Shown here in pieces: positions 1 through 37,643 of a stretch of DNA of 37,643 bases. Origin of the DNA: Bryobacterales bacterium (lineage in GTDB: Bacteria > Acidobacteriota > Terriglobia > Bryobacterales > Bryobacteraceae). The position numbers were made by a program, and so were the translations under genes. The stretch covers positions 295 through 37,937 of the forward strand of contig PMYB01000126.1 of assembly GCA_003170915.1 (NCBI GenBank). The letters run 5' to 3'. Position 1 is the first letter of the stretch. Every line of letters starts with the position of its first letter. The notes beneath the pieces are model-generated. The model saw only the letters and a program-made list of their open reading frames with translations, searched no databases and was not told where the DNA came from.

Positions 1-530
1 AGCAGCTCCACCGGGTATTCCAGCTCGATTGCGTCTTCGAACTCGAGCGGCGGGTCCAGCGGGACAAGCTTGCGCTCCGCCTCGCCGCGCGCCAGTTCAC
101 GAAGCCGTAATCCTTCGGGACCGAGCCGCTCGGCGATGCCCAGCGGGGGAAGAGCGGCCAAGTCGCGAAACCGGCGGATGCCCCAACGCTCCAGGGTTTC
201 CAGCAATTCCGGCGATGGGGCCAACCCTGACAGGGGCAGCGGGCCGAGGAACTTGGCCTCATCGCCTTGCGGGATGATGCTGACGCCCGCAAAGCCGCGC
301 GCCGCGCAGATGGCCGCATCGGGATTGGCCGCGAGCGCGATATTGATTTTCACGCGGATTTCCGAGGCCCGGCGCGCCATGGCCGCGGCCACGTCCTGCG
401 GAAACCCCCAGAGGCGATCGAGACCGGAAGCATCCAGCGTCACGGTATCGGGCGCAGTCTGCTCCACCACCGGCGAGAATTCGAACCCCAGCGCCGTCAG
501 ATTGCCACTGCCGTGAAGACAGGCGAACAT
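1..530 (-). CDS. imuB: ImuB-like Y-family DNA polymerase homologue (partial, 3' end off the window)
   Basis: The reverse strand reads an open frame from ATG at 530 down to base 1, giving 176 residues with no stop. Recognisable stretches are FSPVVEQTAPDTVTLD, ALAANPDAAICAARGF and ERWGIRRFRDLAALP, then ERLGPEGLRLRELARGE; these match the palm/finger and little-finger-like parts of ImuB/DinB proteins. ImuB is a catalytically inactive Y-family protein that bridges ImuA, DnaE2 and the beta clamp in damage-induced mutagenesis. The frame starts inside the 3' end of imuA (34-base overlap), so translation is probably coupled. The N-terminal segment of longer ImuB proteins, about 60-80 residues before FSPVVE, is not seen. 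This is either a short acidobacterial form or an N-terminal loss. A dnaE2 gene would be expected beyond base 1. Confidence 0.8.
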   Translation of the reverse strand, partial: MFACLHGSGNLTALGFEFSPVVEQTAPDTVTLDASGLDRLWGFPQDVAAAMARRASEIRVKINIALAANPDAAICAARGFAGVSIIPQGDEAKFLGPLPLSGLAPSPELLETLERWGIRRFRDLAALPPLGIAERLGPEGLRLRELARGEAERKLVPLDPPLEFEDAIELEYPVEL

Positions 531-1156
531 GTCTTGCTCCGCTCGGTGGAAGTCGCGCGCACCCTCATGCCGCGCAGCAATTGCGAGGTGCCGCGCGCGC
601 CCGACCACGTCACCCGCTCCCGCGCGCATTCGAGCACCAGCGATGCGCAGGTCTTGGCGTTCGATTGCCGCGCCATCGTCACCAGCACGGTGGGGGTATG
701 CTCCACCCCGCGGCGCAGACGGAACCACGAAGTGAGCGAAATGCGGTGCGCGCTTTTGGACGGCGTATCTCCCAGATCCATCGCCACCAGTCCAAAGCCG
801 CCACCCTGAATCAACAGATCGGCCGCCTTGAGCGCGTGCTCGGCGTTGTGGCTGCAACGCACCCAGAGCAGGCGTGGCAAGCGCACCCCGGCCGCGGCGG
901 CGGAGGCGGGGTCGAATGAATCTTCCGCGTCCACCAGAGCGCAGACCTCCTCGCGCGCGGTGGCTGCGGCCAGGATGGAAACCAGCAAGCTGGTCCGGCC
1001 GGAAGAAGCCGGCCCGATAATTTCGGTAAGGCAGCCGCGCGGAAGTTCGATTCCGGAAATGCCGCTCTGAACCTGTTCGGGCACCGGTCTGGATTGCCAG
1101 TCCAGGTGGCCGCCAAGCATCGATTCGAACTGTTTTTTGAGGACCGCCGTGTGCAC
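497..1156 (-). CDS. imuA: ImuA-like RecA-fold protein
   Basis: A 219-residue protein starting at GTG (1156). It has a RecA-type core: a Walker A-like motif GPASSGRTS at residues 48-56, then LVSILAAATA, a Walker B-like LVAMDLGD, and a SWFRLRRG...TPTVLVTMARQSNAK segment. ImuA proteins are RecA-like partners of ImuB and DnaE2 in translesion mutagenesis. The invariant Walker A lysine is arginine here (R54), so ATP hydrolysis may be weak or absent, which is known for some non-canonical RecA paralogues. It is first in the imuA-imuB pair, and its stop lies 34 bases inside imuB. The C-terminal 20 residues (RATSTERSKTCSPVFTAVAI) do not look conserved. The start is uncertain because no clear ribosome-binding site precedes the GTG; the next candidate is M13. 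Confidence 0.75.
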   Translation of the reverse strand: MHTAVLKKQFESMLGGHLDWQSRPVPEQVQSGISGIELPRGCLTEIIGPASSGRTSLLVSILAAATAREEVCALVDAEDSFDPASAAAAGVRLPRLLWVRCSHNAEHALKAADLLIQGGGFGLVAMDLGDTPSKSAHRISLTSWFRLRRGVEHTPTVLVTMARQSNAKTCASLVLECARERVTWSGARGTSQLLRGMRVRATSTERSKTCSPVFTAVAI

Positions 1157-1161
1157 CTGTC

Positions 1162-1216
1162 TTCGCCTTTTATTCGCCTACACTATATTTTTACAGGACG
1201 GAGGCAGGGCTGTCAA
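1162..1216 (-). promoter_or_regulatory. Promoter and direct-repeat candidate operator for imuAB
   Basis: On the minus strand a perfect TTGACA (1216-1211) is followed after 17 bases by TAAAAA (1193-1188), a plausible sigma-70 promoter. Just downstream of the expected transcription start lie two GGCGAA hexamers (1178-1173 and 1167-1162), 11 bases apart, so they face the same side of the helix. A damage-response repressor such as LexA is the obvious candidate for an imuAB operator, but this repeat is not a LexA box I recognise. Confidence 0.5.
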
Positions 1217-1230
1217 TGGCCGAAATGGCG

Positions 1231-3009
1231 CTACCAGGCCAGCGCCAGGGCCGCGACCCGCGGGTCGGCGCCGGCGGTGACCGTGCCGGTTCCGGCATCC
1301 ACCAGGATGCCCGCGCTGCTATTCATCGACCAGGGACCTCGCATGGTCACTTTGTGGCCGCGGCGCTCCAACTCGGCGCGCACCGCATCGGGGATGCGGC
1401 CTTCCAGCGAGAGGTCGCCCGGATACATGGTATGAGGGAAGGGCGAGGCGGGAAAACTGCGGGTGGCCCAGCGCGGGGCCTCGATGGCTTGCTGCATGTT
1501 CATCCCAAACTCCATGATGTTCAGCAAGGTCTGCATGGTGCGCATGCACTGGTCGTCGGCGCCGGGGCTGCCGGTCACCAAAAAGGGTTTGCCGTCCTTG
1601 AGCACCAGCGTGCCTTGCAGCGTGCTGCGCGGGCGCTTGCCGGGCGCGAGCGCATTGGCGTGGCCGGGGACGAGCGAGAAATAGTCGCCGCGGCAATTGA
1701 AGATGAATCCCAGGTTGCCTATTACCACCTTGGTGCCGAACGCGCTGTGCAGGCTGGGCGTGAATGAGATCATGTTGCGCTCTTTGTCCACCACGGCAAT
1801 GTAGCTGGTGTCGCCTTGGTGATCGGCGTCCCCGCTCAGGTTGACATCGCGGGGGCGGGTGACGGGCTCGAATCCGGGCGTGTATGGCGCGGGGTCTCCG
1901 GGGCGAAACTCGAGCGATGCCCTGTCGGGATCGATGAGCTTCCGGCGCACCGCGGCGTACTCGTTCGACAGCAGACCCACGTAGGGGATGCGGATGAAAT
2001 CCATGTCGCCCAGGAATGCGTCGCGATCGGCCATGGCGAGCTTGATGGCCTCGGCCGAGGTATGGATGTAGTCGGCGGAGTTGAGCCCCATCTTCTTGAG
2101 GTCGTAGCCTTCGAGCATTTTAAGCGCGAACAGTTCGGCGGGCCCCTGGGTGGCGGAGGCATTCTTGTAGACCGTGTAGCCGCGGTAGTCGACGGACACC
2201 GGCTCTTCCACTTTGGCGGTATAGCCGGCGAAATCCTCATAGCGGAACAGGCCGCCGTTCTCTTCGGAGAATTTGGCCATCTCGCGGGCGATGTCGCCCT
2301 TGTAGAAACGGTCGCGGGCGGCCTTCAGGGCGGCCTGGCGGCCTTGGCCAGCGGCCTGCTTCTCGGCCTCCACCAGGCGGCGAAGCGTGCGGGCCAGGTC
2401 GGGGTTCTTCCAGATCTCGCCATCCTTCCAACTGCGGCCGTCGGGAGCGGCGTACACCCGGGCGCTGGTGGGATATTTCCGAAGGGCTGCCGAATTCAGC
2501 GTGGTTCCCATGGCAACGCCGCCCTCGGCCAGTTCGATGGCGGGCGCCAGCAATTCGGCGAAGCTTCTGGTGCCCCAGCGCGAGAGCAGGATGTACCAGG
2601 CATCCACCACGCCCGGCACAGTGCCCGCGAGCAGCGAATCGTCGACCGGGATTTTGCCGCCCTGGTTGGCTTTGTACCATTCGATGGTGGCGAGTTTGGG
2701 CGCGGTCCCCTCGGCATTGAGCGAGAGCACCTTCTTCTGTTTGGCGTCGTAGATGAGCAGGGTGGCGTCGCTGCCGATACCGTTCATATTGGGCTGCACG
2801 ATGCCCAGCACCGCCTGGCCCGCGACAATGGCGTCGAAGGCATTTCCGCCCGAGTTGAGCACGTGTTCCGCGGTGAGAGTGGCCCGCGGCATCATCGAAG
2901 CCGCGGCATATTCCGTGCCGCGAGCCAGTTGCTTCATGGTCTGGTTGGCCGGCTGCGCGAGAGAAGCGGTTGCAACCAGAGACAACGCCAAGGCTATTCT
3001 GCGAATCAT
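1231..3009 (-). CDS. Gamma-glutamyltransferase family protein, exported
   Basis: A 592-residue Ntn-hydrolase precursor with a Sec signal peptide (residues 1-19, hydrophobic LALSLVATASLAQ). The large-subunit signature SGGNAFDAIVAGQAVLGIVQPNMNGIG spans residues 53-79. The small subunit would begin at T401 in DHQGDTSYIAVVD; T401 is the expected autoprocessing and catalytic threonine. The substrate-binding region near residues 480-487 reads GSPGADDQ rather than the usual GSPGG, so specificity may differ from glutathione hydrolysis; other amide or peptide substrates are possible. The start is supported by GAGGGGGAAAG just before ATG. It lies upstream of imuA on the same strand but is separated from it by a promoter. 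Confidence 0.88.
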   Translation of the reverse strand: MIRRIALALSLVATASLAQPANQTMKQLARGTEYAAASMMPRATLTAEHVLNSGGNAFDAIVAGQAVLGIVQPNMNGIGSDATLLIYDAKQKKVLSLNAEGTAPKLATIEWYKANQGGKIPVDDSLLAGTVPGVVDAWYILLSRWGTRSFAELLAPAIELAEGGVAMGTTLNSAALRKYPTSARVYAAPDGRSWKDGEIWKNPDLARTLRRLVEAEKQAAGQGRQAALKAARDRFYKGDIAREMAKFSEENGGLFRYEDFAGYTAKVEEPVSVDYRGYTVYKNASATQGPAELFALKMLEGYDLKKMGLNSADYIHTSAEAIKLAMADRDAFLGDMDFIRIPYVGLLSNEYAAVRRKLIDPDRASLEFRPGDPAPYTPGFEPVTRPRDVNLSGDADHQGDTSYIAVVDKERNMISFTPSLHSAFGTKVVIGNLGFIFNCRGDYFSLVPGHANALAPGKRPRSTLQGTLVLKDGKPFLVTGSPGADDQCMRTMQTLLNIMEFGMNMQQAIEAPRWATRSFPASPFPHTMYPGDLSLEGRIPDAVRAELERRGHKVTMRGPWSMNSSAGILVDAGTGTVTAGADPRVAALALAW

Positions 3010-3080
3010 CTTTCCCCCTCGAAAACGCTTAGTATCTCAAATTGGCGCGGCGGGGCCAAGCGGGGCAAGCCGGTCACGCG

Positions 3081-3086
3081 TAATAT
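3081..3086 (+). promoter_or_regulatory. -10-like box of the MNT gene, near-leaderless
   Basis: TAATAT lies only six bases before the ATG at 3093, so the transcript would start at or next to the start codon. No ribosome-binding site is visible. No clear -35 element is seen. Confidence 0.35.
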
Positions 3087-3092
3087 GGTTGT

Positions 3093-3413
3093 ATGGCGAC
3101 GGCGCAGATTCGAGTACCCGAGGCGGAGATCGCCGAATTCTGCCGGCGCAACGGCATCCAGAAGCTTTCTTTTTTTGGCTCGATACTCACCGATCGCTTT
3201 TCGGACGCGAGTGACGTCGACATCCTCGTGGAATTCGAACCAGATTGCCGTCTTGGTTATTTCGGACTGGCGGCGATGGAGCGTGAGCTCTCCGCGGTGC
3301 TCGGCCGCAAGGTCGATCTACGAACTCCGGATGAGCTCAGCCGGTACTTTCGAGAGGATGTCTTGAGGGCTGCGCGCGTTCAATATGTCCGAGAGTGCGT
3401 AACCGCTCCCTGA
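3093..3413 (+). CDS. MNT-type minimal nucleotidyltransferase domain protein (orphan)
   Basis: A 106-residue protein with the polymerase-beta-like signature: FFGSILTDRFSDASDVDILVEF (about residues 27-48), including the GS motif and the SDVD metal-binding aspartates, and a third acidic residue in KVDLRTPDEL. This is the MntA/MNT family, which usually pairs with an adjacent HEPN-domain RNase; MNT adds AMP to HEPN and so acts as antitoxin. No HEPN gene lies on either side: GGT is upstream and mutL is convergent downstream. The protein is therefore an orphan antitoxin or a solitary nucleotidyltransferase. The active-site residues are intact. Confidence 0.8.
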   Translation: MATAQIRVPEAEIAEFCRRNGIQKLSFFGSILTDRFSDASDVDILVEFEPDCRLGYFGLAAMERELSAVLGRKVDLRTPDELSRYFREDVLRAARVQYVRECVTAP

Positions 3414-3446
3414 CGGTCGCGGCTCGGATCGGAGCCGCGCGCGTCA
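3411..3446 (+). terminator. Stem-loop between convergent MNT and mutL genes
   Basis: An inverted repeat starts at the MNT stop codon: TGACG, a 2-base mismatch, CGCGGCTC, a 6-base loop, GAGCCGCG, a 2-base mismatch, CGTCA. That is 13 paired bases. There is no T-tract on either side, so it may be a weak or factor-assisted bidirectional terminator. Confidence 0.5.
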
Positions 3447-3469
3447 GCATGCGGTTTGGAGTGGCCCCC

Positions 3470-5476
3470 CTATATCCTGTGGAACGCCTTCAAGATCTCG
3501 CGCGTGGAGTAGTGCATCGCAATTGGCCGGCCGTGGGGGCAGCTCATGGGGCAATCCGTGGCTGCCAGGGCGCGTAGCAGCCACTCCATTTTGGCGGCGT
3601 CCAGGCGGGTGTTGATCTTGATGGCCGCGCGGCAGGCGATGCCGGCGCAGATGGCGCGGCGCAGGTCGTCCATGGAGGCGCCGCGCAGCTCGCCTTCGGC
3701 GATCTCCAGAACCTCGAAGAGGATCTTCTCCAGGTCCGAAGCGCCCACCGCGGCGGGCGCGGCCTTCACCGCGATGGTGCGGTTGCCGAACGGCTCGGTT
3801 TCGAAGCCGGAGGCGTGCAACTCCTCGGCGATGCGGGCATAGTCGATCTGCTGCTCCGGCGTGAGTTGCAGAACGAGCGGCATGAGGAGGCGCTGCATCT
3901 CCACGCGGCCGGCGGCGCGCTGCTTCATGATTTGCTCGAACAAGATGCGCTCGTGCGCCACGTGCTGGTCGATGATCCACAGGCCGTCGCGGCCGGCGGC
4001 GATGATGAAACTCTCGTGAATCTGGCCGAGCGGGCGCAGGTCGGAGAGCACCGAGAGCGATATCTCGGGCGGCGGGAGGGCTTCGGGCGGGAATTCGCCG
4101 TGCGCGTCCAGGGACCGCTGGAGCTTGCCGGAAGGTGGCGGGCCGGGCGTTACTTCGAGCGGCGGCGCGCTGAAATCCAGGCGCGGCGCGGGTCCGGCGG
4201 TGGGGCGCAAAGCGAATTCGGGGAGCGCCGGCTCGGGGCCTGGCTCTGACAACGGTTCGGGCGCGGGATCGGCGAGACTCACCGCCGCCGGCGCCTCGTT
4301 GGCGATCATCTGGCTGAATTCGGAGTAGGGAAGCCGTGCGACCGGCTGCGCAGCCGTCGAGGGCTGCACGGCCGGTGAAAACGCCGGCGCCGGGCGGCTC
4401 TCCATCAACCGGTCGCGTATGGTATCGCGCACAAAATCGTGGACGAACGACCCGTGACGGAAGCGCACCTCGGTCTTGGAGGGGTGCACGTTCACATCCA
4501 CCTCGCCGGGGTCGCATTCCAGAAACAGCAGGGCGAAAGGATACGCCGAAGCCGGAATCAGGTTGTGATAAGCCGAGGAGAGGGCGTGCAGCAAGGTGCG
4601 GTCGCGGATGAGGCGGCGGTTGACGAAGATGAAAATCGAATTCCGGTTGGCCTTCTGCACCTGCGGTCGCGAGAAGAAGCCGGTCAGCCGGAAGGTGCGC
4701 AGGGGCGGATCGTCATCCGGGCCGGGTTCGCGGCGGTATTCCGCAATGGCTTCGGAGGGCGGCACGCTGGGCGGCGGCAGGAATATTTCCTTCTCGCGCA
4801 CGCCGATATCCACCAACTCATCGAGTATCTGGCTGCCGAAGACCTGGTAAACCCGCTCCTTGAGGGTGGCCACCGGCGTCACGTGCAGCAACTCGGTGGG
4901 ACCGCTGGTGAGGCGAAAGGTGCGGTCCGGGTGCGCCAGGCTGTAGTGGGTAACGAGCGACGCGATGTGGGCCAGTTCGGTCGGTTCCGTGCGCAGGAAT
5001 TTTCTGCGGGCGGGCACGTTATAGAAGAGGTCTCGCACGGTGATCACCGTGCCGCCGCCCAGCGCGGCTTCTTCGCATCGCAGCATCTTGCCGCCGGCGA
5101 TCTCGATGCGCGTGCCGGTGGTCTCCTCGGCGGAGCGGGTTTCGAGCAGCAGGCGCGAGACCGATGCGATGGACGGCAGCGCCTCGCCGCGGAACCCGAG
5201 CGTGGCAATCGAGAGCAGGTCCTTCACATCGCGCAGCTTGCTGGTGGCATGGCGCTCGAAGGCCAGCAGCGCGTCGTCGCGCAGCATGCCGCAGCCGTCG
5301 TCCACCACGCGGATCAGCCGCCGGCCGCCCGATTCCACTTCCACCCGCAGGTCCGTCGCGCCGGCGTCCAGGGAGTTTTCCAGAAGTTCCTTGACCACCG
5401 ACGCCGGCCGCTCGACCACTTCCCCGGCGGCGATCTTGTTGGCCACCTGGTCGGGGAGAATGCGGATGCGGCCCAT
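3470..5476 (-). CDS. mutL: DNA mismatch repair protein MutL (endonuclease type)
   Basis: A 668-residue full-length MutL. The N-terminal GHKL ATPase shows KELLENSLDAGA (29-40), VVDDGCGM (57-64) and GFRGEAL (94-100). A proline-rich linker spans about 360-475, and the C-terminal dimerisation domain follows. The C-terminal domain carries the metal-dependent nicking-endonuclease motifs: DQHVAHERILFE (503-514, with V for the usual A), ACRAAIK (614-620) and CPHGRP (646-651). It is therefore the latent-endonuclease type found in bacteria without MutH. It follows nuoB by 13 bases and is likely cotranscribed with it. No mutS is in the window. Confidence 0.95.
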   Translation of the reverse strand: MGRIRILPDQVANKIAAGEVVERPASVVKELLENSLDAGATDLRVEVESGGRRLIRVVDDGCGMLRDDALLAFERHATSKLRDVKDLLSIATLGFRGEALPSIASVSRLLLETRSAEETTGTRIEIAGGKMLRCEEAALGGGTVITVRDLFYNVPARRKFLRTEPTELAHIASLVTHYSLAHPDRTFRLTSGPTELLHVTPVATLKERVYQVFGSQILDELVDIGVREKEIFLPPPSVPPSEAIAEYRREPGPDDDPPLRTFRLTGFFSRPQVQKANRNSIFIFVNRRLIRDRTLLHALSSAYHNLIPASAYPFALLFLECDPGEVDVNVHPSKTEVRFRHGSFVHDFVRDTIRDRLMESRPAPAFSPAVQPSTAAQPVARLPYSEFSQMIANEAPAAVSLADPAPEPLSEPGPEPALPEFALRPTAGPAPRLDFSAPPLEVTPGPPPSGKLQRSLDAHGEFPPEALPPPEISLSVLSDLRPLGQIHESFIIAAGRDGLWIIDQHVAHERILFEQIMKQRAAGRVEMQRLLMPLVLQLTPEQQIDYARIAEELHASGFETEPFGNRTIAVKAAPAAVGASDLEKILFEVLEIAEGELRGASMDDLRRAICAGIACRAAIKINTRLDAAKMEWLLRALAATDCPMSCPHGRPIAMHYSTREILKAFHRI

Positions 5477-5489
5477 GAGTATTGCCTGG

Positions 5490-6044
5490 CTACGCCAGGT
5501 TGAGCACCTGCTTGACGGTGCCGCTCTGGTCCTGAATCTTCTCCTGGAGCATCATGAGCGCGTAAATGAGCTGTTCGGGCCGGGGCGGGCATCCGGGCAC
5601 GAACACGTCGATGGGGATCACCTGGTTCACCGGAACCAGCGCGTAGTTGTTGAACACCCCAGTGGAGGTGGCGCAGGCGCCCATGGAGATGGCCCACTTG
5701 GGTTCCGGCATCTGCTGGTAGAGGTGGCGGATGACGGGCGCCATTTTTTGGGAGACTCGTCCGGCGATGATCATGAGGTCGGACTGGCGGGGCGATCCGC
5801 GGAAGACCTCGGCGCCGAAGCGCGCGATATCGAACCGCGAAGCGGACATGGACATCATTTCGATGGCGCAACAGGCCAGCCCGAAGGTCATGGGCCAGAT
5901 TGAATTCTTGCGCGCCCAGTTCACCGCGCCGTCGAGCGTAGTGAGCACGATCCCTTGGGAAAGGGCGGCGGCGGCATTGGCGACGGAGTAATCGTCGATC
6001 CGGGCAAACAACTCCGCGGGGCCGCTGGCGAGTGGCTTCTCCAT
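5490..6044 (-). CDS. nuoB: NADH-quinone oxidoreductase subunit B (NuoB), solitary
   Basis: A 184-residue NuoB/PSST protein of complex I. It carries the Fe-S cluster N2 ligands: tandem C58-C59 in [12 protein letters not shown]124 in [10 protein letters not shown] and C152 in VPGCPPRPE. The subunit sits where the peripheral arm meets the membrane arm and passes electrons to quinone. No other nuo gene is adjacent. The gene stands alone upstream of mutL and divergent from a membrane-protein gene. It may complete a nuo set elsewhere or be a second copy. All ligands are present, so it should be functional. Confidence 0.93.
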
Positions 6045-6117
6045 AGCTTTATTTTCGCATGGAAAAGACGGCGCGGAGATCGGAAGTCACCGGCGACAAG
6101 ATCGCAGGCGCCACTGT

Positions 6118-8091
6118 ATGATGGAAGACTCGGTCTTTGGCCTGCGCCGCATGCTTCTGCTGGAACTGGTCCTGACATTCGGGCTTCTCGCGGTCTGCTC
6201 ATTCACGCCGGGCTTCTTTTTCGTGCGGCGCTTTCGATGGACTCCGCTGGAGAAACTATGCGGCTCCATAGGGCTGTCGCTGGTCGTCCTTTTCCTGGCG
6301 TCCTGGCTGGTTTACCTGTCTACCAGCGGGAATGAGAGTGAGCGCGTTCCGTTTTTGTGCGTCTCCACGGTTTCGGTGGTTCTGGGAATTGCCGCCCGGC
6401 GGGACATAGTGCGGCTGTTCCACGCTCGCCGGGTGCGCCAGGCAGTGGCCGCATACGGGTTCCTGTTGCTTTGGACATTACTGATTCTGGGTATGATCCG
6501 CAGCTATTCCGGAGGCACGTGGTTCGGCGATTGGCTGGAACATTTCCAACGGTCTCTGTTTTTTCTGCATCACTTTCCGTTGCACACGGTCATTTTCGGC
6601 GACTATCCGCTGCCGGCCAGGCCGCCCATGATGAACGTGCTGGGGACCTTCTTCCTGGCTCAAAGCGAGGACCGCTTCGAAATTTTTCAACTGATCTTCA
6701 CGTTTTTGAACCTCCTGGTCTTTTTGCCATGCTGCCTGATCATGCCGGCACTCGCCGGAGCGCGCAGACAGCGCATTTTGCCGTTGCTGTGCCTCTTCGC
6801 GCTGAATCCCGTAGCGATCGAGAACGCAACCTATTCGTGGACGAAGATGTTCTCCGCTTTCTACGTAGTTCTGGCGATTTGCCTGTATCTGGCGGGCTGG
6901 AGAAAGCGGGACCGGGGGCGGATGACCGCGGCTTTCCTGGCGTTGGCGGCGGGGATCCTGGTGCATTACTCAGGGGCGCCATATCTATTGCTTTTGAGCG
7001 GGCACTATCTGTTCTTTGTGTTTCCGCGGCGCGAGCGGAAGTGGCGTGAGATGACGTCCATCGCCGCGCTCTCTACCGTGCTGCTGCTGGTCTGGTTAGG
7101 GTGGTCCGTCCAGACTTACGGAATGCATGCGACCTTTGAATCCAACACCGCTGTCACCTTAGGCCGGCAATACCAGGGCAATACCGCCGAAAAAGTAGCC
7201 GCAAACCTTTTCGATTCGCTGGTGCCGGCCGTATTACGGGATCCCTCGGCCGTTGAGCGCTTCGACCAGCCGAATACCGCCGGCGCCATTCGCGACAATG
7301 TGTTTGCCTTCTACCAGCCCAACCTGATCTTCGGTATGGGACTTGTGGGCGGTCCGCTGGTTTTGTCTCTTCTCTATTCCGCCTGGGAGCGCCGCAAAGG
7401 GTGCAAGGCGGAAGGGAGGTTCTGGCTGGCGTTCGTTCCGTGTTGCGTATTGGCGGGCATTCTGGTGGTGGGAGAGCGCGATTCCCTGGGGGCCGCACAC
7501 CTTACCTTGCTTTCCCTGGAAGTCATGGGACTGGCGCTGCTGGCCGCGACTCTGCCGGCGCGGCGGGCACTGGCCGTGGCGTTGGTAGCCGGTTCGATGG
7601 CCGACTTCTCCTTGGGCATTCTCTTGCAGGCACGGGTTGAGAATCTGGAGAACACGCCCGGAGAGATGGTTTTCTCGGGCTTGACCGTTGCCGATGGCAA
7701 GTACAGCGTAGGCGAGCCGGGACCTTACTCGCTTTCCGGGACGGCCTGGCGAAACTGGTATCGCAAACATGAATCCGAACTCTCGAGGCTGTGGATTGCG
7801 GAACTGGCTCCCTATGTGGCGAGAGAGGCGGGAGCGCGCCAGCTTGCCGAAGAGCTGAAATCGCGGATCGCGGAGGACCGGACCGCCTGGTATGGATGGT
7901 ATTCGCGCCATGGCGGATCGGTGGAATTTCTGGGGGATCATGTGGCGCAATGGTCCATGGTTGCCCATGCGGAACTTCTCCTGTTGCTGGGGCTCTTTGC
8001 GGGCTTGATCAAGAAGCTGTGGGAGTGCTCAGCGGAGCGAAGGGAATTGCCCGCTGTGGCTCGCGCACGCAAGGGGCGAAGGGCGCCCTGA
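6118..8091 (+). CDS. Large polytopic membrane protein, possible GT-C type glycosyltransferase
   Basis: A 657-residue protein with about a dozen hydrophobic segments (for example around residues 11-37, 51-70, 80-95, 110-130, 195-215 and 250-275) and a soluble region around residues 505-615 before a last hydrophobic segment near 623-640. A loop after the first few spans, GDWLEHFQRSLFF followed by YPLPARPPMMN, resembles the extracytoplasmic loop of GT-C membrane glycosyltransferases that use polyprenyl-phosphate sugars. I see no decisive family motif, so the function is tentative. The coding sequence is richer in T than its neighbours, as expected for membrane segments. The start is either ATG of the ATGATG pair; no ribosome-binding site is evident. 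It is divergent from nuoB. Confidence 0.75.
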   Translation: MMEDSVFGLRRMLLLELVLTFGLLAVCSFTPGFFFVRRFRWTPLEKLCGSIGLSLVVLFLASWLVYLSTSGNESERVPFLCVSTVSVVLGIAARRDIVRLFHARRVRQAVAAYGFLLLWTLLILGMIRSYSGGTWFGDWLEHFQRSLFFLHHFPLHTVIFGDYPLPARPPMMNVLGTFFLAQSEDRFEIFQLIFTFLNLLVFLPCCLIMPALAGARRQRILPLLCLFALNPVAIENATYSWTKMFSAFYVVLAICLYLAGWRKRDRGRMTAAFLALAAGILVHYSGAPYLLLLSGHYLFFVFPRRERKWREMTSIAALSTVLLLVWLGWSVQTYGMHATFESNTAVTLGRQYQGNTAEKVAANLFDSLVPAVLRDPSAVERFDQPNTAGAIRDNVFAFYQPNLIFGMGLVGGPLVLSLLYSAWERRKGCKAEGRFWLAFVPCCVLAGILVVGERDSLGAAHLTLLSLEVMGLALLAATLPARRALAVALVAGSMADFSLGILLQARVENLENTPGEMVFSGLTVADGKYSVGEPGPYSLSGTAWRNWYRKHESELSRLWIAELAPYVAREAGARQLAEELKSRIAEDRTAWYGWYSRHGGSVEFLGDHVAQWSMVAHAELLLLLGLFAGLIKKLWECSAERRELPAVARARKGRRAP

Positions 8092-8148
8092 GAGAAAACG
8101 GCCGTCCCCGGTATTTCTCCTGTAGAATCAAAGTTACCCTTCTTTTTC

Positions 8149-10371
8149 ATGCCCGAGACATTCGAGCAGCTTCTCGACCGCGCCGCTTCGGCATTCGGAA
8201 TCGATCCCGGTTTTTGGGATATCTGGGGCCGGTACCACACCACCACCACGGAAGCCAAGCAGGCCATTCTGCGCGGTCTCAGATTTGCCGCGGACAATCT
8301 GGAAGAACTGGAGCGTTCGCTCGCCGCCGTCACGCGCCGGGAGTGGGAGAGGCTGCTGCCGGCGGCGGTGGTGGCCCGCGAATCGGCCGAGACGGAACTG
8401 GTTCTCAACGTGCCTGCGGAATTGCTGGGCGAGCGCGCACAGATTGCGATCCGCCGCGAGGACGGATCTACGGCTGGGTTCGAGCGGAACCTCTGGGAAC
8501 TTCCGCAAACGGCCCACATCGAAATGGATGGCCGCACCTGGGTGCGGAAACAGGCGCGCCTGCCCATCAGCCTGCCGCTGGGCTATCACGACATATCCGT
8601 GAAGCTGGGCGCAACCACTGCGGCCACGCGCTACATCGTGACGCCGGACAGGGCCTGGACGGAGCCCCACCTGGGCCGCGGCGGTCGGGCGGCGGGCGTG
8701 GCCGTGAGCCTCTACGGAGTGCGCTCGGGCCGAAATTGGGGGTGCGGCGATTTTGGCGACCTGCTGGATGTGGTGGACTGGGTGGCGGAAGATCTCGACG
8801 CCAGCTTCGTGGCGCTCAACCCGCTGCACGCCATACACAATCGGCGCCCCTTCAATACCAGCCCGTATCTTCCGAATTCGAGCTTCTACCAGAACTTTCT
8901 CTACCTCGACGTCGAAAGCATGGCGGATTACGCGGGCAACCGCCGGGCCCAGCGGCTGCGCCAGTCTCCCGAGCTTTTGGCCGAGATCGAGGCGTTGCGC
9001 GGCGCGCCGTTGGTGGAGTACGAGCGGGTAAGCGCGCTGAAGCTACGGTTTCTGAAGCTGCTGTTCGCCGGGTTCCTGAGAGAGTGGCGGCGAGGCTCGG
9101 CGCGCGCGCGGGAGTTCCAGGAATTTCTGGAACGCGAAGGCGAACTGCTGGAGCGATTCGCCACCTACTGCGCGCTCGACGAGCACCTGCACCAGCGCGA
9201 TCCGGAGGTGTGGCTTTGGACCGAATGGCCCTGCCCGTACCAAGACCCCTGCTCGGAGGAAACGCGCGCGTTCCGCAAGAAGCATTGGCGGCGCGTGATG
9301 TTTTACCAGTACCTCCAGTGGCAAATCGACATTCAACTGCGCCGCGCGCAGCAAAGGGCGCGCGCCCGCCATCTTTCCATCGGCCTGTATCACGACCTGG
9401 CGCTGGCCACGGACCGCTTCGGCTCCGACCTGTGGGCGTACCGCGCCTTCTATGTGCCGGGCTGCCGCGTGGGATCGCCGCCCGACGATTTCTCTCCGAA
9501 TGGCCAGGACTGGGCGTTTCCGCCGCCCAACGCGAATCGGCACCGCGAAGACGGATACCGGCTGTTTGCCGAATCGATCCGCAAGAACTGCCGCCACGGC
9601 GGCGCGCTGCGCATCGACCACGTCATGCGGCTCTTCCGGTTGTACTGGATTCCCGACGGGTTCGACGCCTCGCACGGAGCATATGTTCGGCAACTCTCCG
9701 AGGATTTCGTGCGCATCCTCGCGCTGGAGAGCGTCCGCAACCAGGTGGTGGTGGTGGGAGAAGACCTGGGAACGGTGGAGCCGGCCGTGCGTGACGCGCT
9801 AGCGCGCTTCGGCATCCTCAGTTACCGGTTGTTGTACTTCGAGAAGAACGAGCGCGGCGAGTTCCGCCGGTACGAAGAATACCCAAGGCAGGCGCTGGTC
9901 TCCTCGACCACCCACGACTTGGCGACGCTGGCCGGCTTTTGGATTGGGGCCGACATCGAGGCCCGCCGCCGCGCCGGCATGATCGACGAACGGGGCTACC
10001 GGTCGCAAATCGAGAGCCGCGCGCGCGATAAGCGGAAGATGCTCGATGTGCTGTCCGAGACGGGATTGTTGCCGCCCGGGTTGCCCCGCTCCGCCGCCGA
10101 TTACCCCGAGCTGAGCGCGGAACTGCACAATGCCATCGTGGGATTCCTGGCGCTCACGCCGTCGCAGCTTCTGGCCATCAATCAGGAAGACCTCACCAAG
10201 GAATTGGAGCAGCAGAACCTGCCCGGAACTACATGGCAGTATCCCAATTGGGGAAGGAAGATGCGGCTGAGCATCGAGCAGTTGCGATCGGACCCCCAGG
10301 CCCGCGGGTTCACGGCCATGTTCGCCAACTGGATCATCAAGTCGGGCCGAGGGAATCGGGCCGGCGAGTAA
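8149..10371 (+). CDS. malQ: 4-alpha-glucanotransferase (amylomaltase, GH77)
   Basis: A 740-residue GH77 enzyme that transfers alpha-1,4-glucan chains in maltodextrin and glycogen metabolism. An N-terminal extension of about 170 residues (MPETFEQLLDRAASAFGI..., then beta-rich) precedes the (beta/alpha)8 barrel, as in the long MalQ type. Catalytic residues: nucleophile D490 in RIDHVMRL, acid/base E538 in VVGEDLGTV and transition-state D590 in STTHDLATLAG. The acceptor-binding region reads GSPPDDFSPNGQDWAFPP. A TAGAAT box (8123-8128) lies 20 bases before the ATG and may be its -10. There is no clear ribosome-binding site. Confidence 0.94.
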   Translation: MPETFEQLLDRAASAFGIDPGFWDIWGRYHTTTTEAKQAILRGLRFAADNLEELERSLAAVTRREWERLLPAAVVARESAETELVLNVPAELLGERAQIAIRREDGSTAGFERNLWELPQTAHIEMDGRTWVRKQARLPISLPLGYHDISVKLGATTAATRYIVTPDRAWTEPHLGRGGRAAGVAVSLYGVRSGRNWGCGDFGDLLDVVDWVAEDLDASFVALNPLHAIHNRRPFNTSPYLPNSSFYQNFLYLDVESMADYAGNRRAQRLRQSPELLAEIEALRGAPLVEYERVSALKLRFLKLLFAGFLREWRRGSARAREFQEFLEREGELLERFATYCALDEHLHQRDPEVWLWTEWPCPYQDPCSEETRAFRKKHWRRVMFYQYLQWQIDIQLRRAQQRARARHLSIGLYHDLALATDRFGSDLWAYRAFYVPGCRVGSPPDDFSPNGQDWAFPPPNANRHREDGYRLFAESIRKNCRHGGALRIDHVMRLFRLYWIPDGFDASHGAYVRQLSEDFVRILALESVRNQVVVVGEDLGTVEPAVRDALARFGILSYRLLYFEKNERGEFRRYEEYPRQALVSSTTHDLATLAGFWIGADIEARRRAGMIDERGYRSQIESRARDKRKMLDVLSETGLLPPGLPRSAADYPELSAELHNAIVGFLALTPSQLLAINQEDLTKELEQQNLPGTTWQYPNWGRKMRLSIEQLRSDPQARGFTAMFANWIIKSGRGNRAGE

Positions 10372-10384
10372 TTGGCGCGGGCCG

Positions 10385-10432
10385 AAAAATTCGCGTAGTG
10401 GGACCCCGGAGCGGGAATTGGACCTCTACGCG
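10385..10432 (-). terminator. Candidate terminator of the higBA remnant
   Basis: CTACGCG (10432-10426, including the higA stop codon) pairs with CGCGTAG (10398-10392) across a 27-base loop. On the minus strand the stem is followed by AATTTTT. The long loop makes it only moderately convincing. It sits between the convergent malQ and higA. Confidence 0.4.
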
Positions 10433-10706
10433 ACTTTCAGCCGCTTAAGCTTGATGCGGTCGGCCCGAACGTGAGCAAGGTCGTACTGAGCTTGTTGCAC
10501 AAGCCAGCTTTCGGCGTTGCCGCCAAAACCTTCGAGAGCCTCACGGCCATTTCGGGAGATATGCCGCGCTTCCCGTTTGCGAGTTCCGAAAGCGTGTTGC
10601 GCGTCACGCCAAGGGCTTCGGCTGCTCGCGTGATGGTCAAGCCCAAAGGCTCGATACATTCCTGCAACACAACAAGGCCGGGGTGAGGCGGGTTTTTCAT
10701 GGTCAT
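10426..10706 (-). pseudogene. higA: higA antitoxin, frameshifted
   Basis: From ATG at 10706 or 10700 the frame reads MTMKNPPHPGLVVLQECIEP, then a helix-turn-helix (TRAAEALGVTRNTLSELANGKRGISPEMAVRLSK), a typical HigA-family XRE antitoxin. Family similarity then jumps to another frame: GGNAESWLVQQAQYDLAHVRADRIKLKRLKVA, ending at 10426. The change falls in the run around 10525-10530 and fits loss of a single base. Without correction the frame continues as a non-homologous tail ending at 10437. A sequencing error could mimic this frameshift, but the adjoining higB is also damaged, so true decay is more likely. Confidence 0.8.
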
Positions 10707-10716
10707 GGGCTGGTCG

Positions 10717-10857
10717 ATCCATGTGGTCAACGGTTCGAGCGGCGTGAAGCGTCGCCAGGATATTCCGCAGCTTGCCGACATGTTCCGCGTTTATGCCGCT
10801 CGGGTCGTCCTGTTCGAAAAGCCGTTTCAGTCCCTTGTGGCGGATTGTCCGTATCAT
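10717..10857 (-). pseudogene. higB: higB toxin, N-terminal half only
   Basis: The ATG at 10857 opens MIRTIRHKGLKRLFEQDD and then GINAEHVGKLRNILATLHAA, the classic start of HigB (RelE-superfamily ribosome-dependent mRNA interferase). After about 47 residues (DHMD) similarity stops and the DNA runs straight into the higA start. The C-terminal half (the LHPLKG...W.V.F region that holds the active site in intact family members) is missing, about 130-140 bases. The toxin cannot be active. Confidence 0.82.
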
Positions 10858-10862
10858 CCGGC

Positions 10863-10891
10863 ACCGTAACGTGCCACGTGGCACATGTCAA
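10863..10891 (-). promoter_or_regulatory. higBA promoter with palindromic operator in the spacer
   Basis: On the minus strand a perfect -35 TTGACA (10891-10886) and a -10-like TACGGT (10868-10863) are separated by 17 bases. The spacer contains the perfect 14-base palindrome GTGCCACGTGGCAC (10884-10871). This is the expected position for an autoregulatory HigA operator. It remains intact although both genes are broken. Confidence 0.65.
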
Positions 10892-10944
10892 GAACGATTT
10901 TAGCAGCTAGCCCCTTCCTTTGGACTGCGGAATCAAGCGGCTCC

Positions 10945-10972
10945 GTAGGGGCCGGGCATGCCCGGCCCCTAC
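10945..10972. repeat. 28-base perfect palindromic repeat, copy 1
   Basis: The half-site GTAGGGGCCGGGCA is followed directly by its exact reverse complement. A near-identical copy lies at 23180-23207. The stop codon of the phosphoesterase gene (10969-10971) is inside this palindrome, so the repeat defines the end of that protein. It looks like a REP-type dispersed element. Confidence 0.75.
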
Positions 10973-13626
10973 CTGCGGACTTCTGTCGGATCGTCCATGC
11001 GCGGAGACGGCCGGCCGCTGCGCGATTCGTGGGCGGTGGCGGGGTCGAAAATGCGCTGGTCCACGGGGAGGGCCTGGTAGCGGGTCGGGTCCGGGCGGGA
11101 TGCGAAACAGTCGCTTAGGTCGGATGCCGTTGCGTCGAAGAGATTCAGCGGCGGCACATCGAGCAGCCGGAAGATGGTCTTGAGCAGGCCGGGGAAGCTG
11201 GTGTTGGTGTGCGAGACGTAATTCTTCTTGAACCACGGACCGGCGCAGAGCAGGACCGTGCGGTGGGCGTCGATGTGATCGACGCCGCCTTGCGCATCGT
11301 CTTCCGTGATGAACACCGCCATCTCCTTCCACCATTTCGTGCCCGAAAGGTATTCCAGAATGCGGCCTAGCGCCAGATCGTTGTCCGCCACGAACGATTC
11401 CCGGTAGGGATAGCCATCCTCGGGACGCGCATCGGCCATGTGGTCGTTAGGCAGATGGATGAACAGGAATTGCGGCAGGTCCGAGCCTGTGTCGACGTAC
11501 TTTTCCGCGATCTCATGGATGAACTGCGAGGCGCGGTATTGGTCCGGGATGTTCATGTTGAAGCCCGGATACTGGCGCGAGGTGTTGCGGTAGAGCGGCT
11601 CCGGCATGGGCACATTGGTGAGAAAACGGGCGCCAGTGGGTTCCAGATCGCCGCCTTCGTCGACTCCCGCCAGCTCGAATCCTTCGCCGAAGTTATAAAA
11701 GGATACGCCATGCCGCGCAAAATGGTGCCAGATGGTGCCGCCCTCGAGTTGTTCCTCGGGGTGCACGGAAGAAGCCGATCCGGCGAACAGCAGCCGGCCG
11801 GGTGCGGCGCCCAGCCGAAAATCCTTTTTCTCGCTGTAGGCCGCCAGCAGCGAGCTTTCGGTCCAGACATTGGGATACGACCCCACAAGCCAGTGGTGCC
11901 CGTCGACGCTCACGTCCGAATCGGCGTAGAAGTTGTCGCTGAAAGTCCACTGCCGCGCCATGGCGTGGTGATTGGGAGTCACCTGGAGGTCCCTGATGCT
12001 GAGCCGCTTCCCCTGACCGTCGAGATAACCGCGGCTGCCAAACCGCGCCAGTTGGGGCGTGCCCATGGCCCGCCCGTTGGATGCCTCACGGATGTCTCCG
12101 AAGACTTCGTCGTAGGTGCGGTTCTCTTTCACAATGAGGACGACGTGGCGGATGCCAGCGGGTAACGCCCGCGGCGGGTCGGCGTGAGGGACGAATCCAT
12201 TGGCTTGGCTGACGAATGCCGTGTGCGCCGCCAGCTCGTCCGCGCGCGGGAGCGGAAAAACGGAAACCGAGCCCTGGCGCAGTTCGTTGGGAAGGACTCC
12301 GTTGAACGCCGCCCATAAGTAAGCATTCGGCCCAACCCCATTGCCTTTGGCGTTGGCCACGAATACGGTGTCGCGATCCATGGCCACGCGCGTGGGAAAC
12401 CAGCCCGCGGGAAGGTGCCCGACGACCCGCCGCTGGCGCGTATCGACGACCCCGACAGCGTCGATTCCCGCCTCGGCCACCAGCAGCCAGCCGGATTTCT
12501 CGTGGTATGCCATCCCGATGGGCAGCACGCCGCGCAGCGTTTCGAGGCCCGGAATGCGGATCGGAATCTCGGCTTCCACACGGTTGGCCGCAGCATCGAT
12601 CACGGTGATGGAATCGTCGTTGGCGTTGGAGACGAATATCTCCCCGGCGGTGGCCACGATGCCCGACGGGCTACTTCCTCCGTAGCTCCGTTCCCCGAAG
12701 GGAATTCCCGTGCGAATGAACGTTTCCACCTTGGGCGCGGCGGGAGTCGAGACGTCCACCACGCAAACCGAATTCGACTCGCGCACATTCGGATCGCCCA
12801 GGCCGGGAACCATGACCGGGCCGCGCGCGGTCTGGCGCTCGACGCCCGCGGCAGCCTCGGCGCTGGGGAATCCGAAGGCCGGGAACGGCAGGCCGGTAGC
12901 CCGCGCCTGTTGCGGGTCCGCTCCGGGGATGGCCCGGTATTCGAACATGCCGACGTTGGTGACGTAGAGCTTGCGCCGGTCGGGCGAAAGCGCCAGCGCA
13001 AAGGGCAGCCGGCCGACCCGCACCGACGCCAGCACCTGGTGCGACCGCGTGTCAATCACCGCCACGCGAAAATTCGCCTGGTCCACGGCGTAGAGGACAT
13101 TGCGCCCGGCGTCGAAGGCCAGGTCGCCTGTGTAGCTGTCGTCAAAGCCGCCCTGGTTGAGGTCGATCACGCGGCGCCGCTGGCTCGACCAATCGAACAA
13201 GCTGATGCGTCCGGAATTGCCTTCGGAGGCAAACACGGCGTGCTCGCCGGAGAGGGCCAGTCCCATGAATACGCTGCGCCAGTCTCGGGCGTCGAACTCG
13301 TCCAGCGTATCGACCGAGCGGGCCACAAGCTGGCGCACTTCCCAGCCGCCCCCCTTACCGCGCTCCATCACCGTCAGGGAATTCCTGCCCGGCCCTCCGT
13401 TGGACGTGACCACCGTCCTGCCCGAAGCGCTCACGACTAGCCCAAAAGGGCCAGAGCCGGTCGAGTGCTGCTCTCCCAGGGGCGTAATAATTCGCCCACC
13501 CGGTAAAATTGACGAGGCGGGCCGCCGCAGAGCCGGGCGTATGCCGGCCGGTGCGGAGTAGGTCTGGGCGGCGGCCGGGAGGCTGAACGTCAGAAGCGCC
13601 AACGAGAAGCGCCATGCGGCGGGCAC
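10969..13626 (-). CDS. Secreted YVTN beta-propeller / phosphoesterase (phospholipase C-type) fusion
   Basis: About 885 residues from GTG at 13626. A signal peptide (AAWRFSLALLTFSLPAAAQ) lies at the N-terminus. The first half has YVTN-type beta-propeller blades (LSPDRRKLYVTNVG, ...GEIFVSNANDDSITVIDAAANRVEAEIPI). The second half is an alkaline-phosphatase-superfamily phosphoesterase: VVLIVKENRTYDEVFGD, DSDVSVDGHHWLVG, LPNDHMAD and ITEDDAQGGVDHIDAHR supply the metal-binding residues. It probably cleaves phosphate esters outside the cytoplasm; the substrate is unknown. An alternative upstream GTG (13701) would add 25 residues ahead of the signal peptide and is less likely. The C-terminus ends within a palindromic repeat. 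Confidence 0.85.
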   Translation of the reverse strand: MPAAWRFSLALLTFSLPAAAQTYSAPAGIRPALRRPASSILPGGRIITPLGEQHSTGSGPFGLVVSASGRTVVTSNGGPGRNSLTVMERGKGGGWEVRQLVARSVDTLDEFDARDWRSVFMGLALSGEHAVFASEGNSGRISLFDWSSQRRRVIDLNQGGFDDSYTGDLAFDAGRNVLYAVDQANFRVAVIDTRSHQVLASVRVGRLPFALALSPDRRKLYVTNVGMFEYRAIPGADPQQARATGLPFPAFGFPSAEAAAGVERQTARGPVMVPGLGDPNVRESNSVCVVDVSTPAAPKVETFIRTGIPFGERSYGGSSPSGIVATAGEIFVSNANDDSITVIDAAANRVEAEIPIRIPGLETLRGVLPIGMAYHEKSGWLLVAEAGIDAVGVVDTRQRRVVGHLPAGWFPTRVAMDRDTVFVANAKGNGVGPNAYLWAAFNGVLPNELRQGSVSVFPLPRADELAAHTAFVSQANGFVPHADPPRALPAGIRHVVLIVKENRTYDEVFGDIREASNGRAMGTPQLARFGSRGYLDGQGKRLSIRDLQVTPNHHAMARQWTFSDNFYADSDVSVDGHHWLVGSYPNVWTESSLLAAYSEKKDFRLGAAPGRLLFAGSASSVHPEEQLEGGTIWHHFARHGVSFYNFGEGFELAGVDEGGDLEPTGARFLTNVPMPEPLYRNTSRQYPGFNMNIPDQYRASQFIHEIAEKYVDTGSDLPQFLFIHLPNDHMADARPEDGYPYRESFVADNDLALGRILEYLSGTKWWKEMAVFITEDDAQGGVDHIDAHRTVLLCAGPWFKKNYVSHTNTSFPGLLKTIFRLLDVPPLNLFDATASDLSDCFASRPDPTRYQALPVDQRIFDPATAHESRSGRPSPRMDDPTEVRR

Positions 13627-13794
13627 TTCTCCATCATAATCGCCGGAGGCCGGAAGTGCGGCATTTTGAATCCACTGGGGCCAAGAATGCCACGGCGCCA
13701 CCCTATATCAAAACTGCTCCGGGAGGACCCTTATCCTTAGTGAGACCCACCACTTGCGGAACGGCTTCAGGCGGAGGCGAAAGGGTGTGCGATT

Positions 13795-13810
13795 TGGCAC
13801 GCGAACTGCT
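13795..13810 (+). promoter_or_regulatory. Sigma-54-type -24/-12 promoter candidate for the Crp/Fnr gene
   Basis: TGGCACG-N4-CTGCT matches the sigma-54 consensus TGGCACG-N4-TTGCW with one mismatch. GG at 13796-13797 and GC at 13808-13809 have the required 12-base spacing. The predicted start is near 13821, giving a leader of roughly 95 bases before ATG 13916. The surrounding 290-base divergent intergenic region otherwise shows no gene. Confidence 0.5.
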
Positions 13811-13915
13811 ATTTGGGGTATCCTGGATTCAAGGTTTGTGGCATCGAGGGTGTTGTTTAAAGATGCACACGCACCTCAGCGGAGGGTAGAGGGAAACCGT
13901 CTAAGGAGGAGACTA

Positions 13916-14590
13916 ATGGCATCCAGCATTGCAAGGGTGGCGCCTCAGAAAGCATTGGAAGACCCACTTGCGTTTCTGTCGTGCTCGATCATCGCGGAGT
14001 ACAAAAAGGGTCAGCTTATCTACGACCAGGACCAGCCTTCCACCAGCATCTATCTCGTCATCGAGGGGAAAGTGAAGGTCTCGCGGATGAAGGATAACGG
14101 CCACCAGGTAGTGGTGGACATCTACCAGCCCGACGAGTTCTTCGGCGAATCGGCTCTCCTGAATCTTCCGCACCGGTCCGAACAGGCCGTGGCTCTCGAG
14201 AACACCAGGCTGATGGGCTGGTCGGCCGCGGAAATCGAGGACATGGTCGCGAAACGGCCGCGCCTTGCGGTAGCGCTGCTGCAAATCCTGACCAAGCGCT
14301 CGCTCGATTTCACGGAGCGCATCGAGAGCTTTTCAGTGGACAATATCGCGCGGCGTCTGGCTCGCTCGCTGATCCGTTTTGCGGGGCGTCAGGGGACGCG
14401 CGGAGACGACGGATCGGCCCGCATGGCCCCGCTCACGCACGAGCTGCTGGCGCAATACGTCGGCACCTCGCGCGAGATCGTGACGCATTACATGAACCAG
14501 TTCCGGAAAGAGGGTTACCTGCAGTACTCGCGGAGAGGCATCGTCCTCGATCGCAATGCTCTCGGCGAGTGGCTGCGGCAGAGCGCGTAG
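13916..14590 (+). CDS. Crp/Fnr family transcriptional regulator
   Basis: A 224-residue regulator. The N-terminal cyclic-nucleotide-binding beta-roll has KKGQLIYDQDQPSTSIYLVIEGKVKV and DEFFGESALL, followed by the dimerisation helix. The C-terminal winged helix has MAPLTHELLAQYVGTSREIVTHYMNQFRKEGYL as helix-turn-helix and recognition helix. There is no N-terminal cysteine cluster of the FNR type, so oxygen sensing by Fe-S is unlikely. The beta-roll lacks a clear cAMP-binding RxS motif (NLPHRSEQ is the nearest), so the ligand is uncertain. AAGGAGGAG just before the ATG at 13916 fixes the start; the longer in-frame extension to 13754 is not needed. Confidence 0.92.
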   Translation: MASSIARVAPQKALEDPLAFLSCSIIAEYKKGQLIYDQDQPSTSIYLVIEGKVKVSRMKDNGHQVVVDIYQPDEFFGESALLNLPHRSEQAVALENTRLMGWSAAEIEDMVAKRPRLAVALLQILTKRSLDFTERIESFSVDNIARRLARSLIRFAGRQGTRGDDGSARMAPLTHELLAQYVGTSREIVTHYMNQFRKEGYLQYSRRGIVLDRNALGEWLRQSA

Positions 14591-14600
14591 CCGGGCGGGA

Positions 14601-16328
14601 TCAAAATGTGGTCCGCGCCGTTTGCGCGGTCCCTGCGGAATTGGCGATCTGGACCTGGAAGGCGCCGATCTGCGATGGGTCTCCGGTCACGGGAAAGACG
14701 GCCGTCAGCAGAAAGACGCCGCCCAGACCCGAATTCTGAAAATAGGTCGCGAAACTGGCCGTGGCGTCGGTGCGAATCGCTCCCGGCGCAACGGCGTTAC
14801 CGGCGGCGTCGAAGAACGTGAAGGTTAGCAGGCCGGCCGTGCGGGTGTTGTCGAAGCCCGTCACCTGCACTTGGACGCTGGCCGCGGACCGCACGCCCCG
14901 GACCAAACCCGGAGTGATTCCCACGGTGGCGGGCAGGATGGTGATGGTTTGCTGGGCCGTCACCCCGCCCAACTGCACCGTGAAAACCAGCGCACCCGCC
15001 GTCGTGCCGGTCTGAAAGGGCGCCGTGAGTTGGCCGCCGAAGTGTCCCTGGGTATCGCCGGGCGAGACGGTGAAGGCGGCCGTTCGCCCTCCCGACGCGA
15101 ACACGATGAGCGGATCGTCCGTGAGCCCTGAGGCAGGCTGGAAGTCGAGCGTCAGCGTTCCGCTCCCGCTGGTTTTGGATGCTGCGTCGAGCGTGACGGT
15201 GACCGCTCCCTGCTGGTCGCTCAGGATCTGCGAAGGAGCGATCGAGAGGCCCGGGTTGGGCAAGGTCGGCGGTGGTGGCGGCGCGACGCCAGTCCCGGTC
15301 AGGGCGTAGGTGCTGTTGCCAATGACCAGCGAGCCGCTGCGGGCGCCCGTGGCCGTGGGAGTGAACTGCACGTAGAAGTCGGCGGTCTGGCCGGGCTGGA
15401 GCGCTTGGCCGCCAGGCGCGGCTCCGCTCAAAGCGAAGTCGCCGGCCGGAACCGCGATCGCCGGCGCCGTCAGGACCACGGTCGTCTGGTTCACAACGGC
15501 GAAATGGCGCGCGACGCTGGAACCGAGCTGGACCGAGCCGAAATCCACCGGACCCGCGCCGAGCGGCTGGAGACCCGCACCCGCGTCTACTTCATAGGTC
15601 AACTGTGGCGGCGGCGGAGGCTGCACGCCCGTCCCAGCCAGCGCGTAGGGAGGACGGTTGCCAATGACCAGCGAGCCGCTACGCGATCCCGCGGCCGTGG
15701 GGCTGAAACGGACATCGAAAGCGGCGCTCTGGCCGGGCTGGAGCACCGTGCCGCTGGGCGCGACGCCGCTCAAAGCGAAATCGCCGCCCGCAACCGCGAT
15801 GGCCGGCACCGTCAGGACTACCGTCATCTGGTTCACAGCTACGAAGTGACGTACTGCACTGGAACCGAGATTGACCGAGCCGAAATCCACTGGCGCCGTG
15901 CCCAGCGGCTGGAGACCCGCTCCCGTATCCACCTCGTAGGTCAGCCACGGCAGCACAGTGGCGAGCAGTAGAAGTGAAACTCCGTCCGACTGCAGCACCG
16001 CGCTGTAGGAACCGGCATCAGGCGAGAGAAAAGTCACGGTGAAATCCACCGTCGCTTGCGGGCCGAGCGAAAACGGAGGCGCCGGCCCGTTCAGCGTAAA
16101 CCCGGCGCCAAGCGCCGACAGCACCGTCACCGTGGCTGCGGCGCTGGACGTGTTTTGCAAACGAAACTGGGCGGTGGCCGCCTGATTCGGGTAAATCGCG
16201 CCTAAATTGCAGACGGCTGAAGCCGGTTGCTGCACACAGCCGTTCACTACAAAGAAGCTGAGCTGCCCATAACCCAAGGGCGTGAGCGAAGCCGCGAGCA
16301 GCACCATGCGAAGGAATCGTGCGCTCAT
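14601..16328 (-). CDS. Exported ASH/choice-of-anchor-D repeat protein
   Basis: 575 residues. A signal peptide (MVLLAASLTPLGYGQ, about residues 8-21) is followed by a first Ig-like domain, then two near-identical repeats at residues 129-242 and 243-354. Each reads LTYEVD.GAGLQPLG..PVDFGS, then ...LVIGN..YAL.GTG, and ends in a poly-proline linker. These are ASPM/SPD-2/Hydin (ASH)-type beta-sandwich domains. The C-terminal half is further beta-rich domains of unknown type. The start ATG overlaps the upstream stop codon (ATGA), so translation is coupled. A structural or adhesive cell-surface role is likely; no enzymatic motif is visible. Confidence 0.82.
   Translation of the reverse strand: MSARFLRMVLLAASLTPLGYGQLSFFVVNGCVQQPASAVCNLGAIYPNQAATAQFRLQNTSSAAATVTVLSALGAGFTLNGPAPPFSLGPQATVDFTVTFLSPDAGSYSAVLQSDGVSLLLLATVLPWLTYEVDTGAGLQPLGTAPVDFGSVNLGSSAVRHFVAVNQMTVVLTVPAIAVAGGDFALSGVAPSGTVLQPGQSAAFDVRFSPTAAGSRSGSLVIGNRPPYALAGTGVQPPPPPQLTYEVDAGAGLQPLGAGPVDFGSVQLGSSVARHFAVVNQTTVVLTAPAIAVPAGDFALSGAAPGGQALQPGQTADFYVQFTPTATGARSGSLVIGNSTYALTGTGVAPPPPPTLPNPGLSIAPSQILSDQQGAVTVTLDAASKTSGSGTLTLDFQPASGLTDDPLIVFASGGRTAAFTVSPGDTQGHFGGQLTAPFQTGTTAGALVFTVQLGGVTAQQTITILPATVGITPGLVRGVRSAASVQVQVTGFDNTRTAGLLTFTFFDAAGNAVAPGAIRTDATASFATYFQNSGLGGVFLLTAVFPVTGDPSQIGAFQVQIANSAGTAQTARTTF
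15267..15944 (-). repeat. Two tandem in-gene repeats (about 340 bases each)
   Basis: Units at 15603-15944 and 15267-15602 encode the two ASH domains. They are strongly alike at protein and DNA level, including the poly-proline tail codons, which indicates recent duplication or gene conversion. Confidence 0.8.
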
Positions 16329-16939
16329 GGCTTGCCCACCGTGATGGTCGGCGCCCCGATGGTCAAGGTGATCGTCGGAGCCGGTGCGGGTGGAGCTGAC
16401 GGAGCCGGGGTGCTCCCCGACTTCCCGGCGGCCAGGATTGCCGCCGCCGCGCCGCCACCCGCCAGCACCGCCACCACGATCCACTTTCGATATCCGTGGG
16501 AGCTGCCGGCGGTGGCCGCCGCCGCCCCGCTTCCCGGCTCGGCGATGTACTGGAATGACACCATGCCGGCGCGCGCCTGCTCCTTGGACGCCACGATGCG
16601 AATCTGGAAACGTCCAGGAGCGCGGTTCAACTGCAAGCCATGCACGCTGGCATGTCCATGGCTGTCGGCGACCGCCACTTCCGTCCGCATGCCGTTGGCG
16701 AAGACGCCGCCCGGGCCTTCTTCTGGCAGGTGAAAACTGACGGCCGCGCCTTCCACGGGCTTTCCGGTTTCGTCGGTTACCTCCACGGTCAGCGGGCGCG
16801 GGGCGCGCGACCCCGGAGCGTGTACCGCCCCTTCGCCCTCGACGACGCGGATCTGAAGAATGGCGACTTGAGCCGTCGCCGTGCAACCAAGCGCTACGAC
16901 AAACGCCGCTGCCTGACAGACTCTAAAGATGTGTACCAA
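16325..16939 (-). CDS. Exported Ig-like (Big-1 type) domain protein with membrane anchor
   Basis: 204 residues. The signal peptide is residues 1-24 (AAAFVVALGCTATAQ). A Big-1/invasin-like domain follows at about 45-135: RPLTVEVTDETGKPVEGAAVSFHLP, VFANGMRTEVAVADSHGHASVHGL and FQIRIVASKEQARAGMVSFQY. A hydrophobic segment WIVVAVLAGGGAAAAILAAG lies at about 150-170, then a Pro/Ala/Thr-rich tail. It starts 12 bases after the PP2C stop and overlaps the next gene by four bases, so it is the middle gene of a three-gene operon. Confidence 0.8.
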   Translation of the reverse strand: MVHIFRVCQAAAFVVALGCTATAQVAILQIRVVEGEGAVHAPGSRAPRPLTVEVTDETGKPVEGAAVSFHLPEEGPGGVFANGMRTEVAVADSHGHASVHGLQLNRAPGRFQIRIVASKEQARAGMVSFQYIAEPGSGAAAATAGSSHGYRKWIVVAVLAGGGAAAAILAAGKSGSTPAPSAPPAPAPTITLTIGAPTITVGKP

Positions 16940-16951
16940 GTACTCACGCAG

Positions 16952-17674
16952 TCAACCGGACTTTCTCGCCAATATGACCGTGATGTTGTCCGGACCTCCG
17001 GCTTCTTTGGCCGCCTCAATCAAGCGGCGGCAGCCATCTTCGAGAGTCCAGCCATACGGCCCGCCGCGCAGGATCCGCTCGATTTGATCTGCATCCAGCA
17101 CGCCGTGCAGCCCGTCGCTCGAGATCAGCACGAGCGCGCCCACCTTCAAGGGCACCGAATAGTAGTTGACGGTCAGCGGGGCGCTGGCTCCAACGGCCAT
17201 GGTCAGCACGTGCCGCATGGGGTGATTTCGGAGGCTGTCCTCGTCCAGCCCGAGCGGCCGGCCGACTTCGTTGACCCACGTCTGGTCGTCGGTGATGGCG
17301 CGGAAGCCGCTGTCATCCAGCAGGTAGGCGCGGCTGTCTCCCACGCTGGCGATCAAGAGGCCTTCCTCGGTTTCGAGCGCCACCACCAGGGTGGTGCCCA
17401 TGCCTTCCAGGCTGGCGTCGTTCCGCGCCGCTTCGAGTACGCGGCGGTTGGCCTCCTCGACAGCCTTCAGCACCACCTGGGAATCCCGGCTCTGGACCTC
17501 CAGCACCACCTCCACCACCGTATCCACGGCCAATTGCGATGCCCGCTCGCCGGCTCTGGCTCCGCCCATCCCGTCCGCCAGCACGTACAGCCCCAGCTCC
17601 GGTTTGATCAGGCAGTAGTCTTCATTATTCGTTCTGACGCAGCCTTGGTCCGACAACGCGAAGGCTTCCAACAT
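16952..17674 (-). CDS. PP2C-type serine/threonine protein phosphatase
   Basis: A 240-residue soluble PPM/PP2C phosphatase of the bacterial Stp/PrpC type. Metal-binding aspartates are visible in RTNNEDY (D19), VLADGMGG (D34), LISSDGLHG (D187) and GGPDNITV (D229). The domain is complete and has no extra sensor region. It would reverse Ser/Thr phosphorylation by Hanks-type kinases, none of which is in the window. GGGAGTAGCGGGA before ATG 17674 supports this start; the longer upstream frame is not coding. It leads an operon with two exported beta-sandwich proteins and is divergent from the menaquinone genes. Confidence 0.93.
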   Translation of the reverse strand: MLEAFALSDQGCVRTNNEDYCLIKPELGLYVLADGMGGARAGERASQLAVDTVVEVVLEVQSRDSQVVLKAVEEANRRVLEAARNDASLEGMGTTLVVALETEEGLLIASVGDSRAYLLDDSGFRAITDDQTWVNEVGRPLGLDEDSLRNHPMRHVLTMAVGASAPLTVNYYSVPLKVGALVLISSDGLHGVLDADQIERILRGGPYGWTLEDGCRRLIEAAKEAGGPDNITVILARKSG

Positions 17675-17747
17675 TCCCGCTACTCCCTTCAGGCGCCCGG
17701 CTCTACGCTCAAACTTTAACACGCGGGTGACCGTGCCTGGAACCGCA

Positions 17748-17774
17748 ATTTTACCCGATGGCAGGCGGTAAAAT
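17748..17774. promoter_or_regulatory. Divergent promoter/inverted repeat between PP2C and UbiA
   Basis: ATTTTACC (17748-17755) and GGTAAAAT (17767-17774) form an 8-base inverted repeat with an 11-base spacer. Each arm holds TAAAAT, a -10-like box, on opposite strands. The ubiA-side box is 15 bases before the ATG. It could be back-to-back -10 elements, a shared operator, or both. Confidence 0.45.
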
Positions 17775-17789
17775 GGTGCTACTCTCCCA

Positions 17790-18674
17790 ATGCTCTGGAA
17801 ACGCCTCCGGCTGACGCTCGAAATGATCAAGTTCGAGCATTCGGTCTTCGCCCTGCCGTTCGCCCTCACTGGGGCTCTGCTGGCTTTCCGCGAGGGCCGC
17901 TCGGGCGGCGGGGAGATTGCGCGCAAGCTGCTCTGGATCGTGGTCGCCATGGTGTGCGCCCGCTCGGCCGCCATGGCTTTCAACCGGCTGGTCGATTTCG
18001 AAATCGACGCGCGCAATCCGCGCACCAGCATGCGCCACCTGCCCACCGGTCTGCTATCTCGCGGGTTTGCCTGGGGGTTCGTGGCGGCATCCTCGGTCGT
18101 CTTCTTCCTGGCCGCCGGTGAATTGAACCGGCTGTGCCTGCGCCTCGCCCCGGTGGCGCTGGGCACGGTATTTTTCTATTCCTTCACCAAGCGGCTCACC
18201 TCTTTCTCGCACCTGGTGCTGGGGTTCTGCCTGGGAATCGCGCCCGCCGCCGCCTGGATCGCCGTGCGCGGCGCGTTGGACCCGCGCATCCTCTGGCTCA
18301 CCGCCGCGGTGACCTTCTGGACCGCCGGTTTCGACGTCATCTACTCCTGCCAGGATTACGAATTCGACATCGCCGAGGGCCTCTACAGCGTGCCGCGCAG
18401 CTTGGGCATCGCGGGAGCTTTATGGGCCGCGCGGGCGATGCACGCGCTGATGGTGGCCTGCCTGCTGGCCCTGATCTACACGCTGCACCTCGGGGCCCTG
18501 GCGCTGGCCGGCGTCGGCGCCATTGTGGCGCTGCTGGTTTACGAGCACAGCCTGGTGAAGCCCCACGACCTTTCGCGCGTCAACGCCGCCTTCTTCACCA
18601 TGAACGGGTATGTGAGCGTGTTATTCTTTTTATTCTGGGCTGCTGATATACTCCTCCTCAAACCGGGTGCCTGA
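17790..18674 (+). CDS. mqnP: UbiA-family prenyltransferase, probable MqnP of menaquinone synthesis
   Basis: A 294-residue membrane prenyltransferase with about eight or nine hydrophobic segments. The two Asp-rich Mg-diphosphate motifs are [10 protein letters not shown] (N65, D69, D73) and YSCQDYEFD (D189, D193). In UbiA-family proteins these bind the polyprenyl diphosphate that is transferred to an aromatic acceptor. Its stop is 3 bases before the mqnE start, so the acceptor is probably the naphthoate of the futalosine pathway (MqnP role). A 4-hydroxybenzoate-type substrate cannot be excluded from sequence alone. Confidence 0.88.
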
Positions 18675-18677
18675 AGT

Positions 18678-19796
18678 ATGCAAATGGTAATCGACGATTC
18701 CCGTCTTGTCCCCATCCGAAGCAAGGTCGAGGCGGGCGAGCGGCTCTCTTTCGACGACGGCATTGCGCTCTACCGCACCACCGACATCCTGGCGCTCGGC
18801 TACCTGGCCAACCTGGTGCGCGAGCGGCTCCACGGCAACGTCGCCTTTTTCAACGTGAACCGCCACATCAACCCCACCGATGTCTGTGTGGCCAGTTGCC
18901 GCCTGTGCGCCTTCGGCAAGCGCGTGCGCGATCCCAAGGCCTACACCATGTCGCTCGAGGAGGTGTGGCAACGCGCTGGCGAGGGCTGGAGCGAGGCGGT
19001 CACCGAGTTCCACATCGTGGGCGGCCTGCATCCCGAACTTTCGCTCGATTGGTACTGCGAGATGCTGCGAGGCTTGAAGCAGCGTTTCCCGCGGGTCCAC
19101 CTGAAGGCCCTTACCATGGTGGAGATCGCCTACCTGGCGCGGCGGACCAGGATTCCGGTGCGCGAAACCCTCGAACGCCTGCGCGACGCGGGCATGGATT
19201 CGCTGCCCGGCGGCGGCGCCGAGATCTTCAACGAGCGCGTCCGGCGCATCATCTGCGATCACAAGATCGACGGCCGGGAGTGGCTGGAAGCCGCGCGCGC
19301 CGCGCACCAGTTGGGTCTTCGCTCGAACTGCACCATGCTTTACGGCCACATCGAGAACGAGGAAGACCGCGTGGACCACCTGATCCGCCTTCGAGAGCTG
19401 CAGGACGAAACGCACGGTTTCGCGACCTTCATCCCGCTGGCCTTTCATCCCGACAACACGGCGCTCCAGCACATCCCCAAGACCACGGGTTTCGCGGACA
19501 TCAAGAACATCGCGGTGGCGCGCCTGATGCTGGACAACATCCCGCACATCAAGGCCTACTGGGTGATGATGACGCCGCGGATCGCGCAGATCGCACTGCG
19601 CTTCGGCGCCGACGATATCGACGGCACCATCGTGGAGGAACGGATTTACCACGACGCCGGAGCGACCACCGCCCAGGGTCTGCGGCGCGCGGAGTTGCTG
19701 CACCTGATCCGCAAGGCGGGCCGCGAGCCGGTCGAGCGGGATACTCTGTACCGGCCAGTCGAGCGGACGGAAGCCACGTTTACGGTGCTGGTGTAG
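18678..19796 (+). CDS. mqnE: Aminodeoxyfutalosine synthase MqnE (radical SAM)
   Basis: A 372-residue radical SAM enzyme of the futalosine menaquinone pathway that joins the chorismate-derived enolpyruvyl benzoate with the SAM-derived adenosyl group. The 4Fe-4S motif is C70-x3-C74-x2-C77 in NPTDVCVASCRLCAFG. HIVGGLHPELSLDWY and LPGGGAEIF are typical of MqnE rather than MqnC. It follows the UbiA-like gene immediately, forming a two-gene operon. No other mqn gene is in the window. Confidence 0.92.
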   Translation: MQMVIDDSRLVPIRSKVEAGERLSFDDGIALYRTTDILALGYLANLVRERLHGNVAFFNVNRHINPTDVCVASCRLCAFGKRVRDPKAYTMSLEEVWQRAGEGWSEAVTEFHIVGGLHPELSLDWYCEMLRGLKQRFPRVHLKALTMVEIAYLARRTRIPVRETLERLRDAGMDSLPGGGAEIFNERVRRIICDHKIDGREWLEAARAAHQLGLRSNCTMLYGHIENEEDRVDHLIRLRELQDETHGFATFIPLAFHPDNTALQHIPKTTGFADIKNIAVARLMLDNIPHIKAYWVMMTPRIAQIALRFGADDIDGTIVEERIYHDAGATTAQGLRRAELLHLIRKAGREPVERDTLYRPVERTEATFTVLV

Positions 19797-19814
19797 CGGC
19801 AGGTGGGAAACCTG

Positions 19815-19859
19815 GGGCGGGTTGGCAACCCGCCCGTTGCGCCGGCGGACAACCGGCGC
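19815..19859. repeat. Two consecutive GC-rich hairpins after mqnE
   Basis: GGGCGGGTT-GGC-AACCCGCCC (19815-19835) is a perfect 9-bp stem with a 3-base loop. GCGCCGG-N7-CCGGCGC (19839-19859) is a 7-bp stem. There is no T-tract. They occupy the 109 bases between mqnE and the VWA gene and resemble dispersed REP/BIME-like hairpins that may also end or stabilise the mqnE transcript. Confidence 0.55.
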
Positions 19860-19891
19860 GCAGCTTGCCAATCCGCCCCGCAGCCCCACGC

Positions 19892-19897
19892 TATAAT
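19892..19897 (+). promoter_or_regulatory. Consensus -10 box 8 bases before the VWA start codon
   Basis: A perfect TATAAT ends 8 bases before the ATG at 19906, so transcription should begin within one or two bases of the start codon. TTGCCA at 19865-19870 is too far (21-base spacer) for a normal -35. A near-leaderless transcript is expected. Confidence 0.5.
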
Positions 19898-19905
19898 CGA
19901 ACCAT

Positions 19906-20850
19906 ATGAGAATTTGGGTGCCACTCGCGGCCGCGGGCGTGATCGCCATCGCCGTTGCGGCCGCCGGGCAGGACCCCGCCAAGCCCGCCGGCCAAGTCCT
20001 CCAGAGCGACGAGGCCACGCGTATCACGGTCGACGTTACGCGCGTGAACCTGCTTTTCACCGTCACCGATAAGAAAGGCCGCTTCATCACCGACCTCGGT
20101 AAGGACGATTTTGAAGTCGTCGAAGGCAAGCGGCGGCAAACCATCTCGGAATTCACGGCGGAGTCCGACCTGCCCCTGCGCCTGGGCATCCTGATCGACA
20201 CCAGCAACAGCGTCCGGGAACGCTTCAAGTTCGAGCAGGAGGCCGCCCGCCAGTTCATCGACAGTGTCATGCGCACCAACCTCGACAAGGCCCTGGTGGT
20301 GAGCTTCGACACTTCGGCCGAGTTGGTATCCGACCTGATCACCGACACCGACAAGCTGACTGCCGCTATCCGCGACCTGCATCCCGGCGGCGGAACCGCG
20401 CTTTACGATGCCATCTACTTCGCCTGCCGCGACAAGCTCTCGCAGGACCAGCCGAGGCACAAGTTCCGCCGCGCCATCGTCATCGTCAGCGATGGCGAGG
20501 ACAACCAAAGCCGCTACACCCGCGACCAGGCGCTCGAAATGGCGCAGAAGGCCGACGTGGTGATGTACGCCATTTCGACCAACATCACCCGCATTGAAAC
20601 CGATGGCGATAAAGTTCTCAAGTACCTCGCGCAGGAAACCGGCGGGCGAGCTTTCTTCCCGTTCAAGGTGGAGGACCTGGACCAGTCGTTCGAAAACATC
20701 GCCAACGAGCTGCGTCATCAGTACAACATCTCCTACCGGCCCGAGCCACTGAAGACCGACGGTCTTTTCCACGTAATCGATGTGCGCGTGAGGGAACGCA
20801 AGAATATCCTGGTCAATGTCCGGCGGGGCTACTACGCTCCCAAGATGTAG
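19906..20850 (+). CDS. Secreted VWFA-related protein, Acidobacterial type
   Basis: 314 residues. The signal peptide is residues 1-21. An N-terminal beta segment VNLLFTVTDKKGRFITDLGKDDFEVVE is followed by a von Willebrand A domain with the MIDAS metal site DTSNS (D98, S100, S102) and IVSDGEDNQ. The C-terminal HQYNISYRPEP...VRRGYYAP pattern is diagnostic of the acidobacterial VWFA-related family. These proteins are abundant in Acidobacteria; the role is unknown, with metal-dependent protein binding outside the cell most likely. It overlaps the downstream acetyltransferase by 35 bases. Confidence 0.93.
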   Translation: MRIWVPLAAAGVIAIAVAAAGQDPAKPAGQVLQSDEATRITVDVTRVNLLFTVTDKKGRFITDLGKDDFEVVEGKRRQTISEFTAESDLPLRLGILIDTSNSVRERFKFEQEAARQFIDSVMRTNLDKALVVSFDTSAELVSDLITDTDKLTAAIRDLHPGGGTALYDAIYFACRDKLSQDQPRHKFRRAIVIVSDGEDNQSRYTRDQALEMAQKADVVMYAISTNITRIETDGDKVLKYLAQETGGRAFFPFKVEDLDQSFENIANELRHQYNISYRPEPLKTDGLFHVIDVRVRERKNILVNVRRGYYAPKM

Positions 20851-21265
20851 CGGGGTAATCCGCCGCGGCGGGCCAGGCGACCTGGCCCAAGTTGCCGTCA
20901 TCCAGGCCGCCAGCCCCGAGGCTGCCCAATGGAACGTCGCCGGCTACCTGCAGTACGCCTTCCGCGTCTCGGTCCGCGGGATTCAAGTGGCGGGTTTCCT
21001 GGTGTCGCGTACGCTCGCGGAGGGTGAAACCGAGTTGCTGAACCTTGCCGTGGCCCCGCAGTTCCGTCGCCAGGGAGTGGCGCGCAAGCTGGTGGAGTCT
21101 CTGCTGGCCGAGTCTCCGGGGGTTGTGTACCTGGAGGTCCGGGAATCCAATCGGGCCGCCCGCAAATTCTACAATCACATGGGATTTCAAGAAGTTAGCT
21201 CGCGCCCCGGGTACTACCAAGCACCCCCCGAAGCGGCTATTGTTATGAAGTTTCATTCATGTTAA
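20816..21265 (+). CDS. RimI-like GNAT acetyltransferase
   Basis: A 149-residue GNAT-fold protein. The acetyl-CoA-binding motif is LNLAVAPQFRRQGVARKLVESLL (R84-R85-Q86-G87-V88-A89), followed by VYLEVRESNRAARKFYNHMGF, the typical RimI-like C-terminal part. RimI-type enzymes acetylate N-terminal amines of ribosomal or other proteins. The frame begins 35 bases before the VWA stop, so it is translationally coupled to an unrelated secreted protein. No alternative start lies between ATG 20816 and the conserved IRRGGPGDL. Confidence 0.82.
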   Translation: MSGGATTLPRCSGVIRRGGPGDLAQVAVIQAASPEAAQWNVAGYLQYAFRVSVRGIQVAGFLVSRTLAEGETELLNLAVAPQFRRQGVARKLVESLLAESPGVVYLEVRESNRAARKFYNHMGFQEVSSRPGYYQAPPEAAIVMKFHSC

Positions 21266-21274
21266 GGTGGCGTT

Positions 21275-21295
21275 AGGACGGTGATGCCGTCCTTT
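21275..21295 (+). terminator. Stem-loop after the GNAT gene
   Basis: AGGACGG (21275-21281) and CCGTCCT (21287-21293) form a 7-bp stem with loop TGATG, followed by TTTC only. It is a weak intrinsic terminator or attenuator ahead of the DUF465 gene. Confidence 0.45.
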
Positions 21296-21331
21296 CACAA
21301 TGCGACGAGCTCTTGGGAGGAATTGCCCAAT

Positions 21332-21571
21332 ATGGAACGGAACGCACAGGAAGAGTTGAAAGCGCATCTGATGGCAACGAACGAGGAGTTTCGCCGGCTT
21401 TCCAGCCAGCACTCGGAGTTTGCCCGGAAGCTGGATGCTCTGGAATCGCTTCCCCATCTGACTTATGAAGAAGAGTTGGAGGAGACGCGGTTGAAGAAGC
21501 TGAAACTTCGGTTGAAGGATCAGATGGAAGCGATCGTGAGCCAGTACCGGTCTCAGCAGCAGGTCGCTTAG
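21332..21571 (+). CDS. DUF465/YdcH-like small coiled-coil protein
   Basis: A 79-residue highly charged helical protein: EELKAHLMATNEEFRRLSSQHSEFARKLDALES, then LPHLTYEEELEETRLKKLKLRLKDQMEAIV. The pattern matches the DUF465 (YdcH) family, small alpha-hairpins of unknown function. GGGAGG 11 bases upstream supports ATG 21332 rather than the ATG at 21281 or 21284. It is monocistronic between two hairpins. Confidence 0.8.
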   Translation: MERNAQEELKAHLMATNEEFRRLSSQHSEFARKLDALESLPHLTYEEELEETRLKKLKLRLKDQMEAIVSQYRSQQQVA

Positions 21572-21604
21572 CGTCAGGTGCGCGCAGTAGCGGTAATTGC
21601 ATTC

Positions 21605-21642
21605 GGCCCGGTCGGCTTCGGCTGACCGGGCCTTTGGTTTTT
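21605..21642 (+). terminator. Strong intrinsic terminator with UUCG tetraloop
   Basis: GGCCCGGTC (21605-21613) pairs with GACCGGGCC (21624-21632). The inner part closes as a C(TTCG)G tetraloop. The stem is followed by TTTGGTTTTT (21633-21642). It ends DUF465 transcription and abuts the Smr ATG at 21643. Confidence 0.85.
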
Positions 21643-21906
21643 ATGGAACCGATTCGCATTCCCATCACGGACGTTTTCGATTTGCACAGCATTCCGCCGC
21701 GCGATGTGAAGGCGGTGGTGGAGGAATACCTTAGCGAGGCGCACCGGCTGGGGTTCAAGGCGCTGCGGATCATCCACGGACGCGGCATAGGCGTCCAGCG
21801 CGAGATGGTGCGTTCGGTTCTCTCCCGCACCGCGTTCGTGACCGATTTTGAGGACGCTCCCGCCGAAGCCGGAGGCTGGGGCGCCACTATCGTGACGCTG
21901 CGATAG
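21643..21906 (+). CDS. Smr-domain protein
   Basis: An 87-residue protein made of a single Smr domain. DVFDLHSIPPRDV holds the conserved DLH motif, and KALRIIHGRGIGVQREMVRSVL holds HGRG-x-G. Smr domains are found in MutS2 and in stand-alone DNA/RNA nicking nucleases. The ATG directly follows the T-tract of the upstream terminator. There is no Shine-Dalgarno sequence, so translation must depend on readthrough RNA or a leaderless start. TTG at 21634 would start inside the terminator and is unlikely. Confidence 0.85.
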   Translation: MEPIRIPITDVFDLHSIPPRDVKAVVEEYLSEAHRLGFKALRIIHGRGIGVQREMVRSVLSRTAFVTDFEDAPAEAGGWGATIVTLR

Positions 21907-21918
21907 AAATCGCTCCTG

Positions 21919-23103
21919 TTACGCCACCGCTGCCGCTTCCCAGCGCACGGAAACCTTCTTGATCCGCTCCACGGCCTCCATCAGGTTGGCCAGCGAGTTG
22001 GCGTAGCTGAACCGGATGTAGCCGTCGCCATACTCTCCGAAACAGCCGCCTTGCAGGCACGAAACTCCCGCTTCATACAGCAGGTAGTCGGCCAGCTCTT
22101 TGGAGGGGATGCCCGTACCGGTCACGTTTGCAAACGCGTAGAACGCGCCGCCCGGAACCGCGCAGCGGAATCCCGGAATCCGGTTCAGCCCCTTGCAAAT
22201 GGCGTCGCGGCGGCGGTGGAATTCCGCCACCATGGCGGCCACGCAGTCCTGCGGTCCGGCGATCGCGGCGATGCCGGCGCGTTGCGTGAAGCTGGCCGTG
22301 CAGGAGGTCGAATTCACCATCAGCTTGCTCACCGCGTCCACCAGCCACTCCGGCATCACGCCGTAGCCCATGCGCCAGCCGGTCATGGCATAGGTCTTCG
22401 AGAAGCCGTCGAGGATAATGGTTTTCTCCAGCATCCCGGGGAAACTCGCGATCGACTGAGGCGCCTCGCCGCCGTAGTAGATCTGCGAGTAGATCTCATC
22501 GCTCAACACCATCACGTCGCGCTCGCGAAGCATTCCGGCAATGGCCGCGATGTCCGTGCGCGGAATCACGCCCCCGGTGGGATTCTGAGGCGAGTTCAGA
22601 ATGACCATCTTGGTGCGGTCCGAGAGCCGGTCGCGAAAGAGATTGAGGTCGAAGGAAAAGCCGCGGCTCTCTTCGAGCGGCATCGGTACCGGCCGGGCGC
22701 CCAGGAACCGGATCATCGATTCGTAAATCGGAAAGCCCGGATTCGGGTAGATAACCTCGTCGCCGGGTTCCAGCAGCGCCAACATGGGGAAGAAAATGAT
22801 CGGCTTGCCGCCGGGCACCACCGATACGTGCTGTGGCCCAACCGGAATTCCGCGCGACCGCGAAACGTGGGCGGCGATGGCTTCTCGCAACTCGGGAATG
22901 CCCTGCGGCGGGCCGTAATGGGTCCAGCCCTCGTCGAGCGCTTTCTTGGCCGCTTCGACGATGTGGGGCGGAGTGGGGAAATCGGGCTCGCCGATCTCCA
23001 GGTGGATCACGCTGCGGCCTTGCGCTTCGAGCGCGCGGGCGCGTACCAGAACATCGAAGGCGGATTCGACTCCGATGCGGTTCATTCGTTCTGCAAGTTT
23101 CAT
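21919..23103 (-). CDS. Class I/II PLP-dependent aminotransferase
   Basis: A 394-residue fold-type I aminotransferase. Conserved features: GEPDFPTP (38-45), HYGPPQGIPELR (62-73), SPQNPTGG with N174, D202 in SDEIYSQIYY, and the Schiff-base lysine K236 in LDGFSKTYAMTGWRMGY, followed by the phosphate-binding region. It resembles aspartate/alanine aminotransferases (AspC/DapL/PatA-like); the exact substrate cannot be set from sequence. The ATG at 23103 gives the conserved MKLAERMNRIGVESAFDVL start; an upstream in-frame start (23145) would add unrelated residues. It is convergent with Smr, 12 bases apart. Confidence 0.92.
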   Translation of the reverse strand: MKLAERMNRIGVESAFDVLVRARALEAQGRSVIHLEIGEPDFPTPPHIVEAAKKALDEGWTHYGPPQGIPELREAIAAHVSRSRGIPVGPQHVSVVPGGKPIIFFPMLALLEPGDEVIYPNPGFPIYESMIRFLGARPVPMPLEESRGFSFDLNLFRDRLSDRTKMVILNSPQNPTGGVIPRTDIAAIAGMLRERDVMVLSDEIYSQIYYGGEAPQSIASFPGMLEKTIILDGFSKTYAMTGWRMGYGVMPEWLVDAVSKLMVNSTSCTASFTQRAGIAAIAGPQDCVAAMVAEFHRRRDAICKGLNRIPGFRCAVPGGAFYAFANVTGTGIPSKELADYLLYEAGVSCLQGGCFGEYGDGYIRFSYANSLANLMEAVERIKKVSVRWEAAAVA

Positions 23104-23179
23104 GATGGTCTCAGGCAAACTGGGCCGCCGACCTCCAATTCCCAAGCTTATCAGGCTTCGGCGCCCGCGATAGAATGGC

Positions 23180-23207
23180 GTAGGGGCTGGGCATGCCCAG
23201 CCACTAC
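23180..23207. repeat. 28-base palindromic repeat, copy 2
   Basis: The same element as at 10945-10972: GTAGGGGC-T-GGGCA, then TGCCC-A-GCCACTAC. The C-to-T change in the left arm is matched by G-to-A in the right arm, so pairing is kept; one other position is mismatched. It lies in the divergent region between the aminotransferase and sigma factor genes. Confidence 0.75.
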
Positions 23208-23226
23208 TTTAGATTCCACGTTTTCA

Positions 23227-23254
23227 GGGTTCCAGCGTCATCAGTTTAGAACCC
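23227..23254 (+). promoter_or_regulatory. Inverted repeat before the sigma factor start
   Basis: GGGTTC (23227-23232) and GAACCC (23249-23254) flank 16 bases and end exactly at the GTG start codon. An operator or an RNA stem limiting translation initiation is possible. No Shine-Dalgarno sequence is visible in this region. Confidence 0.35.
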
Positions 23255-23806
23255 GTGGAAACAGTCGTTGGCAGCCCGATGAGCGAAGAAATCGTCGAGC
23301 CCGGCCTGGAACTTCTGGAACGGCAAAATCGCTTTGTTTCCGAGCACTTACGGCGGATTTTCATCCAGATTTACCGGATCGTGGGGAACGTGGCCGATGC
23401 CCAGGACCTGACCCAGGAAGCCTTCATCAAGGCCCTCCAACGCCAGGAGCAGCTCAAAGACGAGCAGAAGGCCGCCCACTGGCTGTCGCGGATCGCCACG
23501 AATACGGCTATCGATTTCCTGCGCCGTAGCGGCCGCGCCACGTTTTGCGAGCTTGATGAAGCTCCGGCGAGCCATTCGGAAAGCCCCGAACAGGCCCTGC
23601 TGCGGTCCGAGGAACGGAATTATCTGAAAGATGGCTTGCGCCTTTTGAGCCCGCGGGAACGGGCGGCGCTGATGCTGCGCGACGTGGAAGGCCTGCCGGC
23701 GGAAGAGGTGGCCAGACGGCTCAACTGCTCGAAAGCCACAGTGCGCTCGCACATAGCCAACGCGCGCACCAAGTTCCGGCGCTATATCGAAAGAAGGAAG
23801 CGGTAG
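23255..23806 (+). CDS. ECF-type RNA polymerase sigma factor
   Basis: 183 residues from GTG 23255, or 175 from ATG 23279. Region 2 is LRRIFIQIYRIVGNVADAQDLTQEAFIKALQ followed by HWLSRIATNTAIDFLRR. Region 4 is LSPRERAALMLRDVEGLPAEEVARRLNCSKATVRSHIANARTKFRRYI. There is no region 1.1 or 3, as expected for ECF sigmas. The anti-sigma gene follows after 4 bases, and an exported protein overlaps that, forming a three-gene unit probably controlled by the sigma itself. Neither start has a good ribosome-binding site. Confidence 0.93.
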   Translation: METVVGSPMSEEIVEPGLELLERQNRFVSEHLRRIFIQIYRIVGNVADAQDLTQEAFIKALQRQEQLKDEQKAAHWLSRIATNTAIDFLRRSGRATFCELDEAPASHSESPEQALLRSEERNYLKDGLRLLSPRERAALMLRDVEGLPAEEVARRLNCSKATVRSHIANARTKFRRYIERRKR

Positions 23807-23810
23807 AACG

Positions 23811-24374
23811 ATGAGACATCCCGATCGGGCGACATTGGCATTACACGCGGGTGGGGACCTCGGGCCCATCGCCCGTTGGAGAACCCAGCGCCACCTGGCG
23901 ACATGCGCGGATTGCCGCGATGAGGCCGCGGCGTTCCACGGAGTGCGGGCGATTCTCCCCGAGCTGGCCGAGACCCCCGAGATTTCCTGGAACCGGCTGG
24001 CCGCCGAGATGAAGGCCAACATCCGGGTGGGACTGGCGGCTGGCGAGTGCGTGCGGACCGGCCAGACGCCCTTGCGCGAAACACCCCTGTTCACCCGCGC
24101 CCGCGCGGTGGTCGCCTTCGCCAGCGTGGTGGTCCTGTTGTTTGCCGGCCTGGTCCTGGAACATCCGGGGCCCGGCGCGCCAAAATACGATGGCGTGGTG
24201 GTGCAGACCACCGCTAATGGAATTCAGGTCAGGGAGGGTGGCCAGGCGCTCCGCCTGCTGCACTCCGGCGCCCAAAACGTGCTGTACTCGGTGGGCGCGC
24301 AAGGCTCTATGAGGGCTCGCTACGTGGATCCCGAAACGGGCTACGTAACGATCAATAACGTTTATGCGGATTGA
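23811..24374 (+). CDS. Membrane anti-sigma factor with zinc-finger (ZAS) domain
   Basis: 187 residues. The N-terminal part holds the zinc-binding H28-x3-C32-x2-C35 motif (RHLATCADCRDE), typical of anti-sigma ZAS domains. One transmembrane segment follows at about residues 96-115 (VVAFASVVVLLFAGLVL), then an extracytoplasmic domain of about 70 residues. It would hold the upstream ECF sigma at the membrane until a signal arrives. Its last 11 bases overlap the next gene, so they are translated together. Confidence 0.88.
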   Translation: MRHPDRATLALHAGGDLGPIARWRTQRHLATCADCRDEAAAFHGVRAILPELAETPEISWNRLAAEMKANIRVGLAAGECVRTGQTPLRETPLFTRARAVVAFASVVVLLFAGLVLEHPGPGAPKYDGVVVQTTANGIQVREGGQALRLLHSGAQNVLYSVGAQGSMRARYVDPETGYVTINNVYAD

Positions 24375-25515
24375 AAATCGAATGCGGCTGGCGGTACTGG
24401 GATTCCTGGGCGCGGCCACCGTGCTGGCGCAGGATGTTCCGCTCGATCCGCGCAGCTCCATCAGTATCGAGTTCGCCAAGGATTCGCCGGTGGCGGTGCT
24501 CAACGTCGCCACCGGCGAATCGCGCGCCACGGCTCGCGGCGCGGCCCTGGTGCTCGACCTGCACATGTCGCTGACGCTGCGCAACCTGGGCGCCAGCCGC
24601 ATCCACGGCGTCACGCTGCGGGTGGTGTCGCAGGAAGTGACTCTGGGCGGGAAGGGGTCGGTGGCGTACCCCAGCCTGAATGTCGGTCCGGGCGAAGCCT
24701 TCCCGGTTCGAATCGACATGCAACTGGTGCGCCCCACGCAGGCGGCGGCCGGGCCGCTGGTGGAAGTGAATCTCGATGGCGTGCTCTTCCAGGACCTTTC
24801 TTTCTACGGCCCCGACCGGCTCAACTCGCGGCGCACCATGACCGCCTGGGAAATGGAGGCGCAGCGCGACCGCGAGCATTTTAAGCGCGTGCTGGCGCAG
24901 AACGGCCCCGATGGGTTGCGCCACGAGATGATCGACAGCCTGGCGCGCCAGGCCGAGCGTCCCCAATTGGATGTGCGCGTGGCCCGTGGCGGCCCCGCGG
25001 TTTCCTCCACCGCCGCGGGGGTCGAGCACCAGGAGCAGTTCGCCTTCCTGAAGTTCCCAGACTCGCCCGTCGAGCCGGTCGAGGGATGGGCGCAGCTTGC
25101 CGGAAATGAAGTGCGCGCCCCGCATATCCAGGTGCTGAACAAATCGGACAAGGCCGTAAAGTACGTCGAGCTCGGCTGGCTGGTGCGCGATCAGAAGGGC
25201 CAGCAGTACATGGCGGCTTCGCTGCCGGCCGCCGATCCCGCCCTCTACCTGCCTCCCGGGCGCACCGCCCGCGTCTTGCAGGAGACCGCGCTGCGATTTT
25301 CGCGCAGCGGGCAACCGGTCACCATCAAGGGCATGACGGGCTTTGTCAGCGAGGTGGAATTCGCCGATGGGAAGGTGTGGATTCCCACCCGGCAGAACCT
25401 CGAGAACGCCCTCCTGCTGAAGGTCTTGCCGCCTTCGAACGAAGAACAGCGGCTCTCGGACCTCTATCGCACCAAGGGAATCGGCGCGCTCATCGAAGAG
25501 CTGAAGAAGTTCTAG
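24364..25515 (+). CDS. Exported protein of unknown function in the sigma/anti-sigma operon
   Basis: 383 residues with a signal peptide (MRLAVLGFLGAATVLAQ). I recognise no family. The N-terminal 140 residues are beta-rich (DPRSSISIEF, VLDLHMSLTLRNLGA), like an Ig or transglutaminase-associated fold; the middle is charged and helical; a second beta-rich part lies at 220-350 (IQVLNKSDKAVKYVELGWLV). The overlap with the anti-sigma gene suggests a sensor partner or target of that system in the periplasm. It is convergent with the next gene, with only three bases between the stops and no terminator. Confidence 0.75.
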   Translation: MRIENRMRLAVLGFLGAATVLAQDVPLDPRSSISIEFAKDSPVAVLNVATGESRATARGAALVLDLHMSLTLRNLGASRIHGVTLRVVSQEVTLGGKGSVAYPSLNVGPGEAFPVRIDMQLVRPTQAAAGPLVEVNLDGVLFQDLSFYGPDRLNSRRTMTAWEMEAQRDREHFKRVLAQNGPDGLRHEMIDSLARQAERPQLDVRVARGGPAVSSTAAGVEHQEQFAFLKFPDSPVEPVEGWAQLAGNEVRAPHIQVLNKSDKAVKYVELGWLVRDQKGQQYMAASLPAADPALYLPPGRTARVLQETALRFSRSGQPVTIKGMTGFVSEVEFADGKVWIPTRQNLENALLLKVLPPSNEEQRLSDLYRTKGIGALIEELKKF

Positions 25516-25518
25516 CGG

Positions 25519-26790
25519 TTACTGCTGCACGGCACCGGTACGCTTCTCCCAGCCGTTTTCGAATAGTTTCAGGAAGTTGTTTGGACCGTACGGGTGTTTG
25601 GCCATTGCCTTTTCATCGAATGCAACGCCGATTCCAGGCGCATCGGACGGTTCCAGATAGCCAGCCTGCACCCGGGGGACGCCTTGCATGATCTCATGCA
25701 CCCAGGGCTCCAGGAAGTCGTCGAAACACTCCTGAATCAGAAAATTGGGAATGCTGGCGTTAATGTGCGCGTTGATGGCGGTGTTGTAGGGGCTCTGCGC
25801 CTGGTGGAGCGCGACGAAGGCCTCCGCGGCCTCGGCGATGGCAGCGGCTTTACGGGCCCCACCAATGCCTCCGATGCCCAACGTTTCCGGCTGCACGATA
25901 TCCACCGCACGCCCCGCCAACAACTCCAAGAACTGGCCAAGCCTGGTGAACCGTTCGCCGGTGGCCACCGGAACCTTAATGGACCGCGCCACCTGAAGCG
26001 TGGCTTCTATGTCGGTAGACATCACCGGGGTCTCCAGCCACATCGGCCGGTACTCTTCGAGCTCGTGTCCCACGCGGATGGCCGTGGAGACACTGAACCT
26101 ATCATGCGCTTCGATAAGGAGATCCATGTCGTCGCCCACCGCCTTCCGGACCGCCGCCACAATCGCCAGCGATTTTTTCTCCTCTCCGGCATCGAAGAAC
26201 CGGTAGGTGCTGCCGAACGGGTCGAACTTCAGCGCCGTGTACCCCATGGACTTGACGCGGGCGGCCTCTTCCGCGAAGGCCCCCGGTTCCCTCGGCCCTT
26301 TGTACCAGCCGTTGGCGTAAACCCGAAGAGAAGGGTTCTGCTTGCCACCCAGCAGTTTCCACAGCGGAGCGTTCAGGCTCTTGGCCAGAATGTCCCAACA
26401 CGCAATGGTAATGCCGTTCATGGCAACGTTGTTGCCCAGGAACAGGCCTTTGTACATCTTCTGCCACAACCTCTCCGGGTGAATCGGATCCTCACCGATC
26501 ACGAAACGCTCGAGCTCATGAACCTGAGCCTCGGGAGGTTTGGTTTCCAGGCCACCCGTGGCCTCTCCCCATCCCACCAAGCCGGCGTCCGTGTCGACCT
26601 TGACAAAGACCCAGTTCTTCCATGGGTTCCCCACCACGAAAGTCTTGACCCCCGTAATCTTCATGATTCCCTCGCTTTCGGCGGCTCGGGCGGGCGGCAG
26701 CGCTGCATTCACCACCAATGCCCCAGCGACGTTCCGCATCATTCCGCGCCGTGTAAAGCCGTTAGACTCGCCTTTGAAATCGGATTCCAT
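25519..26790 (-). CDS. Enolase-superfamily dehydratase (mandelate racemase subgroup) with Tat leader
   Basis: 423 residues. A twin-arginine-like leader (GFTRRGMMRNVAGALVV...ARA, to about residue 37) precedes a complete enolase-superfamily protein that begins at M43 (MKITGVKTFVVGN). The capping domain is 43-165 and the barrel follows. Metal ligands are E227 in LLIEAHD, E253 in MWLETP and E279 in TGERF; H229 and H329 are likely acid/base residues. It resembles galactonate- and gluconate-type sugar-acid dehydratases. It is third in an operon, 17 bases after the DapA-family gene. The substrate is not determinable by eye. Confidence 0.85.
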   Translation of the reverse strand: MESDFKGESNGFTRRGMMRNVAGALVVNAALPPARAAESEGIMKITGVKTFVVGNPWKNWVFVKVDTDAGLVGWGEATGGLETKPPEAQVHELERFVIGEDPIHPERLWQKMYKGLFLGNNVAMNGITIACWDILAKSLNAPLWKLLGGKQNPSLRVYANGWYKGPREPGAFAEEAARVKSMGYTALKFDPFGSTYRFFDAGEEKKSLAIVAAVRKAVGDDMDLLIEAHDRFSVSTAIRVGHELEEYRPMWLETPVMSTDIEATLQVARSIKVPVATGERFTRLGQFLELLAGRAVDIVQPETLGIGGIGGARKAAAIAEAAEAFVALHQAQSPYNTAINAHINASIPNFLIQECFDDFLEPWVHEIMQGVPRVQAGYLEPSDAPGIGVAFDEKAMAKHPYGPNNFLKLFENGWEKRTGAVQQ

Positions 26791-26807
26791 GGTATTTCAG
26801 CCGCCTC

Positions 26808-27812
26808 CTAAGCCTTCAGATACGGCTTCATGGCTTCGAAGTTCCAGTCGATCTCGGCGATCTCGTCCGGCTTGAGCTGGGCTTCCGTCTGTTGGCCGTC
26901 GTGCCCCCGGCTCACCATGGTCTTGAAGACGCCGCGCTTTTTCATGATGTACTGCGGCACGCCGCGGAACTGGCGCATCGCGTTGAGCGCCAACAGCAGG
27001 CTGGCAAACGCCGCCCGCGCCTTCTCCTTCTGTCCAGACTGATACAGATCCCAGACGGCCACATATACATCGGTGAACTGAGCCTCCGGCATGTCGCCGT
27101 CTCCGCCAAAACGCATTTCGTAGGTAAGCCCGTAGCCATTGGCGCCGCTGAATACCGCCTTCATCACCGGCTTAGCCTTGATCAACTCCTTCATCCGGTC
27201 GTTTACCGGGTTGACCTCCTCCTTCACGTAACCCAGATTGGGAAACTCCTTGGCCAGATCGATCAGGAATTCGACCGACGGGTCGATCCCCTGAGCCCCA
27301 CCCGAGGTCTGAATAAACACCGGGCGCTTACTCAGCTTGCCCAATGCCCTGTAGTAGGTGCGGTAATCCTCTATCGACTTCGCCTCCATCGGGGGCATGG
27401 CGATGAGGCCATCCGGCTCCAGTTCTTCCGCTTTGCGGGCGAACTCGAGCATCTGCCCGGTATTCGTGGATTGAACGCCGAGCAACAGGGCGGGCTTGCG
27501 CCCCTTGGCCGCTTTGGCGACGACTTCCATCCCGCGCATGCGCTCTTCTTTGTTGATGCCCCCAGGGTAGCCGCTGGCATGTTGTGGCCAAGCCATGCCA
27601 TGAGCGCCCCATTTTTCGAAAACCTCCACTTCGTGGACCAGGTCCTCAAAATCCACGCCGCCGGCCGCCGTGTATGGGGTTGCCAGAATCGGGAAAATGC
27701 CGCGCATGGGCTTGGCTGTCGCGGCTGCGAGCGGCCGCCTGAGGGCCATCGCCGCTCCCGTAACCGCGCCCAGTCCCACCAGCAATTGTCTTCTGTTATA
27801 TCTTGTCGTCAT
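26808..27812 (-). CDS. DapA/NanA-superfamily aldolase-like protein with Tat leader, atypical active site
   Basis: 334 residues. The Tat leader YNRRQLLVGLGAVTGAAMA is followed by a TIM barrel. The Schiff-base lysine is K197 in LGYVKEEVNP. Two other hallmarks are altered: the TTGE loop reads ASGYPGG (79-85), and the usual YNxP tyrosine motif is FIQTSGG (166-172). The protein may still form a Schiff base but with different proton transfer, or act as a lyase or hydratase on another keto acid. It sits between two sugar-acid dehydratase homologues, consistent with cleavage of a 2-keto-3-deoxy sugar acid. Confidence 0.85.
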   Translation of the reverse strand: MTTRYNRRQLLVGLGAVTGAAMALRRPLAAATAKPMRGIFPILATPYTAAGGVDFEDLVHEVEVFEKWGAHGMAWPQHASGYPGGINKEERMRGMEVVAKAAKGRKPALLLGVQSTNTGQMLEFARKAEELEPDGLIAMPPMEAKSIEDYRTYYRALGKLSKRPVFIQTSGGAQGIDPSVEFLIDLAKEFPNLGYVKEEVNPVNDRMKELIKAKPVMKAVFSGANGYGLTYEMRFGGDGDMPEAQFTDVYVAVWDLYQSGQKEKARAAFASLLLALNAMRQFRGVPQYIMKKRGVFKTMVSRGHDGQQTEAQLKPDEIAEIDWNFEAMKPYLKA

Positions 27813-27838
27813 AGCGAGCCTCCTATCGCACCCAGTGA

Positions 27839-29218
27839 TCAGTAGGTGATGCAGTTACACCATTTGCCTTCATCGTCGTAGTGCGGCCACGGTCCGGACC
27901 AGCGGCGCTGCCAGTTCGACGTGCCCGGCATGTCCCATTCCGGCGTCGGATCGAAGTAGCCCGGGAACCGCAGGTGCTCCTTCACTACATCATCGTTGAG
28001 TTCGAGACCTAGCCCCGGTGAGTCTGGTACGTGAATGTAGCCGTCGTCGATGATCGGCTTGTCGCAGCCTTTCACCAGGTCCTGCCACCAGGGCATATCG
28101 GCCGAATGGAATTCCAGCGCCACCAGGTTCGACATGGTGGACGCCACGTGGGTCATCGCCATGGTGCCGATGGGCGATCCGGGGTTATGGATCGCGGTCT
28201 GAATGCCATGAACGGCGGCATAATCGTGGATGCGCTTGATCTCGCGGATGCCTCCCGAGGCCACGAAGTCCGGATGGATAATGTCAACGGCGTTGTTATC
28301 CAGCATGTCCCGGAAACCCTCTTCGAGTCCGAAGGCCTGCTCGCCCGTGCAGACGGGCGTAGTGGTGTTTTCCTTGATTTCCTTGAATCCCCGCCAATTG
28401 ATCCAGCAGTAGGGGATGAAATCCTCGGCCCAGGCGAGATTGTACGGCTCAAATGCCTTGGCGTAGCGGATGGCGTCTTTTACCGTGAGGTTCCCGAAGT
28501 GGTCCGCCGCCAGCGGCGTGTTCTTGCCAATGGCATCGCGGACAGCGGCGATGAATTCGCACAGATATTCGAGGCCTTTCTGCGTCGCCGCACCGCTGGG
28601 GAAGACTGCGCCGGGCTGGTCCTCCACCAGGCTCGTGTACAGGTCCATCTTGAGGAACTTGAAGCCCAGCGCTTTCCGCTTGGCCACGCGCTCGCCCATC
28701 AGCTTGGGATTATTGGCGCCGGTCGTGTCGCAGTAGATCAATACCTTATCGCGCAGTTTCGGCCCAACCAGCTTCCACACCGGAACGCCGTATACCTTCC
28801 CGGCGATGTCGTGCAGGGCCAGGTCGATGGCGCCGAGGCCGGTATTCCAGAAGTTCTGGCCCGCCGACCACCGGAGGTCGCGCAGAATCCCGCCGATATC
28901 CAGCGGGTCGCGACCCACAAGGTGGGCCTTCAGCATCAAGGCGCTGCCTTTGACGCCGGCCGAAAAGACCTCGCCGAGCCCGTACACGCCCTGGTTCGTG
29001 TCGATGCGGATGATCGGGTAGTCGTAGTACGTCGCCACCGTGCAGGCCCGCATATCGGTAATTTTCAGGCCGCTGGGCGCGGAGTTTCTGTTCAGCGCGG
29101 AGCGCTGATTGGACTGGGCGGCGCCAGTCCCTTGTGTCAGCTTCAAGAGTGATGGCAGAGCGCCCGCGCCCGCGAGTGTGCGGAACAACCTCCGCCTATT
29201 CCATTCGGATGTCTGCAT
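27839..29218 (-). CDS. Enolase-superfamily dehydratase, second type, with Tat leader
   Basis: 459 residues from ATG 29218, preceded by AAGGAT. The Tat-type leader NRRRLFRTLAGAGALPSLL (7-25) precedes the enolase fold. Metal ligands are D239 in LAADHFGNL, E265 in WAEDFIPY and E293 in TGEQAFG; H344 in IHNPGSPIG is a likely catalytic base. It differs clearly from the other dehydratase in the operon (EAHD in place of DHFG), so the two probably act on different epimers or steps. It leads the operon; the DapA-like gene follows after 26 bases. Confidence 0.85.
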   Translation of the reverse strand: MQTSEWNRRRLFRTLAGAGALPSLLKLTQGTGAAQSNQRSALNRNSAPSGLKITDMRACTVATYYDYPIIRIDTNQGVYGLGEVFSAGVKGSALMLKAHLVGRDPLDIGGILRDLRWSAGQNFWNTGLGAIDLALHDIAGKVYGVPVWKLVGPKLRDKVLIYCDTTGANNPKLMGERVAKRKALGFKFLKMDLYTSLVEDQPGAVFPSGAATQKGLEYLCEFIAAVRDAIGKNTPLAADHFGNLTVKDAIRYAKAFEPYNLAWAEDFIPYCWINWRGFKEIKENTTTPVCTGEQAFGLEEGFRDMLDNNAVDIIHPDFVASGGIREIKRIHDYAAVHGIQTAIHNPGSPIGTMAMTHVASTMSNLVALEFHSADMPWWQDLVKGCDKPIIDDGYIHVPDSPGLGLELNDDVVKEHLRFPGYFDPTPEWDMPGTSNWQRRWSGPWPHYDDEGKWCNCITY

Positions 29219-29456
29219 ATCCTTGGCCCTCCCGTAGAGCCTGGCAAGATTACAGTACAACTTCGCAATCCCAGCCGCAATCCCGCGCCGATGTACGGTC
29301 GCGGCAAAGTAGCCGAAAGCCGGCGTCTCTGTTGAATTTGGGCTGGAACTTTCGCCGCCGTGGGCACATTTTGCCCGCTATTCCAAGCCACCCAGGGGGA
29401 ACTCAGCGCCCAGGCAAGGCAGAACGGCCCCGACCGGAATTCATCCCCGAAACTAG

Positions 29457-29774
29457 GGCGTCGATGGTTTGGGTGAGGTCTTCTGTAACGACATGATCAG
29501 CCAGGCGCTGCTGCTCAAGCCCTTCGCGGTAGGCAAGAATCCCCTGGAAATCGACGCGATCCTGGCGTCGATTCGCCGGTTCTCTGTCCAGGGCTCGAGC
29601 AGCGGCGGATACCCGGTCCCGGACGGCTACTTTGCGCCCACGCCCATGTATGACAAGGCCATGATCGGGAATCATGTGCACAGCAAGTACCCGCACCTCG
29701 ACGCACTGGGTGAGCCCATCAACGAACTCGACGAACACACGAGCCCGGTGCAGACGGGACGCGGCCAGAAATAA
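29457..29774 (+). pseudogene. Chimeric fragment with enolase-superfamily N-terminal piece
   Basis: After an in-frame TAG the reading frame gives GVDGLGEVFCNDMISQALLL and PFAVGKNPLEIDAILASIRR, which aligns with GVYGLGEVFSAGVKGSALML...LVGRDPLDIGGILRDLR of the adjacent dehydratase on the opposite strand. From about residue 43 the similarity ends, and an unrelated stretch follows (GGYPVPDGYFAPTPMYDKAM, then NHVHSKYPHLDALGEPINELDEH). The start, metal ligands and barrel are missing. This is a decayed gene or a fusion of two gene remnants, not an intact enzyme. I cannot place the second half. Confidence 0.6.
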
Positions 29775-29799
29775 ACCGCTTCAGCGAACCCGCGTAGTT

Positions 29800-29831
29800 C
29801 ATTGTGCGTTCATGTCCGCTCGCGCACAATG
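29800..29831 (+). promoter_or_regulatory. Inverted repeat upstream of the two-component operon
   Basis: CATTGTGCG (29800-29808) and CGCACAATG (29823-29831) form a perfect 9-base inverted repeat with a 14-base spacer, ending 20 bases before the GTG start of the response regulator. It could be an autoregulatory OmpR-type operator or a leader hairpin. Confidence 0.5.
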
Positions 29832-29851
29832 GGAGATGAGAGCCGCTCCGC

Positions 29852-30541
29852 GTGCGCATCTTGCTAGTTGAAGACGAATCCCGGGTCGCCGGATTTATCG
29901 CCAAGGGCCTCCGCGAACAGGCCTATGCCGTCGATATCGCCAGCGATGGCGAACAGGCGTTGTACCAGGCCGCCGTCAACCAGTACGACATCGTGATTCT
30001 CGATGTCATGCTGCCGGTGAAGGACGGCCACACCGTCTGCCGGGAACTTCGCGGCTCGGGCTTTCGCACCCCCATCCTCATGCTGACCGCGCGCGGCGCC
30101 GTGGACGACCGCGTGGAAGGCCTGGATTCCGGGGCCGACGACTATCTCGCCAAGCCCTTCGATTTCAAGGAGCTGCTCGCCCGCCTGCGCGCCCTGCTGC
30201 GGCGCCCCGCCGGCTTGCTGCCCCAGGTGGCGCGCGTCGCCGACCTTACTTTGGACACGGGCAGCCACGCCGTCACGCGCGCCGGAAAACCCGTGAGCCT
30301 CACCGCCAAGGAATACGCGCTGATCGAGTTCCTGGTGCTCAACCAGGGCCGGGTGGTGGGCCGCGAGCAGATTGGGCAACACGTCTGGGACGAAAACTTC
30401 GATCCGTTCTCGAACGTGATCGACGTGTACATCAAGCGCCTGCGCTCCAAGCTGGACACGGGGATCGGCCGCCGCTTGATTCACACCCGCCGGGGCGAAG
30501 GCTACATTCTGAGCGCGGACCCGGAGGTCGGCGATGATTAG
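29852..30541 (+). CDS. OmpR/PhoB-family response regulator
   Basis: 229 residues. The receiver domain has VEDESR at the acidic pocket, phospho-acceptor D51 in IVILDVMLP, LTARG and the conserved lysine in LAKPF. The C-terminal winged helix (about 130-222) contains SLTAKEYALIEFLVLNQGRVVGREQI and VIDVYIKRLRSKL. It is similar to metal- or envelope-stress regulators of the CusR/QseB type. The start is GTG 29852 (MRILLVEDE). Its end overlaps the sensor kinase by 8 bases. Confidence 0.94.
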   Translation: MRILLVEDESRVAGFIAKGLREQAYAVDIASDGEQALYQAAVNQYDIVILDVMLPVKDGHTVCRELRGSGFRTPILMLTARGAVDDRVEGLDSGADDYLAKPFDFKELLARLRALLRRPAGLLPQVARVADLTLDTGSHAVTRAGKPVSLTAKEYALIEFLVLNQGRVVGREQIGQHVWDENFDPFSNVIDVYIKRLRSKLDTGIGRRLIHTRRGEGYILSADPEVGDD

Positions 30542-31922
30542 GAGCTTCCGGTTTCAGCTCACCATTTGGTACGTGGCTCTGTTTTCGCTGCTCTTCGTCC
30601 TGTTCAGCATCTTCCTCTACAGCTTGTTGTCCAAAGACCTCCGCACGCGCCTGGACCAATCGCTCACATCCGAGGCCAACACCACTTCGGCCCTTCTCGA
30701 AGACGAGTTAGTGGAGGAAAAGGGCGACGTCCATCTGGCCGCGACCGAGGCTGTAGCCGGATTGCGCCTGCACGGGAGCCGGGTCGCGATCCTGGCAGGG
30801 TCGCGGCTGCTCGCGTCGAGCGGCCCGGTCTCTCAACAGGAATCCGCTGTGGTGGTGGCGCAGGCGGCTCGCAGCGCCTCGCCGGACTTGGTGCTGGCGC
30901 TGCCGCGGTTGGGGCAGAATGGCGCGCGGGCCGCCACGCACCGCTTGACCGCTCTCGGGCGGAGTTTCCTGATCTTCTCGATCGCGCCGTTGGACTCCAT
31001 CGCCGCGGATCTCGGGGTGGTTCGCCGCGTGATCTTCCTGGCGCTGCCGTTGCTCCTGGGGCTGGCGGGAATCGGCGGCTACCTGCTCGCCACCCACAGC
31101 CTCGCTCCTCTCAATTGGATGGCCGAACAGGCGCGGGAAATCACCGGCAGCAACCTGAATAGGCGTCTCGAAATCGGCAACGCCGCCGAAGAACTGGCGG
31201 TCCTGGCGGCCTCGTTCAACGAGCTGCTGGCGCGGCTCGACCAGTCCTTCGAAGCCATGCGCCGCTTCGTGGCCGACGCCTCGCACGAGCTCCGCACGCC
31301 CATTGCGGTGATTCGCGGCGAAGCCGACGTGGCTCTTTCGCACGACCGCGGCGCCGCCGAATACCAGGAATCGCTGGCCATCGTTCTGGATGAATCGCGC
31401 CGCCTTTCCCGCCTGGTGGACGACCTGCTGAATCTCGCGCGCGCCGACGCCGGCCGCGTCAAGCTCGAGGTGCAAGAGTTCTATTTCAACGAGCTGCTGG
31501 CAGAATGCTGCCGCTCGATGCAGACCCTGGCGAGCGCTTCCGGTATTACGCTCGAATGCCGTTCGGCCGGGGACGTGCAATTCCGCGGCGATGAGGGGCT
31601 GCTCCGCCGCCTGGCGATCAACCTGCTCGATAACGCCATCCGCTACACGCCGCCGGGAGGCACGGTCTCGGCGGTGCTGGAAGCGGACGCCGCCGGCGTG
31701 CGCATCCGTATTTCGGATACCGGAGTTGGAATCCCCCCGGAAGCGGCGCCCCACGTTTTCGAGCGCTTTTACCGCGCCGACAAGGCGCGCTCCCGCCAGG
31801 ACGGCGGCTTCGGCCTGGGCCTGTCGATCGTGAAGTGGATCGCCGAAGCCCACAACGGCGCCGTCGATCTAACCCGCAATCCCGGCCCGGGAACCACCTT
31901 CACCGTAACCTTACCGCGCTGA
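30534..31922 (+). CDS. Membrane sensor histidine kinase
   Basis: 462 residues. Transmembrane segments lie at about 8-32 and 165-187 and flank a periplasmic domain of about 130 residues. A HAMP domain (about 188-240) follows, then the dimerisation helix with phospho-acceptor H251 in FVADASHELRTP. The ATPase has an N-box NLLDNAIRYTPPGG, G1 ISDTGVGIP, an F-box VFERFYR, and G2 GGFGLGLSIV. The layout matches the heavy-metal sensor kinase type (CusS-like). It partners the overlapping response regulator. No metal efflux genes are adjacent, so the signal is unknown. Confidence 0.94.
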   Translation: MIRSFRFQLTIWYVALFSLLFVLFSIFLYSLLSKDLRTRLDQSLTSEANTTSALLEDELVEEKGDVHLAATEAVAGLRLHGSRVAILAGSRLLASSGPVSQQESAVVVAQAARSASPDLVLALPRLGQNGARAATHRLTALGRSFLIFSIAPLDSIAADLGVVRRVIFLALPLLLGLAGIGGYLLATHSLAPLNWMAEQAREITGSNLNRRLEIGNAAEELAVLAASFNELLARLDQSFEAMRRFVADASHELRTPIAVIRGEADVALSHDRGAAEYQESLAIVLDESRRLSRLVDDLLNLARADAGRVKLEVQEFYFNELLAECCRSMQTLASASGITLECRSAGDVQFRGDEGLLRRLAINLLDNAIRYTPPGGTVSAVLEADAAGVRIRISDTGVGIPPEAAPHVFERFYRADKARSRQDGGFGLGLSIVKWIAEAHNGAVDLTRNPGPGTTFTVTLPR

Positions 31923-31925
31923 TTC

Positions 31926-32018
31926 AGTGCCCGCGCCAAGGCCCTGTCACGGAATAAGTGTGCCAAGGATTGGGACCGGCCCGAAATGGCTGCCTACGAT
32001 GAACTGCCGCCGCAGTGA
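31926..32018 (+). pseudogene. MazE/AbrB-type antitoxin C-terminal remnant
   Basis: The frame reads SARAKALSRNKCAKDWDRPE then MAAYDELPPQ-stop. The KDWDRPE segment near a C-terminal acidic tail is characteristic of the toxin-binding end of small MazE-like antitoxins. The DNA-binding N-terminal half is missing; upstream the frame runs into the kinase gene. It overlaps the toxin remnant by about 20 bases, the usual antitoxin-toxin arrangement. Confidence 0.55.
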
Positions 32019-32193
32019 TGTTGTCTTGGTCTTGTTTCCGGATTCAAACTTGCGGACGTCGAAGCGGCGGCCTGCGCTGGTTGTCCAAGCAGACGGACTG
32101 GACGCACATCTGCCTCATTCGCCGAACTCTTCCACCTGCCTGAATGCCGCTTTCTTTCCGAATCCAAGCACGAATCCTCCTCTGCCCCAGTAG
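31999..32193 (+). pseudogene. MazF/PemK-type toxin N-terminal remnant
   Basis: From ATG 31999: MNCRRSDVVLVLFPDSNLRT and then SKRRPALVVQADGLDAHLP. This matches the first two strands of PemK/MazF mRNA interferases (R-x-D-V-V-L-V-x-F-P and the R-P-A-L-V-V-Q motif). From about residue 40 the sequence is unrelated (HSPNSSTCLNAAFFPNPS...) and ends at 32193. The central and C-terminal strands are missing, so it cannot be an active RNase. Confidence 0.65.
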
Positions 32194-32574
32194 ACGGAGC
32201 GTGAATCGTCAATTCGATCCGGCCGTCTCAGCAGGGGATCGTAGCACAGGCAGACGGTAGGCGTCGCTTCAGCCGCCTAGCTCCTGTAGGGCGACAAGCG
32301 GGGACCCTGCCCGTTGGCGGCTGTTTCATTCAGGGAATCGCAACGGGAGCGATGGAATATCCACAAGAGCTTTCCTCACGGGCGCACGCGGGTCGAGGCC
32401 GTCCCGACACGGGCAGCAACCGAGGGTGCCAAAGGCCCGGCGAAGCAATGTCCCGATTCGGAGGTCGCCGGTTCATTCGGGGAGTCGCACAGGAAGCGAG
32501 AAGTGGATCTGACAGGACTCAGCCCACCAGCACAGGAGAGCATCGGAATCATCGAGCTTCAATCGGTCGCTGAG
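32194..32574. other. Intergenic stretch with two short direct repeats, no recognised gene
   Basis: Similar segments at 32325-32352 (TTCATTCAGGGAATCGCA and following) and 32472-32499 (TTCATTCGGGGAGTCGCA and following) lie 147 bases apart. A plus-strand open frame (32314-32727) runs through the area but has no recognisable domain, and it continues antisense into the beta-helix gene. It could be debris of a mobile element that landed beside the mazEF remnant. Confidence 0.4.
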
Positions 32575-34485
32575 CTACAAAAGGAATTGGAGGGTAGATG
32601 GAGCTATCTGCGGGATAGCCGCGGGATCGCGCGCGGTGGACGAGTTTACTGGAGCACGAGTCGCACGCGCGCTTCCGGAATGCCGCGCGGTGTTCGAGGT
32701 GCCCGATATTCCGGAGCGGATTCTTAAAGGAAAGCTCGTGACCTTGGGCCGCGAATTGCCGGCCGCGGCACCGCCCGTGTTGTTGATGACGTTGCTGATC
32801 TCGCCGTTGTTGCCCAGCCGAACCGTGATCATGCTGTGGAACTTGACGTTGGGCTTGTTGGGAACCTCGATTGCCCGGGTGAGCGTGACGCCGCGATTCC
32901 GGAAGACGCTGTAGATCCCGAGTCCCCAGGCTTCATGGCTGGTTACGTTGTCGGCCACCTTATAGGAGGCCCAACCGTTCGTGCCTGGCGCGCTCGTGAA
33001 GCTCGGCTGATCGGGAGGGTCGTAGGGGATCTCGGACTGATAAAAGTACACCCGCCCGCCGTTGGCGTTCCACACCACCTGGTATTCCTGGTAATGTTCG
33101 ACGAAGAGGCCGTAAATGGTGACGTTGTCGCCATTCACGATGAGCCCGTTGGCGCCGGTGTTGCTTTTCCAGCCGACGCCGGAGCCGTGGTCGGCGCGCC
33201 AGATCCAGGTGTGATCGACGATTGTGTCGTGGCTGTTGATCTTGAGGCTGACGGCCGCGCGCCCCACCCCCGCGCCGCCGACGCGGAAGAAGACGTCGTG
33301 GAGGGAGATCGGGTTTTTTGCGTGCCTGGCCTTGCTTCCATTTGGCCCCACTTCGAGCAGAACCGGCGAATTTTCGGCTCCCGCGTCGAACAGGAGGCCA
33401 GCGATAATGACGCCGTCCACATCGGCGACGGTCATGGCGGTGACGCCGTTTGTGGGCCGCAGAGTGGCGAAGCCGAGCCCCAGAACGACCGTGTTCGCAC
33501 GGGCCACGCGGATGGTGTCGGTCAGGTCGTAGATGCCGGGGGTGAACAGCACGTTCTTCCCCTTGGCCAACTGCGTGTTGACGCTTGCGGCGGTGTCGGC
33601 GTTTGGCCGGGCAACGTAGAACTGGCCGATGGGGATGGACCTTCCCGGGGTCGTCCCGGCGCGCCAGGTGATGCCCGAACTGTTAGCGCGGAGCGCCGGG
33701 ATACGGACGCTATAGTCGCCGGAGGCATCGACCTGGAGGAACGGCTTCTCGCGAACGATGGGGACCTGGGCGATCTTGGTGTATGGCGGAGTAGGCCATT
33801 CGCCAGCCGGCGGATTGACCACGCCGACGAAGACCATGTTCCAGTTGGCGCCGGTCCAACTGCGCCATTCGGTGTTGCGCGAGATCCACTGCTGCTGGGG
33901 ACCGGCGCCCACGTTGCCGTCAATGAGGGCATCGGACATCCAGCCGCCGCTCGCCCATCCGTTCTTCTGGTGGAGTACGATGTCGCCGCGAACGTGCATG
34001 CGGCGGAAGGGGACGGCTTGCGAGACGGCCCACTGCATCGTGCCGCCGGCGGGGGTAACGGAGAAGCCCTCGACGGCCTTCCAAAAGGTGCAGGTCGCGT
34101 TGTTGTTCGGCAGGGTAGCGTCGGAACGGACGTCGCCCGCGATGTGGACGTCATCGGGCGAGGCGCCGAGTCCGAGAACCTGCGTGTAGTATCCGACCGG
34201 CACATCGACTTTGTACTCGCCAGGCGCGAACAACAGAGCGTAGCGCGCGGGGCCGAACTGGCTGTTCTTCTGGATGGCGTAGGCCTTATCGATCTGTTCC
34301 TGGATCGCCGCGGCCGGCATGGCCGGGTTGAAGACGAAGACGTTGGGGCCGAAGTCGGGCTTGGCGGGGCCGGCGGCAGGCGCCGGGCAGGGGAACTGCG
34401 CGAGAAGAATCAGAAACAGGGTGAGACTGGTGAGCGGTCTGGAGAGTTCGGGGTTGCGAGGATGGTGCTGCTTCGCAGTTCGCAT
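32575..34485 (-). CDS. Secreted right-handed beta-helix protein with abnormal C-terminal extension
   Basis: 636 residues from ATG 34485, with AGGGAG 8 bases upstream. The signal peptide is about residues 18-37 (SLTLFLILLAQFPCPAPAA). The body has repeated beta-helix strands: TVVLGLGFATLRP, GVIIAGLLFDAG, DTIVDHTWIWRADH and NVTIYGLFVEHYQEYQVVWN, like pectate-lyase-fold or coagulation-factor-5/8-annotated surface proteins. Natural similarity seems to end at ...NTGGAAAGNSRPKVTSFP (about residue 586). The last 50 residues are Arg/Ser/Thr/Ala-rich and look like out-of-frame DNA. In CCTTTAAG (32723-32730), one T fewer would give a TAA stop directly after the proline. Substrate unknown. Confidence 0.8.
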   Translation of the reverse strand: MRTAKQHHPRNPELSRPLTSLTLFLILLAQFPCPAPAAGPAKPDFGPNVFVFNPAMPAAAIQEQIDKAYAIQKNSQFGPARYALLFAPGEYKVDVPVGYYTQVLGLGASPDDVHIAGDVRSDATLPNNNATCTFWKAVEGFSVTPAGGTMQWAVSQAVPFRRMHVRGDIVLHQKNGWASGGWMSDALIDGNVGAGPQQQWISRNTEWRSWTGANWNMVFVGVVNPPAGEWPTPPYTKIAQVPIVREKPFLQVDASGDYSVRIPALRANSSGITWRAGTTPGRSIPIGQFYVARPNADTAASVNTQLAKGKNVLFTPGIYDLTDTIRVARANTVVLGLGFATLRPTNGVTAMTVADVDGVIIAGLLFDAGAENSPVLLEVGPNGSKARHAKNPISLHDVFFRVGGAGVGRAAVSLKINSHDTIVDHTWIWRADHGSGVGWKSNTGANGLIVNGDNVTIYGLFVEHYQEYQVVWNANGGRVYFYQSEIPYDPPDQPSFTSAPGTNGWASYKVADNVTSHEAWGLGIYSVFRNRGVTLTRAIEVPNKPNVKFHSMITVRLGNNGEISNVINNTGGAAAGNSRPKVTSFPLRIRSGISGTSNTARHSGSARATRAPVNSSTARDPAAIPQIAPSTLQFLL

Positions 34486-34914
34486 GCATGGCTCCCTTGG
34501 GGGATCGAGTTCGAGATTGCACCGACGGCTGAATCTTCGACTCGCCGGAAGTGCCGACCGGCGAACGGCTCTCGATCTTGTGGAGAAAGGTTGATGGCCT
34601 AAGTTCATATGGTAACCGGGTGACGAGCGGGACGCCAGGGCGAGTCTGCGGCCCTGACTCCCGCCTCGCAACGCAAGGTGCACCCGCCGGGGGGCTTTGG
34701 GCAGGTTGTTGGCACTCTCATGTACCCGGGCGGCGCGGTGATAACCAATCCAATGTTCAGGCCATGGGTCCATGGAAGATGGAAACGTCGGTGAAGAGGA
34801 TGGCACACGAGTATCGGTCGAGGTGTTTCGGCAAATCGCGGCTTGCGCACTGGACGGACCAGATCCGGCGCCTCATCCGTGGCGAGCCGGCAGTTAGCCA
34901 GCGGGGTTGAGGAC
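34486..34914. other. Intergenic region without a supportable gene
   Basis: About 430 bases between the beta-helix gene and the repeat/terminator downstream of the Gfo/Idh gene. Open frames on both strands are GC-driven and show no domain. The leader and promoter of the beta-helix gene must lie here, but I see no clear consensus promoter. Confidence 0.4.
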
Positions 34915-34955
34915 TTTCCGCGACTTCCCGGAATAGCAATACTGGGAACAAAAAG
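34915..34955. repeat. 41-base direct repeat, copy 1
   Basis: TTTCC-K-CGACTTCCC-R-GAATAGCAA-K-AC-Y-GGGAACAA-M-AAG, where K/R/K/Y/M are the five differences from the copy at 37227-37267 (36 of 41 identical). The core TTCCC...GGGAA can form a short stem. Both copies have the same orientation and bracket the Gfo/Idh and DUF1080 genes. Confidence 0.75.
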
Positions 34956-34988
34956 GGGGCGGTGCGCGATCCGCAACCGCGCACCGCC
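34950..34988 (-). terminator. Strong intrinsic terminator of the Gfo/Idh gene
   Basis: On the minus strand GGCGGTGCGCG (34988-34978), a 9-base loop, CGCGCACCGCC (34968-34958), then CCCTTTTT. This is an 11-bp perfect stem with a T-tract, 18 bases past the stop codon. Confidence 0.9.
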
Positions 34989-35006
34989 GTTGTATGTTTC
35001 GATACT

Positions 35007-36275
35007 CTACGCCGGGCGCGCCACCTTGCCGTCCCAGAGCATGGTCTTGCCTTGCCGGATCGACAAATCGGCCAGCAGAGCGGGGAGGGTCGAATTGAAG
35101 CCGATTTCGATGTCCGCGGCCGGCCGCTGCCGCGATTTCACGCAATCCAGGAAATTGCGCGCATGCCGTACCGTAGCCGATCCGAACGGGGAATTGGGGT
35201 TATCAGCCATCCCCTTCGGATCCATCGCGTTCTTGTATTCAACCGGCGCAAGCGTGGCGCCCTGCTGAGCGCGCTGCGACGCAATCGGCCGGATCTCATA
35301 CCCGTAGCGGCTCACCAGCAGCATGCCTCGAGTGCCGAAGAAATAGTTGCCGTACAGGTCGCTGTCCGGTTCCATCTTCGTTCTCGGCGGCACCGCATTG
35401 GTGAAGGTGGCCACCCAGTTGTCGAACCTCCACACGATCGAGAAGGTTTCCGGCGTGCGCTCGGGATCGGGGATCTGCCCGATATACTGCCCCACTCCGG
35501 CGGTCACCTGGGGCGTCTTGTGATCCGCGTCCATGTACCACAGCATGACATCCAGCAGGTGAACGCCCCAGTCGGTTACAGTCCCTCCGCCGTAATCGAA
35601 GTAGTTGCGCCAGTTGCTCTGACGGCTCGGCACGTAGTCGTGCCGCGGCGCGGGACCCTGGAACATCTCCCAATCCAGGTCCGCGGGCGGTGGTACCGGT
35701 TTCTCGGGCGGCGGCGTCGTGGGCCCCCATCCTCCACCGCGGTATGTCATCACGCACTGGCCCACCGTGCCGAGGGTGCCGTCGCGCATGATCTTCACGC
35801 AATCCTGAAAATGCTGCCAACTGCGTTGCTGCAATCCTACCTGCACCACGCGGTTGTACTTGCGCGCGGCCTCGATCATCCTCTGTGCCGGCTCAATCGC
35901 GTTCGACACCGGCTTCTCCACGTAGACATCCTTGCCGGCTTCGCACGCCGCAATCATGATGGGGCTGTGCCAGTGGTCCGGCGTTGAGACTAGTACGGCC
36001 TGGATGTCTTTGTTATCCAGTAGCTTCCGATAGTCCCCGTAGGTCGCGATCTTGCCTCCCACCTTGATCGCGAACTGGTCCAGCCGCGATTTGGCCACAT
36101 CACATGCGGCCACGAACTCTACATCGGTATTGTGAACAAATGAACTGTAGTCCTGGTTGCCGCGAGTGCCGGTCCCGATGATCCCCATCTGGACCCGGTC
36201 GTTGGCGCCCAGAACCGAGCGCGAGACCGCCGCCGCAGCCGCCGAAACTCTCAAAAACTCGCGTCTGCTTCCCAT
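35007..36275 (-). CDS. Gfo/Idh/MocA family oxidoreductase with Tat leader
   Basis: 422 residues. The twin-arginine leader is SRREFLRVSAAAAAVSRSVLGA. The Rossmann fold begins at VQMGIIGTGTRG (G-x-G-x-x-G for NAD(P)), followed by VEFVAACDV and the family motif DVYVEKPVSNA (E-K-P). The C-terminal alpha/beta domain has a WGVHLLDVMLWYM helix with a likely catalytic His/Asp. The Tat pathway exports folded, cofactor-loaded proteins, which fits an extracytoplasmic enzyme with tightly bound NAD(P). Together with the DUF1080 protein upstream it suggests 3-keto-sugar chemistry. AAGGCAAGG precedes the ATG. Confidence 0.9.
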   Translation of the reverse strand: MGSRREFLRVSAAAAAVSRSVLGANDRVQMGIIGTGTRGNQDYSSFVHNTDVEFVAACDVAKSRLDQFAIKVGGKIATYGDYRKLLDNKDIQAVLVSTPDHWHSPIMIAACEAGKDVYVEKPVSNAIEPAQRMIEAARKYNRVVQVGLQQRSWQHFQDCVKIMRDGTLGTVGQCVMTYRGGGWGPTTPPPEKPVPPPADLDWEMFQGPAPRHDYVPSRQSNWRNYFDYGGGTVTDWGVHLLDVMLWYMDADHKTPQVTAGVGQYIGQIPDPERTPETFSIVWRFDNWVATFTNAVPPRTKMEPDSDLYGNYFFGTRGMLLVSRYGYEIRPIASQRAQQGATLAPVEYKNAMDPKGMADNPNSPFGSATVRHARNFLDCVKSRQRPAADIEIGFNSTLPALLADLSIRQGKTMLWDGKVARPA

Positions 36276-36405
36276 ACCTTGCCTTTCTTTGCACCTGTGC
36301 TTCTATCCGTCCTTTGCCTGAAGTCGGTTCAAGCTTAGACCTGTTTAGAATAGATCGGGGTGACGCCCTGCTTGCCCAATTCGCGCACAATGAACTGCCA
36401 GACGG

Positions 36406-36423
36406 CCGGGGACAGCGCCCCGG
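36406..36423. other. GC hairpin between DUF1080 and Gfo/Idh genes
   Basis: CCGGGG (36406-36411) and CCCCGG (36418-36423) pair across a 6-base loop, 23 bases past the DUF1080 stop, without a T-tract. It may partly terminate or stabilise the DUF1080 transcript within the 171-base intercistronic gap. Confidence 0.35.
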
Positions 36424-36446
36424 TCCTTTCGATTTGAAAACCTTCT

Positions 36447-37202
36447 TTACGGCAATTTTTTCACTGCGATGGCACGCCACCGCCAAAAAGCCGCCGGATG
36501 CCAGCGCTCGCCACCATGCACCTCAATAGCCAGAAAGCCGTCCGTCGCGCCGCCGATGGAGTGGTTGGCGGTATCCGTGAAATCATCGACCTGCTGGTCG
36601 TTGAACCACGTGGTGATGTGCGGGATGTCGCCTTCGATGCGCACGTGTACGCGGTTCCATTCGTCGCGCTTCCAGGCTTTCATCCACAGTTCCTCGGCGG
36701 GACCACTGAAGCGGACGTCTTTCAGCGCTTCGCCATAGACGCCACCCATGCTTCCGGTGGTGCCCGGGGGTCCGCCGGGAAGATAGTCCAGCGTCACTTG
36801 ATAGGCTTCGCCGGCCTCGGTGGAGCGAAGGAACAGGCCGCTGTCGCAGCCCCAGTCGGGCTTCACTTCCAAGTACACTTCGACGTTCTTGTACTTGTTG
36901 TCCGTCACCAGAATGCCGCCTTTGCCCGGAGGGTTCTGGTGGCCAACGATGATGCCATCGACCACGTGGAAATCGGGCGTTGTGCCGTGATGGTTGGTTT
37001 TGCTGATGTGCCATCCAGTCAGATCCTTGCCGTTGAAGATGGGGGTGAATCCTTCGGGGATCTGGATGGGCGGTTCCGCGTTGGTGTTTCTTTGCGCGCC
37101 GCCACCTTTCTTCGCGGCGGGCGCCTGCTGGGCCTGAGACGTGAACACCGCGAGCGCGAACGCCGCAATGCACGTCACGGCGATTCCGAGACGTTTTTGC
37201 AT
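36447..37202 (-). CDS. DUF1080 (3-keto-disaccharide hydrolase-like) exported protein
   Basis: 251 residues. The signal peptide is 1-24 (GIAVTCIAAFALAVFTSQAQ). A DUF1080 concanavalin-like beta-sandwich follows: GFTPIFNGKDLTGWH, then VDGIIVGHQNPPGKGGILVTD, YLEVKPDWGCDSGLFLRS, EWNRVHVRIEGDIPHITTWFNDQQVDDF and GFLAIEVHGG. Members of this family hydrolyse or eliminate 3-keto-glycosides made by Gfo/Idh-type dehydrogenases. Such a gene, LKPNW..NSGIFLR-like, is common in Acidobacteria and Planctomycetes. AGGAGGT lies 14 bases before the ATG, longer than usual. The 41-base repeat (copy 2) is just upstream. Confidence 0.87.
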   Translation of the reverse strand: MQKRLGIAVTCIAAFALAVFTSQAQQAPAAKKGGGAQRNTNAEPPIQIPEGFTPIFNGKDLTGWHISKTNHHGTTPDFHVVDGIIVGHQNPPGKGGILVTDNKYKNVEVYLEVKPDWGCDSGLFLRSTEAGEAYQVTLDYLPGGPPGTTGSMGGVYGEALKDVRFSGPAEELWMKAWKRDEWNRVHVRIEGDIPHITTWFNDQQVDDFTDTANHSIGGATDGFLAIEVHGGERWHPAAFWRWRAIAVKKLP

Positions 37203-37226
37203 AAAGATGTGTGCTTACCTCCTGGG

Positions 37227-37267
37227 TTTCCTCGACTTCCCAGAATAGCAAGACCGGGAACAACAAG
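37227..37267. repeat. 41-base direct repeat, copy 2
   Basis: Same unit and orientation as 34915-34955, with five differences. It lies in the leader/promoter region of the DUF1080 gene, 25 bases upstream of its ATG. Confidence 0.75.
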
Positions 37268-37342
37268 CGGTCTTCCCCGTGTTTGCCGGCGCGCGACAAG
37301 AATGTAGCGGCTGGCGGTGTTTCTTTCTTGGGCCCATAATCT

Positions 37343-37360
37343 TAACGTATATATACGTTA
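37343..37360 (+). promoter_or_regulatory. 18-base perfect palindrome over the DUF6788 promoter
   Basis: TAACGTATA followed by TATACGTTA. TATATA at 37350-37355 is a -10 candidate, with TTGGGC (37328-37333) 16 bases upstream. GGAGAG follows directly and serves as ribosome-binding site for GTG 37371. A dimeric repressor binding here would block the promoter. Confidence 0.55.
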
Positions 37361-37370
37361 GGAGAGAACC

Positions 37371-37643
37371 GTGCCCCATACCCTGGCTGAGCTCGAACAG
37401 AAGCGATCGGAATTGCTGCGCCAGCTCCTCTCCCTCGGGGACTTCCGCAGTGGCTCTATCACCAACATTCACGGCTGCTGCGGTAAACCGAATTGCCACT
37501 GCCACAAACTCAACCACCCCCGCCATGGGCCCCATGTTCGGCTCACCCGTAAGGTTAAGGGGAAGTCCATCAGCGAGACGTTTTCCACCCCAGCCGCTTT
37601 GCAGAAAGCGCAGCGTGAGGTAAACGAGTTTCATCGATTTCAC
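37371..37643 (+). CDS. DUF6788 family protein, partial (transposon-associated type)
   Basis: 91 residues to the window edge, with no stop. GTG start after TAGGAGAGAACC. The sequence reads HTLAELEQKRSELLRQLLSL, GDFRSGSITNIHGCCGKPNC, HCHKLNHPRHGPHVRLTRKV and KSISETFSTPAALQKAQREV. The Cys/His cluster C-C-G-K-P-N-C-H-C and the GPH...LTRKV.GK pattern match DUF6788 small proteins, which often precede a transposase. A helical start suggests a coiled coil, and the Cys cluster a metal site. The expected transposase would lie beyond 37643. Confidence 0.7.
   Translation, partial: MPHTLAELEQKRSELLRQLLSLGDFRSGSITNIHGCCGKPNCHCHKLNHPRHGPHVRLTRKVKGKSISETFSTPAALQKAQREVNEFHRFH

Follow-up and report, generated by a model that had tools for sequence, protein, structure and literature searches.

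Within the window, by which we mean the whole 37,643-nucleotide stretch analysed here (C228:295-37937, from a draft genome of 5.06 Mb that is 82% complete), three tightly packed genes lie on the minus strand in the order E1-D2-A3, with gaps of 26 nt between E1 and D2 and 17 nt between D2 and A3. E1 (27839..29218, minus strand; 459 residues; protein MQTSEWNRRRLFRTLAGAGALPSLLKLTQGTGAAQ) encodes a homologue of the MR/MLE enolase-superfamily sugar-acid dehydratases. D2 (26808..27812, minus strand; 334 residues; protein MTTRYNRRQLLVGLGAVTGAAMALRRPLAAA) encodes a DHDPS/NAL-superfamily protein, probably of the L-2-keto-3-deoxyarabinonate (L-KDA) dehydratase type, and A3 (25519..26790, minus strand; 423 residues; protein MESDFKGESNGFTRRGMMRNVAGALVVNAALPPARA) a second enolase-superfamily dehydratase homologue, from the gluconate/galactonate-dehydratase group. 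All three open with a putative Tat leader. The ribosome-binding site of E1, GGGAGGG at 29227..29233, leads us to favour the ATG at 29218 over a TTG at 29260 as its start; D2 is preceded by AGGAGG at 27819..27824, and A3 by AGGAGG at 26804..26809, which overlaps the stop codon of D2 (all on the minus strand). The open reading frames, order, strand and coordinates given in an earlier note on this DNA were all reproduced, and Pfam profiles place E1 and A3 in MR_MLE and D2 in DHDPS. A promoter scan of the operon returned no sigma-70-like site, and a terminator scan returned matches close to chance level. Upstream, the opposite strand carries a two-component system, and an unrelated convergent gene is found 3 nt past the A3 stop. 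The closest named relative at the locus is bog_375 (G064), a Bryobacterales MAG whose proteins are 85% (D2) and 91% (A3) identical to those of the window, which makes the source most likely a soil bacterium of the Bryobacterales (Acidobacteriota).

We assessed the leaders on their motif, hydrophobic stretch and conservation, and the controls by inspection. That of E1 spans 29117..29218 (N-R-R-R-L-F ... G-T-G-A-A, putative cleavage A34|Q35), that of D2 27720..27812 (Y-N-R-R-Q-L-L ... L-A-A-A, A31|T32) and that of A3 26683..26790 (F-T-R-R-G-M-M ... A-R-A, A36|A37), all on the minus strand. They carry an S/T-R-R-x-F-L-type motif and a moderately hydrophobic stretch, which is short in E1 and late-starting in A3. 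When family leaders were compared, the RR was chosen solely by the hydrophobicity downstream, and the remaining positions were left unselected. Among 99 distinct D2-family leaders the RR is fixed in all 99 while the rest of the leader drifts, position -1 is S, T or N in 90, +4 is L in 80, and +3 is mainly F, L, M or W. Across 47 D2-family proteins the top-residue frequency averages 37% in the leader versus 58% in the core, with R7 and R8 at 94%. The same pattern is seen in the E1 family, where RR is present in 34 of 35 leaders and R8/R9 are 93-97% conserved in 30 homologues against a leader mean of 50%; for A3, the RR is retained in G064, G057, G075 and an interrupted copy in G019. A Tat leader, read by eye, is present in all 80 D2 homologues that carry organism names, and these come from Acidobacteriota, Verrucomicrobiota, Planctomycetota, Lentisphaerae, Gemmatimonadota and Hydrogenedentota. 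Among cultured species, Brevifollis gellanilyticus has a D2 homologue. By inspection, no Tat leader was found on the five canonical DapA paralogues of the same genome (0/5), on the ten cytosolic L-KDA-dehydratase-like relatives of D2 (0/10), or on the 23 sister proteins of A3 (0/23). The genome encodes TatC in a single copy (211 bits).

Overall, we believe the leaders are real, because positions on which no selection was made reproduce the Tat consensus, because the RR stays fixed amid drift, and because leaderless relatives serve as controls. The claim that three enzymes of normally cytosolic families each bear a Tat leader is borne out on these grounds, and Tat export of all three is strongly supported by the sequence patterns. 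The leaders might instead be uncleaved anchors, or decayed, leaving the enzymes at the cytoplasmic face or inside, and the short uncharged stretch of E1 (12 residues) and the A3 stretch that begins only past Arg19 could be read in this way. Nonetheless, the RR and its flanking consensus are strongly constrained across phyla, and an A-x-A-like motif follows the hydrophobic stretch in 92 of 99 D2-family and 32 of 34 E1-family leaders, although such motifs are common in Ala-rich leaders. We therefore regard anchoring or decay as very improbable indeed, and export followed, probably, by cleavage at A-x-A as the better reading.

The operon is less of a special case than had been supposed. For 46 of the 51 MR_MLE_C matches in the genome a simple rule scores an RR/RK leader, a few of these calls being doubtful; the 51 include fragments and clear exceptions. 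With 46 of 51 bearing leaders, E1 and A3 simply follow the genome's rule, and the phenomenon of exported enzymes extends through the genome and the phylum, well beyond E1-D2-A3. DapA-type proteins present a different picture, with a leader on only two of seven, the window copy and one other; the base rate for leaders rests on two families, MR_MLE and DapA-type. Twelve related genomes hold between 2 and 114 enolase-superfamily members. On contig C167 about nine enolase-superfamily genes stand nearly head to tail. Since leaders are near-universal on the enolase-superfamily proteins of this genome, shared export need not mean a shared pathway, and two led dehydratases in one operon do not on their own argue for a designed one.

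Both E1 and A3 match PF13378/PF02746, and the catalytic residues of the enolase superfamily are retained by every homologue aligned with either; the operon does indeed hold two different dehydratase homologues, as first suggested. In E1, K190, D239, E265, E293, D317 and H344 are invariant in 30 homologues and would supply the Lys (K190), the metal ligands (D239/E265/E293) and the His-Asp pair (H344-D317) of the MR/MLE dehydratases, roles that we presume from alignment and family knowledge. The invariant residues among aligned homologues of A3 are K188, E227, H229, E253, E279, E302 and H329, which provide the Lys (K188), the ligands (E227/E253/E279) and H329 with the acidic partner E302, with Asp-to-Glu changes. 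The AlphaFold model of E1 has a confident core and a disordered leader, and its closest solved folds are 2qq6, 2gl5 and the ManD/gluconate dehydratases. The best relatives of E1 and A3 are gluconate, galactonate and mannonate dehydratases (NF040790, PRK14017, ManD; 3rcy, 2qq6, 4e4u), many of them solved without an assigned function, with which the two proteins share the fold, the strand-2 Lys, three acidic metal ligands and a His with an acidic partner. They differ from these enzymes in that A3 has Glu at the Asp position of galactonate dehydratase, E1 has no His two residues after the first ligand, and both fall under every curated family cut-off: against NF040790 (D-gluconate/D-galactonate dehydratase, cut-off 750 bits), A3 scores 319 bits and E1 143 bits. 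To our knowledge, the characterised gluconate/galactonate and mannonate dehydratases are cytosolic.

For D2, which matches PF00701 at 48.9 bits, the earlier note proposed a DapA-type aldolase, and here our data lead elsewhere. Q168 is present in 102 of 102 members of the D2 family, and K197 and E199 are fixed wherever the alignment column is filled; in the five canonical DapAs the same three sites are Tyr, Lys and Ala, Ser or Asn. In the L-KDA dehydratase of Azospirillum (A. brasilense; PDB 7C0C, 3FKK), Gln143 replaces the Tyr, Lys171 forms the Schiff base and Glu173 is the base, a residue said in review not to be conserved in other DHDPS/NAL enzymes (PMC9795676). Q168, K197 and E199 of D2 correspond to these three residues, the Glu lying two residues after the Lys. 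The second base, Glu200, is N225 in D2 and variable across the family, and for this reason we file D2 as a sister clade that would work like L-KDA dehydratase rather than as an L-KDA dehydratase proper. The two share the DHDPS/NAL fold, and differ in that they are only about 19% identical, that the characterised enzyme is leaderless, and that invariant W/P/Q and E232 set the D2 family apart. Against solved proteins the D2-family profile places 7c0c (9e-40) and 3fkk (3e-39) at the top and YagE, an aldolase of the KDG type, at 2e-21; a search with D2 as a single sequence, unlike the family profile, does not rank L-KDA dehydratase first. The predicted structure (pLDDT 93) finds 7c0c as its best Foldseek match, with other DHDPS folds close behind. 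In the tree, which contains long branches, the D2 family (100/100) sits beside leaderless Bryobacterales proteins and 3FKK (94/90), and D2, these relatives and 3FKK are joined at 100/99, apart from the canonical DapAs.

An extracellular route in which the dehydratases feed a DapA-type aldolase that yields pyruvate and an aldehyde would draw on the DHDPS-superfamily membership of D2, on its Schiff-base Lys and on the DhaK and DhaL genes directly upstream of E1-D2 in G048. It is nevertheless improbable, for every family member has Gln at the site of the aldolase Tyr, the dehydratase-type Glu is fixed, and profile, fold and tree all favour L-KDA dehydratase. D2 is thus probably not an aldolase but an enzyme of the L-KDA-dehydratase type, to judge by its residues and relatives, and the D2 family is best read as a previously unremarked, Tat-exported sister clade of the cytosolic L-KDA dehydratases that extends over several phyla.

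Whether the three enzymes serve one pathway is a separate question, on which gene neighbourhoods bear. E1 and D2 are adjacent in the window, G038, G085, G019 and G048; the full trio is known only in the window, and G064 has a D2-A3 locus without E1. What recurs in distinct genera is the pair, either E1-D2 or A3 with a DapA-like gene, so that the trio is not conserved as a unit. D2 homologues mostly stand alone: only 7 of 80 loci have an enolase-superfamily gene at a distance of up to 8 kb. A tally of neighbours over these 80 loci showed no partner that is always there; an RR-leader oxidoreductase-like cluster is the most frequent (12 loci). These observations, together with the leaders on 46 of 51 MR_MLE matches and the 38-114 MR_MLE genes in each genome of the A3-clade relatives, would suit a situation in which all three enzymes are exported but act on different extracellular acids, having become neighbours by shuffling in a genome where most enolase-superfamily enzymes are exported. 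Set against it are the tight operon, with a ribosome-binding site that overlaps the D2 stop, and the recurrence of the two pairs in distinct genera, and we consider separate substrates unlikely, if well worth keeping in mind, beside a shared route. Completeness is another matter: within the window the operon has no linked gene for a sugar oxidase, a lactonase, a semialdehyde dehydrogenase or a transporter, and a complete extracytoplasmic pathway is not borne out.

Neighbouring genes fit extracytoplasmic sugar chemistry, the DhaK-DhaL pair of G048 among them, though they single out no substrate. Downstream of D2-A3 in G064, and in the same orientation, come genes for a beta-propeller-like protein, a GH88 protein with a Tat leader and a sugar MFS transporter; next to A3 in G057 and G033 is a gene for a SelA-like protein with a Tat leader. 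About 6 kb from the operon, the window also encodes a Tat-leader Gfo/Idh/MocA oxidoreductase (36275-35007) and, behind a Sec-like leader, a 3-keto-disaccharide hydrolase.

The A3 clade offers a view of how leaders come and go. M43 of A3 (26662..26664, minus strand) had been taken as the start of the cytosolic form, and this holds: nearly all of the 23 leaderless proteins of the sister clade have their first residue opposite M43 in the alignment, or one or two positions away. That the leader was added to a finished protein is plausible; on the tree, gain and loss are equally parsimonious. Six members of the clade are known; the leader is present in the window, G064, G057 and G075, absent from G033, and present in a G019 copy whose gene is interrupted by a TAG. 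The five leader-bearing members form a clade (97/96) with leaderless G033 outside. A single gain in A3 was considered and set aside, as more distant paralogues are led and one loss plus one gain therefore ties with two losses. A DapA-like gene adjoins A3 in all six members. In two genomes this neighbour is D2; in the other four it belongs to a different subfamily, about 30% identical to D2, whose members are included in the alignment in which Q168, K197 and E199 are invariant. Concerted switching of leaders between A3 and this partner was likewise set aside: both are led in the window, G064, G019 and G057 and both leaderless in G033, G075 is discordant (A3 kept its RR and the partner lost it through a short deletion), and the independent events are too few.

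The model that we favour, with moderate confidence, is that sugar acids are dehydrated twice outside the cytoplasm, by E1/A3 and then by D2, with little need for cofactors. Consider an aldonate, or an acid derived from a uronate, outside the inner membrane. The three folded enzymes would be carried across that membrane by the Tat system, and their leaders then probably cut. E1 and A3, which would depend on Mg, would take water off such acids to give 2-keto-3-deoxy acids, from which D2, as a Schiff-base enzyme, would remove a second water without splitting the sugar, leaving an alpha-keto-semialdehyde-like product that would then be imported. These steps would be feasible outside the cytoplasm because they can run without diffusible NAD(P) or ATP. 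The leaders and their selective conservation, the intact catalytic residues and the operon spacing are read directly from sequence; transport, cleavage, activity, the substrates, the reaction order and the single shared pathway we infer, and the pathway as a whole is plausible but incomplete.

This scheme resembles the Weimberg-type oxidative pentose pathway, in which two dehydratases likewise convert a sugar acid to a 2-keto-3-deoxy acid and on to an alpha-keto-semialdehyde; unlike the scheme proposed here, that pathway runs in the cytosol and usually opens with a dehydratase of the Ilv/ED type, and its oxidases and semialdehyde dehydrogenase have no counterparts linked to E1-D2-A3. The glucose-fructose oxidoreductase of Zymomonas, a Tat-exported sugar enzyme of the Gfo/Idh/MocA family, is similar in being a folded member of a normally cytosolic family exported for sugar work, and different in being a redox enzyme with bound NADP and no dehydratase. 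A search of the open-access literature turned up no publication describing Tat export of enolase-superfamily or DHDPS enzymes. The breakdown of sugar acids is usually regarded as cytosolic. More tentatively, and with rather less conviction than the model itself, we suggest that in soil Acidobacteriota and other phyla the whole double-dehydration branch of non-phosphorylative sugar-acid catabolism may have left the cytoplasm. It would draw on the Tat-exported sister clade of L-KDA dehydratases and on a greatly expanded set of Tat-exported enolase-superfamily dehydratases, with leaders gained or lost upon a switch of compartment. If these enzymes do act outside, abundant uncultured soil bacteria would convert sugar acids ahead of uptake, and annotation as 'mandelate racemase' or 'dihydrodipicolinate synthase' would misplace the location of these enzymes and, for D2, the reaction too. 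The D2 family offers a clear contrast, in which led and leaderless sister clades carry identical catalytic residues.

Immediately upstream of E1, the first gene of the operon and a homologue of enolase-superfamily dehydratases, and on the strand opposite to it, lies a remnant of another E1-type gene (29466-29774, plus strand), recognised by its matches to E1-type proteins. The remnant lacks its 5' end and is internally deleted, with residues ~98-150 fused straight to ~435-470 in the numbering of those proteins, and it resembles other E1 paralogues more than E1 itself. Elsewhere in the same genome, about 9.9-28.8 kb on contig C167 (L039 and flanking loci), some nine enolase-superfamily genes stand almost head-to-tail; they are closely similar to one another, nearly all carry a twin-arginine leader (RG in one), and the array is apparently a local tandem expansion.

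In two related genomes, a SelA-like (PLP-fold family) protein with a Tat leader adjoins the orthologue of the third enzyme, A3 (L269, 9723-11402, minus strand; L271, 9982-11256, plus strand). The A3 orthologue of G019 (L268, 7590-8909, plus strand) is broken by a single in-frame TAG, and is either a pseudogene or an assembly error. A D2-family gene with a twin-arginine leader also occurs in a MAG titled Acidimicrobiia (L169), ranking amid Acidobacteriota matches; the MAG may be mislabelled, or the gene transferred.

Within the window, a Gfo/Idh/MocA oxidoreductase with a Tat leader (MGSRREFLRVSAAAAAV; 35007-36275, minus strand) adjoins a 3-keto-disaccharide hydrolase (36447-37202, minus strand) whose leader is Sec-like, and the pair probably constitutes a separate exported 3-keto-glycoside module.
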